Shown here: piece by piece, positions 1 through 64,000 of the stretch
Position numbering within the stretch: position 1 is the first letter of the stretch
How the letters are laid out: every line of letters begins with the position of its first letter
Origin: Gammaproteobacteria bacterium
GTDB taxonomy: Bacteria > Pseudomonadota > Gammaproteobacteria > Pseudomonadales > Cellvibrionaceae
Reading direction: 5' to 3'
DNA length: 64,000 nt
Assembly: GCA_004173475.1 (NCBI GenBank)
Contig: SEBU01000001.1
Location: 1,550,001-1,614,000, forward strand
Notes under the pieces: model-generated
Databases searched by the model: none
What the model was told of the DNA's origin: nothing
The model's input: only the letters and a program-made list of their open reading frames with translations
Translations under genes and position numbers: made by a program

Positions 1-1
1 T

Positions 2-172
2 CCGCCTGTTGATGGCAAAGCGAACCAGCATCTCGTTAGCTGGTTGAGCAAACTTTTTAAAACCCCAAAAGGTAATATCGAAATTATTCAGGGAGAATTA
101 GGGCGGCTGAAAACATTACGTATTCACTCGGCTAAGGTTTTACCCACTTTGATTAGTGAGTGTCAGCAATAA
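2..172 (+). CDS. C-terminal fragment of DUF167/YggU-family protein (5' end outside window)
   Basis: Open frame from window edge: PPVDGKANQHLVSWLSKLFKTPKGNIEIIQGELGRLKTLRI; the PVDGKAN...GxxGRxKxxxI pattern is typical of DUF167. Confidence 0.75.
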   Translation, partial: PPVDGKANQHLVSWLSKLFKTPKGNIEIIQGELGRLKTLRIHSAKVLPTLISECQQ

Positions 173-203
173 TTAATTTATCGTTAACAAAAAAGGTAAG
201 GAT

Positions 204-2003
204 ATGAAAGGAAGTATTTACCCAGCCATGTTTATAACCGCAAGCTTGTTGTTTTTCTACCAAGCGCAAGCACAAACAACTGCAACAACTAAACAAAACG
301 ATGTTTCAGAAGTTGTTGTTAGCGGTCAACAAAACCCCTCTGACTGGTTTCGTGCTGAAAGTCAGCATTTTATTGTTTACTCAGATACTAAACAAAAGCA
401 TGTAAGCCAGCTCCTCAATAAACTCGAACGGTTTGATTATTTACTTCGCCTTTACGCGAAAGCCAACGCACCGACAAAAGCTGAGCCAAAACTTACGCTT
501 TACTATCAATCTCGCGTTAGGGATTTAAAAAAAATTGTTAAGGATCAACCAGCCTACACCATTGGTTTTTATAACAGCTGCGCGCAGGGCGTACAGGCTT
601 TTGCCACACACATGTACTACGGCACTAATCCGGATGTGTCCTTGGAAAAACAACCGGAAAATGAAGGACTATCGTATATTTTTGAAGCCTACGCCCGCCA
701 CTTTTTGTATCGCCACACAGAGATACGTACTCCAAACTGGTACATCGACGGATTCGCTAAATATTTTGCGAACACACGCTTTTCAGATTCGGAAACGGTG
801 TTAGGAATTCCACCACAAAGTATCAGGGACTATCTACTGTATCTGAGTAGCGGCAATAATTATTACAGCCTGAATTACAAAGATATTCTATTAGACAACG
901 AATCCAAAGGTCACAATGTTGCCGGCGAAGCCGGCGTACGCCTTGAATTCCAGGCAAAGGCTTGGGCACTCACGCATTACATTTTATCGTCCAGTGAAAA
1001 TATCCAGCATTTTGATGCTTACAATAAATTAGTTGCAGCAGGTCTTGAACAAACCAAAGCATTTGAACAAAGTTTTGGCTTTCCTGTTAAAAAGCTCGGC
1101 AATCATTTGTGGAAATACAAACGTAAATCTGCGGAAGGATTAAAATTAAACCTGACTGCGGGCGCGGAACAAGAAATTCAATTCAGTAGCTTACCTATTT
1201 CGGCCAACAAATTAATGCTGGCGGACGCGGCAATAAAATCTTGCCCAACACGCGCTCTTGGGCAAGAACTTTTGCAAAATATTATGAGCGAAGCAAAAAA
1301 ATATCCCACTAGTGATTACGCACAAACTATTTTGAGCCGCGCGCAAATTAATTGGGGCGATGCCAAGAGTACTATTCCCTATTTAACGTCCGTTGCGAAA
1401 GGTGATAATGCAGAAGCGTTTTATTTATTAGGTAATGCCCAACTTCGCATTGCCAACGAACGCCAGGGCGACGAACAAAAAAATTACCTCAAGTCCGCAC
1501 AAGATAATTTTCTTAAAGCAAGCAATTTGAATTCTTCTTTTGCTGAAGCTTTTTACGGTTGTTTTCAAACAGGTCTTCGTTTGCAAGATACGCCTTCAAA
1601 AGAAACGCTAAGTGCTGCTATTAAAGCTCGCACGTTAGCGCCTGAAGTCAGCGGTTATCTAAGAGCAGCTGCATTAAGCCATGCCTACCTAAAAGAGTTG
1701 TCAGAAACTCAAGCCACGCTGGATTTAATGGCTCGCAACAAGCGCGACCCACAAATGGCTGAGTGGGCCAACATCTGGCAAGCCAAGCTCAATACAGGCG
1801 TAACAAGAGCTGCATTGATCACAGAGATGCATCAGGAAGTTCAACCGGACACTCGCTTTACCGAATGGACACTCGCCAGCGATTCTGTGATGCAGGAGGT
1901 TCAAAGAAGCGCTGAAATGGCCGCCGTTACAGATTTCATCACGGAGCAGCGAGTACAACAGATACAAAGCCAGCGAGCGGATACGTCTGGTCTAATTCGA
2001 TAA
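204..2003 (+). CDS. Secreted TPR-containing protein with N-terminal DUF1570/peptidase-MA-like domain (degenerate)
   Basis: Signal peptide; HFIVYSDTKQKHVSQLLNKLERF and PNWYIDGFAKYF resemble peptidase-MA-like domains; C-terminal TPR-like helices. Confidence 0.6.
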   Translation: MKGSIYPAMFITASLLFFYQAQAQTTATTKQNDVSEVVVSGQQNPSDWFRAESQHFIVYSDTKQKHVSQLLNKLERFDYLLRLYAKANAPTKAEPKLTLYYQSRVRDLKKIVKDQPAYTIGFYNSCAQGVQAFATHMYYGTNPDVSLEKQPENEGLSYIFEAYARHFLYRHTEIRTPNWYIDGFAKYFANTRFSDSETVLGIPPQSIRDYLLYLSSGNNYYSLNYKDILLDNESKGHNVAGEAGVRLEFQAKAWALTHYILSSSENIQHFDAYNKLVAAGLEQTKAFEQSFGFPVKKLGNHLWKYKRKSAEGLKLNLTAGAEQEIQFSSLPISANKLMLADAAIKSCPTRALGQELLQNIMSEAKKYPTSDYAQTILSRAQINWGDAKSTIPYLTSVAKGDNAEAFYLLGNAQLRIANERQGDEQKNYLKSAQDNFLKASNLNSSFAEAFYGCFQTGLRLQDTPSKETLSAAIKARTLAPEVSGYLRAAALSHAYLKELSETQATLDLMARNKRDPQMAEWANIWQAKLNTGVTRAALITEMHQEVQPDTRFTEWTLASDSVMQEVQRSAEMAAVTDFITEQRVQQIQSQRADTSGLIR

Positions 2004-2196
2004 ATCATTCCTCTGTAGCGTGAGCGGCATGGATTAAATTCATTGCCGCTTCTACTTTCTCATTTATTTCTACCGCTAGTAAAACCTCGCCGTTTAAAAG
2101 ATTGAATTAACGAATTTCAAATCACCCTCAAAAAGTTGAATCCAACTAGCATCTTCAGCCGTATAAAAGCGAATATCTAAAAAATAACGAGATGCT

Positions 2197-2736
2197 ATGG
2201 ATTTCAATAACAACTTATTGCGACTTTTAAGCGCAACTGCTCAAGGCGATCGGCTCGCCTTCGAAGAACTTTACAAGCACACCGCAGGCAAGCTTTACGC
2301 CGTTAGTTTGCAAATGTTACGTCGTCGTGACCTCGCAGAAGACGCAGTGCAGGAAGCCTTCGTACGCATTTGGCACAACGCGGGCGAGTATCAGCAGGAA
2401 AAGGGCAGCGTAATTACCTGGATGACTACGATAGTTCGCTACCGTGCCCTCGACATGTTGCGCGCAGCAAAAATCCGCCGGGAAAGTGATGAAGGTATAG
2501 AAGAAGCCGAGGACGACAATAGCCCTGAAAAGGAGTTATACACTGAGCGTGACCGCGTGTTGATTGATCGCTGCATGGCGCTGTTGGACGGGCAGCAACG
2601 TGAAATGATTCAACTCGCATACTTTCGCGGCTTCACCCATGCAGAAGTTTGTACACACACGGGCTCGCCGCTCGGCTCAGTTAAAACCTGGATTCGCCGT
2701 GGACTGGAACGTTTAAAAAGGTGTGTTGAAGCATGA
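2197..2736 (+). CDS. ECF-type RNA polymerase sigma factor
   Basis: AEDAVQEAFVRIWHNAGEY (region 2) and SPLGSVKTWIRRGLERLK (region 4). Confidence 0.92.
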   Translation: MDFNNNLLRLLSATAQGDRLAFEELYKHTAGKLYAVSLQMLRRRDLAEDAVQEAFVRIWHNAGEYQQEKGSVITWMTTIVRYRALDMLRAAKIRRESDEGIEEAEDDNSPEKELYTERDRVLIDRCMALLDGQQREMIQLAYFRGFTHAEVCTHTGSPLGSVKTWIRRGLERLKRCVEA

Positions 2737-3458
2737 ATTATCTCACTGAGGAACGAAAAAATGCCTTAGCTTCTGAGTATGTACTGGGTACTCTCCATGG
2801 ACGAGCGCGTATTCGTTTTCAAACGTTATTAATGCAACACCGCAGTTTGCGCCACGCACTTTGGCAATGGGAAAGCCGTTTGAATAGTCTGGGTAGTGGC
2901 CTGGCAGAAATAGCTCCAAGGCCAGAATTGTGGGAAAAAATTCAGCTGCAACTTGGCTTTAGTTCTGATGCGTTGCCTGCGAATGTAGTTCGCATTCCAC
3001 AGGCTTCTGCTAAACCCCAGGTTGATCAATCTACAAACGGCGCATGGAAATGGCTTACAGGTGCAGCCACCGCAGCCGCGTTGGTATTAGCAATATTTCT
3101 GGTTACAACACCCGCGACTAATGAGCGAACACAAACTCAAATTGCAGTCGTGCAAGGCGAAAAAGCGCAGGCTTTATGGTCGATAGAGTTAGGTAAAAAT
3201 GAATTAGTGGTCACCGCAACGGCAAACTTCAAAGCCTTGCCGGATCAGGATTACGAATTGTGGATGATCGCTACTGATGGACGCCCACCAATATCACTTG
3301 GTTTATTACCCAAACAAGGCAAATTGATTTTGCCGCGCAATGCAATTTTGGATCAGGTAAAAATTGCGGCCTTAGCGGTGAGCCAGGAACCCCTCGGCGG
3401 ATCACCTAATGGGCAACCAACCAAAGTGCTTTATACAACGGAGATTGTGACGATTTAA
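2733..3458 (+). CDS. Anti-sigma factor (RskA-like)
   Basis: ATGA overlap with sigma gene; N-terminal zinc-less anti-sigma helices, one TM segment, C-terminal RskA-like domain (DYELWMIATDGRPPISLGLL). Confidence 0.85.
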   Translation: MNYLTEERKNALASEYVLGTLHGRARIRFQTLLMQHRSLRHALWQWESRLNSLGSGLAEIAPRPELWEKIQLQLGFSSDALPANVVRIPQASAKPQVDQSTNGAWKWLTGAATAAALVLAIFLVTTPATNERTQTQIAVVQGEKAQALWSIELGKNELVVTATANFKALPDQDYELWMIATDGRPPISLGLLPKQGKLILPRNAILDQVKIAALAVSQEPLGGSPNGQPTKVLYTTEIVTI

Positions 3459-4080
3459 TAAACATTAAACTTCAGCGCAAGGAAGCGAAAAAAATCTGTC
3501 CGTTTGATCTCAATTTTAAACCGGCGAAAAAATACTCATTGCTATCGAGCCAGGCTGGATGTTGTCACCTTCTGGAACACTTACCCATGTAAGGCATCCA
3601 ATTTTTTCCGGTATCAGCTTTATTTTTTCATTTAAATTAGTTTTCTTATTTCCTATATCTTACATAGTCTCAAGATAAGAAAAATATTGCGATTTCCGCT
3701 TACTCAGTACATATAAAAATTAATTTTATCTACATCAATAATTAGCCACATGATGTTATCGCAGCTACCGTAGCCGACTGATATCACCGTAAATATAAAA
3801 ACACGACCAATAATTTCGGACACGCAGCATTGTGTTACTAAAGCTCGCATATGGGAGCTTTTTATGCGCCATAAAATTTATTTTTTCCTTTCTCACAAAT
3901 AATTGAATCCAAAACTTCCAGTGGAACGTTTATAGCCTGAAGTCTGTAATTGACGATCTCTGTTCAGTTCATTGTTGTAATCGCTGTGCGCCGGCGTGTG
4001 CCAATTGCTGTGCTAGGGTTCGTTCACGTTACGCATTTTTTTGCAAAACGTTTATCAGGCATAGATACCAACGTACGTAA

Positions 4081-5700
4081 ATGAAATCTAACTTTACAAA
4101 GGAAATTTACATGAAAATTAAATATCTCTCTGCCGTTGTAGGGACAGTCTGCGCGGGGCTTGCAGCAAGTCAGGCAATGGCATCAAGTCACCGCGAAGCG
4201 CCAAATATCACACGCAGCCCAGCAGTGGATTCAACCGATTTTTACGCATTTAATAGTTACGAAGCTAATCGTGGAAGTTATGTAACGCTCATTGCAAACT
4301 ATATTCCGTTGCAAGATGCTTACGGTGGCCCTAATTATTTTGCTATGGACCCAACAGCTTTATATAGCATTCACATCGACAACACTGGTGATGCTGTAGA
4401 AGATCTCACATTTAATTTTCGCTTTAGTCAGGCACTTACTGGTGGCGAAGGCGTTAAATTAACAGTAGGCCCAAGCGACAATAGTCGCTCAGTTGCAGTG
4501 CCTTTAAAAAACATTGGTGGCGTCGCAGCAGGTGATGATTCCAAGGTCAATTTTTCAGAAACTTATACATTACAAGTCGTAACCGGAAATCGTCGCACAG
4601 GTGCTGCTGCTGATATTAAAAATGCAGCAACTGGAAGTGCGACTTTTGCAAAACCGCTCGACTACATCGGCAATAAAACTTTCACATCTACTGCTGGCTA
4701 CAAAGCCTATGCGAATAGTTTTATTTACGACATTACGATTCCCGGTTGCGCCACTGCCGGTAAAGTATTTGTTGGTCAACGTAAAGATCCCTTCGTTGTC
4801 GCTTTGGGTAAAACTTTTGACCTCGTAAATTATGTTCCCGTAGAAGGTGACAGTGCACCCGGTGCTGGTGACGGCACAGGTTTTCCAGGCGGCATTAAGC
4901 AAAATGCTAATAACGATGATTTGAAAAATAAAAACGTCACCGAAATTGCGCTCGAAATTCCTAAAGTTTGTTTAACAGGCGCTGGTAATGGCAGCATAGG
5001 TACCTGGACTACTGCAAGCCTTCCGCAGGCTCGTATCTTGAATCCGAAAGCGTCATTTAATAAAACTGAAGTGAATGGCGGCGCGTGGACTCAAGTTTCC
5101 CGACTCGGTGCGCCACTCGTTAACGAATTGGTTATTGGTTTAAAAGACAAAGATAAATTCTCAACATCTGAACCTAAAGATGATGGGCAATTTGCGGATT
5201 ACGTAACTCATCCAACATTGCCAGAACTTCTCAACATTCTTTTTAAAGACGCAGTGAACACCACCCTGGGTGCAAATTTACCAACGCTTGCTCCAACCAA
5301 TTTCCCGCGTACAGATTTGGTAACCGCATTCCTGACTGGCTTCCCTGGAGTTAACCAATTGTCCAAAGTCACAGCATCAGAAATGTTGCGTTTGAATACG
5401 GGTATTGCTGCAACTCCAGCAAACATGCAATCCACTTTTGGTGTAGCAGGGAATGATTTGGCAGGCTTCCCCAATGGCCGTCGCCCTGGAGATGACGTTG
5501 TTGACATCGCATTACGTGTGGTCATGGGCCGTTTGTGTTATCCGGTTCCTGTTGCTGGTGTAGATACTGATCTGGGCCTCTGCAAACCCGCAGACGCAAA
5601 CGTCGGCAACGTGCCCTTCACAGACGGTGCACCACTGAACGCAAGCATGATTGGTACTAGCTTCCCTTATCTGGCTGATCCATTGCCAGGCTCAAACTAA
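4081..5700 (+). CDS. DUF4331 domain-containing exported protein
   Basis: Signal peptide then SSHREAPNITRSPAVDSTDFYAFNSYE, the DUF4331 N-terminal signature; likely start is the internal ATG at ~4111. Confidence 0.85.
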   Translation: MKSNFTKEIYMKIKYLSAVVGTVCAGLAASQAMASSHREAPNITRSPAVDSTDFYAFNSYEANRGSYVTLIANYIPLQDAYGGPNYFAMDPTALYSIHIDNTGDAVEDLTFNFRFSQALTGGEGVKLTVGPSDNSRSVAVPLKNIGGVAAGDDSKVNFSETYTLQVVTGNRRTGAAADIKNAATGSATFAKPLDYIGNKTFTSTAGYKAYANSFIYDITIPGCATAGKVFVGQRKDPFVVALGKTFDLVNYVPVEGDSAPGAGDGTGFPGGIKQNANNDDLKNKNVTEIALEIPKVCLTGAGNGSIGTWTTASLPQARILNPKASFNKTEVNGGAWTQVSRLGAPLVNELVIGLKDKDKFSTSEPKDDGQFADYVTHPTLPELLNILFKDAVNTTLGANLPTLAPTNFPRTDLVTAFLTGFPGVNQLSKVTASEMLRLNTGIAATPANMQSTFGVAGNDLAGFPNGRRPGDDVVDIALRVVMGRLCYPVPVAGVDTDLGLCKPADANVGNVPFTDGAPLNASMIGTSFPYLADPLPGSN

Positions 5701-5710
5701 GGAGATGACT

Positions 5711-6202
5711 ATGACTATCTCAAAAATAGTATTGGGGCTCGCCGCAGCAGCCTTGCTTGCCAGTTGTGGCGGTAGCGACCACAAGAAGAAAGTAAATACC
5801 ACTCCCGTTGCAACCCCAACAAGTTTTAGCACGCAAGCTGAAACCCAATACATGGGCACGCTCATGGGCACGGATGCAGACAAGGATAAGCTCTCGTTTG
5901 CCGCAGGTACCTTACCAACCAATGGTGTGCTCGTGCTCACCAGTGACGGTAAATTTTCCTACACGCCCAACCCTGAGTTTACCGGCAGCGATAAATTTAC
6001 TTTCAATGTTTCGGATGGAAAAAGCTCATCGTCAACGGCGGAAGTGAATGTCACAGTGGACTTGTTAGAAGTGACATTTAGTAGTTACAGCCGTAAAGCA
6101 TTTAATCAATTGGCTACGGAAAATCCACTGCCACTTAATAGCCGCAAAATTGCGCAGGACGTGACTGCTGAAAATGCTTATGACGATTTGCTCGCAAAAT
6201 AG
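5711..6202 (+). CDS. Lipoprotein with Ig-like/cadherin-like domain
   Basis: Lipobox LLASC; LPTNGVLVLTSDGKFSYTPNPEFTGSDKFTFNVSDG repeat-domain motif; AAGGAG Shine-Dalgarno at 5699-5704. Confidence 0.75.
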   Translation: MTISKIVLGLAAAALLASCGGSDHKKKVNTTPVATPTSFSTQAETQYMGTLMGTDADKDKLSFAAGTLPTNGVLVLTSDGKFSYTPNPEFTGSDKFTFNVSDGKSSSSTAEVNVTVDLLEVTFSSYSRKAFNQLATENPLPLNSRKIAQDVTAENAYDDLLAK

Positions 6203-6224
6203 ATATTAAAAAATAAAATGTTTA

Positions 6225-6247
6225 CCCACCATGGACGGTGGGATTTT
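6225..6247 (+). terminator. Possible weak terminator/attenuator hairpin
   Basis: CCCACC-atggac-GGTGGG followed by ATTTT. Confidence 0.35.
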
Positions 6248-6333
6248 AAAAATACTTTAACTCTATTGAATTATCTACTAGCTGAATTCAGCGGGATTTG
6301 CATCAGAGATTTAATCTCTGGTAGGGAATAACA

Positions 6334-7449
6334 ATGAAAAAATTATTATTAGTCACCGCCGTATTTTTGGTGAGTGTGCAGCTATGTGCTGCGCCTTATA
6401 CGCCAACATCAAACGATGAAATTATTGCACATTGGGCCGCAACGACAGATGATGCGTTGCAATCTATCAAAACTGAATCGCGTCTAAAACCTAACGATCC
6501 CGTAACCATTGTGGCACTCGCCAATGCCTACTTAGCCCAGACACCTCAACCGGGCCAATCACGTTTTTATGGTTTGGCGCAAGCGGCGCTCAAGCCTCTG
6601 ATTGAAAAAAACAGTAGCGAAAAAAGTAGCACCGATAAGAATGTATGGCTGGCATGGGCACAAGTTCAGCAACATCAACATAATTTCACCATTGCACAAG
6701 ACGCAATCGCGAAAATATTACAAGTCGATCCTGCTAACGAAAACGCCAATTTATTAGCCGCACGAATTTACGTAATTCAGGATAAACCTGCAGCAGCGCG
6801 CAGTAGTTGTTTAAAGTTATTAGGGAATGCTGATTTATTGACAGTAACGGCATGTAGCTTAGAAGCGCACTCCTATCTACATCCCGATGATTTAAAAAGC
6901 ACTTATCAACAACTTGCTGATTTGGTTAACCGACAAGGCTTACCTAAAGATGAGCGCGCCATTTGGTTAATTCAATTATTAGCTGATTTAGCATTAAGAA
7001 ATAATGATATTGAAACAGCTGCAAGTTGGTTATCGCAACGTTTAGAAAATGCAAGCGTAAATTATTTGGCGCAATGGGCAGATGTGCAGCTTGCCTTAAA
7101 TAATGCGCAACAAGTATTGGACCATCTCACTCCAATCGTCACTACCGCACCTGAAATGGACGATGCGCTTTTATTACGCTTGGCGCTCGCTGAGAAAAAA
7201 ATCAATCATGACAAAAAATGGCAAACATCGCTAAGCGAACGCATTCAATTGCGTGAACAACGTCAGGACAGCCTACACGCCAGCGAGCTTGCACTTTATT
7301 ATCTGGATATAAATCCTGATTCGCAGAAAGCCTTGTATTGGGCCAAAACTAATTTTGCTAACACCCGTGAATTTAACGATAAAAAATTATTGGCACGTGC
7401 TGAACAAGCCAATCAAACGCCAGCGATTCAATCGAAAGGAATTCAATAA
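6334..7449 (+). CDS. Exported TPR protein
   Basis: Signal peptide and TPR-like helix repeats (NVWLAWAQVQQHQHNFTIAQDAIAKILQVDPANENANLLAARIY). Confidence 0.7.
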   Translation: MKKLLLVTAVFLVSVQLCAAPYTPTSNDEIIAHWAATTDDALQSIKTESRLKPNDPVTIVALANAYLAQTPQPGQSRFYGLAQAALKPLIEKNSSEKSSTDKNVWLAWAQVQQHQHNFTIAQDAIAKILQVDPANENANLLAARIYVIQDKPAAARSSCLKLLGNADLLTVTACSLEAHSYLHPDDLKSTYQQLADLVNRQGLPKDERAIWLIQLLADLALRNNDIETAASWLSQRLENASVNYLAQWADVQLALNNAQQVLDHLTPIVTTAPEMDDALLLRLALAEKKINHDKKWQTSLSERIQLREQRQDSLHASELALYYLDINPDSQKALYWAKTNFANTREFNDKKLLARAEQANQTPAIQSKGIQ

Positions 7450-8558
7450 TGCGAAAGTTATTATTGCTTTTGAGTGGCATTGTTTTATTAAGCCTGTCGT
7501 ACTCCAGTCATGCGCATCAACTGAGCACATCTTATTTAAGCGGCAGCTTTAATGATACCGGCGTATTTAACGGTGAATGGCAAGTACGTCTCTATGATTT
7601 AGAACAATCAATTGGTGTGGATGCAGATGGTGATGGAAATTTACGTTGGCAGGAGTTACAAAATCGTGCGGATGTGGTGACCAACTATTTGCAATCCCAT
7701 TTAAAATTTTCACGCGCGAATCAAAATTGCACACTTGCATTAGAGTCTGAATGGAAAATTGATACGCATTTTAACGAAGGCTATTTAATATTGCCGGTGC
7801 GTGTACAGTGCCCTATCAATGGTGAAGTCGCTATTTCCTACGATGCATTTTTTGAGGTAGACAGCCAACATAAATTATTGGTTAGTTTATTAAACGAAAA
7901 TAATTCAACACCTCGTATTTTATCGGATTCAACACGCAGCATTGCTATTAACGAGCGCACTGGTAACCGATTTGCAACATTTATCGAATTTGTAAAGCAA
8001 GGTGCTGTACATATATGGATCGGCCTGGACCATATTTTATTTTTAGTATCTCTATTATTAACCTGTGCTCTCACACGTCGCGACCGACATTGGATCGCTA
8101 ACCCAAAAATACGCGACATAGTATGGCGTACCACATGGATAGTTACTGCGTTTACGCTCGCTCACTCCATAACACTAACTGCTACAGCGTTAAATTTTAT
8201 TGCCCTTCCCAGCCGTTGGGTTGAAGTAGGTATTGCGATAACTGTCGCCCTCGCTGCGCTCAACAATATTTTTCCTTTGGTGCTGCGCTTGGGCTGGCTG
8301 ACGTTTGGTTTCGGTTTATTACACGGCATGGGTTTCGCCGGCGCTTTGGGCGAATTAGGTTTACCTAACGACCAAAAAACATTAACCGTTTTGGCATTCA
8401 ATTTAGGCGTGGAGATAGGGCAAATGGCAATTGTTGCAATAGTGTTACCTGTGCTTATTTTTGTTCGTAAATACTATTGGTATTCACGTTATTCCATGAC
8501 GGCAATATCCGCCATTATTATATTAATAGCACTGCAATGGATTGTTCAGCGAATTTAA
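7449..8558 (+). CDS. HupE/UreJ family membrane protein with periplasmic N-terminal domain
   Basis: HIWIGLDHILFLVSLLL, LAHSITL, GLLHGMGFAGAL motifs; overlaps previous stop as TAATG. Confidence 0.8.
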   Translation: MRKLLLLLSGIVLLSLSYSSHAHQLSTSYLSGSFNDTGVFNGEWQVRLYDLEQSIGVDADGDGNLRWQELQNRADVVTNYLQSHLKFSRANQNCTLALESEWKIDTHFNEGYLILPVRVQCPINGEVAISYDAFFEVDSQHKLLVSLLNENNSTPRILSDSTRSIAINERTGNRFATFIEFVKQGAVHIWIGLDHILFLVSLLLTCALTRRDRHWIANPKIRDIVWRTTWIVTAFTLAHSITLTATALNFIALPSRWVEVGIAITVALAALNNIFPLVLRLGWLTFGFGLLHGMGFAGALGELGLPNDQKTLTVLAFNLGVEIGQMAIVAIVLPVLIFVRKYYWYSRYSMTAISAIIILIALQWIVQRI

Positions 8559-8577
8559 TATTAAGGTAGATGTTGCT

Positions 8578-10674
8578 ATGAAAAATTGTCGTTCGGCGAA
8601 TCGAAAAAATATCATGAGAAAATTATTCCTGTCCGGCATGCTCGCGGCAAGCGCTACGAATACGCTAGCCGAGACGCCGGCAAATAATCATCTGGCAACA
8701 AACCTGGCGGTTGAAACTGTGTTGGTAAAAGGCTACCGGATTAACTTGCTGGGAGAAACCTTATCTGCAGCTGAAGGCGTTATAGGCAGCGAGGAAATTT
8801 CGGGTCGTCCATTACTGCGCACCGGTGAAATTTTGGAATTTATTCCCGGTATGGTGGTGACGCAGCACAGCGGTTCCGGAAAAGCTAACCAATATTTTTT
8901 ACGCGGATTTAATCTGGATCACGGCACAGACTTCAATACAAGCGTTGATGGTATGCCGGTGAATATGCGCACTCATGGGCATGGACAAGGCTATACGGAT
9001 CTCAATTTTATAATCCCCGAATTGATTGCTCGTATTGACTACCACAAAGGCCCTTATTATGCCGATGTAGGTGATTTTTCTGGTGCAGGTTCAGCGTCAT
9101 TTAATCTTAAGGAAAAATTTAATGAGCAACTTGTCTCCCTTACAATAGGTGAAAATAATTTTTCACGGCTACTCGCGGCCAGCGAAATTAACCTAACGGA
9201 TGGAAATTTATTATTAGGATACGAGCACCAAGGCTATGATGGGCCATGGTCTGATATTAATGAAGATGTTAATAAAAATAACTTTATAGGCCGCTACTTA
9301 ACGTTAATAGCCGGTGGTGATTTTACATTTACAGTGATGGCTTATAAAAATCGTTGGAATTCCGCAGACCAAATTCCCGATCGGGCCGTACAGCTAAATG
9401 CGGTAAACGCACTAGGCTCTTTAGATACAAGCGTAGGTGGCGAATCAAGCCGTTATAGCTTATCAACCTCGTGGAAAAACGATACGTATTTAGCACAAGC
9501 GTACGGAATTAAGTCATCACTCGATCTATTCTCTAACTTCACTTATTTTTTAGATGACCCAATTAATGGAGACCAATTTGAGCAGGTTGACGAGCGCAAT
9601 ATTTTTGGCGGTCAATTTAGTAAAAGTTGGTCCGCCGATTTATCAGGAAAAAATATCGATTACAAAATTGGTACTGAGTTTCGCTACGATAATATTGGTC
9701 AGGTAGGGCTTTATCATACCGTACAAAAAAATCGCTTAGATACAACCCGTAAAGATGCCGTATACGAAGCATCGCTTGGCTTGTTTTCGCAAGCAACACT
9801 TAAAGTAAATGAACAATGGAATTTACATGTGGGGGCGCGCTACGATTTTTACGATGTAGATGTTAATAGTAATATCCGTGAAAATTCTGGCGGTGCGAAT
9901 CAAGGAAAATTAAGTTTAAAAGCTGGTGCTAGTTATAAAATTTCCGATCATTTAGAAAGCTACGTCAATGTCGGCCAAGGTTTACATTCTAACGACGCAC
10001 GCGGCGCGACTATTACAAAAGATCCGGTAACGGGCGAAGGGAGTGAAGCGGTAGATTTAATCGTACCGTCTACGGGCGCTGAAATTGGTTTGAAATTTTT
10101 TGATTCAGACCGTTTTAATATCTCCACATCATTATGGTATTTGCATTCAGAATCTGAATTAGTATTTGTTGGTGATGCGGGTAACACCGAAGCCAGTCGT
10201 GCCTCGGAGCGCTACGGCAATGAAATTGCGGCTTATTACTGGTTGGACAATCGCTGGAATTTAGATTTGGAATTAGCGTGGACGCGTGCAGAGTTTACTG
10301 AAGACGAATCACGCGACGGAAAATATATTGAGGGTTCCGTTCCCTTTGTGGCCAGCATGGGAATTACTTATGGCTCCCCTGCAAATGGTCTCCATACCTC
10401 ATTGCGTTACCGTTATTTCGGAGCGCGGCGTTTGGACAGTTTTGATGAGCATCAAGCAAATGCCACTAGCACCTTAAATTTTGGTATTGGTTACGGCTGG
10501 GGGAAAATAAATCTCGAATTGAATATTTTGAATTTATTCGACAGTGACGATCATGACATCGACTATTTTTACGGCTCTCGTTTGCAAGGTGAGCCGGATG
10601 AAGGCGTTGAGGACATTCACTATCACCCGGTTGAACCGCGCACTACGCGTATAAAAGCAGAATATCGATTTTAG
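8578..10674 (+). CDS. TonB-dependent receptor
   Basis: Plug motifs (GEILEFIPGMVVTQHSGSGKANQYFLRGFNLDHGTDFNTSVDGMPVN) and C-terminal beta-barrel ending ...KAEYRF. Confidence 0.9.
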   Translation: MKNCRSANRKNIMRKLFLSGMLAASATNTLAETPANNHLATNLAVETVLVKGYRINLLGETLSAAEGVIGSEEISGRPLLRTGEILEFIPGMVVTQHSGSGKANQYFLRGFNLDHGTDFNTSVDGMPVNMRTHGHGQGYTDLNFIIPELIARIDYHKGPYYADVGDFSGAGSASFNLKEKFNEQLVSLTIGENNFSRLLAASEINLTDGNLLLGYEHQGYDGPWSDINEDVNKNNFIGRYLTLIAGGDFTFTVMAYKNRWNSADQIPDRAVQLNAVNALGSLDTSVGGESSRYSLSTSWKNDTYLAQAYGIKSSLDLFSNFTYFLDDPINGDQFEQVDERNIFGGQFSKSWSADLSGKNIDYKIGTEFRYDNIGQVGLYHTVQKNRLDTTRKDAVYEASLGLFSQATLKVNEQWNLHVGARYDFYDVDVNSNIRENSGGANQGKLSLKAGASYKISDHLESYVNVGQGLHSNDARGATITKDPVTGEGSEAVDLIVPSTGAEIGLKFFDSDRFNISTSLWYLHSESELVFVGDAGNTEASRASERYGNEIAAYYWLDNRWNLDLELAWTRAEFTEDESRDGKYIEGSVPFVASMGITYGSPANGLHTSLRYRYFGARRLDSFDEHQANATSTLNFGIGYGWGKINLELNILNLFDSDDHDIDYFYGSRLQGEPDEGVEDIHYHPVEPRTTRIKAEYRF

Positions 10675-10689
10675 GAAGGGAATCTCAAG

Positions 10690-10929
10690 CTACTTCGGTG
10701 ACGACTTTTCCTGTGCTTTTCTGGTGGCTTTGCGTGCGCGCAAATAGGCTAAATAAGTGGTAAGGCTCGATGTTATGACCGCTGCCACTAATGACCAAGC
10801 CCAGGTATTAATAATTACATTTTGAGTGAAGCCGTAATGCGTGTAATTCCAGTAACCCAGCATCATAACCGCCGCTGCAAAAGTAAACGTAAACCGGCGC
10901 AACCAAAAACGAAGCAATATTAAATACAT
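10690..10929 (-). CDS. Small membrane protein of unknown function
   Basis: ORF with two predicted TM segments; start chosen at internal ATG (10929). Confidence 0.5.
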   Translation of the reverse strand: MYLILLRFWLRRFTFTFAAAVMMLGYWNYTHYGFTQNVIINTWAWSLVAAVITSSLTTYLAYLRARKATRKAQEKSSPK

Positions 10930-11109
10930 ACAAAATCTCTCACTGGGACAAATCGACTGAAATGGGCTAATCACCACGTAAAAAAAAGCCATTTTATACA
11001 AATTCACGGAGCATTAGTGAGCCATCTCCAATATGATAGCGCGCCTTAACTTTAACTATCGCTGCGCGTTTGCACGGCCGTAAAGATTGACGGACAAAAT
11101 CGCTACTCT

Positions 11110-11964
11110 ATGAAAACCCCCAAAAGTCTCTTACCACTGATTGAAGACGGCTTGGTCGACGAAGTCTTACGCTCACTTAAAAGCGGCAAAGAGGCCACCG
11201 TGTATGTGGTTTCCTCTGCCGGTGAAATCCGCTGCGCCAAAGTTTATAAGGACGCTGAAAAGCGTAGCTTCCGCAGCCAAACCGCGTACCAGGAAGGTCG
11301 CTCCGAACGAAACTCCCGTCGTGCTCGCGCTATGGGTAAAGGTTCGGCTTATGGTCGTAAAGAACAGGAAAGCGCGTGGCAGAATGCTGAGGTGGAGGCC
11401 TTGTATCGCCTTGCTGAAGCCGGAGTTAGAGTGCCTGAACCTTACGGGTGTTTCGACGGTGTTCTACTCATGGAATTGGTGATCGATAGCGAAGGTTATG
11501 CGGCGCCTCGCCTGAATGACGTCGAGTTAACTCCCGAACAAGCGCGTGAATATCATGCTTTTATGATGATGGAAGTGGTGCGCATGCTGTGTGCGGGAAT
11601 CGTGCACGGCGACTTGTCTGAATTCAATGTTCTGATGGGCTGGCAAGGGCCTGTGATTATTGATTTGCCTCAGGCAGTAAATGCAGCGGGAAACAATCAC
11701 GCGTTCAGTATGCTGGAACGCGACGTCAATAATATGAGCGCCTACTTCGGCCAATTCGCACCTGAACTGCTTGAGACAGATTACGCCCATGAAATTTGGC
11801 ATCTTTACGAAAGCGGCAAGTTAAACCCCAGCGTGAAACTTACCGGCAAATTTGAACATTCGGCTGTCGAAGCCGACATAGAAGCCGTACTGCGTGAAAT
11901 TGAGGATGCTCGATTGGATATGGAACGTCGAAAAGCTGCAAGATCGGAAGCCGAAAACGAATAA
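11110..11964 (+). CDS. RIO1-family serine/threonine protein kinase
   Basis: SGKEATVYVV, CAKVYK, IVHGDLSEFNVLM and IDLPQAV motifs. Confidence 0.92.
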   Translation: MKTPKSLLPLIEDGLVDEVLRSLKSGKEATVYVVSSAGEIRCAKVYKDAEKRSFRSQTAYQEGRSERNSRRARAMGKGSAYGRKEQESAWQNAEVEALYRLAEAGVRVPEPYGCFDGVLLMELVIDSEGYAAPRLNDVELTPEQAREYHAFMMMEVVRMLCAGIVHGDLSEFNVLMGWQGPVIIDLPQAVNAAGNNHAFSMLERDVNNMSAYFGQFAPELLETDYAHEIWHLYESGKLNPSVKLTGKFEHSAVEADIEAVLREIEDARLDMERRKAARSEAENE

Positions 11965-12229
11965 TCCCTAGTTAAATGATCAAGGCGTTTTAATCATCCT
12001 ACTGACTCGATAGATATGTGGGTAAAAACGCCAAGCATCTTCACAATCCTTAAGTGACACAAATCCCAAATTGTCACAATTCTCTACCATTTGTCTTCGA
12101 AATTGACCATTAGCTGCCCATTAACTGGTCACTCGGGCTTTTTTCGGTTTTAATGGAAATTAGAATTATATCCATTTAGCTAATTTCCCTCTAAGAAATC
12201 AGCGCTTATACGACAATGAGTACCTAGTT

Positions 12230-14242
12230 ATGGACGTTAGAGCACTCCACCGCCAGCTGGCCCAATATAACCGTTGGAAACACCAGCTTGATGACCGTCT
12301 GCACCGTTTTGACGAATGGGGCACAAGCTATCAGATGCTCAGTAGCGAGGTGCAACGCACCTTGCAAAAAGCACGACAATTGCTTCGTGGAGACAGCTTT
12401 ACCATTGCCTGCGTAGGTGAATTTTCCCGCGGTAAAACTGAGCTGATTAATGCGCTGTTGTATACCGAAGGTGGTCGTCGTTTACTGCCATCTCAACCTG
12501 GGCGCACAACTATGTGCCCAACGGAAATATTTTGGGACTCAAACGTAGCCGCCAACTGTGTTCGTCTACTTCCTATCGAAACCCGTTGCACTAACACTAG
12601 CCTGCAAAACTTTAAACGTATCCCGCAAAAGTGGGTGACTGTGAATTTTGATCCAAGCAATCAAGATCAAACCCGTGCGGCAATCAATCAAGTTTCTGCT
12701 AATAAATGGGTAACCCCCGCAGATGCTGTAAAGCTCGGTTTTGCAATGGATGAATTGGGTGAGCGCGACATTCATGGCAAGGTCGCTGTTCCTGCTTGGC
12801 GCCACGCGTTAATCAGCCTTGACCATCCCCTGTTGCGTCAAGGTTTGCGAATTGTAGATACCCCCGGCCTGAATGCCTTGGGTAACGAACCAGAACTTAC
12901 GTTGAGAACCTTACCTGAAGCTCAGGCTATTCTGTTTTTAATGTCGGCCGACGCCGGTGTCACTGCCAGCGATATGGCTGTGTGGCGAGAACACGTACAA
13001 ATTCTGCGCGATGAACAATGTACCGCTGTGTTAGCTCTGCTGAACAAGATCGATAGTTTGTGGGATGACCTGCAGTCGCCCAACGATATGAACGCCAGCA
13101 TCGAAAATATTCGTAACATAACCGCGAAACAACTCAAACTTTCACCCGAGCAGGTAATTCCAATTTCTGCAAAACAAGGTCTTTTAGGCAAAGTTGGGCG
13201 CAACTTGCAACAATTGGAGCGTAGCAATTTCCCGGTGCTGGAGCGAAGGCTAGCGGATGTTGTTTTGCACAGCCAACAACAGATTGTTGGCCATCGGCTG
13301 ATTGGTCATAGCTATGAAATGATCATTACTACCCGCAATAGTCTTGCGAATCGTTTGGCTGAGTGTGAAAGCGAAATTCAGGCGTTGCGCACTGCTGCGC
13401 CGCAAGAGGCAGCAGAAAAATTGCAGCAATTGCGCGATACCGTTCGCCAAAACCATCACCAATATCATAAGCAAGCAATTTCTCTGCGTACGAGCCAACG
13501 CCTGCTGGATTCGCAGCGCCCAGCGCTAATGGCTCCAATCAGTACCGAGCTGCTGGAGCAACAAGTCAGCAACGCACACCGCAGCCTCGCTCAGAGCTGG
13601 ACAACACTTGGTTTAGGCCGCGCTATAGGGAATTTTTTTGACGACGTAGATAGCAGTTTGCGTCATGTTGAGCGTGAAATTGAACGTTCCAATCGCTTGC
13701 TCGTGTCGATCTATCAACGCCCGGAACATAACTTTACCGCCGATGAGTTAATGATGCGTCACTTACTCAAGATTCATCAGCAACGTCGTCAACTGCGCCA
13801 GTTACACAAGCATGCTGATGATTTCCGTTACTCTCTAAATACGCTTTTCACACGTAAAGGCGCTTTGATTAATCGTTTTATCAATACATTGGTCCAAGAG
13901 GTTCGCAACACCTATCAGGATTTGGCCAATCATATAGATTTGTGGTTACAGGAGGCTCTCGCGCCTTTGTCTCACAACAATCAATATCAAAAACAATTGC
14001 TCGAAACTCACATGATGCGACTGACGCAAATCCAGACACAGCGCAATACTCATGCTGAGCAAATAGAAAGTCTGCAAACCAATATTTACCAGCTCCAAGC
14101 AGCTCTTAACTCGTTGGAACCGCTTTATCAAGAAATCATCCAGGCACCGCTGGATCAGGAAGTCGCAGAAAATCTGGCAATTCTCCGCGGTGGCCAAGTG
14201 ATTTCCTTATTGGAAGCACGCCATAACGCTCGGGCGAACTAG
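12230..14242 (+). CDS. Dynamin-family large GTPase
   Basis: P-loop GEFSRGKTELINALL, DTPGLNALG, LLNKIDSLWDD; long helical C-terminal region. Confidence 0.88.
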   Translation: MDVRALHRQLAQYNRWKHQLDDRLHRFDEWGTSYQMLSSEVQRTLQKARQLLRGDSFTIACVGEFSRGKTELINALLYTEGGRRLLPSQPGRTTMCPTEIFWDSNVAANCVRLLPIETRCTNTSLQNFKRIPQKWVTVNFDPSNQDQTRAAINQVSANKWVTPADAVKLGFAMDELGERDIHGKVAVPAWRHALISLDHPLLRQGLRIVDTPGLNALGNEPELTLRTLPEAQAILFLMSADAGVTASDMAVWREHVQILRDEQCTAVLALLNKIDSLWDDLQSPNDMNASIENIRNITAKQLKLSPEQVIPISAKQGLLGKVGRNLQQLERSNFPVLERRLADVVLHSQQQIVGHRLIGHSYEMIITTRNSLANRLAECESEIQALRTAAPQEAAEKLQQLRDTVRQNHHQYHKQAISLRTSQRLLDSQRPALMAPISTELLEQQVSNAHRSLAQSWTTLGLGRAIGNFFDDVDSSLRHVEREIERSNRLLVSIYQRPEHNFTADELMMRHLLKIHQQRRQLRQLHKHADDFRYSLNTLFTRKGALINRFINTLVQEVRNTYQDLANHIDLWLQEALAPLSHNNQYQKQLLETHMMRLTQIQTQRNTHAEQIESLQTNIYQLQAALNSLEPLYQEIIQAPLDQEVAENLAILRGGQVISLLEARHNARAN

Positions 14243-14255
14243 TCATATTTGTGGA

Positions 14256-14293
14256 ATAAAAAAAACCGGATCCAGCTTGGTCTGGAATCCGGT
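14256..14293 (-). terminator. Rho-independent terminator in minus orientation
   Basis: On minus strand: ACCGGAT-T-CCAG / CTGG-ATCCGGT stem followed by 8 T; plus strand lacks a downstream T tract. Confidence 0.65.
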
Positions 14294-14595
14294 CAACAGA
14301 GTCACTCTTAGCAACCTTTCATCATTGTTAGGTACAGCATAAACCGTGCCTGAATCACATACTGGCTATTTCCGCCTGATTTAGCCTTGATTCGCCAGCG
14401 GTCTTGTAAAATTTTGCATCAATATCGTGCCCACTTGCACAAAAAGAGAACCAGCCACAGGCAATTTGAACCCGCCGCTATAAAACCGAAACACATAACT
14501 TGCAGGCCATAGCCCTCCTCTTTAGACTGGCGCTCCACTTCGTCGCGACGACGACCAGCTATGCTTTGTTTTAACAGTAACGCTTAGAGAAGAAT

Positions 14596-15738
14596 ATGCC
14601 AAACGAGCTACCTGCCAATTCGGTGGGGTTAGTCACACCGCAGATAATGCATTTTAGTGAGCCCTTGTTATTGGCTTGCGGGAAAAACCTGAGCAACTAT
14701 CAAATCGTCTATGAAACCTACGGTACGCTCAACGCTAATAAAAGTAATGCCGTTTTAATTTGTCATGCGTTATCCGGTCATCACCACGCTGCCGGTTACC
14801 ACAGCATGGCCGATAAACGTCCAGGTTGGTGGGATGCTTACATAGGACCCAACAAACCTATCGATACCAATAAATTTTTTGTAGTCTCACTCAATAATAT
14901 CGGCGGTTGCCATGGTTCGACAGGGCCCGGTAGCATCAATCCCGATACAGGAAAGCCGTGGGGACCCGACTTTCCAAAACTTCGGGTTCGCGATTGGGTT
15001 CATAGTCAAGCGCGGCTTGCGGATAACCTTGGAATAAAAGTTTGGGCAGCCGTCATCGGCGGTAGCCTCGGCGGCATGCAAGCCATGCGTTGGGCGTTAG
15101 AGTATCCGAATCGTGTACGCCACTGCGCTGCCATAGCGTCTGCGATGAATCTTAGCGCGCAAAATATTGCATTCAACGAAACTGCACGTCAGGCAATTAT
15201 TAGCGACCCTAATTTTTTCGATGGTCGTTATTTAGAACAAAACACGGTGCCGCGACACGGCCTTGGCGTAGCGAGAATGATTGGTCACATTACCTATCTT
15301 TCAGATCATGATATGGGCGAAAAATTTGGCCGGGATTTACGCAGTGGCAGTTTTGATTTGGGTATGGATGCGGAAGTCGAATTTCAAATTGAGAGCTACC
15401 TTCGTTATCAAGGTGGCAACTTCGCAAAAAGTTTTGACGCTAATAGTTATTTGCTAATCACTAAAGCGCTAGATTATTTTGATTTGGCACGCGAGTACGG
15501 CAACGATCCTATTGAGGCTTTCAGACACGCGCAAGCGAAATTCCTTGTCATTTCTTTCAGTACCGATTGGCGTTTTGCACCGGAGCGTTCGCGCGAAATT
15601 GTGAATGCATTGATTGGGGCTAACAAAGCTGTAACTTACGCGGAAATAGAATCCAAATCTGGACACGACGCATTTTTATTGCCAGACGAACGCTACCAAC
15701 AGGTTTTTGGCCGTTATCTCGCAGGTATAGAAACCTAA
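14596..15738 (+). CDS. metX: MetX homoserine O-acyltransferase
   Basis: [52 protein letters not shown]; followed by metW. Confidence 0.95.
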
Positions 15739-15754
15739 ATAAAAGATTGTAATC

Positions 15755-16342
15755 ATGCGCATTGATTTAAATGAAATTCAACATTGGATAAAAGAACGTA
15801 GCCGCATACTCGATTTGGGTTGCGGAGACGGGACTTTATTAAAATTTCTTATCGACAATAAACACGTTGAAGGTTATGGCCTCGAAATTGATGCAGAGCA
15901 AATTAATTTATGTATCGACAAAGGTCTCAATGTTGTCGAGCAAAATCTGGATCGCGGACTTGGTAATTTCGCCGACAATAGTTTTGATACAGTATTAATG
16001 ACTCAAGCATTACAGACATTGCACTTTCCTCACAAAGTGCTCGATGAAATGCTGCGCGTTGGAAAAGAGTGTATTGTTACCTTTCCAAATTTTGGACACT
16101 GGAAAGCGCGCTTTCAACTCGCCACCTACGGCCGTATGCCGGTATCTGATTTACTACCTTTTGAATGGTACAACACACCCAACATTCACTTTTGTACATT
16201 CAAAGATTTTGAAGTGTTATGCCGCGAAAAAAATATCAAAGTGATAAATCGTGAAGTAGTAAATGAACAAAGCGGAAAATTATTAAAAGATGTTTTACCC
16301 AATTTATTTGGCGAAACTGCAATTTACCATTTGAGTAAATAG
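15755..16342 (+). CDS. metW: Methionine biosynthesis protein MetW
   Basis: SRILDLGCGDGTLL..., FPNFGHWKARFQL; adjacent to metX. Confidence 0.95.
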   Translation: MRIDLNEIQHWIKERSRILDLGCGDGTLLKFLIDNKHVEGYGLEIDAEQINLCIDKGLNVVEQNLDRGLGNFADNSFDTVLMTQALQTLHFPHKVLDEMLRVGKECIVTFPNFGHWKARFQLATYGRMPVSDLLPFEWYNTPNIHFCTFKDFEVLCREKNIKVINREVVNEQSGKLLKDVLPNLFGETAIYHLSK

Positions 16343-16418
16343 TATTACCAAAACACTGATCTATCTAATTTAACCAAAGATCAACCAGGTATCCATTCAA
16401 AACTAACCGAGATGACTT

Positions 16419-16880
16419 ATGAAAAAAATCCTTATCTCAATATTAATGCTCATGTCATCTTGCTGGGCATTCGCACAAATTAACCAAACAAAAGAAATTC
16501 AGACCTCTCAAAAATTCGGCGCATATACGGTTCATTACAACGTATTCAACAGTAAAGATATTCCTCCGGAAGTTGCCAGCATTTATAAACTCACTCGCAG
16601 TAAAGATATAGCACTGGTGAATATCAGCCTCACCAAAACAGAAAATGGTATAACTAGCCTGGGTATACCCGCAAAAGTATCTGCAAAAGCAATAAATTTA
16701 ATGCAACAAACCAAATCTATTGAATTCAACGAAATAAAGGAACCGGAAGCCACTTATTACCTGGCGTCCTTCCGTCACACCAATGAGGAAGACATACGGT
16801 TTGAGATCAGCGTTCTGCCAGAGGGAGAAAATAAACCTCTTGCTGTAAGTTTTACGCGCAAGCTATTTACAGAAAATTAG
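16419..16880 (+). CDS. DUF4426 domain-containing exported protein
   Basis: QKFGAYTVHYNVFNSKDIPPEVASIYKLTRSKDIALVNISL; position after metXW. Confidence 0.8.
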   Translation: MKKILISILMLMSSCWAFAQINQTKEIQTSQKFGAYTVHYNVFNSKDIPPEVASIYKLTRSKDIALVNISLTKTENGITSLGIPAKVSAKAINLMQQTKSIEFNEIKEPEATYYLASFRHTNEEDIRFEISVLPEGENKPLAVSFTRKLFTEN

Positions 16881-16948
16881 TTTTAGAATTTGAGTGTCGA
16901 TACTATCGATCTCGCCTAAAAGCGAAGCCATTTAAATCGAGAAAAGAT

Positions 16949-17380
16949 ATGGAAAAAATAACTGGGGGTTGTTTGTGCGGATCGGTTCGTTACGAAGCCA
17001 ATGCAAAACCTTTAATGACGCGCGCATGCTGGTGTCGTGTTTGCCAGTATTTTGCTTCAGGCAATGCTGCCGTTAACGCGGTATTTCCTGCAGAAGCTGT
17101 AACTATTTCGGGCGATGTAAAAGACTTCGAAAGCATCGCTGATAGCGGGAACCTAATGCATAGAAAATTTTGCCCAACTTGCGGTGTGCACTTATTCAGT
17201 ATGGCCGAAGTCCGCCCACACATTTTAATTGTTAGAGCCGGCACTCTGGATAATCAAAAAGATGTAAAAATTGACGCGTTAATTTGGACATCATCCGCCC
17301 CCAATTGGGTTTACCTCGACCCGAACATTCCACAATTTGAAAAGCAAGCACCTCCTCCACCCTTAGCTCCAACTAATTAA
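16949..17380 (+). CDS. GFA-family (glutathione-dependent formaldehyde-activating-like) protein
   Basis: GGCLCGSVRYEA, CWCRVCQ, CPTCGVHLF zinc-cysteine motifs. Confidence 0.9.
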   Translation: MEKITGGCLCGSVRYEANAKPLMTRACWCRVCQYFASGNAAVNAVFPAEAVTISGDVKDFESIADSGNLMHRKFCPTCGVHLFSMAEVRPHILIVRAGTLDNQKDVKIDALIWTSSAPNWVYLDPNIPQFEKQAPPPPLAPTN

Positions 17381-17819
17381 TATTCGCTGCTCTCAACCAT
17401 TGTTGCAATTGCGGTAAAGACATTGCGCCAGAGGCACGCTGTATTTCTTTGCCTTGCTTAAACAAAATCAAGGTTGGGATGCTGCGAATCGCCCAGCGTT
17501 CGGCTATGGATGGGGCCGCTTCAGTATCCAATTTCGCAAACCTAAAGCCAGGTTCAAAAATTCCAGCCGCCTGTTCAAAAACAGGGGCAAAACTTTTACA
17601 GGGCCCGCACCAGGACGCCCAACAATCCACCAGTACAGGGATGTAGTTTTTGCCAAGAACAGCATTCACATTTCCCGGATGCAAATCCAACGGCTTACCT
17701 AAAAATAATGGTTTCTTACATTTCCCACATTGAGGTTTATCGCCAATCCGCTCTTCAGGAACACGATTGGCAACATTGCAATTTGGGCAGGTAATTTGAA
17801 TTGGGTTCATAGGCTTCAC
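17373..17819 (-). CDS. trxC: Thioredoxin TrxC (thioredoxin 2) with N-terminal zinc-finger
   Basis: CPNCNVANRVPEERIGDKPQCGKCKKPL and WASWCGPCKSFAP. Confidence 0.93.
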   Translation of the reverse strand: MKPMNPIQITCPNCNVANRVPEERIGDKPQCGKCKKPLFLGKPLDLHPGNVNAVLGKNYIPVLVDCWASWCGPCKSFAPVFEQAAGIFEPGFRFAKLDTEAAPSIAERWAIRSIPTLILFKQGKEIQRASGAMSLPQLQQWLRAANIN

Positions 17820-17897
17820 TATTCTTTAAAATTAACCAGGTATTTTGTAATTGGATTGAATTAATATTTGTAGTAATGCGATACCGACTTTAATGGA

Positions 17898-18974
17898 TTA
17901 TTGAAATATTTCTTGTGCTCCAGCTGGCTTCGTATCAATACATTGTTTGGGATGCTCAGTAAATAAATTGCACGCTGCACTGTGCTCGGTAAGCGCATCG
18001 GCTGCTAATAAAATCGCACCAGCAGTCCAGGTGGTTTTTTCGCGCGGCCAAATCACCTTGTCGCGGAAATTAAACCCTGTCCAATAGCCACCATCTTCAT
18101 CCATAAACTGATGCAGCCAACTAAACAAACTCAATGCACGCGCATGCTCACCTGCAGCAAGGAGCGCAAGCGTTAATTCGCAGGATTCAGCAACCGTTAC
18201 CCAGGGTTCGTCGCTAACACATCGACAGCCAACATTATTTTCAACAAAAGCTTTCCATTTCGTTTCAACGCGTTCATGTGCAGCTTTGCCTTGTATGACT
18301 CCTGCAAGAATTGGATAAAACCAATCCATGGAGAACCGCTCCTTCGATTCCCACGTGCGATCAAAACATTCGGGATGGTGGCGTAAGCAATTACCCAATT
18401 TTTGATGCGCGTGAGACCACACACTCGTAGAAAAATTTAATTCCTCAGCACACAAAATCGCACATTGCAGACTTTTATAAATTGATGCACATGCGGTAAC
18501 TAGTGCATCTTTTTTTGCAGCGCCATCTTCCGCCACAGCCCAATATATTTCGCCCGTGGGGGACTGATACTGCAACACAAAACCTACTGCTTTTTTAACT
18601 ACCGGAAATAACCTCCGCAAAAAATCTTTATTTTTTGAAATCAAATAATGATGCCAAACCCCTGTTGCAATATAGGCAATAAAATTTGTTTCACGATGGT
18701 TTCTATCTACCGGCTCGTTCGACAAATAATTTGCCCACCAACTGCCATCGTCGAGTTGTTCTTGCGCCAACCATTGGTATGCGCGTTCCGCCGCCTCAAG
18801 TTCACCGCCAATACTTAAACCCATGGCTGCTTCAATATGATCCCAAGGGTCAGCTTTGCCATCGTGGAACCAGGGAATGCAACCATTCGGTAACTGGGTA
18901 CGCAAAATATAATTTACGGTTGGTCGCAACAGAGCTTCAGGAAAAAATCCTTTGGAGAGCAATAAATTTTTCAT
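17898..18974 (-). CDS. Alpha/alpha-toroid (prenyltransferase-like / six-hairpin) protein
   Basis: QLPNGCIPWFHDGKADPWDHIEAAMGLSIGG and QLDDGSWWANYL toroid-like repeats. Confidence 0.65.
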   Translation of the reverse strand: MKNLLLSKGFFPEALLRPTVNYILRTQLPNGCIPWFHDGKADPWDHIEAAMGLSIGGELEAAERAYQWLAQEQLDDGSWWANYLSNEPVDRNHRETNFIAYIATGVWHHYLISKNKDFLRRLFPVVKKAVGFVLQYQSPTGEIYWAVAEDGAAKKDALVTACASIYKSLQCAILCAEELNFSTSVWSHAHQKLGNCLRHHPECFDRTWESKERFSMDWFYPILAGVIQGKAAHERVETKWKAFVENNVGCRCVSDEPWVTVAESCELTLALLAAGEHARALSLFSWLHQFMDEDGGYWTGFNFRDKVIWPREKTTWTAGAILLAADALTEHSAACNLFTEHPKQCIDTKPAGAQEIFQ

Positions 18975-19687
18975 AGATTTTTTTCTGATTTCCTAAAATG
19001 CATAACCACGCTTTTTCCCAATATTGGATTCAACATTCGCTCAAGTGTCTGGGTGAGCCAGGGTTTTTGCATGAGATCCCACACCAATAACCGATGATAC
19101 ATTTTTATGAGACGTGAATTATCTTGCGACTTCCACCACAAACATTTTAGCCACCAGAAAGGTGAATGTAGCGCGTGCGCCCAGTAGCGATGCATAAACG
19201 TAAAACCAAGATTCTCAATTTCTGAACGTAATTTGAATGCATCGAAAATTCGGATATGGCCACCTTCAACTTGGTGATAGGCTTGGCTTAGTCTCCAACA
19301 AATTTTTTCTGGCCATGCGCGCGGAACCGAAATAGCCAGCGTACCCTCGGGTTTTAATACACGCTTTATCTCCAACAAAACACCAGAGTAGTTTTCGATA
19401 TGTTCAAGCACTTCGCTACAAATTATTTTATCAAAGCTATTGTCCGCGAAAGGTAAACGTGTTGCATCTGTTTGCTGCAAAAAAAATTGACTCTTTGGAT
19501 TTTGCCCATTAAATGGAGCAAAACGTTCGCTCGCTATTTTCAAATCCTGCGAGGATAAATCGACTCCTATACCGAGAATGTCGTGTTCAAGACAGGCATG
19601 AATTATATGTCGCCCTTCTCCGCAGCCAACATCCAAAACTATATCGTCGTTAGTAAAATTAAGGAGCTTGTAATTTATTGTCAGCAA
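18971..19687 (-). CDS. Class I SAM-dependent methyltransferase
   Basis: DIVLDVGCGEGRHIIHA, FDKIICSEVLEHIENY; ATGA overlap with downstream gene. Confidence 0.9.
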   Translation of the reverse strand: MLTINYKLLNFTNDDIVLDVGCGEGRHIIHACLEHDILGIGVDLSSQDLKIASERFAPFNGQNPKSQFFLQQTDATRLPFADNSFDKIICSEVLEHIENYSGVLLEIKRVLKPEGTLAISVPRAWPEKICWRLSQAYHQVEGGHIRIFDAFKLRSEIENLGFTFMHRYWAHALHSPFWWLKCLWWKSQDNSRLIKMYHRLLVWDLMQKPWLTQTLERMLNPILGKSVVMHFRKSEKNL

Positions 19688-21013
19688 TTACGCATTACTC
19701 TTTAGATGCAGAACATGGCGATAATAATCACTTAATTGCGTAGCGACAATTGACCAGGATAGATGTTTAAGGCTACGAGCGCGTCCTCTGTCACTATAAT
19801 CTGCGTAACGAGCTTCGTTAGTTAGCAACTCTCGCAACGCAACGATCAATTCATTCACATCGCCGGCCTTCACAATATAAGCCGCATCACCCACCACTTC
19901 TGGTAATGCGCCACCATCACTGCAAATTAAAGGAATACCGCATGCAAGTGCCTCACCCGCAGGCAAACCAAATCCTTCGTAGAGTGAAGGCACAACCGCA
20001 ATTTTTGCGCGAGCATATTCAACGACAAGTTGCTCTGTGCTTATACCAGATTTAAATTCAACACAATTTTCCAACTTCAGCGCCTTTAATTCTTTTTCGG
20101 TGGAACCGTCTTCTTTTAATTTCCCAATAACAAGCAGTTGCAAGCCAGGAAATTCACTACGCAAATTTGCGATCGCTTTCAATAAAATGCTTAAGCCCTT
20201 CAATGGCTGATCGGAAGATGCTGTAGTAATAATTTTCCATGGTTTACGCGATATGTGTGGCAGAGGTTGAAAAATATCCGTATCAATACCATTTGGAATC
20301 ACTTTAATTTTTTCTTGCGGCAGCAAGAATGCATCAGCAATATCTTTACGTGATTGTTTCGACACAGTGACAATGTAGTTCAGCTGCTGAATAACGTTTC
20401 TCTGCATACCAAGAAAGTTATACCATCGCTTAATTAACCACCTCTGCCCTTTCGTAGAAGCGGCTTGTAACGCTAGCTCCAAATCACGCGTAATCGGGTG
20501 ATGCACAGTCGCAACTATATTCACGCCGCCATTTTGTAATTTCAGTAATCCGTAACACAGACTTTGATTGTCATGGACAATATCGTAACGCGGATTATTA
20601 TTTTTAAAATGCTTAGCAAGGCGACGGCCAAAGCAATAAGGCTCACCAAAGCCGCCGCTTAGCTTACTCCACCATTCATAAAAATCTGCGAACGACAAAA
20701 AATGTTTGGGTCGTAATGCCCGATGTGGGTTTTTATGCGCGTATAAATCCAGGCTGGGCAATTTAATTAAATTTACACGTGCATCCAGCTCTGGATAAGG
20801 TGGGCCGGAAATAACATCCACTTTATGGCCCATCTCAACCAAGGCCTTACTTAAATAATGAAGATAAATACCCTGGCCCCCAACGTGAGGATGGCTGCGA
20901 TAACCAAGTAGCGCTATAGATAAATTATTGATTGATAAAACATCATCATTAATTTTTTTTGCAGACGCGCGTACTTTTTCAACAGAGGAATAATTAACAG
21001 GTAGATAAGACAT
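19688..21013 (-). CDS. Glycosyltransferase family 4 protein
   Basis: GGQGIYLHYLSKAL, IPNGIDTDIFQP, VPSLYEGFGLPAGEALACGIPLICSDGGALPEV. Confidence 0.92.
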   Translation of the reverse strand: MSYLPVNYSSVEKVRASAKKINDDVLSINNLSIALLGYRSHPHVGGQGIYLHYLSKALVEMGHKVDVISGPPYPELDARVNLIKLPSLDLYAHKNPHRALRPKHFLSFADFYEWWSKLSGGFGEPYCFGRRLAKHFKNNNPRYDIVHDNQSLCYGLLKLQNGGVNIVATVHHPITRDLELALQAASTKGQRWLIKRWYNFLGMQRNVIQQLNYIVTVSKQSRKDIADAFLLPQEKIKVIPNGIDTDIFQPLPHISRKPWKIITTASSDQPLKGLSILLKAIANLRSEFPGLQLLVIGKLKEDGSTEKELKALKLENCVEFKSGISTEQLVVEYARAKIAVVPSLYEGFGLPAGEALACGIPLICSDGGALPEVVGDAAYIVKAGDVNELIVALRELLTNEARYADYSDRGRARSLKHLSWSIVATQLSDYYRHVLHLKSNA

Positions 21014-21018
21014 AAGAT

Positions 21019-21927
21019 TTATTCAGCCGGATTCTTTTTCCGCTGAGCGCGCGGGTGCGCACTATCATACACTTTTGCGAGATGTTGAAAATCCAGATGC
21101 GTATAGATTTGGGTAGTGGAAATATTTGCATGGCCGAGCATTTCCTGCACCAAACGCAAATCACTGCTGGATTCCAACATGTGGCTTGCAAAAGAATGTC
21201 GCAACATATGCGGATGAACGGGCGTGTCCATACCCTGTTTTATACTGAGTTGCTGCATACGCAATTGCACGGCGCGATGAGTAATACGTGTACCGCGTTG
21301 CGTGATAAAAACGGCTTGTTCCGTTTCATCTTTCAAAAAATGTTTGCGCGCCGGCAACCAGGCATTTAACGCAGCGATCGCATGAGAGCCTATTGGTAGC
21401 ATGCGAGTTTTATTTCCTTTTCCGAGAACAGTGACCATTTGATCCAGCAGGTCGATATGGTTTAAATCCAAACCAACCACTTCTGCCAACCGCAAACCCG
21501 ATGAGTAAATTAATTCCAGTAACGCATGGTCGCGCAAATCCAAGTCTGAATTGCCTGGGATATTTACAAACTGCGCAGTTTGGTCAACATCTAATGTTTT
21601 GGGTAATTTCTTGGGACTTTTTGGAGCCTGTATAGCATCAGCCGGATTATTTTTTGCCCAACCATTTCGAATCGCAAATGCAAAAAAACTGCGCATTGCC
21701 GAAAGCCAACGCGATAAACTTTTTCCACCCAAGCCCTGGCGATGTAATTGCGCCACCATTTGGCGAATATGTTGCGAGCGAATTGCCGATAAATCTGTAA
21801 GCGAAAATTTTTCGCAATAATCCGCAAATTTTTCCAGGTCGCGCTGATAATTCGTTTGGGTATGAATAGACAATTGCTTTTCACTGCGTAAGAATTCGTT
21901 AAACGCGATGAGTTCCTGTTGGTACAT
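21019..21927 (-). CDS. xerC: Tyrosine recombinase XerC
   Basis: YSSGLRLAEVVGLD, HPHMLRHSFASHMLESS, LGHANISTTQIYTHLDF. Confidence 0.92.
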   Translation of the reverse strand: MYQQELIAFNEFLRSEKQLSIHTQTNYQRDLEKFADYCEKFSLTDLSAIRSQHIRQMVAQLHRQGLGGKSLSRWLSAMRSFFAFAIRNGWAKNNPADAIQAPKSPKKLPKTLDVDQTAQFVNIPGNSDLDLRDHALLELIYSSGLRLAEVVGLDLNHIDLLDQMVTVLGKGNKTRMLPIGSHAIAALNAWLPARKHFLKDETEQAVFITQRGTRITHRAVQLRMQQLSIKQGMDTPVHPHMLRHSFASHMLESSSDLRLVQEMLGHANISTTQIYTHLDFQHLAKVYDSAHPRAQRKKNPAE

Positions 21928-22164
21928 AAGCGACCTGTAATAAAAATTTACTGTCGAAGAAGCATATAAATTTGTGATCGTTTTTTACTCACACCGATTA
22001 AGCGAAACGCTTCTAGATTATAACCACTCAGTTTAGCAGGGATATACTTCAGCTACTTAGGTTGCCCTAATAGCATACAAGAATCATCAACACCCTTGAA
22101 CTTTGGCGGCTTCGCCCCAACTGTTTTGTTCACTTAAACTTCGTTGTTACGGGTTGATCCCTTT

Positions 22165-22563
22165 ATGACTCAAACCTTTATTTTACAAAACCAGGACAAA
22201 CTTTTTTTTGGCAAAAACAAAGAGTGGGTCGATGGTTATGATGCCAATTCAGTATTCAAAACTCCGCATAAAGATGAAGCGGTAAACCAGATGTTTGAAA
22301 TTACATCAAAGGATTACAAGCAACGCGTCAAAGTAATCCCTTGTGATCTTGACGATAAGGGGCTGCCGATGATTGAGGCGGATATCATGCCTGCCCCTTT
22401 ACCCAAGATACCCAAGCCGCCTAAAGCCGGTACGGATTTATTTGCTGAACCTGCTGCTGAACAACTCGATAATGATGAGGCTGAACCGGAGGAGGAGCTG
22501 ATCTTCACGACTGAAAGCGATGAAGATGAAAACTCACCTGCAACTCAAGCTAAACTAATCTAA
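22165..22563 (+). CDS. Hypothetical protein with acidic C-terminal tail
   Basis: ORF MTQTFILQNQDKLFFGKNKEWVDGYDANSVFKTPHKDEAVNQMFE...; no family recognised. Confidence 0.6.
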   Translation: MTQTFILQNQDKLFFGKNKEWVDGYDANSVFKTPHKDEAVNQMFEITSKDYKQRVKVIPCDLDDKGLPMIEADIMPAPLPKIPKPPKAGTDLFAEPAAEQLDNDEAEPEEELIFTTESDEDENSPATQAKLI

Positions 22564-22583
22564 CCATAACATTAAACAGGGGT

Positions 22584-24236
22584 TTGGCTTTGCCTACGAC
22601 TAATAATGCCAACTGGCGCGCGCATCTGGCCGCTTTCGCCGAGACACCCTCCAACGCGACCTTAACAGGTATTTTACGGGGCCTCGAAAAAGAGAGCTTA
22701 CGCGTTACCGCAGACGGACAGCTCGCTCAAACCAGTCATCCTATTGGCTTAGGCTCGGCATTAAAGCATCCCCACATCACAACCGATTACAGCGAATCAC
22801 TACTCGAATTTATTACCGATCCTTTCGACAATATACCCGCGCTCTTGCAGCAGCTTGATGATATTCATCGCTTTACCTATCAGGAACTGGCTAAAAACGG
22901 CGAACGTTTATGGCCAGCGAGCATGCCCAATAGCTTGCCTCAGGATGCGGATATTCCGGTCGCGCGTTATGGCAATTCTAATATCGGGGCCATGAAAACT
23001 ATTTATCGCATCGGGCTCGGGCACAGGTATGGTCGCAGCATGCAGACCATTGCCGGTGTGCACTACAATTTTTCTTTGCCCGATAGTTTTTGGCGCGAAC
23101 TTCAGCAACGTGAAAATAATACCGAATCACTACAAGATTTCAAAACTGCACGCTATTTTGCGCTGATCCGTAATTTCCGTCGTTATTTCTGGCTGTTGGT
23201 TTATCTTTTTGGTGCAGCGCCAGCGGTGAGCAATGAGTTTGTGCAAGATCGCAAGCACCGTTTGCAACCGTTGGAAAATGACACCCATACCCAACATCTT
23301 CCTTTTGCAACTTCATTACGAATGGGAGATTTGGGTTATCAAAGCGATGCACAACAATCGCTGTTTGTATGTTACAACCATATCAATTCTTATTTAAGTA
23401 CTCTATGCGGTGCGATTACACAGCCGCATCCCGCTTACGAAGCTATAGGCGTAAAAGATGAGTCCGGTAATTACAAACAACTGAACACCAGTTTATTACA
23501 AATTGAAAATGAATTTTATTCCAGCATTAGACCAAAGCGCACGACTCAACCTGGTGAAACCGCGCTGCAAGCTTTGCGTTTGGGTGGGGTGGAATACATT
23601 GAAGTTCGCTGCATAGATTTGAATCCCTATGAACCGCTCGGCGTAACGGCGGAACAATTGCGCGTCATGGATGCATTTCTTTTATATTGTCTGCTCAGTG
23701 ACAGCCCGCAAACACCTAACGATGAATATAAAGCCTGGACCGAAAACCAGAAACGTATTGTTTATTCGGGTCGAGATCCAAAGCTGACACTTTTACGCGA
23801 TGGCAATGAAGTCACGTTTAAAGATTGGGCGCACGAAATATTAGAAAGCTCTCTCGAATGCGCGAAGCTACTTGATCAAAGTTACGCGAGTGAAGATTAC
23901 ACTAACGCTGTGCAAAACCAATTTGCAAAAATTGCAGACCCTGAATTAACTCCCTCCGCAAGAGTGCTTAAAGAGTTGAAACGGGGAAAAACTTTTCTCG
24001 ATCACACTCTCGATCTTGCGGAGATGCATCGCCAGCATTTCAGCGATAGATCTCTATCACCAGAAGTGCTGGCCGCAGCACATTTGCAAGCAGCAAAATC
24101 CTTAGCTGATCAGGCCAAACTCGAAGAATCAAACCAGAGTTCTTTGGACGACTATCTTGCGAGTTATTATGCGCAGTATCATTCATGCGGTTGTACTGCG
24201 AGCGAGGACAGCAAAAAACCGACGGCTTGTGTGTAA
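22584..24236 (+). CDS. gshA: Glutamate-cysteine ligase
   Basis: GLEKESLRVTADG, TDYSESLLEFITDPFD, GVEYIEVRCIDLNPYEPLG; TTG start. Confidence 0.95.
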   Translation: MALPTTNNANWRAHLAAFAETPSNATLTGILRGLEKESLRVTADGQLAQTSHPIGLGSALKHPHITTDYSESLLEFITDPFDNIPALLQQLDDIHRFTYQELAKNGERLWPASMPNSLPQDADIPVARYGNSNIGAMKTIYRIGLGHRYGRSMQTIAGVHYNFSLPDSFWRELQQRENNTESLQDFKTARYFALIRNFRRYFWLLVYLFGAAPAVSNEFVQDRKHRLQPLENDTHTQHLPFATSLRMGDLGYQSDAQQSLFVCYNHINSYLSTLCGAITQPHPAYEAIGVKDESGNYKQLNTSLLQIENEFYSSIRPKRTTQPGETALQALRLGGVEYIEVRCIDLNPYEPLGVTAEQLRVMDAFLLYCLLSDSPQTPNDEYKAWTENQKRIVYSGRDPKLTLLRDGNEVTFKDWAHEILESSLECAKLLDQSYASEDYTNAVQNQFAKIADPELTPSARVLKELKRGKTFLDHTLDLAEMHRQHFSDRSLSPEVLAAAHLQAAKSLADQAKLEESNQSSLDDYLASYYAQYHSCGCTASEDSKKPTACV

Positions 24237-24396
24237 AACATTATTCGCTTTCTGTTACAAAATTTTTGACATAAGAAAACCAATACTTTTTTAGAACGCT
24301 CGAAATTTAAATCAATATCAAATAATTAAATAATAACTGTTCGTGGGCATTACGTAATGCTCACATCCACGTAAACTGTACGACACGACTTTATTT

Positions 24397-24615
24397 TTAT
24401 TCGCTGGCCGATGTTTGGGGGTCAGTATTTATGACGTCCGCAACATCTACTTTAACAACTTTGATATTCTCGATATCCGTTTTACCGTAGGGTTTAGCTG
24501 CCGCCTCGACTTTTTTCCTCGCTTCTTCAAACGTCAACGATTCTGAATCAGTTATGACTTCAAGCGATTCATCCTGTCCATCTAAGGTGTAATGAACAAT
24601 ATAACGATGTTCCAT
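24397..24615 (-). CDS. Hypothetical 72-aa protein
   Basis: ORF MEHRYIVHYTLDGQDESLEVITDSESLTFEEARKKVEAAAKPYG. Confidence 0.5.
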   Translation of the reverse strand: MEHRYIVHYTLDGQDESLEVITDSESLTFEEARKKVEAAAKPYGKTDIENIKVVKVDVADVINTDPQTSASE

Positions 24616-24846
24616 TTTGGTTCTCCACTATCAAAAACAACGATATGAATTTGATTTTACCTTCGAACTCTTTCAGGAAAGGTTCGTCAGCGTACAAAGG
24701 CTTTCGAAGAGCTCGTTTAAATTGCAATATAAATTATCGTTAAGGGTAATCAGAAAAAAGTATGTCAACTCAATAATGAGTTTGAATTTTTGGGAAATGG
24801 AAGGCTAATAGATGTTAGATACGCCATACAATTTATTACAGTCGAT

Positions 24847-27513
24847 TTAATTTCTCTTCAGCCGCAATAGAAAATCTGCCTCTGACATTGGTCGGCCAAT
24901 ATGAAAGCCTTGGCCAAATTCGCAGCCTGCTTCGCGCAAAAATTCAGCTTGCTCCGGTGTTTCAATACCTTCGCCTGTTACTTCGGCGTTAAGCGTATGA
25001 GCCATGGCGATGATAGTGTTGACCAAATTAGTATTACGTTTTTGATCCGGTACGCCTTCTAAAAACAGGCGATCAATTTTCAACTTGCCCACTTCAAAAC
25101 GACGCAAGTAACTAAAGGAAGCATAGCCGGTACCGAAATCGTCGATAGCGAGTTTTATTTTATGTAAGCGCAAGTGTTTAAGATTTTGTTCAACGGCAGG
25201 TGCCGAGCTCAAGGCAATCCCTTCAGTGACTTCCAATTCCAACGCATTAGAATTAACAGCCTCTTCTTTCAATACGCGGCAAACATCCTCAGCGAAGTTT
25301 GCATGCTCCAGCTGGATCATTGAGACGTTCACAGAAATCGTAAGCGGACTAAGCGTCTCCTGTTGCCATTCTTTAATTTGCCTAAGTGCTTTTCGCAGAA
25401 CCCAGATCCCAATTTCATAAATGCTTCCGGTGGCCTCAGCGATTGGGATAAATGTTACGGGGCTAATCAAGCCTCGCGAGGAATGCTGCCAACGAATAAG
25501 TGCTTCAGCACCGCAAATTTTGCCGGTTTTGAGACCAATAATAGGTTGATAAACCAGGAAAAGTTCGTTGCGCGTTAGCGCTTGTTGGAGTTCTTCTCGA
25601 AGCGCTTGCTCTTCTTGTTCAGCCGCATGATGTTCCAAGCTATATTCAACCCAGGTATTTTCGCGATTTGCACGATGCAACGTGTGCAACGCGATTTCTG
25701 CATTGTGTAGGGTCAGCGCCCATTGTGCTGCTGACTGCAGATAGCTGACTCCAATATTCAAACGTGTCATGAGCGAAATATCTTTGGCTTTTACCGGGCT
25801 TGAGAAGAACCCAAAGAGCATATCCATACGCTGGGTTAAATTAACGCCCCGCTCTAAATCCAATACTAACGCAAATCGATTGTCACCAACACGGCCAAGC
25901 AATTCGTGGGCGCTGCAAAAGTGTTCCAACCGCCGGGCGACTCCTTTCAGAAGCTGATCACCCGTTGCCACACCGTATTTGTCATTGATTAACACAAGGC
26001 TTTCAACATTAACCAGTACGCAGACATATTTATTGTCGTATTCAGGATTGAAAACCAGCTCATCGACTTTTTGACCTAGGCAGACGCGATTAGGTAGACC
26101 TGTCAGCTCGTCATAATAAATGCGCTGACTCAGCTCCTGTTCTGCTCGCTTACGGGCTTGGGATTCAATGGATAGGGCCAGCATATCCGCAATCGACGCT
26201 AAAAAATTAACCTCGTCCGGCCGCCATTGGCGCGTCGCGGGATTCATTGCCAAAACCACGCCCATGGCTTTATCGCGAACCAGGGTAGGCATCGCCAGCA
26301 AAGCACCCGCTGACCCTGTATTAATCCAATACTCTGGATTTTCCTCGGCCATTATTTGGCTCACAACCAGCCCTGCCTTACGGTCAAGTACGTCAAACAG
26401 CCAAGGCGCATGGATGCGCTCTATGTTGAGACCAAAAATTACAACGCGGCGAGATTTTTCAACTTTTGCCTTGCAGCTGAGCGTTTGGCCGTCCTTGCTG
26501 AGTTCCCAAACGGACAGATGAGGTAAATCTAGTGTGGTGCCCGCCAACAAGGCAGCTTCTTCCGCATAGACTTCCGAGGTTGGAATTGCATCTTTACTGA
26601 GTGCAAGGCTTCTTAAGGCGTCACCTTGCGCGGCCAAGCGCTGCGCCTGCGCTAACTGGCTCGCTCTAAGTCGCGAAGCTAATCGTCCTAACAATACCGC
26701 TATGGCTGTGAGCACACCGAGCAGGCCCAATACATACGGCAATATGGACGAGAAAATTCGGTTACCTGGCATGTCCAGTTGCCAACGCAAGTATCCCTGC
26801 ACCTCGCCTTGCAGATTTTTAAGCGGAATACTCGGCTCGCCAGCGACCCTTTGGCTGCCAATGTTTGGATTGAGCAACTTAAAGTTTTCACCTAACTTAT
26901 GAAGCCAGCGCTGATCAAGTGCAGACGCAAATAACATAAAGCGCCCATTGGGTGGGATACGCGTTTGATTTTCTGACGCTATACCTTCCATAGCGACCAT
27001 ATAGTAAGTGTCTACCCCTGCCTCCGTGGTTTTAAAATATCCCAAAGGCGATGGCGCGCCGCTAAAAGGATTGTATCGCTCTGCCGCGGGATAAAAACTT
27101 TCCACCAACTGAGCAATGCTTTGTGCACGCGTATCGGGCGGTACAAACTTCCCATCAATCAACAAATAATTTATTCGCCGATGACGATCAACTATGGCTT
27201 CTATATTGATATTTTGGTTCGCGTAAGCCGAGCCCGACATATTGACCTTAAGCCACTCAGTATTCAGGGTTTCACCATTCACATTTTCGTCCATGGCATC
27301 CCAAATGGAATATTCGTGCAAATCACCGACAAACTGCTGCCCACGTTGCTCCAATCCTGAAGCGACCATTTCCTGGGAGCGGAGAATAAAAAGCTTATCT
27401 TGTTGAGTGATAGTGAACTTAACGACACTCAGTACGCCGCCAACCGTAGCGGCGATTAATATCACCAACAACAGGCTTGGACTGGCTAAAGGTTTACGCA
27501 AAAAACTTAACAA
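24847..27513 (-). CDS. CHASE4-GAF-GGDEF(degenerate)-EAL signalling protein
   Basis: SIWDAMDENVNGETLNTEWL periplasmic region, GAF, YDELTGLPNR, RVGDNRF in place of GG(D/E)EF, GAEALIRWQ, IDDFGTGYAS, EGIETPEQ. Confidence 0.93.
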   Translation of the reverse strand: MLSFLRKPLASPSLLLVILIAATVGGVLSVVKFTITQQDKLFILRSQEMVASGLEQRGQQFVGDLHEYSIWDAMDENVNGETLNTEWLKVNMSGSAYANQNINIEAIVDRHRRINYLLIDGKFVPPDTRAQSIAQLVESFYPAAERYNPFSGAPSPLGYFKTTEAGVDTYYMVAMEGIASENQTRIPPNGRFMLFASALDQRWLHKLGENFKLLNPNIGSQRVAGEPSIPLKNLQGEVQGYLRWQLDMPGNRIFSSILPYVLGLLGVLTAIAVLLGRLASRLRASQLAQAQRLAAQGDALRSLALSKDAIPTSEVYAEEAALLAGTTLDLPHLSVWELSKDGQTLSCKAKVEKSRRVVIFGLNIERIHAPWLFDVLDRKAGLVVSQIMAEENPEYWINTGSAGALLAMPTLVRDKAMGVVLAMNPATRQWRPDEVNFLASIADMLALSIESQARKRAEQELSQRIYYDELTGLPNRVCLGQKVDELVFNPEYDNKYVCVLVNVESLVLINDKYGVATGDQLLKGVARRLEHFCSAHELLGRVGDNRFALVLDLERGVNLTQRMDMLFGFFSSPVKAKDISLMTRLNIGVSYLQSAAQWALTLHNAEIALHTLHRANRENTWVEYSLEHHAAEQEEQALREELQQALTRNELFLVYQPIIGLKTGKICGAEALIRWQHSSRGLISPVTFIPIAEATGSIYEIGIWVLRKALRQIKEWQQETLSPLTISVNVSMIQLEHANFAEDVCRVLKEEAVNSNALELEVTEGIALSSAPAVEQNLKHLRLHKIKLAIDDFGTGYASFSYLRRFEVGKLKIDRLFLEGVPDQKRNTNLVNTIIAMAHTLNAEVTGEGIETPEQAEFLREAGCEFGQGFHIGRPMSEADFLLRLKRN

Positions 27514-27760
27514 AATATTATCCGACTCTTAGGGTTTGTTTTACCAAAGTGATGGATACAGCATAGCCAATAAACCTGATCATAGCTGGCTATTGAGAGG
27601 GAAATTAAGCCTTTCAAAACAGGCGCAACATATAAAAACTACAGCATGTGAAAGGGCCACGCGGCAGCTTTGTGGTATTATGCGGCCCAAATTTTCCATC
27701 TCTCCATCGTGGTGTTCGAGCCTGGCTTGAACCTGCGAATTTCCCACTCCGGAGCTACCC

Positions 27761-28990
27761 ATGAGCAAAACTTCCCTCGTTAAGAGCAAAATTAAATTTC
27801 TGCTATTGGAAGGCGTGCACCAATCAGCGGTGCAAATCTTGAATGAGCAAGGCTATACCAATATTGAATACCTGAAGACTGCATTAGATGAAGATGCCCT
27901 CATCGAAAAAATTCAGGACGCTCATTTTGTCGGTTTGCGTTCACGCACCCAGTTGACACGTCGCGTGTTTGAAAACGCACCTAAATTAATAGCGGCAGGC
28001 TGCTTCTGTATCGGCACCAATCAGGTAGATTTGAAAGCAGCACAAGAACACGGCGTTGCAGTTTTTAACGCACCCTACTCCAACACTCGTTCGGTAGCCG
28101 AATTGGTGATTGCAGAAGCAATTTTATTGCTCCGTAATGTTCCGCAGAAAAATGCGGTTTGTCACCGCGGTGGCTGGGATAAATCAGCCGTAGGTTCGTA
28201 CGAAATTCGCGGTAAAACGCTCGGCCTTATTGGTTACGGCTCTATCGGCAGCCAGACCTCCGTTCTTGCCGAGTCACTCGGTATGGATGTTCAGTTTTAC
28301 GACACCATCACTAAGCTACCCTTGGGTAACGCCAATCAAATCCGTGAGTTGGATGATCTGCTGTCGACGTCAGATATTATTAGCTTGCACGTGCCTGAAA
28401 CCGCAGCCACTCAAAATATGATTGGTGCGCGTGAAATTTCCTTAATGAAAAAAGGTGCAATTTTAATTAATGCATCGCGTGGAACGGTTGTCGATATTGA
28501 CGCGCTGGCAGCAGCCATTAAATCAGGTGCGCTTGCAGGTGCAGCGATTGACGTATTCCCCGAAGAGCCTAAAGCAAATGATGATGAATTTGTGAGCCCT
28601 TTGCGCGGACTGGATAATGTTATTTTGACTCCACACATTGGCGGTTCAACCATGGAAGCGCAAGCAAATATTGGCGTTGAAGTGGCGGAAAAATTAATTA
28701 AATATTCTGACAACGGCACCACTATCAGTTCGGTTAATTTCCCTGAAGTTGCGTTACCAGGCCACCCGGATGCACATCGTTTATTACATGTGCATGCGAA
28801 CGTGCCCGGTATTCTTTCAAAAATTAACAATATTTTTTCGGATCGTCACATCAACATCGCTTCGCAATATTTGCAAACCAATGACAAAGTAGGTTATGTG
28901 GTGGTAGATATAAACTCACCTTACGATGAAGTTGCGCTGGAACAATTGAAAAATATCGAAGGGACTATTCGCTGCAGAGTTTTGTTTTAA
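27761..28990 (+). CDS. serA: D-3-phosphoglycerate dehydrogenase
   Basis: GCFCIGTNQVDL, LGLIGYGSIGSQ, ILTPHIGGSTMEAQ, C-terminal ACT domain. Confidence 0.95.
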   Translation: MSKTSLVKSKIKFLLLEGVHQSAVQILNEQGYTNIEYLKTALDEDALIEKIQDAHFVGLRSRTQLTRRVFENAPKLIAAGCFCIGTNQVDLKAAQEHGVAVFNAPYSNTRSVAELVIAEAILLLRNVPQKNAVCHRGGWDKSAVGSYEIRGKTLGLIGYGSIGSQTSVLAESLGMDVQFYDTITKLPLGNANQIRELDDLLSTSDIISLHVPETAATQNMIGAREISLMKKGAILINASRGTVVDIDALAAAIKSGALAGAAIDVFPEEPKANDDEFVSPLRGLDNVILTPHIGGSTMEAQANIGVEVAEKLIKYSDNGTTISSVNFPEVALPGHPDAHRLLHVHANVPGILSKINNIFSDRHINIASQYLQTNDKVGYVVVDINSPYDEVALEQLKNIEGTIRCRVLF

Positions 28991-29009
28991 TTATTAAGTA
29001 AGCGCTCTT

Positions 29010-29046
29010 AAAAAAAGCCGCCAGAAAATTATCTGGCGGCTTTTTT
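29010..29046. terminator. Bidirectional rho-independent terminator
   Basis: AAAAAAA-GCCGCCAGA-aaatta-TCTGGCGGC-TTTTTT between convergent genes. Confidence 0.92.
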
Positions 29047-29050
29047 ATTT

Positions 29051-29617
29051 TTAAAGCAATTGGTGAACACCGATAATCACGTAGGGGTTTTCACCTGGCT
29101 TCAATTGTGGAATTTCCAAGGTGCCTAAAAATATCGCATGATTTAAATAAGCGTATTTGCTATCGCTAGGCGCTTCCAATTCCAGAACAGAGCGAATGTA
29201 AGGAGCAACATTTTTCTCGTCCGTTACTGGCGAATGAATCAGCGCTCTATTAATAACCTGGATCAGCACTCCATCGTTCGTTTTCAAAAGATAACGCGCG
29301 TGTAATTCTGTGTCGCCATCGGCCCGGGTCACTTGCCAGTCAGCCCCGCCAGGAATTACCGTGCCGTTGATATGCGGGCCGGTAAAAGTTCCGCCGAGAA
29401 TAGGAATAGTGCGCCTCGTACCGTATTTACTTGCGCCTAATTCCAACACGCTACCAATGTCTACTTTCGCGTCCCAAATATGCTTAGTGACAAAACGGTG
29501 CTCGGGTTCGCCATCGACCGGACTGTTTTTATCGTTACTTTTGGCAGATCTGATTGATTCGCCTGCATGACAGGAAAAAACATAAAGTAAGGATAATAAA
29601 CCAATTAAAATTCTCAT
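29051..29617 (-). CDS. DUF3237 domain-containing exported protein
   Basis: GGTFTGPHINGTVIPGGADWQVTRADGDTELHARYLLKTNDGVLI. Confidence 0.88.
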   Translation of the reverse strand: MRILIGLLSLLYVFSCHAGESIRSAKSNDKNSPVDGEPEHRFVTKHIWDAKVDIGSVLELGASKYGTRRTIPILGGTFTGPHINGTVIPGGADWQVTRADGDTELHARYLLKTNDGVLIQVINRALIHSPVTDEKNVAPYIRSVLELEAPSDSKYAYLNHAIFLGTLEIPQLKPGENPYVIIGVHQLL

Positions 29618-29667
29618 CTTGCTCTCAAGTTAGGGTTCAATTTTTATCTAGGCTTTTTTTATAAAAT

Positions 29668-31368
29668 TTATAAACATACAAAGCTAGTCGCAGATTCAAT
29701 ATCACCCTTTTGGTAACTTGCAAAACGAGGCCACGGGCATAAAGGTCTTGTGCGAGTGGGGCTCCAATTTTGTGGTAATCCCTGATTACCGGCGCTCACA
29801 CTGGCAGCGATATTGTCGGGAGCTACACCCTGCTCCACCCATTTTTCTAATGCAGCCAAACCATCGAACTGGTCAGTTGCGGGACCTCCGCTACAATGAT
29901 TCATACCTGGCACTACAAACAAGCGAGCAAAATCCTGCGCTTTGCCGTGATAGTTTTTATTCAGCCTCTCATACCATTTAACAATATCGACGGTAGAAAA
30001 TACGGGATCACTTTGGCCTTGATAAATAATTAATTTACCGCCATGTTTGTTGAATGCTGTCAAACGCGGGTTAGCGATATCCGGCGGAGTCATAATTTCC
30101 ATCGCAGATTTTTTAAAGGTGTTATTAGTCGCAAATATTTTAGGTGCGTCGTGATCAAAATCAAATTTACTTAAAAATTCTAATAATTCTTCCGGCGTAC
30201 CACCAACTTCTGTGGGCGGCGTTGTGAATAAATAAGCGAGCGAACCTGCACCCATGGTGGCAATTAGCGGATTGTTATTCCACGTAGGAATGGGGCTTTC
30301 AAATTTCCAAAAACGCCAACCCTCGTCGGCAACGCCAGCGTCGTACCACCAACTGCTATATAAATTTTCTCCTCGACTATTGCGCGGACCACTCATAATT
30401 TGTGAGAAAGCATGAATTTGTAAATGACTTAAGCACGCCGATGATTTTCCGTTTTTACAACGCAAATTATTAATATTAAATTCACGCTGACAACGCTGAA
30501 TATTATTTACCAAGCCATCTTTAACATTATCTAGTTGGTCACATGCTTCAAGCACCTTGTCACCGATTAATTTCATATCTGCTCGGCTAAACGCATTGTG
30601 TAATTTTGGATCGACTTGCTGAGTACGCTGTACATCCCATGCATGTTGCACCGCCGCTTTTGGTAAATTGAAACCTGGCGCACCCACTAATATTCCGTCG
30701 AACATATCACCGTAGCGGCTCGCTGCTACCATACCGTGACGTCCGCCATTGGAGCATCCTGCGAGATAGGAGAAGGCAGAAGGTTTTCCATAAAACTGAT
30801 TTATAATTGCATTCGCAACTGGCGTCATTGTTGCCGTTGCTGCATAACCGTAATCTTCACGTGCCTGTGGATCCAAACCGAAACGATTGCTTGCTGTTAA
30901 ACCATATTGTTGATTTTCAGCAGCATCACCAGCGTGCCCAGCGTTGGTACTCAACACAGCATAACCACGCGCACGCGCTGAACGCCCCGCAAAAGCATTC
31001 AAATTACTAGCGTCACCTTCCGCTGCGACTACAGTGCCGTCATTACCACCATTCATTTGATATAAAAAGCGCTCATTCCAGCTGAGCGGCAAACGCATTT
31101 CAAATTCAATTCCGTAATGTTTCCCATCTATTCCGATACGCGAATTTACAATGCCCTTAACTTGGCAAAACGCGTCAGCTTCATTAATTTTCGACTCGCG
31201 CAACTCCAGTTGCAGCGCAGCAGGGAAATTATGATTAGCTATTTCAACGCAAGACGTTCTAGTCTTGCCGGATTCTGCAAATGCTGGTGAGTTATAAAAT
31301 GCAAGTAGTAAACAAATTCCACTTAATGGAAAGGATTTGATTCGCAATGACAAAATATTTGTAAACAT
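29668..31368 (-). CDS. Tannase/feruloyl esterase family hydrolase
   Basis: AGCSNGGRHGMVAASRYGDMFDGILVGAPGFN and VPGMNHCSGGPATDQFDGLAALEKWVEQG. Confidence 0.92.
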   Translation of the reverse strand: MFTNILSLRIKSFPLSGICLLLAFYNSPAFAESGKTRTSCVEIANHNFPAALQLELRESKINEADAFCQVKGIVNSRIGIDGKHYGIEFEMRLPLSWNERFLYQMNGGNDGTVVAAEGDASNLNAFAGRSARARGYAVLSTNAGHAGDAAENQQYGLTASNRFGLDPQAREDYGYAATATMTPVANAIINQFYGKPSAFSYLAGCSNGGRHGMVAASRYGDMFDGILVGAPGFNLPKAAVQHAWDVQRTQQVDPKLHNAFSRADMKLIGDKVLEACDQLDNVKDGLVNNIQRCQREFNINNLRCKNGKSSACLSHLQIHAFSQIMSGPRNSRGENLYSSWWYDAGVADEGWRFWKFESPIPTWNNNPLIATMGAGSLAYLFTTPPTEVGGTPEELLEFLSKFDFDHDAPKIFATNNTFKKSAMEIMTPPDIANPRLTAFNKHGGKLIIYQGQSDPVFSTVDIVKWYERLNKNYHGKAQDFARLFVVPGMNHCSGGPATDQFDGLAALEKWVEQGVAPDNIAASVSAGNQGLPQNWSPTRTRPLCPWPRFASYQKGDIESATSFVCL

Positions 31369-31468
31369 AAGCGGATTCTCTTTTGTATTATTATATTGAT
31401 CATATCACTGCTCTACGTCTGTTGGAAATCCAGTAATCCATTTCACGAGCGCGACAGATTTAGGTGCC

Positions 31469-31505
31469 AAAAAAAAGCCGCTGGTAAAATACAGCGGCTT
31501 TTTTT
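31469..31505. terminator. Rho-independent terminator
   Basis: A-tract AGCCGCTG-gtaaaata-CAGCGGCT T-tract, symmetrical. Confidence 0.88.
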
Positions 31506-31527
31506 ACATTCGTTTATAGCTTTAATT

Positions 31528-32211
31528 TTATTGCGCAATGACTTTTTTCTCGCGATATGCTTTCCATGCTTCGTAGAATATTGGCAATACAGATATCACC
31601 AGGATTGCCATAATTAATAGGGTGAAATTTTTACGAACGCTTGGGATATTGCCGAAGAAATAACCCGCGTATAAAAATATTCCAACCCACAGCAGCGCGC
31701 CAGCAACATTATAAGCAATAAATTTCGGATACTTCATGCCACTCATTCCCGCCACAAATGGAGCGAAAGTGCGAATGATGGGAACGAAGCGCGTCATAAT
31801 AATCGCTACGCCACCGTGTTTTTCGTAAAAGCTATGAGCTTTGTTTAGATAATCCTGACGAAAAATTTTCGAATGTGGGTTGCGGAACAATTGTTTTCCA
31901 AAAAAACGACCGATCGTGTAATTAACAATATTTCCTAAAACCGCGGCGCTAATGACAAGAATGGCCATCACATTTACATCAAGGCTAGTACCAACCACCA
32001 AAGCTCCGGCGGCAAATAATAGCGAATCACCGGGTAAAAACGGTGTTACAACCAAGCCAGTTTCACAAAAAATAATTAAAAATAAAATACCGTAAATCCA
32101 CATACCATATTGATTAAATAATTCGGACAGATGTACATCAATATGTAAAATAAAATCGATAACCAAATGAATAAATTCCACAGCACGGCCCTTAGTAATA
32201 AATTGAAACAC
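31528..32211 (-). CDS. DedA family membrane protein
   Basis: [22 protein letters not shown] and [20 protein letters not shown]; start may be GTG at 32181. Confidence 0.93.
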
Positions 32212-32213
32212 TA

Positions 32214-33209
32214 TTAATTAAAAAAATATTTTTCAATCGCTGCGAACAGATCGCGCCGATAATTTTCACTTTCGTTGACCAGTTGATGCGCCGCACCTTC
32301 CAGGTACACGATTTCTGCATTAGGCAGCTTACGCTTGATGAGCGAAAGATTGTAATTCCAGTCAACCGTCATATCTTCAGTGCCTTGAACGATCAATACG
32401 TTTTTTTGCAATGGAGATAAGGTCAAAAACAATTCGTGCCACGCTTTCATTGCACCTATCCATTGCAAGGATAAATGCCTGGCCTGTAATGGATCTTGAT
32501 GATGAATAAAATCAAGAAATACGGGATCGTGAGAGTTATTGCTAAACTTACGTGAAATACGTTGCGCAAAATGACGCACAACCGCGTAAACGTGTCTTCC
32601 CATGTGCCGACCACGCCACGCTCTTGGTAGAACGAGCGGACTGCATAGCACCAACTTTTTAAACGGATCTGTTCCGTTTTTTGCAACCACATGGCGCCAT
32701 AAATAGTTTAATAATGCGGCGCAGCCCGTACTTTGGCCGATGGCATACAAAGTCTGCGGCATTATAACTGCACTTTGTTGCAAAATTTCAGCAACAACAT
32801 CACCGTATTGATTAAAAGAATTTATAACGGCTGGCTCACCGCTGCTCAGCCCATGTCCAGGAAGGTCAAACGCAAGTACGGCAAGGTTATGCTCAATCGC
32901 AAAACGAATGGGGTGGCCAAAAATACCCACATGATCATAATAACCGTGCATTAACACTAAAGTTCCTTGGGGATTAGCGGGTAGCCAGTAGTGTGTTGCG
33001 ATTTTAAAAGCTGCAGCATCTACATACCCAAAACCATGCGTAAGCTGTTCGTATTGTTTTACAAAATTAATCCCGTAGTGATTTAAATAATGTTGAACGA
33101 GCGGTGCGTTTTGCCAATCACAATCTTTTACAGGGGAAAACTCCAGTTTTGGTAGTAGCTTGGAAAGATCTTGTAAATCCTGCTGGGTAAGCGGCATAGG
33201 TTTTTGCAC
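32214..33209 (-). CDS. Alpha/beta hydrolase (lysophospholipase-like)
   Basis: [50 protein letters not shown]. Confidence 0.88.
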
Positions 33210-33445
33210 CAGTTACATGACGGTCACTTTTTACGTCGAATTTTTTAAGATCTTACAACAACAGATGTTTATTTGTTGATTTTTTCTTGTTCAAAAACCT
33301 GGCTATCGCAAAGCAAATGTAGACATGGCGTTACATCGTTTAGATTTGTTGATTGATGAGATGTTGAAATTTTAAGGCGGGTTTAATTTGCAAATTTGGA
33401 TTTATTTTAAGTGTCAAAAAAACACGCAGCTAATATCAAGGCAAT

Positions 33446-33479
33446 AAAAAACCCGATGCTTTTTCAAGATCGGGTTTTT
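33446..33479 (-). terminator. Rho-independent terminator downstream of the DUF1501-like gene
   Basis: AAAAACCCGAT-gctttttcaag-ATCGGGTTTTT. Confidence 0.85.
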
Positions 33480-33494
33480 CGCGATGGTGCCAAA

Positions 33495-35132
33495 CTACTT
33501 GGGGATAAGCCCGTCGACCAGGGAAGCTAATGGCCGGAAGGCGGTCATTTTATCTTGAAGTGTGCTATTGCCCAAACCATGACCTTTAAAAGTTTCTCCA
33601 AACTTCGCTTTTTCAGCATCGCCATGTAACGCCATGTAATTGAGTATCACGGTTTCAACCAAAAGGTTTACGTTATTAGCTGCGGGGCTTGAAGCGGTTT
33701 CAACATCACCGGAAGGACGCATGTATCCAATTTGTTGATGGACGCGTTGAGCTGCAGTTAACGCGGTAGGGTCTGCGCTTTCACCGCCAATTAATATCGG
33801 CCTGCTACCCGGGTTGTACACAAGGAAAAATGAGGATGCGGTTTGCTGATCATCACCAGTCCAAACACCTTTACCACGCCCAGCTACTGAATTGTCCATC
33901 ATGCCGTTGCTGAATACTGATCCATCACTAAATACATAAATCATTAGGGGCTTACCTAAACGCGCGGCGTATTCGAGACATGCTCCTATACAATTACCAG
34001 CACGTTCATCGCGAGTTTCGCCGGTTGAGCGGTCACCAGTATGGTAATCAAACCCCCCCATGGTTATGGTGCCAGCACCGGCGTAACCATTTACGACCAG
34101 CTTCATTACGGAGGCAGTTTTACGGTATTCACCATTAGAATTAAATTCTTCCTGGCCAAAAATGCTATTAGTCTGCCCGACTATGTTTGCATCGGACTGT
34201 ACGACAAGTTCGGTTCCGCTACCGAAACGATCCGCGTAATCAGCACTCTGAACATAACCGCAGCGAATCATTTCTTCTAATTTTTCGTCTCGCCCTGACA
34301 CAAGAGTTCCAGGATTGACGTGATCCAGTTTTTTATCACTGATCTTGTACATGGCCTCCATTACCGCTACCACGTCCTGCGTATCTGGCATTAAGGACTT
34401 GAGATCGCCAACGTCCACCAAGCCCGCTACATCTTCTGGTCGATCAACCTTAGTAGGACGCTTTTCAAGATTGATCATTAAAGATGGCGACATAGAATTA
34501 CCACCCGAGTCGCTATTTACCGATCCAATCAATGACATTAACGAACCATCAGCACCAGCTTTATTAATTCCATACATGGGGTTGTGCGGATTGTTACCCG
34601 TGTCATTCTCTGACCTCGCGGCAATTACCGCCCCATTTGTCATCCCCTGAGTCATTGCCGCTGCGCGGGTTTTTATGCCGCGCAGAAGCGCGCTGTCGGC
34701 ATGGAAAGCCAAGCCCAAACTGGTGTCATAAAGCAGAGCATTTGCAGCTTGTGATGCGTTGGGAGCCATATCCGCTGGTAAGCCCTGTTTGCTGTAACCT
34801 CCGGTGCTGAGGAAATCGAGCTGACCACCTTTTTGTCCGATAAGAACGTTTGAACCGGCGATATTTGCCCCACCGGCCAAGTCGAAACAGATAAAAGGAA
34901 TTTTGCCTGAGCCCGCTGAACGAATTTTGCATTCAGCACGTTTGGCGATAATCTCGGGCGAGAGCGAGCCTAATGCGGACTGAGCAAACAAGCTCAACAT
35001 TGATCCGCCAATAACCGTTGCTGAGCCAGCTTTAAAACCTTGCGCAATAAGTTCGCGGCGCGTAACGGGACGACGATGGTTATTCAGCAGCAGCGGCGCA
35101 TCTGGGTGAAGTGGACCTTTATTTTTAGCCAT
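33495..35132 (-). CDS. DUF1501-like protein with Tat-type signal
   Basis: N-terminal RRPVTRRELIAQGFKAGSATVIGGSML; FICFDLAGGANIAGSNVLIG; MGGFDYHTGDRSTGETRDERAGNCIGACLEYAARLGKPLMIYVFSDGSVFSNG. Confidence 0.7.
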   Translation of the reverse strand: MAKNKGPLHPDAPLLLNNHRRPVTRRELIAQGFKAGSATVIGGSMLSLFAQSALGSLSPEIIAKRAECKIRSAGSGKIPFICFDLAGGANIAGSNVLIGQKGGQLDFLSTGGYSKQGLPADMAPNASQAANALLYDTSLGLAFHADSALLRGIKTRAAAMTQGMTNGAVIAARSENDTGNNPHNPMYGINKAGADGSLMSLIGSVNSDSGGNSMSPSLMINLEKRPTKVDRPEDVAGLVDVGDLKSLMPDTQDVVAVMEAMYKISDKKLDHVNPGTLVSGRDEKLEEMIRCGYVQSADYADRFGSGTELVVQSDANIVGQTNSIFGQEEFNSNGEYRKTASVMKLVVNGYAGAGTITMGGFDYHTGDRSTGETRDERAGNCIGACLEYAARLGKPLMIYVFSDGSVFSNGMMDNSVAGRGKGVWTGDDQQTASSFFLVYNPGSRPILIGGESADPTALTAAQRVHQQIGYMRPSGDVETASSPAANNVNLLVETVILNYMALHGDAEKAKFGETFKGHGLGNSTLQDKMTAFRPLASLVDGLIPK

Positions 35133-35172
35133 GATTTCTTACCTAAAATTGTCTAGTAAGGAAGCTGTTGCA

Positions 35173-37788
35173 TCATTGCAACAGCATCGCCGCGCTGCCG
35201 AAGGCCGCTGAACAAGTTGCTTTTACTGTGGTTAGCGTTCGATTGTTACAGGCATTACCACTACAGTTCGCCATATTGGTTATTAACGCATTCAATACGG
35301 TCTTCATTTCTGCTGCTGTGGGCTGTGAACTCACTGAACCATTCGCGAACAATCTATTCAATAACGGATTTATTATTTGGTCTCGATTCGCGCTGTCAGC
35401 CGGGAAAACCGCTGCCACTGGTGCAGTGAACGGGAAGCCGCTACCAAAATATTGGTCACGTGAAGTAGGATCGCTAACCAAGGCATTACAGTAAGAAACA
35501 GCTAACTGCGTAATCCCCATTTGCTGCGCTGCGAGGAAACCGTCCAGGTTCGCTAAGGTTGGAAGTTGTTGCTGAACTTTTTGATAAACCGTATAGACCG
35601 CAGGATTACTGGTAGGAACACCGGTTAGCACAGATAAGGTGGCGTTAATTTCTGCAAAGCGACGCAAACCGATTTGTGGCTGACCCACCACAGCGGCGGG
35701 TTCGACGGCTGCCGGCGCGCTCGGAACAGGGCGATTGTAAGCAGGCCTGCTGCCAATCTTATCGAACGTAATAAAGAACTGATCGGTATCCGGGCCGTTT
35801 TTAGCGGCTATAACAGTACCTAAATTGGAGAGATATTGACGACCTTTTGTTTCCCCAGCGGTATCCATCTTTCCGGAATTGAGCGACGCAGTCAGGTTTG
35901 CAAATACCTGCCCGACTGGTGCTTCCTCGCCGTTGACACCAATACGTACCCCTTGCAAAGGTATGTCGGAGTCGATCATTTTTCCGTCTAAATTAACGAA
36001 GAAGGGATTGGCGAAGAGATAGCCATAATCGTCAATCTGCTGAACTTCGAATACGATAAAACTGCCTGAGTATTTGGTTGCGTCCGTATCAAGCAATTCA
36101 GAAATGTTGAACAGCAGTAAATATTTTGCCCCCACGCCAACCTTATAGTTCGCGGCGATATCCGCAGCGCTCATGGCACGCTTATGAATACCGAGGAAGC
36201 GCATATTGCCGCTCCAGTTTGACGCAGTAGCGTTGCCGGTGACTTCATTTCCTACAACCAATGCAAAATTGCTATCCCAATCTTTAAGGCTTGCAGGCTT
36301 ATCTGGATCTTGATCTTTAGCATTTTGGGTGATGTCTTCTCCGTTGACATAAATTTTTCTACCATTTACCGGGTCGAACGTAACTACGGCATGCTGAAGG
36401 GTAGCCTGCACTCTTTGATCCGTGTCGTTAGTATGGAAAGCGTCTCCGTTTGTTAAAGACAGCCCGTTAGCATCGCTTTTAGTCGTGCGATTCAGGAAAT
36501 CGTAATTGTATTCATACTGTCCCAAAGTGAAGTTTCGCACCGTGTCGCTACCTGAGTAACTCACGATCCTTGACGGATTGTTGTCGTTTCCGCCCTGGGT
36601 CACATTGTCAGGGATGATCCAGGTTTCAATAGTGTACTCGCCGGACCCGTTGATTAAATCAAACAACTTGCGACTATTCGCAGTGCTCGCCTGCGCACGG
36701 CCGGCGTCGCGGATTTTAATTCCCCACGCACTGCTCCAGCCCACGTTGCCTATCAGATTCAAATCAGCCGCTGGCGAAATACCGCTCGTATCGTAAGCGA
36801 TAGTGCCTTTACCAGATTTGAATTCGTACTTGGCAATCAGGTTAGTGTCCACGCGGCCGCCACTGCTCAGTACGAACGCATCACTTAAACCAACCGCTTT
36901 ACTGACTATTAATGCAGGATCGATTTTTACCGCGTCTAATGTAAGGGCGTATTTTTCTATGGCTTCAAGCATTTCCTTCGAATTGGCGACACAATCGCTC
37001 CAGCAATTGTGAAAATCGGTTCCTAGGCGCACCACAAAACGTGAGTCCTTCTCCTTCGGGTTATCCAATCGAATTTTAGTCTTTGCTGCCTCATAAGCTA
37101 CTGCAATATCCCCGCTGGCAAAATAAGGTTGCTGCTTCGTAAGAGCGCTTTCAGAGTGACAGTTTGAGCAGTATTTAAGCAGAAAAGGTTTATGGATAAT
37201 CTCTTCAAAAGCTGTGCTATCTAATGGAAAAGTTTTAGCGTTGCCGATGTCTTTTACCGCCGGCGCTTTGAGGACAACTGTATTCGTTGTTGTTCCTGCC
37301 TCACCGGCCCATTTGGTAATCCATGTTGTGATGGTATCGCCGCAAGCAACCGGATCTTTTAGCCAGCAATGGTGGCCGCTGCTGACTTTACTGACGATGC
37401 GAGATTCACTTGGGCTAGCAAGTGAAACCAGGTTGTTGCTAATGACCGCTTCATAGGCGAGATTGATGTCATCACCGCGAGCAAACATGGGCGACTGCTT
37501 CGCCGATGAGTCACTATGGCAGCCGCCACAGCGATCAGCAGGGGCGATGTTCACCCATAGTTCCGTCTGGAATTTGATGACGTCGGGCGTAGCTGCTTGC
37601 TTCTCACCTTTGTAAGTGAAAGAACCGCCACTTCCGTTCCCATTATTTGTATTTGGATTTGTTTTGTTAGGAGTTTTACTGCCAGAGCCGCAGCTGGTAA
37701 GGACTAACGAAGTAATCGCTAGAATACTCAGCGAGCGAAGCAGATATTTAATATTTTTTGTAGAGGAGATGAGCATTAAATTATTCAT
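35173..37788 (-). CDS. LamG-domain lipoprotein with two cytochrome c-like CXXCH segments
   Basis: Lipobox LVLTSC; CGGCH (37516-37530) and CSNCH (37156-37170); LamG/ConA-like domain (GEYTIETWIIPDN...LQHAVVTFDPVNGRKIYVNG). Confidence 0.8.
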   Translation of the reverse strand: MNNLMLISSTKNIKYLLRSLSILAITSLVLTSCGSGSKTPNKTNPNTNNGNGSGGSFTYKGEKQAATPDVIKFQTELWVNIAPADRCGGCHSDSSAKQSPMFARGDDINLAYEAVISNNLVSLASPSESRIVSKVSSGHHCWLKDPVACGDTITTWITKWAGEAGTTTNTVVLKAPAVKDIGNAKTFPLDSTAFEEIIHKPFLLKYCSNCHSESALTKQQPYFASGDIAVAYEAAKTKIRLDNPKEKDSRFVVRLGTDFHNCWSDCVANSKEMLEAIEKYALTLDAVKIDPALIVSKAVGLSDAFVLSSGGRVDTNLIAKYEFKSGKGTIAYDTSGISPAADLNLIGNVGWSSAWGIKIRDAGRAQASTANSRKLFDLINGSGEYTIETWIIPDNVTQGGNDNNPSRIVSYSGSDTVRNFTLGQYEYNYDFLNRTTKSDANGLSLTNGDAFHTNDTDQRVQATLQHAVVTFDPVNGRKIYVNGEDITQNAKDQDPDKPASLKDWDSNFALVVGNEVTGNATASNWSGNMRFLGIHKRAMSAADIAANYKVGVGAKYLLLFNISELLDTDATKYSGSFIVFEVQQIDDYGYLFANPFFVNLDGKMIDSDIPLQGVRIGVNGEEAPVGQVFANLTASLNSGKMDTAGETKGRQYLSNLGTVIAAKNGPDTDQFFITFDKIGSRPAYNRPVPSAPAAVEPAAVVGQPQIGLRRFAEINATLSVLTGVPTSNPAVYTVYQKVQQQLPTLANLDGFLAAQQMGITQLAVSYCNALVSDPTSRDQYFGSGFPFTAPVAAVFPADSANRDQIINPLLNRLFANGSVSSQPTAAEMKTVLNALITNMANCSGNACNNRTLTTVKATCSAAFGSAAMLLQ

Positions 37789-37789
37789 C

Positions 37790-39049
37790 TTAATTCCCCT
37801 CACTGCAGTAGGTCGCAGTATCTACGAAGATCTGCTTGAGGTTGTAGCCGCTATTGGCAAAATTGTTTGTGAAGGTTTCAATTCTGGCGTGATCGGTAGA
37901 GTCCGCTGGTTTGCGTAGGCACACATGCTTAAATACTTTTTCAACCTGGCAAGCGGCGAAAGCATGACTGTGGGACAACTCCTCGCCCATACTTTTTGCA
38001 CCAGCCCCGCTCGCAGGCACACTTGGATCAGCTTTCCAATTCCAACCTAAATTACTATTAATTCCTTCACGCCAATAGTTTTGCCAATTGTCATTTGTAG
38101 TGACGTAGCCATAGGGAAATGTTGCGCTGTTCTGCAAATATTTTTTGTGAACGGTACCGGCCGTATATTGGATGCTGCCACTCAAAGCATCAGGATCGGT
38201 AGCCGCATCAAATTTGTAATCGTAGTAGGCAAACGCTTTTGCCATAGGGTCCATTCCGCTATGACAACCTATGCAACCATTAAGATAAACACGACTATCG
38301 CCACCGGGGCTGCGGCTAACATCCTGACGAATAAAATCTGGTGTACGGGTGATGTCATGAACTTGTTCAAGGTCGCGACACATGTGGTTCATCAATGTGA
38401 AACGAAACATCGCACGATTGGTTCCTGCGATAAAAAAGGCTTTGGCGGCAGCACGGCTAGTCATGACCCCGGCCGCAGCCTCTGCGGGTAATCCATTGAG
38501 AGACGATTGAGACTTTGGCTCAAGAACATCTTTTAAATTCAAACCCTTAGCTTCGATAGCTTCGTAATGCGCGTTGCTATTGCTAGCATAATTAGGTAAG
38601 CCGAGCCCGGTCTTACCAACATAAAGCTGATCGGTGGAAAGTATCGTGCGGAAATCTTTGTCGTCGTGAACTAAACCGACAACAGTAGCGGTGTAATCAT
38701 TTAATGGCGCAAACACAGTTTGGTCACGATTGGTCCAGGGAGTGGCCATATTCTTCAAAGTGACGTTGTAAAAGGCATCATTTTTCATAGCCTCTCTAAC
38801 AGCGTCATCGACAGTTTTGCCGTTGGCACCATCAATATAGCCAGCCATGAGAGTCAATACTTCTGGAGTCGGAGGCACGCCCGCAACACGGTTATGTATT
38901 ACTAACGCTCGTTCGAGCGATCCGGCGACAACCGTAGTTGAGCTGATGGCAGCGGCGGCTAATGCAATGCTTAAGCAGGAGCGGCTCAATAAATCGAGCT
39001 GGCGCCCAAGGCAACGGGCCAAAAATGAGGTAAAGGGTGAACTGATCAC
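37790..39049 (-). CDS. Exported CXXCH-containing protein, possibly DUF1585/1588-like
   Basis: Hydrophobic N-terminal segment; NGCIGCHSGMDPMAKAFAYYDY (CIGCH at 38261-38275). Confidence 0.6.
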   Translation of the reverse strand: MISSPFTSFLARCLGRQLDLLSRSCLSIALAAAAISSTTVVAGSLERALVIHNRVAGVPPTPEVLTLMAGYIDGANGKTVDDAVREAMKNDAFYNVTLKNMATPWTNRDQTVFAPLNDYTATVVGLVHDDKDFRTILSTDQLYVGKTGLGLPNYASNSNAHYEAIEAKGLNLKDVLEPKSQSSLNGLPAEAAAGVMTSRAAAKAFFIAGTNRAMFRFTLMNHMCRDLEQVHDITRTPDFIRQDVSRSPGGDSRVYLNGCIGCHSGMDPMAKAFAYYDYKFDAATDPDALSGSIQYTAGTVHKKYLQNSATFPYGYVTTNDNWQNYWREGINSNLGWNWKADPSVPASGAGAKSMGEELSHSHAFAACQVEKVFKHVCLRKPADSTDHARIETFTNNFANSGYNLKQIFVDTATYCSEGN

Positions 39050-39481
39050 GGTGGCTCCCGTAAAACTAGAACTTATGTGTTTAGTGGATGAAACAAGAGT
39101 CTAGCAGTGAAATACATCGCGGCACTGCGCAGTTATTATAGGTGCCAAAAGACGTGGGGCTTGTAACCGGTCGTCGCGCATTCCTGTCTACTTTGTCACA
39201 TAAATGGAAACTCCTTATAAGCCTCACAGGAAATGGCTATAAGAGTTTGAATTTTATGCATTTTAACGGCAGTGAGATATCCGATTACCGGAACCTGATT
39301 TTGCGCTAGCCCGCAAATGAATCGTGATTAAGTCGAGAGATTCAGCTGCCATCTTGGCTGACAATGCGAAAAATGCTTAAAAACCGCAGCGGGCGACACG
39401 GATAGTCTATCCTTCAAATGTTTTTGGCTGCACGATGCAGTTAATTCCTCACGTAAGCGTCTATCCCCAAGGTAATCTGCC

Positions 39482-42406
39482 ATGAAGCCTTCGCTCTTAA
39501 CCTGCTCACATAGATCTATATGGATGTTCGCCAGCATTTTAGCGCTGGTGTCTTGCGGTGGCGGAGGTGGCTCCGGTTCAAGCGGCGGCCAAAAGCCAGA
39601 CCCAGTTATTATCGATTTCCCGATTGCGTATATTGAACGCACCGTGCCAACGGTAAATCCTGAAGACCCCGACGAACCTATCTATCCCATAACCGATTTG
39701 TTAAGACCTACTGCATTCTTTCCTGGCGCGCGCGTCATTATTAAAGACCGCGCCAGTGCTTCTGCAAAAGCCGTAGATATCACTTCAGATGTATTTAAAG
39801 ACGACCCAAACTACGATCCGACCGACTTGGCAAAAGGCTACGATGTAAAAGATCTTTCCGTCAGTCGCGACGGAACCAAGTTGTTGTTTGCCATGCATGC
39901 TCCGCTCGATCCAGATCTTGAGGAAGATGATCCTCTGCAGACAAAGTGGCATATTTATGAGTACAACCTAAAAACTAAAGAAACACCACGCCCAATAATT
40001 ACTTCTGAAATTGTTGCTGAACAAGGCCACGACATCAGCCCCAGCTATTTACCTGACGGCCGCATTCTATTTACCTCCACTCGTCAAGTACGCAGCAAAG
40101 CCATTCTTCTTGACGACGGCAAGCCACAGTTTTCTGCCTATGAAGAAGGTAATGATACGGCTGCTTTCAATCTGCACGTCATGAAAGACGACGGCACCGG
40201 GATTGAACAGATTACCTACAACCAAAGCCATGACTTACAGCCAACTGTCCTTCAAAACGGGCGCATTCTCTACACTCATTGGGACCAAAACAATCTCGAC
40301 AATTTGAGTTTTTATACCACCAATCCCGATGGCACTCAGGTCGAGCGCCACTACGGATTCATAAGTATGAATATTCAACCGCTGGAAGCGGACCAGCCCA
40401 TGAACCGACTGTTAAAGCCACAGGAAATGTTGGACGGCCGAATTGCAGCCATTCTCAAACCTGATGGCGCGTTGTTGGGTGGCGATATGGTCGTGGTAGA
40501 CACCCAACATTTTTATGAGAACAACCTGCAAACTTCTGCTGGGGGTGGCACAAGCACTACCGCCCAAAATCCAATCTCAATTCTTCCGGTAAATATAAAA
40601 ACCAGCGAAACAGATGTGTCAAAACACGGTCGCTTTTCTGCTCTGTCGCCACTCTATGATGGCACCCAACGTTTATTGGCGAGTTGGTCGCAATGCCGCC
40701 TGAAAGAAGTCGCCACCAACAAGATCGTTGCTTGCACAGACAAACTAATCGTTGAGGAGCAAGTTGTTGAGGGTTATGAAGAGGCTGAACCTTTTTACGG
40801 GTTGTGGATTTACAACATTGCCGAACAATCCCAATTACCCGTCGTTCTGGCTGAAGAAGGTAAAATGTTTACTGAGCCAATTACGCTGGAGCCTCGTCCA
40901 GCCAGTACTTTTTATACTGCTAAAACCGACCCAGCGTTAGCAGCCGAAAATGTTGGCCTGCTCCATATTCGCAGCGTTTACGATATGGACGGTCAGTTCA
41001 ATGCGTTCGGCTCAATGGATTTCGCTAACATCGGACAAGTCGCCCAAGCGACACCAGATGCCCGCCCTGCACGTTTTATTCGTCTCATTAAAGCTGTATC
41101 AATTCCCGATGATGAAACTAAGGACAATCTAAGCGATGGAACCTACGGAGAAGAGTTCAACGATTTCACCGGGCTACGCGAAATTATCGGTTATGCCCCA
41201 GTAGAACCGGACGGCTCAGTTAAGGTTAAGGTACCTGCCGATGTGGCCTTTACATTGGAAGTTCTCGATAAAGATGGCAAACGCATTAGCACAAACCATA
41301 ACAATTGGCTGCAAGTTCGCCCTGGTGAAACCCGTGAATGCAACGGCTGCCATATGGCAAATAATCTTACCGCGGGACACGGTAGATCAGACTCGGAACC
41401 CGCAACAATCAATACGGGCGCTGCATCTGCTGGCTCAGCGGCACAATTCCCAGGCACTAAACGCTTCGATAAATTGGGCGCACCTATAGATATCGTTATG
41501 GGTGAAACCATGGCGGAATTGGCCTACCGCAGCTACTTCCAACTGCTTGTTGGTACAGATCTCGTCACCCTGCAGCGCAAACCGACGGTGGATTTGGCTT
41601 TCGATGATGAATGGACCGAATTGCTTGAAAATAAAGTGCCAAGCTTTGCTTATCGATATTCGGACCTCGCAACGACTGATGAAAATCATGCACCCACGTC
41701 GGAAGCATGTACGGAGATAGACGGGTGGACGAACCAATGTCGCGTTATCATTAATTACGAGCAGCACATCCAGCCATTGTGGAATCGCGAACGTCCGTTA
41801 TTCGCCAATGGCGCCCCAGTGTTGGACGCCGATAACAAACAAATCAATAACCGTTGTACTTCCTGCCATTCAAATTCTGTTACCGATGCCGACGGAAATT
41901 CCATGGCTCAAGTACCCGCCGGATTTTTGGAATTGGTTGGCACAAAACAGAATGCAGGGGATGAAATGCTCTCCTATACTCAACTGCTGACGGGTTCAAC
42001 AGAACAATATTTGGACGAAAATGGCGGTCTGCAGTCACTGATTCCCGTATGTTCATTAACAGTCAACACAAATGGCATACCTTTATGTACAGTGCCACCG
42101 CTGGACGAAAATGGTTTGCCCACCTGTACCGGCGTCGCTGTTTGCCAATATGAGCAAGACGCAGTCACCGGTGCATTATTATTAGATTCCGGCGGCAATT
42201 TGATTCCGTTAACGCGAGCCATTCCCGTGGCAGCAACCATGAGCCGCGCTGGTGCGCGAACAAGCGCAAGATTTTTCAACAAATTTACAACTACCACCGA
42301 TAGCCATTTTGGGCTATTGAATAACAGCGAATTGAAATTGCTATCTGAGTGGCTGGATTTGGGAGGGGCATATTACAACAACCCTTTCGACTCGATCGCA
42401 AAATAA
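39482..42406 (+). CDS. HzsA-related (hydrazine synthase alpha-like) lipoprotein with two CXXCH sites
   Basis: Lipobox LALVSC; propeller-type motifs (DISPSYLPDGRILFTSTRQ, HDLQPTVLQNGRILYTHWDQNN); CNGCH (41339-41353), CTSCH (41855-41869). Confidence 0.75.
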   Translation: MKPSLLTCSHRSIWMFASILALVSCGGGGGSGSSGGQKPDPVIIDFPIAYIERTVPTVNPEDPDEPIYPITDLLRPTAFFPGARVIIKDRASASAKAVDITSDVFKDDPNYDPTDLAKGYDVKDLSVSRDGTKLLFAMHAPLDPDLEEDDPLQTKWHIYEYNLKTKETPRPIITSEIVAEQGHDISPSYLPDGRILFTSTRQVRSKAILLDDGKPQFSAYEEGNDTAAFNLHVMKDDGTGIEQITYNQSHDLQPTVLQNGRILYTHWDQNNLDNLSFYTTNPDGTQVERHYGFISMNIQPLEADQPMNRLLKPQEMLDGRIAAILKPDGALLGGDMVVVDTQHFYENNLQTSAGGGTSTTAQNPISILPVNIKTSETDVSKHGRFSALSPLYDGTQRLLASWSQCRLKEVATNKIVACTDKLIVEEQVVEGYEEAEPFYGLWIYNIAEQSQLPVVLAEEGKMFTEPITLEPRPASTFYTAKTDPALAAENVGLLHIRSVYDMDGQFNAFGSMDFANIGQVAQATPDARPARFIRLIKAVSIPDDETKDNLSDGTYGEEFNDFTGLREIIGYAPVEPDGSVKVKVPADVAFTLEVLDKDGKRISTNHNNWLQVRPGETRECNGCHMANNLTAGHGRSDSEPATINTGAASAGSAAQFPGTKRFDKLGAPIDIVMGETMAELAYRSYFQLLVGTDLVTLQRKPTVDLAFDDEWTELLENKVPSFAYRYSDLATTDENHAPTSEACTEIDGWTNQCRVIINYEQHIQPLWNRERPLFANGAPVLDADNKQINNRCTSCHSNSVTDADGNSMAQVPAGFLELVGTKQNAGDEMLSYTQLLTGSTEQYLDENGGLQSLIPVCSLTVNTNGIPLCTVPPLDENGLPTCTGVAVCQYEQDAVTGALLLDSGGNLIPLTRAIPVAATMSRAGARTSARFFNKFTTTTDSHFGLLNNSELKLLSEWLDLGGAYYNNPFDSIAK

Positions 42407-42424
42407 CTGGGTGATAATTTACTC

Positions 42425-43231
42425 GTGCAAAAAAAAATAGAAAAAAATGTGCAGTATGGTGTTAAAAAATTTGCGCGATTAATTTGTTGCGCAGCCATGG
42501 CATGGAGCATCAATGCTTCGGCATTTGATTGGTCGAATTTAAATTTATTTAAAAAAGATGAACCGCTAGTTGTCACCGTTGATGATGCTTTTATCAATGT
42601 TCACAATGGTGCAGGGACGGGCTATCCCATATTTCATGTGGTGGAACGCGGCGAAACAATCACCCTGCTGAAAATGCACACTGAGTGGATAAAAATCCAA
42701 ACCGAACGCGGTGTCACCGGGTGGATCAATCGCAATGACATGGCATTAACGCTCAGCCCAGACGGCAGCAAACCTGATTTTCCTGACACCAAAAAAGCCG
42801 ACTACTTAGTGGATCGATTTGAGTTCAGTGCAGGTTATGGTGATTTCGATGGCGCAAAATCTTTTGATGTAAATTTGGGTTATCGATTTACCAAAAATTT
42901 ATCCACCGAGATTCGTTTCGCACAAAACACCGGCACCTACTCCGACAGCAGAATTCTAGCCATTGGTATCAATCATCAGCCCTTTCCTGACTGGTACGTT
43001 TCACCTTATATAGGTATAGCTGCTGGTGAAATTGCAACTACGCCGAGCACCACGTTGATAAAATCCGAAGATCGCACGGATGGTTTATTTCAGGCCAGCA
43101 TCGGAGCTTACGTTCACATTACCGGACGTTTTTTCCTCCGCGCCGAACTCACCAACGATTACATAACTACCAGCAATAATTCCAATGAAGAGGTTAAAGA
43201 ATGGAAAGTCGGATTCAGCGTATTTTTCTAA
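42425..43231 (+). CDS. SH3b-domain protein with C-terminal outer-membrane beta-barrel
   Basis: DDAFINVHNGAGTGYPIFHVVERGETITLLKMHTEWIKIQTERGVTGWINRND followed by barrel-like strands; GTG start. Confidence 0.8.
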   Translation: MQKKIEKNVQYGVKKFARLICCAAMAWSINASAFDWSNLNLFKKDEPLVVTVDDAFINVHNGAGTGYPIFHVVERGETITLLKMHTEWIKIQTERGVTGWINRNDMALTLSPDGSKPDFPDTKKADYLVDRFEFSAGYGDFDGAKSFDVNLGYRFTKNLSTEIRFAQNTGTYSDSRILAIGINHQPFPDWYVSPYIGIAAGEIATTPSTTLIKSEDRTDGLFQASIGAYVHITGRFFLRAELTNDYITTSNNSNEEVKEWKVGFSVFF

Positions 43232-43869
43232 TTGGTGTTCTGCTGATAACGGCTGCAGTTACCTCACTGTCGGCGTATGCCGAAGACGCAAATGCTGCCG
43301 ATGACGATGAATTGGGAAAAATTATTACCCCCGATTTAAAACGTCGCACAATTAAAGAGTCTGACCTGGACACCGAAAATTTTGAGTTAGGTTTATATTA
43401 CGGTTTACTCAGTATTGAAGATTTTGGAACCAATGAAGTTTCGGGTGTTAGTTTTGCGTACCATATTACCGAACGGTTTTTTACAGAAGCTGCTTTTGGT
43501 ATTAGCAAACTTCAAAAAACCAGTTGGGAATTACTAGGTGGGGGTGCGCAATTGCTCACTGATGAGCAGCGCGATCTGAGCTATTACAATTTAGCGCTTG
43601 GCTACAACGTTTTACCGGGCCAAGTATACGTCACCAAAAAATTTCATTTTGATACCAATATTTATTTTTTAGCGGGCGCCGGTAATACCCACTTCGCCGA
43701 CAAAAATTATTTCACTTACAACTTTGGTGCGGGCCTCAAGTTCTACTCTACGGATTGGCTCTCAGTTGATTTAAGTTTGCGTGAATATGCGTTTACTCAC
43801 GATTTGTTCGGAAAAGACAAAGATACAAATAATCTTGAAGGCCGCTTAGGCATTGCCATTTTCTTTTAA
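43201..43869 (+). CDS. Outer-membrane beta-barrel protein
   Basis: Signal peptide, alternating strands, C-terminal ...GRLGIAIFF; overlaps previous ORF by 31 nt. Confidence 0.78.
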   Translation: MESRIQRIFLIGVLLITAAVTSLSAYAEDANAADDDELGKIITPDLKRRTIKESDLDTENFELGLYYGLLSIEDFGTNEVSGVSFAYHITERFFTEAAFGISKLQKTSWELLGGGAQLLTDEQRDLSYYNLALGYNVLPGQVYVTKKFHFDTNIYFLAGAGNTHFADKNYFTYNFGAGLKFYSTDWLSVDLSLREYAFTHDLFGKDKDTNNLEGRLGIAIFF

Positions 43870-43901
43870 CATTATTTTCAATTTACTTGTTTGAGGCATA
43901 T

Positions 43902-44399
43902 ATGTTGTTGAAATCATTTATTCAAAAAGCGGTGTGCAGTCTTGTTGGTATATTTGCAATAAATGCTGTGGTCTTCGCAGCCGAATCCGCACCGGATTTT
44001 ACGCTTAAAAGCTCAACGGGTGAGAATATTCGTCTAGCTGAACAGCGTGGCCAAGTTGTGATGTTAAATTTTTGGGCCTCCTGGTGCGGCCCTTGCCGCC
44101 AAGAAATGCCTTTGCTTGATGGCATCAGTAAAAAATACGGCAAAATGGGATTTGTGCTTTTAGGTATTAACGTTGATCAGGACAATTCCGATGCGCAAAA
44201 AGTCCTACAAAAAATTAAAGTTAGCTATCCAATTTTATTCGACCCGGAATCAAAACTCAGCAGCTTATATAAAGTGGATGCTATGCCGTCCAGCGTGTTT
44301 ATCGACAAGAAAGGCAACGTTCGTTTCATAGACCGTGGTTATTCCCCAGGTGATGAAGAAAAATATGTTAAGCAAATTCAGGAGCTCATTCGCGAATGA
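43902..44399 (+). CDS. TlpA/ResA-like thioredoxin
   Basis: APDFTLKSSTGENIRLAEQRGQVVMLNFWASWCGPCRQEMPLLDG. Confidence 0.92.
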   Translation: MLLKSFIQKAVCSLVGIFAINAVVFAAESAPDFTLKSSTGENIRLAEQRGQVVMLNFWASWCGPCRQEMPLLDGISKKYGKMGFVLLGINVDQDNSDAQKVLQKIKVSYPILFDPESKLSSLYKVDAMPSSVFIDKKGNVRFIDRGYSPGDEEKYVKQIQELIRE

Positions 44400-44626
44400 T
44401 TTTTAAAAAAATCGCGCTGGGTACAGTCATGGTAAGTGTACTCATTACCTCAGGCTGTGGCATTAAACCCTGGGTTAAACCCTACGAGCGTCAGAATATT
44501 GCGGATCCGATTATGAGCTTCAGCCGCGATCCTATTTCTGACTCATACCTCTCTCACGTTCACGATGCACGTGAGGGAGCAAAAGGTGCGGATGGCGGTG
44601 CAGGAGGCGGTTGTGGCTGCAATTAA
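44396..44626 (+). CDS. DUF4266 lipoprotein
   Basis: SGCGIKPWVKPYERQNIADPIMSFSRDPISDSYLSHVHDAREGAKGADGGAGGGCGCN; ATGA overlap with tlpA. Confidence 0.9.
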   Translation: MIFKKIALGTVMVSVLITSGCGIKPWVKPYERQNIADPIMSFSRDPISDSYLSHVHDAREGAKGADGGAGGGCGCN

Positions 44627-45848
44627 TAATAAAAAAATATTGCCGGTAATCCTCCATTTCGCTGTAGCTATTTTTTCAGTCTGGATATTTCCAGCTACCT
44701 CTGCCGTTTTACCTGATGAGCGTGTAGACGTACTTGAACATCAATACGAAGGTGGCGGCATAAAAGTTTCTGGTCCGTCTATTCTCGTTCGTAAAGATAT
44801 AGGACGTTCGGTTTCTGTATCAGCAAATTATTACGTTGACCTTGTAAGCAGCGCGTCTATTGATGTGCATTCGTCGGGCAGCCGCTACAGCGAAGAGCGA
44901 ACTCAAAAATCGGTAGGCATTGATTACATGCATGACCGCACATCATTTACTTTGGGCTACACCACCAGCGACGAAAATGACTACCAGGCAAAAACCTATA
45001 ATCTGGGTGTAAGCCAAACTTTTTTTGGCGATTTAACCACACTCAATTTCAGTTTCGGTTTTGGTGAAGACCAGATTCTTAAAAATAGAAAAGTGACGGG
45101 AAGTCTTGAAGGCGAAACCGATCCCGATTTTCGTCCGCTCGATAAAGAGCGACGCACCTATAGCCTTAATATTTCACAAATTTTAACTAGAAATTTAATT
45201 ACCGAGATAAGCGTCGAATCCGGCACCGAAGCCTGCATTAATATGCTGGAAGGTGAAAGCTGCCTGAACAATCCTTATCGTAATTACAGCTACCTTGACG
45301 CCAGCGGCCAACGCGCGTCCAAACCGGAAATATATCCTCTAACCCACAACAGTGACGCGGCCAGTATACGTGCTATGTACCATTTGCCTTTCTCTGCATC
45401 CATTCGAGCGGATGTACGACATTACACAGATAACTGGGGCGTAAGTGCCAACAATGCCGAAATAAGATATATCCACGACTTCAAAAAAGATTTTTTGCTT
45501 GAAGTTAAATATCGTGTTTACAGCCAAACCGAAGCGGATTTTTACAGTGACTTATTCCCTTTTGAAAGGTCACAAGATTTCTTAGCGCGCGATAAAGAGT
45601 TAAGCCCTTTTACCTCTAAAACGATCGGTGTGGGTTTAACCTACAAACTTCCATGGTCAATTCCGTACTTCGAAAAAAGTACCGTGAATTTTTTCTGGGA
45701 TCACATCAATATCGATTACGAAGATTTTCGCGATTACAACAATTTCGCCAACGCCAAACTCCCGGAAGGCGGTTACAAAGCCGGCGAAGAACCGCTCTAT
45801 AGTTTAAAAGCTGACGTTATACGTTTCTATTTATCTTTCTGGTTTTAA
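44613..45848 (+). CDS. DUF3570 protein (outer-membrane beta-barrel)
   Basis: DERVDVLEHQYEGGGIKVSGPSILVRKDIGRSVSVSANYYVDLVSSAS; AGGAGG at 44602-44607 with 5-nt spacing to GTG 44613. Confidence 0.85.
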   Translation: MAAINNKKILPVILHFAVAIFSVWIFPATSAVLPDERVDVLEHQYEGGGIKVSGPSILVRKDIGRSVSVSANYYVDLVSSASIDVHSSGSRYSEERTQKSVGIDYMHDRTSFTLGYTTSDENDYQAKTYNLGVSQTFFGDLTTLNFSFGFGEDQILKNRKVTGSLEGETDPDFRPLDKERRTYSLNISQILTRNLITEISVESGTEACINMLEGESCLNNPYRNYSYLDASGQRASKPEIYPLTHNSDAASIRAMYHLPFSASIRADVRHYTDNWGVSANNAEIRYIHDFKKDFLLEVKYRVYSQTEADFYSDLFPFERSQDFLARDKELSPFTSKTIGVGLTYKLPWSIPYFEKSTVNFFWDHINIDYEDFRDYNNFANAKLPEGGYKAGEEPLYSLKADVIRFYLSFWF

Positions 45849-45956
45849 TTCTATTGGGCTTCGATGAATTCATTGAAGCCTGATATCATCCCAATCACGC
45901 CAGATTACGTATCAAATCCACCTTTATTAACAATCACTTTACCAGCGAGATTGCTC

Positions 45957-46502
45957 ATGAAAATTTTATATCGCCTCATTGGCTGTTTAGGTATGGGATT
46001 CATTACATCAACAACTTACGCCGCGTGCGCACCGCATTTGGAAGGCGATTACCGTAAATTGCATTCAAGCGAATCTATTAACCTTTGTAAGCTTGTAGAA
46101 AATAAGGTAACTCTTGTTCTTAACACCGCAAGCCACTGCGGTTTTGCGCCGCAGTTTAAGGGATTGGAGGCGCTCAACAAAAAGTATAAGGATAAAGGCC
46201 TCGTTGTTGTCGGTTTTGCCAGCGATGATTTTAATCAGGAAGATAAAGACGAGGGGAATGCCGCTGGTATTTGCTTTGTAAATTTTGGCGTGACCTTTAC
46301 CATGTTCGCACCTACGCATGTGCGCGGTGATGAAGTAAATAACTTATTCAAATATTTAGGTTCAGAGTCTGAAGCGCCGCAATGGAATTTCAATAAATAT
46401 TTGTTAGACAAGAATGGCAAGGTTATACAGCACTTTGGCAGCATGACCGGGCCAGATTCAAAAGACTTGAAAAAAGCCATCGAAAAAGCACTTGCCATTT
46501 AG
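45957..46502 (+). CDS. Glutathione peroxidase family protein
   Basis: LVLNTASHCGFAPQFKGLEALNKKYKDKGLVVVGF; signal-like N-terminus from ATG 45957. Confidence 0.88.
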   Translation: MKILYRLIGCLGMGFITSTTYAACAPHLEGDYRKLHSSESINLCKLVENKVTLVLNTASHCGFAPQFKGLEALNKKYKDKGLVVVGFASDDFNQEDKDEGNAAGICFVNFGVTFTMFAPTHVRGDEVNNLFKYLGSESEAPQWNFNKYLLDKNGKVIQHFGSMTGPDSKDLKKAIEKALAI

Positions 46503-46550
46503 TAAATAAATAAGTTGAGAATTTCATTAACCTCTAAAAAAACCTGGGGG

Positions 46551-47618
46551 TTAATGACGATTCAATTTGGACTCACCTGATTGCGCCAATCGTTCCAGCG
46601 CTTCCAAAACGCGTGAGCTGGCAGCTTCCATACGTTTTACAGCAACCATAGTTGCTTCCGCATTACCACGACTGTTAGCTTCAAGAGCGGATACAATTTC
46701 ACGGTGCAATGCGTTTTGCGTTTCATCCAAATCTTTGTACCCACTTAAAAGTGAATTCGAACGGGAGCTATTAGCAAAATCGCTTGCAGTTTCGTGGGAC
46801 AAACCAAATAACACGCGGTAGACGCGAAATTTCGACAGCACATGATCAACCTTTGCAACCTCGCATAAACTGCGCAAGGATGCGGCTGACGTTGTTTTTT
46901 CAGAAATTTTTGCGATATCCAAAATATGACTGATGGTTTTCGCGGCCTCAGCACCGTCACTGCTAAATGAATCCGCTTGTTGCGCAAATGAAACTATCTG
47001 TTCACGACTAGCGGCACTGTCTTCACGCATTTGACTTACCAACGCAGAAATCTCACCGGTTGCTTGTGCAGTACGTTGCGCAAGGCTACGCACTTCATCA
47101 GCTACTACAGCAAAGCCACGCCCTTGTTCACCAGCGCGTGCCGCTTCAATTGCAGCATTGAGTGCAAGCAAATTAGTTTGGTCCGCAACGCCTTTAATTA
47201 AATTCACAATTCCGCTGATTTGCTGCGCCCGACTATCTAACTCGCCCACACGAGTAGCTGAAACTTGCGAATCATTGGCGAGCTTCCCCAAATGGCCCGA
47301 AATTAAACTTACCGCGGTACTGCAACTTGCGGAGGTTGCTTGCATATCCGCAGCTCGCTCTTTTTCATCGCGCATATTAGATGCAAAGCTGCCCAGACTT
47401 GCCTGAATCGCGGTCATAGATTCTGTCATGGTTTGCTGTTGCGCCAATAAGTCTCTCACCTTAAGTAATTCTGCTTTGTCGCCTTTAACATTATTGCGCA
47501 GCCTCTCCAATTCCTGATTAGCGGTAGTCAGTTCAGAGTCGCGCGTATTAAGTGCACGGCGCAATGTTGAAATTTCTTCTTGGGCTGCGATAAGTTCTTG
47601 TTTATTAAAGCCAAACAT
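46551..47618 (-). CDS. Soluble methyl-accepting chemotaxis protein with CZB-like C-terminus
   Basis: Signalling hairpin [48 protein letters not shown]-terminal [17 protein letters not shown]; start at ATG 47618. Confidence 0.88.
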
Positions 47619-47859
47619 GGTGAATCCTTGGGCATCGAGGTTGTACACATGTGCCGCCATTAGTGCGGGTTTAATCTTAAGCCTAGTCGATATATTTCCC
47701 TGTATTGCAATTTTTTTAACCAGTTTTCTGGCGCGTTTTTTTGCGGGGGTTTTAGTTGAAATGTGCGGAGGTATGCTGAGGTGTGCTGAATGAATTGAAG
47801 TGTAGAACCTGAAAAAGGTCAACCCTTTACGAGTTGACCGGTTAACTTTGTAAAAGCTA

Positions 47860-48918
47860 TTAATCCTGTAAAAATACTTTTGAGCTGGTCGGTTTTGCGA
47901 ATACGTGCGCACCAATTGATAGATCTAATGTGCGTTCTTGCGAGCGTGGCAATTCGACATGAATAACATCGTTACTCAAATCGTTTTTAAGCTCTATGCG
48001 CAACACCGCACCTGCCGTACTAACATGCGAAACTCGTGCAGGAATCGCACCTTCGCTGATCGCCTGCGTCAACTCAATGTCATGTGGCCGCACATAAGCA
48101 ATGGCGGTCTTGTTATTGACGCTATTAAATTCCGGTGCGGGTAATTTATAGTCACCAATATGCGCCCAACCTTTATCCACACGGCTGTGGAATAAATTTA
48201 CCTGGCCGATAAAATCATAAACGAAAGGGCTGGCCGGATTATTGTAAATATCATCCGGCGAACCAATTTGTTCGATCTTGCCTTTATTCAACACAACGAT
48301 ACGATCAGCTACTTCCATTGCCTCTTCCTGATCATGCGTTACAAAAATCGAAGTGATATGTAATTCATCGTGAAGACGACGCAACCAGCGGCGCAAATCC
48401 TTTCGCACTTTTGCATCAAGCGCGCCAAAAGGTTCATCGAGTAATAAAACTTTAGGTTCGACAGCAAGCGCACGCGCCAACGCAATACGTTGCCGTTGGC
48501 CGCCCGACAACTGATGGGGATAACGGTCTGCCAACCAATCGAGTTGAACAAGTTCTAACAATTCATGCACACGCTTTTTAATAATGTCTTTACTCGGACG
48601 TGTTTCTTTCGGACGTACACTCAAGCCGAATGCAACATTGTCAAACACGGTCATGTGACGGAATAACGCATAATGTTGAAACACGAAGCCAACATTTCTT
48701 TCACGTACGTGAACATCTGTTGTTTCTTCGCCATGAAAAAATACGCTGCCATTATCTGGATTTTCCAATCCGGCAATAATGCGCAAGAGTGTCGTTTTGC
48801 CGCAGCCTGATGGCCCAAGTAATGCGACCAACTCACCGGTAGGAAAATCCAGAGATACGTTATTCAGCGCCGTGAAGTTGCCGAAGGTTTTGTGTAAGTT
48901 ACGAACTTCAATGCTCAT
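47860..48918 (-). CDS. cysA: Sulfate/thiosulfate ABC transporter ATP-binding protein
   Basis: [42 protein letters not shown]; operon with cysW/cysT. Confidence 0.94.
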
Positions 48919-48991
48919 AATAATCTCTCAAAAATATACTATTTCTAGTTGCTGGCACCAATGGGTCCCTTGTGAGTTCCCCGAGCACTGG

Positions 48992-49151
48992 AGGAAAATT
49001 TTCGAAAAACAAACAGGATGTTTGTTTTAGTGGCGTTGCGACAGGGATGTCGCATTGTCACGGCGTAAATTTTCCGAAGCGCGCAGGAGCAGGAACGAGC
49101 TGGGTGTCTTTCTTTTGGTTACTTTTCTTTGGACAAGCAAAGAAAAGTAAC
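48992..49151. repeat. Structured intergenic element (multiple inverted repeats), repeat-like
   Basis: GGAAAATTT(48992-49000)/AAATTTTCC(49067-49075); AAAACAAACA/TGTTTGTTTT(49006-49028); GCGACA/TGTCGC(49038-49053); GTTACTTTTCTTTG/CAAAGAAAAGTAAC(49118-49151). Confidence 0.7.
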
Positions 49152-49177
49152 TCGCCAACAGGCGAAAACATACTTAA

Positions 49178-50074
49178 CTACTGCGCTTGTGCCGTGCGCA
49201 CGGCTAATTCGTGGTCGCGAGCGGCTTGCCATTCAAGTGCGCTTTTTAACACCAGCGTTACCAATGCAAGAAGTGCAAGTAATGAAGCGACCGCGAAGGC
49301 AGCGGCGAATTGGTATTCGTTGTATAGAATCTCTATATGCAAAGGCATGGTGTTGGTTTGACCGCGAATTTTCCCGCTCACTACACTCACCGCGCCGAAC
49401 TCACCCATGGCGCGCGCATTACACAAAATAATTCCGTACAACAAACCCCATTTAATTGATGGCAGGGTCACGCGAAAAAACATTTTCCATCCGCTTGCGC
49501 CGAGCGTAATGGCAGCTTCTTCTTGCTCTTTACCCTGTTCTTGCATGAGCGGAATTAATTCGCGCGCAATAAAAGGGAAGGTAATAAATACAGTTGCCAA
49601 TACGATACCCGGCACCGCGAACATAATTCGCACATCGTGATCCATTAACCAATGACCAAATAATCCCTGAGCGCCGAACAGCAACATATAAATCAAACCG
49701 GCAATTACAGGTGACACAGCAAAAGGAAGATCAATTAAAGTGATCGCAAGTTGTTTCCCACGAAATTGAAATTTTGCGATTGCCCAACTCGCAGCTAATC
49801 CAAAAATAACATTCAAAGGTACCGCAATAGCCGCAGCCGTCAATGTTAATTTAATGGCGTGGGCTGCTGCAGGTTCGGTGATAGCAGCGAAGTAAACACC
49901 AGCTCCTTTACTAAAAGCTTCAACAAAAACGACCACCAGCGGCATTATTAAAAATAACGCCAAAAAAATCAGGGCGATGATAATTAAGCTGTAACGAATC
50001 CATCGTGCTTCCGTAGTTGCGCCTTGAACTCGCTTGGCATTGCTACCGTGCAAATTTGAAATTATACCGGCCAT
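49178..50074 (-). CDS. cysW: Sulfate ABC transporter permease CysW
   Basis: ABC permease; [35 protein letters not shown]. Confidence 0.93.
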
Positions 50075-50075
50075 A

Positions 50076-50957
50076 TCAACCTCCTGTTCTCTTATGGCTC
50101 CAGTGCTGGAGCAAATTAATAAGCAGTAACAATATAAATGAGAACAACAACATCACCGTACCCAATGCTGCTGCACCGGCGTAATCGAATTGTTCAAGTT
50201 TGGTCATTATTAATAAAGGAGTGATTTCAGTTTTGTAGGGCATATTGCCGCTGATAAAAACAACCGATCCGTATTCACCAATGGCACGCGCAAATGAAAG
50301 TGCAAAACCGGTGAGCAATGAAGGCAACAACGCAGGGAAAATAATATGAGAAAATGTTTGCCAGCGATTCGCACCTAGACTGGCGGCGGCTTCTTCAACT
50401 TCTGTTTCAAGATCAGCAAGCACTGGCTGTACCGTTCGCACCACAAATGGCAATCCAATAAATGTTAATGCGATAGTGACACCAATCCAGGTGTAAGCAA
50501 TTTTAATATCTAATAATGCAAACCACTGACCTACCCAACCATTAGGGGCGTAGATAGCAGTAAGTGCGATACCAGCAACAGCTGTAGGCAATGCAAAAGG
50601 CAAATCCACTACGGCATCTACAATTCGTTTGCCGGGGAATGAATAACGAACCAGCACCCACGCAACAATTAAACCGAAAAATAAATTTATGGTTGCAGCA
50701 ATTAACGATGTACCAAAGGTTAAACGATAGCTTGCCAAGGCCCGTCGATTTGTAACAACATCCCATAATTGATCGAGAGGTAATTCAAAACTTTTTATCA
50801 CCAACATGGCCAGTGGAATAAACACGAGAAGGCTCGCATACAAAGTTGCAAAACCTAGCGATAAACCAAAACCGGGCAGAACAGATTTTTGTACCCAGCG
50901 CTTTTTATTAGGAACCGCGTGTGACGCTAGTGGTTCGCTCAAGGTTGAAACACTCAT
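50076..50957 (-). CDS. cysT: Sulfate ABC transporter permease CysT/CysU
   Basis: [37 protein letters not shown]; start at ATG 50957. Confidence 0.93.
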
Positions 50958-51097
50958 TCGAAAAATCTCGTCAGTACCTGTGGTCAGGTAACTTGGATAA
51001 ATACGCCTTTGACACAAGAATGCCAGCAGCTGTACAACTACTGGCAAATGTTACGCAGGCGCTCATACTAATTTATTTCGCCAAATTTTAGCGGCCA

Positions 51098-52090
51098 TCA
51101 TTGGTAGATCTTGTCAAAAATTCCTCCATCGCCGAAATGTTCTGGTTGCGCCTTTTTCCAACCACCAAAATTTTCAATTGTCGCCAGTTCAATATTTGGG
51201 AAGATTTTAACGTTTGCAGCCAATATTTCCTTATCTCGGGGACGGTAGAAATTTTTGGCAATAATAGTTTGACCTTCTTTGGTGTAAAGATATTTCAAGT
51301 ATTCTTCTGCAACTGCACGAGTGCCATGTGCATCAGCATATTTATCGACAAGTGTTATAGATGCTTCTGCCAAAATGGATAATGACGGTACTACGATTTC
51401 AACTTTGTCCGAGCCTAGCTCATTTACGGCCAAATAAGCTTCGTTTTCCCACGTCAACAAAACATCACCAATTTGTCGCTGTACGAAAGTGGTGGTTGAT
51501 CCACGCGCTCCCGAATCCAACACGGGAACATTTTTATAAAGCTTCTTCACAAAATCTTGTGCAGCTTCATCAGAGCCTAATTTCTTTTTAGCAAAAGCCC
51601 ATGCTGCTAAATAATTCCAACGTGCTCCGCCGGATGTTTTTGGATTAGGTGTAATAACTTCTACGTTCTTTTTAATCAGGTCATCCCAATCTTTAATTTT
51701 CTTTGGATTGCCTTTCCGCACTAAAAATACAATGGTCGAGGTATAGGGCGCACTACTATCTGGTAAACGCGTTTGCCAATTTTCCGGTATTAACTTTCCG
51801 AATTTGTACAACGGGTCAATGTCGCCAGCAAGTGCAAAGGTAACTACATCCGCTTGCAAGCCATCGATCACAGCACGCGACTGTGCACCAGAACCGCCAT
51901 GTGATTGCTCAACACTGACTTTGTCACCGGTTTTTGCTAACCAATATTTTGCAAATGAAGTATTGAATTCTCGATAAAGTTCACGTGTCGGATCGTAGGA
52001 TACGTTTAAGAGTTTTACATCTTTCGCAAAAGTTACCGAAGACAACAACGAGACACCTGCGATGAGCACTAATTTTTTGATTACATTCAT
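51098..52090 (-). CDS. sbp: Sulfate ABC transporter substrate-binding protein
   Basis: [58 protein letters not shown]. Confidence 0.94.
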
Positions 52091-52190
52091 TCTGTATGCC
52101 CTGGCATGTAGTTCAATGGAATATGGTCGGTGAGCTATTAGTAAGGCAATCGGCCATCTTTGCCTTATTACTTAAATTTAATGGCAAAAG

Positions 52191-52367
52191 TTATTTATAA
52201 TTTTCGCTTTTTCCCCAGCGCTTTTTTTCGCGTTTTTCCAACTGAACAACCTGACCATTATGAATTTGGATTTCCAACGAGCCGTATTGGATATTCGCAA
52301 GCTGGCGTTTTATCTCTGCGAGCACATCATCTTCAATGCTGAAATGTTCTTTATGAATATTTGCCAT
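52191..52367 (-). CDS. OscA/YezD-like DUF2292 small protein (58 aa), absent from supplied ORF track
   Basis: Manual translation: MANIHKEHFSIEDDVLAEIKRQLANIQYGSLEIQIHNGQVVQLEKREKKRWGKSENYK; upstream of sbp-cysTWA. Confidence 0.82.
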   Translation of the reverse strand: MANIHKEHFSIEDDVLAEIKRQLANIQYGSLEIQIHNGQVVQLEKREKKRWGKSENYK

Positions 52368-52618
52368 GATTCAGTTCCAGACAATCTGTTTAGCGTTAAT
52401 GATGATGGCTATGCTAGGTTGGCTAGCGACGGGGGCCATAGTAATGAGAGATATTTGAAACTAAAAATACCGTTTCTTTATTAGCTTATAACTTTCATAA
52501 TTTAGGTGCCTTGGGAGAAACTGCCGAGTGATAAAGGAATAAGCTCATAAAAAACGATTATTTTTCACACGGGGAAAATGCCACTAAGCTGACTTCAACA
52601 ATTTATGGAGTCACCAAT

Positions 52619-53272
52619 ATGCCTTCTGCCAAGAATATTTATTCATCCCAACAGACTGTAAATAACCCTAACAGTGAAAATAGCGATCGTTTTTATTTAC
52701 CCAAGGCTGTAGAAAATTTGCCCGTTGTTATAGTCCCTGGCTTGCGCAACAGCGATGAACGTCATTGGCAAAGCCTGTGGCAAGCACGCCTGCCTGGCAG
52801 TCAACGTATTCATGTTGAAGATTGGGATACACCGAATCTAGCAGCCTGGCGTGCTGGAATTATTGAGGTGTTAGAAAATCTGAAGTCACCTGCGGTCTTG
52901 ATTGCTCACAGCTTCGGAACTCTTGCCAGTGCATCTATAGCCGCAGAATTTCCTGATAAAATTGCCGCTTTATTTTTGGTAGCGCCGGCTGACCCTGATA
53001 AATTCGGCATCGCGGAGCAGCTACCGCAGGATTTTCTACCGGTAAGCACGAAGGTCGTTGCAAGTAGCGACGATCCCTGGATGACCGAACACAAAGCGGC
53101 GTATTGGTCATTGTTGTGGGGGGCTGATTATTTGCGGTTAAAAAATGTTGGCCATATCAATAGCCAATCGAATCTAGGAGTTTGGTCCGAGGGTGTTCAT
53201 TTATTGCACCAACTTATACGTAAAGCTAAACAAGTTTCTTTTAAAACTGCCACTAAAACAATTGCGGCCTGA
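52619..53272 (+). CDS. RBBP9/YdeN-family alpha/beta hydrolase
   Basis: VIVPGLRNSDERHWQSLWQ...VEDWDTPNLAAW, LIAHSFGTLAS, VGHINSQSNLGVW. Confidence 0.9.
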   Translation: MPSAKNIYSSQQTVNNPNSENSDRFYLPKAVENLPVVIVPGLRNSDERHWQSLWQARLPGSQRIHVEDWDTPNLAAWRAGIIEVLENLKSPAVLIAHSFGTLASASIAAEFPDKIAALFLVAPADPDKFGIAEQLPQDFLPVSTKVVASSDDPWMTEHKAAYWSLLWGADYLRLKNVGHINSQSNLGVWSEGVHLLHQLIRKAKQVSFKTATKTIAA

Positions 53273-53290
53273 TTATCAGGCCGACTTTTT
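53265..53290 (+). terminator. Rho-independent terminator overlapping stop codon
   Basis: CGGCCTGAT-t-ATCAGGCCG followed by ACTTTTT; stop TGA at 53270-53272 lies in stem. Confidence 0.75.
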
Positions 53291-53333
53291 CTGCTCAATT
53301 CTGGTTAATTCTTCGCTTACATTAATTTTTTGG

Positions 53334-53807
53334 TTAAAGCCCTAATTCACTTAATCCGGGATGGGCCGCAGGCCGAGCGCCTTGCGGCCAACGAAATTTT
53401 CGATCAGCCTCATTAATCGCCAAATCATTAATACTCGCATAACGTTTCTGCATTAAGCCATGCTCGTTAAACTCCCAGTTTTCATTGCCGTATGAGCGAC
53501 ACCATTCACCTTGCTCGTTATGCCATTCATACGCAAACCGCACGGCTATTCGGTTGTTTTCAAAAGCCCATAACTCTTTAATGAGTCGATATTCATGTTC
53601 CCTGGCCCACTTTTTCGTAAGGAACAGAACAATCTGATCGCGGCCCGTTAAAAACTCATTACGATTTCGCCATCGACTATCAGCGGTATAAGCCAGAGAA
53701 ACTTTATGTGGATCGCGATTATTCCAGCCGTCTTCAGCAGCACGTACTTTTTGAATGGCGGTCTCGCGAGTGAAGGGCGGAAATGGCGGGCGGGATTCGG
53801 TAGACAT
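53334..53807 (-). CDS. DUF1348 / NTF2-like protein
   Basis: [46 protein letters not shown]. Confidence 0.88.
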
Positions 53808-53843
53808 TGTTTTCTCCAGCATGACGCTTCGTAGGTTAGAAAA

Positions 53844-54461
53844 TTAAAACTGGGTGTTTTTCAACAGGATGCCGGGCATTGCAACGAAGCCAGGTAAGGC
53901 TTCTATTCTTTTCAGCCAATTTTCGATATGATTAAATGGCTCGAGATCCACTTTGCCTTCATTGGCTAAGGCGATGTAAGGGTAGACCGCAATATCCGCA
54001 ATAGTCATGTCGGTAGTAGCTAACCATTCGTGATGGGCTAAGCGCGCATTTAAAATCCTTAGGAGGTTTTCCGTTACCGAGGTTGCAACCTCAAGATCAA
54101 TTTTTCGCCCAAACTTATAATGCAATCGTAAATCATTGGGCCCGCGCGCAACTTCGTTTGCTGCCGTTGAAAGCCAGGCAACAACCTCTGCTGCCTGTGC
54201 CGGACTATCCGGGAATAAACTCTGATTACCATAGGCACGCGCCAGATACACCAATATGGCTTGGCTATCACGTATGACCACCTCGCCATCCTTCAGTACG
54301 GGCACGAGACCAAAAGGATTTATGGCAAGGTACGCCGCAGATTTTTGTTCGCGTTCAGCACCCTTAAGTAAATGACTCGTGTAGGGCAAGCCTAATAGTG
54401 AAAGTAGTAATCTGACTTTGTGACAATTACCGGAAAGTTCAAATTCATAAAGTTCGATCAT
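53844..54461 (-). CDS. Glutathione S-transferase family protein
   Basis: GNCHKVRLLLSLLGLPY, NPFGLVPVLKDGEVVIRDSQAILVYLARAYG. Confidence 0.9.
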   Translation of the reverse strand: MIELYEFELSGNCHKVRLLLSLLGLPYTSHLLKGAEREQKSAAYLAINPFGLVPVLKDGEVVIRDSQAILVYLARAYGNQSLFPDSPAQAAEVVAWLSTAANEVARGPNDLRLHYKFGRKIDLEVATSVTENLLRILNARLAHHEWLATTDMTIADIAVYPYIALANEGKVDLEPFNHIENWLKRIEALPGFVAMPGILLKNTQF

Positions 54462-54483
54462 GTTGGATTCCTTATTATTGAGC

Positions 54484-55092
54484 TTAAGGCTGGTAGCTTG
54501 CGAGTAAGCGCTTCAACTCAGTAATTTCCTGCAGGAGTGGTGCAACGGCCTGCTTCACTTGGTCTTCGGTAAATCGTTGGGTAATGTGTTGCGGGCAATT
54601 CCACTCCAGAGCGTCCACATGCACGACTACTCCGCGCTCTACTTTTGCGGCGTATTCATTGTCTTGCAGTTTTTCTAACAGTTCGGGATTGTCATAACCG
54701 TGAACAATCTGCGCATGCCCCCAAATTTTTAACCGCCGACGATTTAGGTAGTCCATCAGAATTAAACTAACGCGTTGATCACTACCTATATTACCGACGC
54801 TGATGTACTGCATGTTTCCGCGATAGTCCGCGTAGCCAAAGGTACGCTCATCTAAAATCTTTAAGAACCCGGGTGGCCCGCCGCGATGTTGCACATAGGG
54901 CCAGCCATTTTCGCCCACCGTCGCTTGATAGAAACTATCCCGGGTTTGAATAAATTGAATCTCTTTTTCACCAAGGCTATTACGTGGATCTTCAGCATTT
55001 TCAAAAAACCCGTTTTGCTCGCGGCTACCATAACGGGCCTGGGCCGCTTTAACGCTGTCGGTAAATGTGATGTCTGCAAATGCGCGCGCCAT
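54484..55092 (-). CDS. PPOX-class (pyridoxamine 5'-phosphate oxidase-like) flavin-binding protein
   Basis: DSFYQATVGENGWPYVQHRGGPPGFLKILDERTFGYADYRGNMQYISVGNI. Confidence 0.88.
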   Translation of the reverse strand: MARAFADITFTDSVKAAQARYGSREQNGFFENAEDPRNSLGEKEIQFIQTRDSFYQATVGENGWPYVQHRGGPPGFLKILDERTFGYADYRGNMQYISVGNIGSDQRVSLILMDYLNRRRLKIWGHAQIVHGYDNPELLEKLQDNEYAAKVERGVVVHVDALEWNCPQHITQRFTEDQVKQAVAPLLQEITELKRLLASYQP

Positions 55093-55208
55093 TATTTAAT
55101 CCTCATTGCAGAAATTCTGCCTCAATCCCCACAAGTGATATTGCCAATTGCTACAGAACTAAAGAATACTCGCCAAAAGCAATTTATTATTTCCAAAACA
55201 GGAATAAT

Positions 55209-56099
55209 GTGGACAGATTTAGCGAACTACAAATTTTTGCCGCCGTTGTCGAAAACGAGAGTTTTTCTGCAGGCGCAAGGAAACTCGGAATTTCTTCCCC
55301 GGTTGCTACACGAGCAATAGCAGATCTGGAATCTCGCCTGGGTATTAAGTTATTAAATCGCACAACGCGTTATGTGCGCGTAACCGATGCGGGTAAACGT
55401 TACTTTGAAGACACAAAACGGCTACTGAGCGATCTTGCCGATGCCGATGAAGCGGCGACCGGCATCAATGGTGAACCGAGTGGTCAGCTAGCCATTACAG
55501 CTCCCGTGCTTTTTGGAAAAATGTTTGTGCTGCCCGGCATAGTGGATTATTTAAAACGCTACCCGAAAATGGATGTGAGCGCGTTATTTCTAGATCGTGT
55601 GGTTAATCTTTTGGAAGAAGGTTTGGATGTAGGTATTCGCATTGGTGAACTAGCTGATTCCAGCATGCACGCACTGCGCGTAGGAACTGTACGGCGTGTT
55701 GTGTGCGCAGCGCCGGAGTACATCGCCTTGCATGGAGCACCGCAAACGCCGAATGATTTACTGCACCATACGATTATCACTGCTAATGGCCTGAACCATT
55801 CCAGTGAATGGAAATTTTCCAATCTAAGTATTCGAGTGCGACCGCGTTTAAGTTTTTCAACTAACGACGCCGCGATTGAAGCTGCGCTTTCGGGTTTCGG
55901 AATAACGAGACTTCTCTCCTATCAATTAGCACCCTATCTTGCAGATGGCCGCCTCAAACCTTTACTAATAGATGCGGACAACCGGGAGCTTCCGATTCAC
56001 ATTATTTATCGCGAAGGGCGTTATGCCTCCGCAAAAATTCGTAACTTTGTGGATTTGATGGCTGAGCGATTACGGAATGATCAAGCATTACAGCTGTGA
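55209..56099 (+). CDS. LysR-family transcriptional regulator
   Basis: LQIFAAVVENESFSAGARKLGISSPVATRAIADLESRLGIKLLNRTTR; GTG start at 55209, divergent from the PPOX gene. Confidence 0.92.
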   Translation: MDRFSELQIFAAVVENESFSAGARKLGISSPVATRAIADLESRLGIKLLNRTTRYVRVTDAGKRYFEDTKRLLSDLADADEAATGINGEPSGQLAITAPVLFGKMFVLPGIVDYLKRYPKMDVSALFLDRVVNLLEEGLDVGIRIGELADSSMHALRVGTVRRVVCAAPEYIALHGAPQTPNDLLHHTIITANGLNHSSEWKFSNLSIRVRPRLSFSTNDAAIEAALSGFGITRLLSYQLAPYLADGRLKPLLIDADNRELPIHIIYREGRYASAKIRNFVDLMAERLRNDQALQL

Positions 56100-56143
56100 T
56101 CAAAAAAATTTAAGATAACGCATTTAATTCTGCGGTAACTTCC

Positions 56144-56560
56144 TTAGTTCTCTGGAAACTCGTTTAGCTGCCAATACAAACTCAGTAAATTGACCAATTC
56201 TTTAACATCCTTTTTAAGAAAGTAGCCCGCTACATTCAGCTGATAACTCGTAGTCTTATCTTCATCCCGTGGTGATGTAGTCAGCACAAAAACGATCGTA
56301 TCTCTTAAGGTTTCATCAGCGCGTAATTCGCGCAACATTTCGATGCCGTTCATCATTGGCATATTGATATCGAGAAGTACAATGAAAGGCTTTGGTACCT
56401 TGGCCTTAGTATTTTCGCCGCGCATTATGTCCAATGCTTCTATACCGTTAGCAGCGTAATAAACCGGGTTTTTAATGTCGCGTTTTGCGAAGAGTCGCTT
56501 GAGTGCTTCTACATCAATTTCATCATCTTCCACGACCAATATATTTACAACGTCACGCAT
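56144..56560 (-). CDS. CheY-like single-domain response regulator
   Basis: NILVVEDDEIDVEALKRLF, PFIVLLDINMPMMNGIEMLRELR, VLTTSPRDED; GGAG before ATG 56560. Confidence 0.92.
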   Translation of the reverse strand: MRDVVNILVVEDDEIDVEALKRLFAKRDIKNPVYYAANGIEALDIMRGENTKAKVPKPFIVLLDINMPMMNGIEMLRELRADETLRDTIVFVLTTSPRDEDKTTSYQLNVAGYFLKKDVKELVNLLSLYWQLNEFPEN

Positions 56561-56603
56561 ATCTTCTCCGAGCATTAACATAGTGCCCCCTATTTTTGTC
56601 AAA

Positions 56604-58484
56604 TTATTTGGGCCAGGTAAAACGAAACAACGCCCCCGCTCCAACGGCGGACTCAAGGGAAATTGTGCCTCCATTGGCAATAATAATTTTTCTAACCATT
56701 GCCAGCCCCATACCTCTTCCTTTACTTCTGTCGCGAGGCTGCAGGGTTTGAAACATTTGAAATATCTTTTGATGAAACTGCGGGTCTATACCGGCGCCAT
56801 CATCCTGTACAGAAAATATAAATTCAGTGGAATTTTCAACCGCATCAACATGAACCGTTCCCTGATTTTTATCGTGGTGTTTGACCGCATTATTAATCAA
56901 ATTATACAAGACTTGCTGCAAAGGTAATTTTTGAACCTGCAGCTGCGCTAAAGTGTCTCCTGTAATAATAGTAAATCCTGGCGGTAAATCTATTAGACCA
57001 ACAATTTCTGTGATGAGATCTTTACCACTGACCTTATTGTTGGCGTGTGAATCTATTTTTGCATCAACACGGGCATATTCCAGGGTATCGTCCAACATCT
57101 TGTCCATTAAACGTATGCGTTTGCGTAACTCATCCAAATGTATTTTGCTTGCTGCGGGCAATATAGCTTCGAGATCTTCTTCCAACCATTGCGAAATATT
57201 ATCCACAGCTCTTAAGGGTGACTTTAAATCGTGGGCAGCTAGAAAAGCAAAACGTTCCAATTCTTCATTGGATTCCTTCATTTTTTGCGCATTATGTTGA
57301 AAGACTCGAAGAACGTGTAACAACTTACCAATTTCTTCGTGTTGATAGCGTATCGTGGGAATTTCAAAAATATTTTCATGCGTCGCCTTATACAGCGCAT
57401 CTACCATGGAATTCACCGGACGCGCCACCCGGTAAGCGATAATAAACCATGAGTAAAAACTGATTCCGAATGCACACAGAAATATTAAACCGCTAAGCAT
57501 AATTTCACGTTTCGCATCTATTTCGATTTTATCGGCCCGGTGTTGTATCTCGCTGAGAATTTCATTTTGTAGCACCAATAATGAATCCACCGCTTGAGCT
57601 GACATACCGAGCCACAATGTAGAACTGATGGGATAAGACGCTTGCGCACCAACCGGATTGTTACCATAGAATAATTCACTCACTTGGTCGAACGTAAAAA
57701 AATACTGGGTACTAGCCTCCTCCATTAAAGGAAATAGTTGTTCCGCAAGTTCTTCATTGAGCGCAAATTTCCGTAAGATGGCCCAACCGTATTCAATACG
57801 CGCGCGCAAGAAAGATAGGAGTTCACGTTGTCGTTGTGTTGGATATTTAGTTTCGGCCAGCATTTGGCCGATGATTGCGTATTCCTCGCCGGAATATTCC
57901 GCCAAGTCCCACACAAAATATTCAAAAATCATATGCTGGCTAATAGTGGCATCTATTCCCTGAAATGAACGCGAATAAATTAAAATAAAATCTTGGATCT
58001 CCGCAATCAGCGCTGTATTTTCTTCAAAAAATTTATTAGTGACATCGGGGTTTCGAGAGGCTAAAGGCAAATTTAATTCGACATCAATTTGAGCGCGACG
58101 TTTGAGCAAAACATTGTATTTGTGTTTGAGTTGATTGAGCGAGCCGTTTGCTTTGGCGTCGCCCTGATCAGATAAACCAGTAAATGCTGTTGCTAAAGCA
58201 GAGTCCACCGCTTTGCGGTTATTTAACAGATCCTGATACAAAGGTTCTGCCACGTCAGGATTTGAGTACATAATGGATAGCGTGGATGCACGCGCTTGCG
58301 ATAAATTTTTATTCGCTGCATAAAGTGCATTAATAACGCTGATTCCCTGTTTCAAGCGTTCTGCTTGCTCATAATGCTCCAATGACTTATAAACGCGATT
58401 CCCGACCAAAACCGCAATCAGTAAAGTCAACGTACCGACCATGATTAATAAGGTCATGCGAATAGAGAGTTGCGATTTTTTCAT
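56604..58484 (-). CDS. Membrane sensor histidine kinase
   Basis: LAAHDLKSPLRAVDNISQWLEEDL (H-box), LINNAVKHHDKNQG, DDGAGIDPQFHQKIFQMFQTLQ, GRGMGLAMVRKII; two TM helices. Confidence 0.93.
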   Translation of the reverse strand: MKKSQLSIRMTLLIMVGTLTLLIAVLVGNRVYKSLEHYEQAERLKQGISVINALYAANKNLSQARASTLSIMYSNPDVAEPLYQDLLNNRKAVDSALATAFTGLSDQGDAKANGSLNQLKHKYNVLLKRRAQIDVELNLPLASRNPDVTNKFFEENTALIAEIQDFILIYSRSFQGIDATISQHMIFEYFVWDLAEYSGEEYAIIGQMLAETKYPTQRQRELLSFLRARIEYGWAILRKFALNEELAEQLFPLMEEASTQYFFTFDQVSELFYGNNPVGAQASYPISSTLWLGMSAQAVDSLLVLQNEILSEIQHRADKIEIDAKREIMLSGLIFLCAFGISFYSWFIIAYRVARPVNSMVDALYKATHENIFEIPTIRYQHEEIGKLLHVLRVFQHNAQKMKESNEELERFAFLAAHDLKSPLRAVDNISQWLEEDLEAILPAASKIHLDELRKRIRLMDKMLDDTLEYARVDAKIDSHANNKVSGKDLITEIVGLIDLPPGFTIITGDTLAQLQVQKLPLQQVLYNLINNAVKHHDKNQGTVHVDAVENSTEFIFSVQDDGAGIDPQFHQKIFQMFQTLQPRDRSKGRGMGLAMVRKIIIANGGTISLESAVGAGALFRFTWPK

Positions 58485-59062
58485 TGCGCACCTCCCTTGG
58501 ATATTATTTTTGCGAGCTTTAGCATCCGTGCATCAATAACAAGTTTTGAATTATCGACGGCATCCTTGTTAATTTTTAACTCAATTTTTTCTTCCTGACG
58601 TGCTAGCTCAATCATTCCGCCAAGTTCGGCAAATTTTTCTATATCACTAAGAGTCAGGATGCATCTCCCTTGCACGAATTCGAGCAACTTTGGTAATTGA
58701 TCGCGCTGACTATGATGAACAATAATTGCATTGCAACTTGCCGTTTCGGGGATACTGGTTACCGAAATAATAGAAATAATGGCTTGTTGCGCGGTTCGCC
58801 CTTGTAACGGCGCTAAATAACCGTCGAAGGGATCATCTCCAAACAAACAAATTGTTAATGTTGTGGAATTGTACGTATTTTTAATTTGATTGGGTGGGGT
58901 TAGGGGCGTCTTTGGCCACGCAGTGTACTTGATTAAGTTATAAACCAAACCAGCCTTAATTTTTTGCTCTTGTAATGCCACGGGTGTTTCAGACACAACA
59001 CTCGGTGCGAAGCTAAGAGTTGCGAGAATAAATAAAAATTTTATTAGTAAATCCTTAACCAC
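58481..59062 (-). CDS. YfiR-family periplasmic protein
   Basis: QEQKIKAGLVYNLIKYTAWP, CLFGDDPFDGYLAPLQGRTAQ, GRCILTLSDIEKFAELGGMIEL. Confidence 0.88.
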   Translation of the reverse strand: MVKDLLIKFLFILATLSFAPSVVSETPVALQEQKIKAGLVYNLIKYTAWPKTPLTPPNQIKNTYNSTTLTICLFGDDPFDGYLAPLQGRTAQQAIISIISVTSIPETASCNAIIVHHSQRDQLPKLLEFVQGRCILTLSDIEKFAELGGMIELARQEEKIELKINKDAVDNSKLVIDARMLKLAKIISKGGAQ

Positions 59063-59063
59063 A

Positions 59064-61049
59064 TTAAATCGCCCACGTCAGCTTCGCGAAAATACTACGC
59101 TCTATTTCAGCGGCATTTATATCTTGCGCATTACCATATTCCATATGTTTGGACTCCAGTAAATTTTGCCCGACCAAATTCATTCGTAAATTTTTTGTCA
59201 GGCGACTTCCTAGGTTAATGTCCAATCGAGTGTAAGCATTTATATTCATGCCAGGTAATTTATCCACATAAGTTGTCGTGGTGTCCAATGTCCAGGAATC
59301 GTTTATATTCCATATACTTTTCAGGCCTGCTTGATGTTGCGGGTAAACTTTTTCCGGAGTTTCTTGCGTAGGGTCGATGGCGGTTACGGAAATGCGCAGC
59401 GCGCTATAGGTTACGCCCAACTTTAAATTTTCCGTTGCTGTCCAGTTCACAGCTAGTTCAAGACCATGAGATTTACCATGCATGTCGTTTGTAAATTTAA
59501 CGGGAAGTAACACGTAAGGAGCATTAGGCCCGCTAAGAATTACTTGCTGGGGTTGGACACGAGCAATTTGAAGATTCTCATATTCGTTTTGAAAAGCCGC
59601 TACATCGAATGACAATTTAGCATTCATTTGGTTGCGGTAACCTAGCTCAGTTGCAATCAAGCGCTCGGATTGAAAATCTTTGTTAGGCACAATGGCGCCA
59701 CGAGCGGATGGTATAGTTATGACCGTAGCAGTTATATTCTGCTCAATGAGTGTCGGCGTGCGAACTGCTTTTGAAGAGGATAACCACCACATTTGCGATC
59801 CGGTTGGATGCCACTGCAAACGAATATTGGGTTGTATTTCGGTGCCGGAATAATCATTGTGTTCGAACTTGGAACCTAAGGTCAAAAACCAGCGATCAGT
59901 TATTAAGTTTATTTTGTCTTGAAAAAACGCACTATACAAATTATCGCGATTTTTGCTTGGCGAGAAAGATACTTCTCCACCGCCCGTATCGTCGTTATCG
60001 ATTAAGCGATATCCCGCGCCTACTGCAATTTCATGTCTACCCCAGGGCGCTAGATTATATTGAGCTTCAATATCGTAAGTTATTCGGTCATCTATGAAGT
60101 TGAAAGCTTCATCCCGATGCGTCCAGTCAACATAAGTTTGTAAATTTAATTGCGCGCCATCACTATAATGCGTAGCCCATCGTCCCAAAACATTTACGCC
60201 TTCATAAATAATATTTTGCGGTTCGATAGAAAGGTAAGGTGCAGTCAAAGTGTAATTTGTTTTACGTTGTTGCGCTTCGGTGCGATAAGCATCGCCTTGA
60301 ACGGTAAAGCCTTCATCCCAATCTGCGCGAAAACCCGTGCGTACTCCATCCCATTGATCATAAGTCTCCCCGCCACTGGGGTAGTGAGAATTGTCGCGGT
60401 TGAAAGCCTCAACATAGACGCGATAAGTTCCGTCGCCGCCAAACTTTCCACCATGTCTCGCGCTCATAATTTTTTCTTCATTACCGGCGGTTGCACTGAC
60501 AATGCTGCCTTGAGTATCGCGCGAACTTTTGGTGATGATATTTATAACGCCATTGACCGCGTTTGCCCCCCACAATGAACCGCCCGGCCCGCGAACAACT
60601 TCTATTCGATCAACGTTCATGAGCATTAAGTTTTCGGCTTCCCACAGCACACCACCAAAAACCGGATTATAGATAGTGCGCCCGTCGATCAATACTAGTA
60701 ACTTATTTTCCAGAGTGCTGTTAAACCCACGAATACTAATCGCCCAACTATTTGAATCGGAACGAGCGACATTTACGCCAGGCACCATGCGCAGAGCATC
60801 GGGAATGGTAGTAACACCAGAACGAGCAATGTCTTCACTCGTCACCACATAAATTGCAGCTGGGGCTTCTGCGATAGTTTCGTTTTTTTTGGAAACACTC
60901 AATACGCGCGTTTCGAGCAGCTGTTCCAACGAGAGGTCAAAATAATCTTCGGCAAATGCAAATTGTGGCGCCAAAAAATTAAGCGCTGCTGACGCTATAC
61001 CTAGAGATAGGGGTGTTCTTTTTCTAAACATCCGTAATTCCATAGCCAT
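59064..61049 (-). CDS. TonB-dependent receptor
   Basis: DLSLEQLLETRVLSVSKKNETIAEAPAAIYVVTSEDIARSG, IRGFNSTLENKLLVLIDGRTIYNPVFGGVLWE, VVRGPGGSLWGANAVNGVINIITK. Confidence 0.93.
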   Translation of the reverse strand: MAMELRMFRKRTPLSLGIASAALNFLAPQFAFAEDYFDLSLEQLLETRVLSVSKKNETIAEAPAAIYVVTSEDIARSGVTTIPDALRMVPGVNVARSDSNSWAISIRGFNSTLENKLLVLIDGRTIYNPVFGGVLWEAENLMLMNVDRIEVVRGPGGSLWGANAVNGVINIITKSSRDTQGSIVSATAGNEEKIMSARHGGKFGGDGTYRVYVEAFNRDNSHYPSGGETYDQWDGVRTGFRADWDEGFTVQGDAYRTEAQQRKTNYTLTAPYLSIEPQNIIYEGVNVLGRWATHYSDGAQLNLQTYVDWTHRDEAFNFIDDRITYDIEAQYNLAPWGRHEIAVGAGYRLIDNDDTGGGEVSFSPSKNRDNLYSAFFQDKINLITDRWFLTLGSKFEHNDYSGTEIQPNIRLQWHPTGSQMWWLSSSKAVRTPTLIEQNITATVITIPSARGAIVPNKDFQSERLIATELGYRNQMNAKLSFDVAAFQNEYENLQIARVQPQQVILSGPNAPYVLLPVKFTNDMHGKSHGLELAVNWTATENLKLGVTYSALRISVTAIDPTQETPEKVYPQHQAGLKSIWNINDSWTLDTTTTYVDKLPGMNINAYTRLDINLGSRLTKNLRMNLVGQNLLESKHMEYGNAQDINAAEIERSIFAKLTWAI

Positions 61050-61269
61050 TTTTCCACAATAACAATTATATGGATAAGGCTAGTTCATTTTTAACCGAAC
61101 GCTAGACTAATTGGACTCAAAGATTGCGCAGTTTTAATCCTATTTAAAATATGCAATGGAGAATAAATTTAGGAAAATAATTCATTTATAAATGAAAGGT
61201 TAAATTCAAATAATCTTAAATTATTCATGGGTAAAAACGGTACTTTGAATAAATGCTGGCCTTTTCTGT

Positions 61270-61806
61270 TCAATGCGCAGACAGCTTGTTACCTAAGGTC
61301 TCGCTGGTCTCAAGCGCATCGTAAATATCTTCCTTTGCGGGACGAACACCTTTGCCAAAACTTATTTCCAACACTGCGGATACTTCTGGAAAGTCTATTT
61401 GATTGTCGAAGTTCGAATTCGGCAGTCTATGTAGTTGAGTGCGGCAACCCAATAAGCCGCACTCGCGTGAAATTTGCTGATTGGAATCAATGTCAATGTC
61501 ATTAATTTTTTTATGGTGCTTATTATAATTATCATCCCAACTGTAGCGTTTTTTTACCTCAAACCAATCATAGCCTTGAGATATTGTTAATTCAGCTGCG
61601 CGTAGAATCGCATAGTCCTCGGCCTTTTTTACAGTCCCGTTCGCCATTCTAAATTCAATTCTATAACTGTTACCCCCTAAAGATTTCTCCGTGTATCCGT
61701 AGCCGGAACCTTTAGCCGCTTGGTAGGGAGACGAAGGCACCGAACTACAAGCGCTCACCATTAGAACAGACACTATGAACCAGAATTTTGTTTTCATAAA
61801 TTTCAT
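61270..61806 (-). CDS. Lipoprotein (CC0125-like)
   Basis: Lipobox VSACSS; SGYGYTEKSLGGNSYRIEFRMANGTVKKAEDYAILRAAELTISQGYDWFEV. Confidence 0.7.
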   Translation of the reverse strand: MKFMKTKFWFIVSVLMVSACSSVPSSPYQAAKGSGYGYTEKSLGGNSYRIEFRMANGTVKKAEDYAILRAAELTISQGYDWFEVKKRYSWDDNYNKHHKKINDIDIDSNQQISRECGLLGCRTQLHRLPNSNFDNQIDFPEVSAVLEISFGKGVRPAKEDIYDALETSETLGNKLSAH

Positions 61807-61870
61807 TTCGTTTTCAAAGATAATATTTTAACGATTTTTTATTTGTCTGTTTTCCAGCCTATTTTGAGAA

Positions 61871-62611
61871 CTATTTTTGAGGCCAGTGTCTTTCAATTGC
61901 TAATGCTTCGTCCTGTGCATCAAAAAAATTCCCATTAGCCATATCGTCCACTGTTGAATCCAGCAGCGAACCACCGCTTGCGGTTTGATAGGTATTTGAT
62001 TCTTGCGCTTTATCAAGAGTGACGCTTACGGCCATTTTCCACTGACCCTGTTTGCGACAGGCAATATTTTCTGTGGTGGATTTTTCATTCGCCATAATAA
62101 ATTGACGACAATACTCGCCTTGCTTATTAGCAAATGTTAAGCGAGGCTTGATCTCGACTCCATGAGTCGTAATATTTACACCACTAGGTGAAGTTTCTAA
62201 TATTTTTGCAACTTCCTGCCAATTTCCATTTGTATTGGAATTATGTAGTAACTGAATAGCGCCCAAGCCAAGAACCATTACAACGCTGGCGGCAATCGCC
62301 ATATGTTTTTTCAAGGCATTTTGAAAGCGCGGGAATGCAATAATTTTTGCTGTTTTAGAATCTTCTCTAACGGGATTTTCCTCGGATAACATTTGAGCGT
62401 CACCTGCAAGAAGCTCGGTAACAGAACCTGGAAGCGAACGCGAATCAATTTTCGTATACGCCGCGGCAACCACCTCATCAACCATAGCGAGTTCTGCCAA
62501 GCGATTAGCGATATCTTCATCCACGATCAGCCGCTCGCGAATGGCTTCCATTTCTGCTTCTGGAAGTTCTGCATCCAAAAATGCGGATAATTGTTCATCA
62601 GAAATATTCAT
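61871..62611 (-). CDS. Anti-sigma factor, membrane-anchored
   Basis: MNISDEQLSAFLDAELPEAEMEAIRERL, one TM segment; downstream of ECF sigma gene. Confidence 0.8.
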   Translation of the reverse strand: MNISDEQLSAFLDAELPEAEMEAIRERLIVDEDIANRLAELAMVDEVVAAAYTKIDSRSLPGSVTELLAGDAQMLSEENPVREDSKTAKIIAFPRFQNALKKHMAIAASVVMVLGLGAIQLLHNSNTNGNWQEVAKILETSPSGVNITTHGVEIKPRLTFANKQGEYCRQFIMANEKSTTENIACRKQGQWKMAVSVTLDKAQESNTYQTASGGSLLDSTVDDMANGNFFDAQDEALAIERHWPQK

Positions 62612-62623
62612 TGGCTTATCTCT

Positions 62624-63112
62624 TCATCGACTTGTCGTCGGCTGCGATCTATTTAAGTATTCATGGAGGGCGACACGGGCGCGCGCAAGCCGACTCATGA
62701 CGGTTCCTATAGGAATACTCAGGGTTTCAGCGACTTCTTTGTAAGACATACCCTGCACTGCAACGAGCGCTAAAATCGAACGCTGGTCGTCGGGGAGTTT
62801 GTCCATAGCAGAATTTACTTCGCCCAGCGTAATTTGTTGATACACAACATTTTCGCCGTCAACTGTCGGCTCTTCAAGCTCGGGCAATTGCGACGCATTG
62901 TGGCGAATTTTGCGCGCGCGATATTCATCGATCCAGATATTGCGACACACGCGAAACGCCCATTTCGTTAAGTCCACATCATCAGGCACACCGCGGCTCA
63001 GAACTCGTTCAACGGTATTCTGCAGCAAATCATCCGCGTCATGAGGCGAGCCCGTCAGTGAATAGGCAAAACGCCTGATCATAGGCATAAGGTTTGTCAG
63101 TTCTTGTTTCAT
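62624..63112 (-). CDS. ECF-type RNA polymerase sigma factor
   Basis: DADDLLQNTVERVL, WAFRVCRNIWIDEYRARK, YKEVAETLSIPIGTVMSRLARARVAL. Confidence 0.93.
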   Translation of the reverse strand: MKQELTNLMPMIRRFAYSLTGSPHDADDLLQNTVERVLSRGVPDDVDLTKWAFRVCRNIWIDEYRARKIRHNASQLPELEEPTVDGENVVYQQITLGEVNSAMDKLPDDQRSILALVAVQGMSYKEVAETLSIPIGTVMSRLARARVALHEYLNRSQPTTSR

Positions 63113-63298
63113 GCGTACATGCAGCTCTCATGGGTAAGTAATATTACGCTTATAAAGAAAACGGCCCAGCAAATAATTTATTCCCTATCCAATGGAATTT
63201 TTTTAACACCCAAACGTTTAAACTAAACAGCATAGTTTTTATTGTAGCGGTCACGTTTTATCTGCTTTAATTTTAAAAGCTTATTCCAGGTTTATGCC

Positions 63299-64000
63299 AT
63301 GAAAAAACACTCAATACTCTTTTTGCTGTTAACAGCCTCGCTCTCAACTGCTCACGCGCAGCTTATACCGGGTGTGGTTAATCAGGTTAACAAGATTACC
63401 CGCGACGTGGACGCCATAGCAGAACAGACACGTAGACAAGCCGAGCGCGATCTTGAGCGAGTAAGGCTCGACAAACTGATCGAAACCTCTGCCACGCTAA
63501 CTGACCCTATACGAAATCTTCCACAACAATTACCTATTGTAAATAATCAAGGCCAGACGGTCTTTATAGACGTGACCGTCGAAAACGGTTGGCGCGCGGT
63601 GCAAAGAGAGTGGCTCGTGACGCTTGATGATAAAGATTTAAATGCCTTACAAAACCTCCCCATAGACATTATTGAAAAAAATCATTTTGATGAACTTGAC
63701 ATAACTATAATTCGCTTTCGTGTAACGCCCGAACTCGATTCATTGCGTGAGCTACGCAAAAAATTACCTGCCGGTGTAAACCTGACGCTGGATCGCAACC
63801 ATATTTATGCCGCACAATCTGACGGTGGAACGACAGTATCGCCATCGACACTTCAGTCAAAATCTGCCTGTGATGACCCTGTTAAAATCGGCATGATAGA
63901 TACGGCAATTAAAATCGATCATCCAGCATTTAAAAGTGACACTAAAAAAATAATCAGCAAAGATTTTTTGGAAGAGAAACTAAGCGAACCCGATGCGCAC
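63299..64000 (+). CDS. S8-type (subtilisin-like) serine peptidase, N-terminal part, truncated by window end
   Basis: Signal peptide; KIGMIDTAIKIDHPAFKSD resembles the catalytic-Asp motif of S8 peptidases; ORF runs off the end. Confidence 0.75.
   Translation, partial: MKKHSILFLLLTASLSTAHAQLIPGVVNQVNKITRDVDAIAEQTRRQAERDLERVRLDKLIETSATLTDPIRNLPQQLPIVNNQGQTVFIDVTVENGWRAVQREWLVTLDDKDLNALQNLPIDIIEKNHFDELDITIIRFRVTPELDSLRELRKKLPAGVNLTLDRNHIYAAQSDGGTTVSPSTLQSKSACDDPVKIGMIDTAIKIDHPAFKSDTKKIISKDFLEEKLSEPDAH

Follow-up and report, generated by a model that had tools for sequence, protein, structure and literature searches.

An HzsA-related dihaem lipoprotein in a conserved gammaproteobacterial locus linked to Agl-Glt-like envelope genes

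In the hydrazine synthase alpha subunit (HzsA), the proximal ligand of haem alphaI is a tyrosine (PMC12607021). According to the accessible part of Hagglund et al. 2025 (PMC12758564), clades I-IV of the HzsA homologues have co-located betagamma genes and possess neither Tyr591 nor Cys303; clade I homologues lack His772, the opposite of the group described here, and this gammaproteobacterial HzsA group is not treated in that part of the paper. The Glt machine of Myxococcus includes the VWA outer-membrane lipoproteins CglB and CglD and, together with GltC, the two barrels GltB and GltA. A gammaproteobacterial Agl-Glt core complex was described as a gene unit and left without an assigned function (Luciano et al. 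2011, PMC3169522; PMC3858216). Furthermore, ApbE flavinylates DUF3570 proteins at [ST]GA[ST] sites, in clusters with genes for thioredoxin-like and DUF4266 proteins (Meheust et al. 2021, PMC8238504). Among open-licence papers, we found none on an HzsA-related protein or PF18582 in Gammaproteobacteria and none that connects HzsA relatives with DUF3570 cassettes and the Agl-Glt core, an absence that is not proof.

The window, a stretch of 64,000 nucleotides from a Cellvibrionaceae genome (GCA_004173475.1, contig SEBU01000001.1, positions 1,550,001 to 1,614,000), encodes an HzsA-like dihaem outer-membrane lipoprotein of 974 amino acids with an ATG start (39482-42406, forward strand) and three domains: a TolB-like propeller, an HZS_alpha middle domain and a cytochrome c domain. 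Its lipobox cysteine, Cys25 (39554-39556, +), is present in 110 of 111 orthologues and is followed by Gly, which fits outer-membrane sorting. The HZS_alpha domain (residues 534-624; 41081-41353, +) matches PF18582 with 63.5 bits against the Pfam cut-off of 26.6, and the PD40 propeller repeat scores 30.5 bits, above the Pfam curated score. The best phmmer match in the PDB was HzsA 5c2v (E 8.6e-7), also ranked first with a profile from 29 orthologues (E 1.1e-18). Foldseek analysis of the AlphaFold model (pLDDT 83, pTM 0.82) gave 5c2v_A as the best match (E 7e-25, 1033 columns, TM-scores 0.46/0.57), covering all three domains, with TolB propellers next (E 5e-10). A sequence-only reading had called this gene, by motif alone, an HzsA-related lipoprotein with propeller-like repeats and two CXXCH motifs, and our analysis, including the comparison of the AlphaFold model with hydrazine synthase alpha in which the propeller and cytochrome architecture was present, bears out each of these points. 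The two motifs are CNGCH at residues 620-624 and CTSCH at 792-796. Since a collection scan revealed at least 577 relatives, the protein is not a chance observation.

The gene belongs to a locus of nine genes arranged in two divergent operons (33495-45848), which also encodes two more cytochromes of the c type, three barrels of the outer membrane, TlpA, a DUF4266 lipoprotein and DUF3570. On the forward strand, it is followed by genes for a 268-aa protein with an SH3 domain and an outer-membrane beta-barrel (42425-43231; Pfam SH3_3 and OMP_b-brl, conserved synteny), a 222-aa outer-membrane beta-barrel protein (43201-43869, overlapping the preceding gene by 31 nt; NCBIfam TIGR04565 OMP_myx_plus, 140 bits against 60), a TlpA/ResA-like thioredoxin-fold protein with WCGPC (43887-44399), a small DUF4266 lipoprotein of 76 aa with the C-terminal end GGGCGCN (44396-44626; Pfam, 79.4 bits against 27) and a DUF3570 beta-barrel protein (44565-45848; Pfam, 111 bits against 25), whose start codon is uncertain and whose reading frame overlaps DUF4266. 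The DUF4266 gene overlaps its neighbours and is easily overlooked. The divergent operon on the reverse strand encodes a PSD2/PSCyt3-like exported monohaem cytochrome of 419 aa with CIGCH (37790-39049), a dihaem lipoprotein of 876 aa with Laminin_G_3, CGGCH and CSNCH (LamG lipoprotein; 35173-37803) and a 545-aa protein that starts with a leader of the twin-arginine type and matches nothing in Pfam (33495-35132). The intergenic region 39050-39481 is common to both operons; no common regulator site was found in 98 such divergent regions. The 419-aa protein scores 23.2 bits for PSD2, just below the Pfam cut-off of 25.8; among 11 relatives, PSD2 was matched at E<=1 by 10, down to 1.2e-5. In the LamG lipoprotein an invariant His follows each CXXCH, and these residues could be the distal haem ligands.

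The nine-gene synteny was found in nearly every orthologue-bearing relative examined, from genus to order. Other Gammaproteobacteria yielded 55 loci longer than 20 kb that contain this block, with seven genes in 55/55, DUF4266 in 54 and TlpA detected in 43. The 545-aa protein is the most conserved product of the locus (mean column identity 72%) and in a 299-genome sample it occurred only in genomes with the locus. Its structural model is weak (pLDDT 57.5), and Foldseek returned nothing at E<=0.001, at most hinting at the alkaline-phosphatase superfamily. Its assignment to DUF1501 was not supported (no Pfam match; hhalign probability 7%). We rejected the glutathione-peroxidase-like Gpx gene (45864-46502) as a member of the system, as it is present only in close relatives. 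Three loci forming one clade on the tree (L066, L067 and L170) have no divergent trio, and their HzsA carries a third CXXCH domain, located C-terminally.

Elsewhere in the window genome, contig C5 carries an Agl-Glt-like cluster of genes for an ApbE, a 199-aa protein, a 670-aa TPR protein, TPR lipoproteins of 956 aa and 235 aa, a MotA/ExbB protein, two ExbD proteins and a 337-aa AgmX/PglI-domain protein. The last of these is weakly similar to GltG (AgmX/PglI domain, 70 bits against 40), and all seven GltC-D-E-, AglR-Q-S- and GltG-like genes are present, in the same order as in relatives where the cluster adjoins the HzsA locus. We assigned the Agl/Glt genes by domain and gene order, not by a tree with Myxococcus. 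In 28 of 55 long loci the nine-gene block has the 199-aa and GltC/GltD-like genes as direct neighbours, often with ApbE; this adjacency takes two arrangements and changes 6 times on the HzsA tree. In two genomes (G298 and G041) a single directon runs ApbE-HzsA-OMPs-TlpA-DUF4266-DUF3570-199-GltC-D-E-AglR-Q-S-GltG. Moreover, the HzsA gene and the 199-aa gene (E<=1e-30) occur in the same genomes, 34/34 against 0/23 in 57 genomes, a comparison that takes no account of phylogeny. These 34 genomes span 15 of 37 genera, and one of them (G024) holds only the paralogue; the two-contig genome of a congener (G015) lacks both genes.

In five other loci (L068-L071 and L180) a GltC-D-E-R-Q-S-G cluster likewise closes with an HzsA-type propeller gene. 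The protein of L180 keeps HZS_alpha and two CXXCH motifs. In L068-L071 the proteins have no CXXCH, and their alignment with the window protein is confined to residues ~5-480, the propeller; their haem half is replaced by PKD, PA14 or VWA modules (L068-L070) or by a PA14-bearing tail (L071). This shows that the HzsA propeller is a modular subunit with either a haem or an adhesin-type C terminus. In addition, further HZS_alpha paralogues, 774-1819 aa long and including four from the single genome G156, have neither DUF3570 nor Glt neighbours (L174-L179).

On balance, and with modest confidence, we propose that the HzsA-like protein is probably the outer-membrane propeller lipoprotein of a cytochrome-carrying gammaproteobacterial envelope machine of the Agl-Glt type. 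The support for this proposal comes entirely from linkage and sequence, that is, from the family, predicted fold, haem-ligand pattern, locus composition, conserved linkage and co-occurrence, and from it we infer that the locus products would form one complex, that the motor would act on this complex and that electrons would flow through it. The AglRQS-like channel (ExbB and two ExbD) would draw on the proton motive force, which would be passed via the GltG-like TonB-type arm and the GltC/D/E-like TPR proteins onto an outer-membrane assembly of the SH3-barrel, barrel and DUF3570 proteins with the HzsA-like and LamG dihaem lipoproteins. Redox activity of this assembly would come from three proteins that together bear five c-haem motifs, from TlpA and from DUF4266, a CxC protein; many relatives also have ApbE, which would attach flavin to DUF3570. 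Within the HzsA-like protein, docking may fall to the propeller, which it shares with the paralogues, and the actual work to an exchangeable C-terminal half, with haems here and adhesion modules in the paralogues. The action would be proton-driven through the AglS-like Asp, and electrons would travel via the haems and possibly flavin. Our guess from the LamG domain is that a glycan or surface polymer might be the partner. Independent support for the machine is provided by the HzsA-type propeller genes that close Glt-like clusters in L068-L071 and L180, haem-less in L068-L071. Against it count the position of the HzsA locus and the Glt-like cluster on different contigs in the window genome, the scores for the NCBIfam Myxococcus equivalogs, which lie far under the cut-offs (GltG 45.6 against 650; GltE 44.3 against 225), and the AglQ-like helix, which has Asn or Ser and not Asp; the AglS-like Asp is kept in 14/14.

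A possible but rather unlikely alternative is that the locus encodes an electron-transfer system of the outer membrane with a redox role only, similar to other DUF3570/ApbE/TlpA systems. The HzsA-like and LamG cytochromes would then wire electrons across the outer membrane, and the Agl-Glt-like cluster would serve another role, e.g. cell-surface maintenance. The window locus has five CXXCH motifs on three proteins (HzsA-like, LamG and PSD2-like), DUF3570 flavinylation is established (Meheust et al., PMC8238504) and TlpA-DUF4266-DUF3570-ApbE is a standing cassette elsewhere, all of which speaks for such a system: in 15 sampled free DUF3570 loci ApbE was close by in 14 and the canonical flavin motif was present in all. 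The motif of HzsA-linked DUF3570 proteins is mostly SSAS or similar, with at least one [ST]GA[ST] in 26 of 77, and the window DUF3570 has no [ST]GA[ST], carrying SSAS and SGSR instead. ApbE was located within 10 kb in 17 of 55 long loci (21 of 59 with further loci), with nine changes on the tree, and its adjacency was not significantly linked to a canonical DUF3570 flavin motif (Fisher p 0.096; no support from independent pairs). Both the degenerate window motif and this missing link also weigh against our machine proposal. Next to the window locus there is no ApbE, and the one heading the C5 Glt-like cluster is, among the ApbEs of the window genome, the closest to locus-linked ApbEs. The purely redox system does not explain why HzsA and the 199-aa gene from the Glt-like cluster co-occur perfectly, why they adjoin repeatedly in differing arrangements, or why haem-less HzsA paralogues lie in other Glt-like clusters.

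The C5 ApbE gene (G000, L246:6766-7875) directly adjoins the type II secretion genes GspK and GspL and probably also M and N. In other bacteria this secretion route carries cytochromes to the cell surface, and a link between these secretion genes and the C5 ApbE/Glt-like cluster is conceivable.

We placed the haem and zinc ligands of 111 orthologues by profile alignment with 5c2v, the chain numbering of which runs 27 below the literature (H560 = His587, C276 = Cys303, H745 = His772). The first haem motif, CNGCH (41339-41353, +), is equivalent to haem alphaI and is kept in 108 of 111 orthologues, and a Tyr within 10 residues after it, equivalent to Tyr591, was found in 0 of these 108. The three remaining proteins (L051, L052 and L057) lost the motif in three tree changes with their reading frames open. 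At residue 294, the position of the zinc ligand Cys303, a Cys occurs in 0/111; the window protein has Ile, and His and Asn are found in 62 and 27 of the 111. The second motif, CTSCH (41855-41869, +), equivalent to haem alphaII, is present in 110/111, and His942 (42305-42307, +), the equivalent of the distal ligand alphaHis772, is invariant (111/111), so that the HzsA-like protein has the bis-His pattern of haem alphaII. Losses of alphaI and absence of the Tyr and Cys, set against the almost invariant alphaII, indicate therefore that the part serving anammox chemistry is dispensable and the bis-His haem is not. This also bears on a mainly structural or adhesive surface propeller with minor or decaying haems, as in the haem-less paralogues: such a role would agree with the three independent losses of the first motif in open reading frames and with the PKD, PA14 and VWA modules of those paralogues, and it is made improbable by the virtually invariant second CXXCH and its distal His and by the LamG and PSD2-like partners, which retain every CXXCH in 29/29.

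A His-Gly-Arg at residue 633 (41378-41380), about 9 residues after the first CXXCH, was observed in 98 of the 108 proteins with that CXXCH and is missing in all three without it; it might provide a ligand to the first haem.

The HzsA-like lipoprotein is not a hydrazine synthase. The sequence-only reading had expected a different function from a neighbourhood without HzsB and HzsC, and the absence extends to the whole genome, where neither beta nor gamma matched at E<=0.001; for gamma the evidence is weaker, as the model matched no control genome either. Our check of the haem-proximal and zinc ligands revealed that neither is retained, and the NCBIfam equivalog hydrazine_alpha scores 46.6 bits against 800. 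With these residues and the absent beta/gamma subunits, we ruled out an anammox-like function, and even a remote nitrogen-chemistry enzyme, suggested by the family and fold shared with hydrazine synthase alpha, is very improbable given the missing Tyr591 and Cys303, the threefold loss of the alphaI motif and the beta/gamma subunits not found in the genome. Thus the earlier reading was right on an HzsA-related protein with another function, but it missed the informative neighbours, the nine-gene locus and its Agl-Glt link.

The envelope machine that we propose joins two puzzles, the gammaproteobacterial Agl-Glt core (Luciano et al. 2011) and the non-anammox HzsA relatives, both without an assigned role. 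It offers a testable role for both a cytochrome family and an envelope machine related to the Myxococcus gliding motor, and together with the DUF3570/ApbE cassette amounts to about 18 genes, a set open to joint testing in culturable groups such as Marinobacter, Microbulbifer, Cellvibrionaceae and Alteromonadaceae. The modular use of the HzsA propeller also bears on the origin of hydrazine synthase. As a tentative generalization, which we hold to be possible rather than probable, gammaproteobacterial Agl-Glt cores might be proton-powered machines with exchangeable HzsA-type propellers, one branch of which, with haems and flavin, would be a motor-driven surface redox apparatus of a kind not described before.

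Compared with HzsA of anammox bacteria (5c2v), the window protein has the same propeller, HZS_alpha middle domain with a c-haem, C-terminal bis-His c-haem and full-length fold, but is a lipoprotein without the proximal Tyr, the zinc Cys and HzsB/HzsC. With the clade I-IV homologues, as covered in the accessible part of PMC12758564, the window group shares the absence of Tyr591 and Cys303; homologues from these clades that have the alphaII haem are without His772, a residue invariant in the window group, and the neighbourhood differs. Planctomycete PSCyt/PSD cytochromes with Laminin_G_3 (PMC5615132) resemble the pairing of a PSD2-like with a LamG cytochrome, whereas in the window these are separate proteins of a single locus with a PSD2 score just under the cut-off. 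As in the Agl-Glt/Nfs core complex (PMC3169522; PMC3858216), AglR-Q-S- and GltC-D-E-G-like genes are clustered in Gammaproteobacteria, but here they are linked with DUF3570/ApbE and with three kinds of cytochrome (HzsA-like, LamG and PSD2-like), with no motility part known. The pair of SH3-barrel and barrel proteins recalls GltB-GltA (PMC4488436) in adjacency, size and order only, and the 670-aa TPR protein resembles GltC in size and order only. Finally, the window locus has the TlpA-DUF4266-DUF3570 order of the Meheust cassette (PMC8238504) and its genome differs from it by a detached ApbE, mostly degenerate [ST]GA[ST] motifs and the added cytochromes and barrels.
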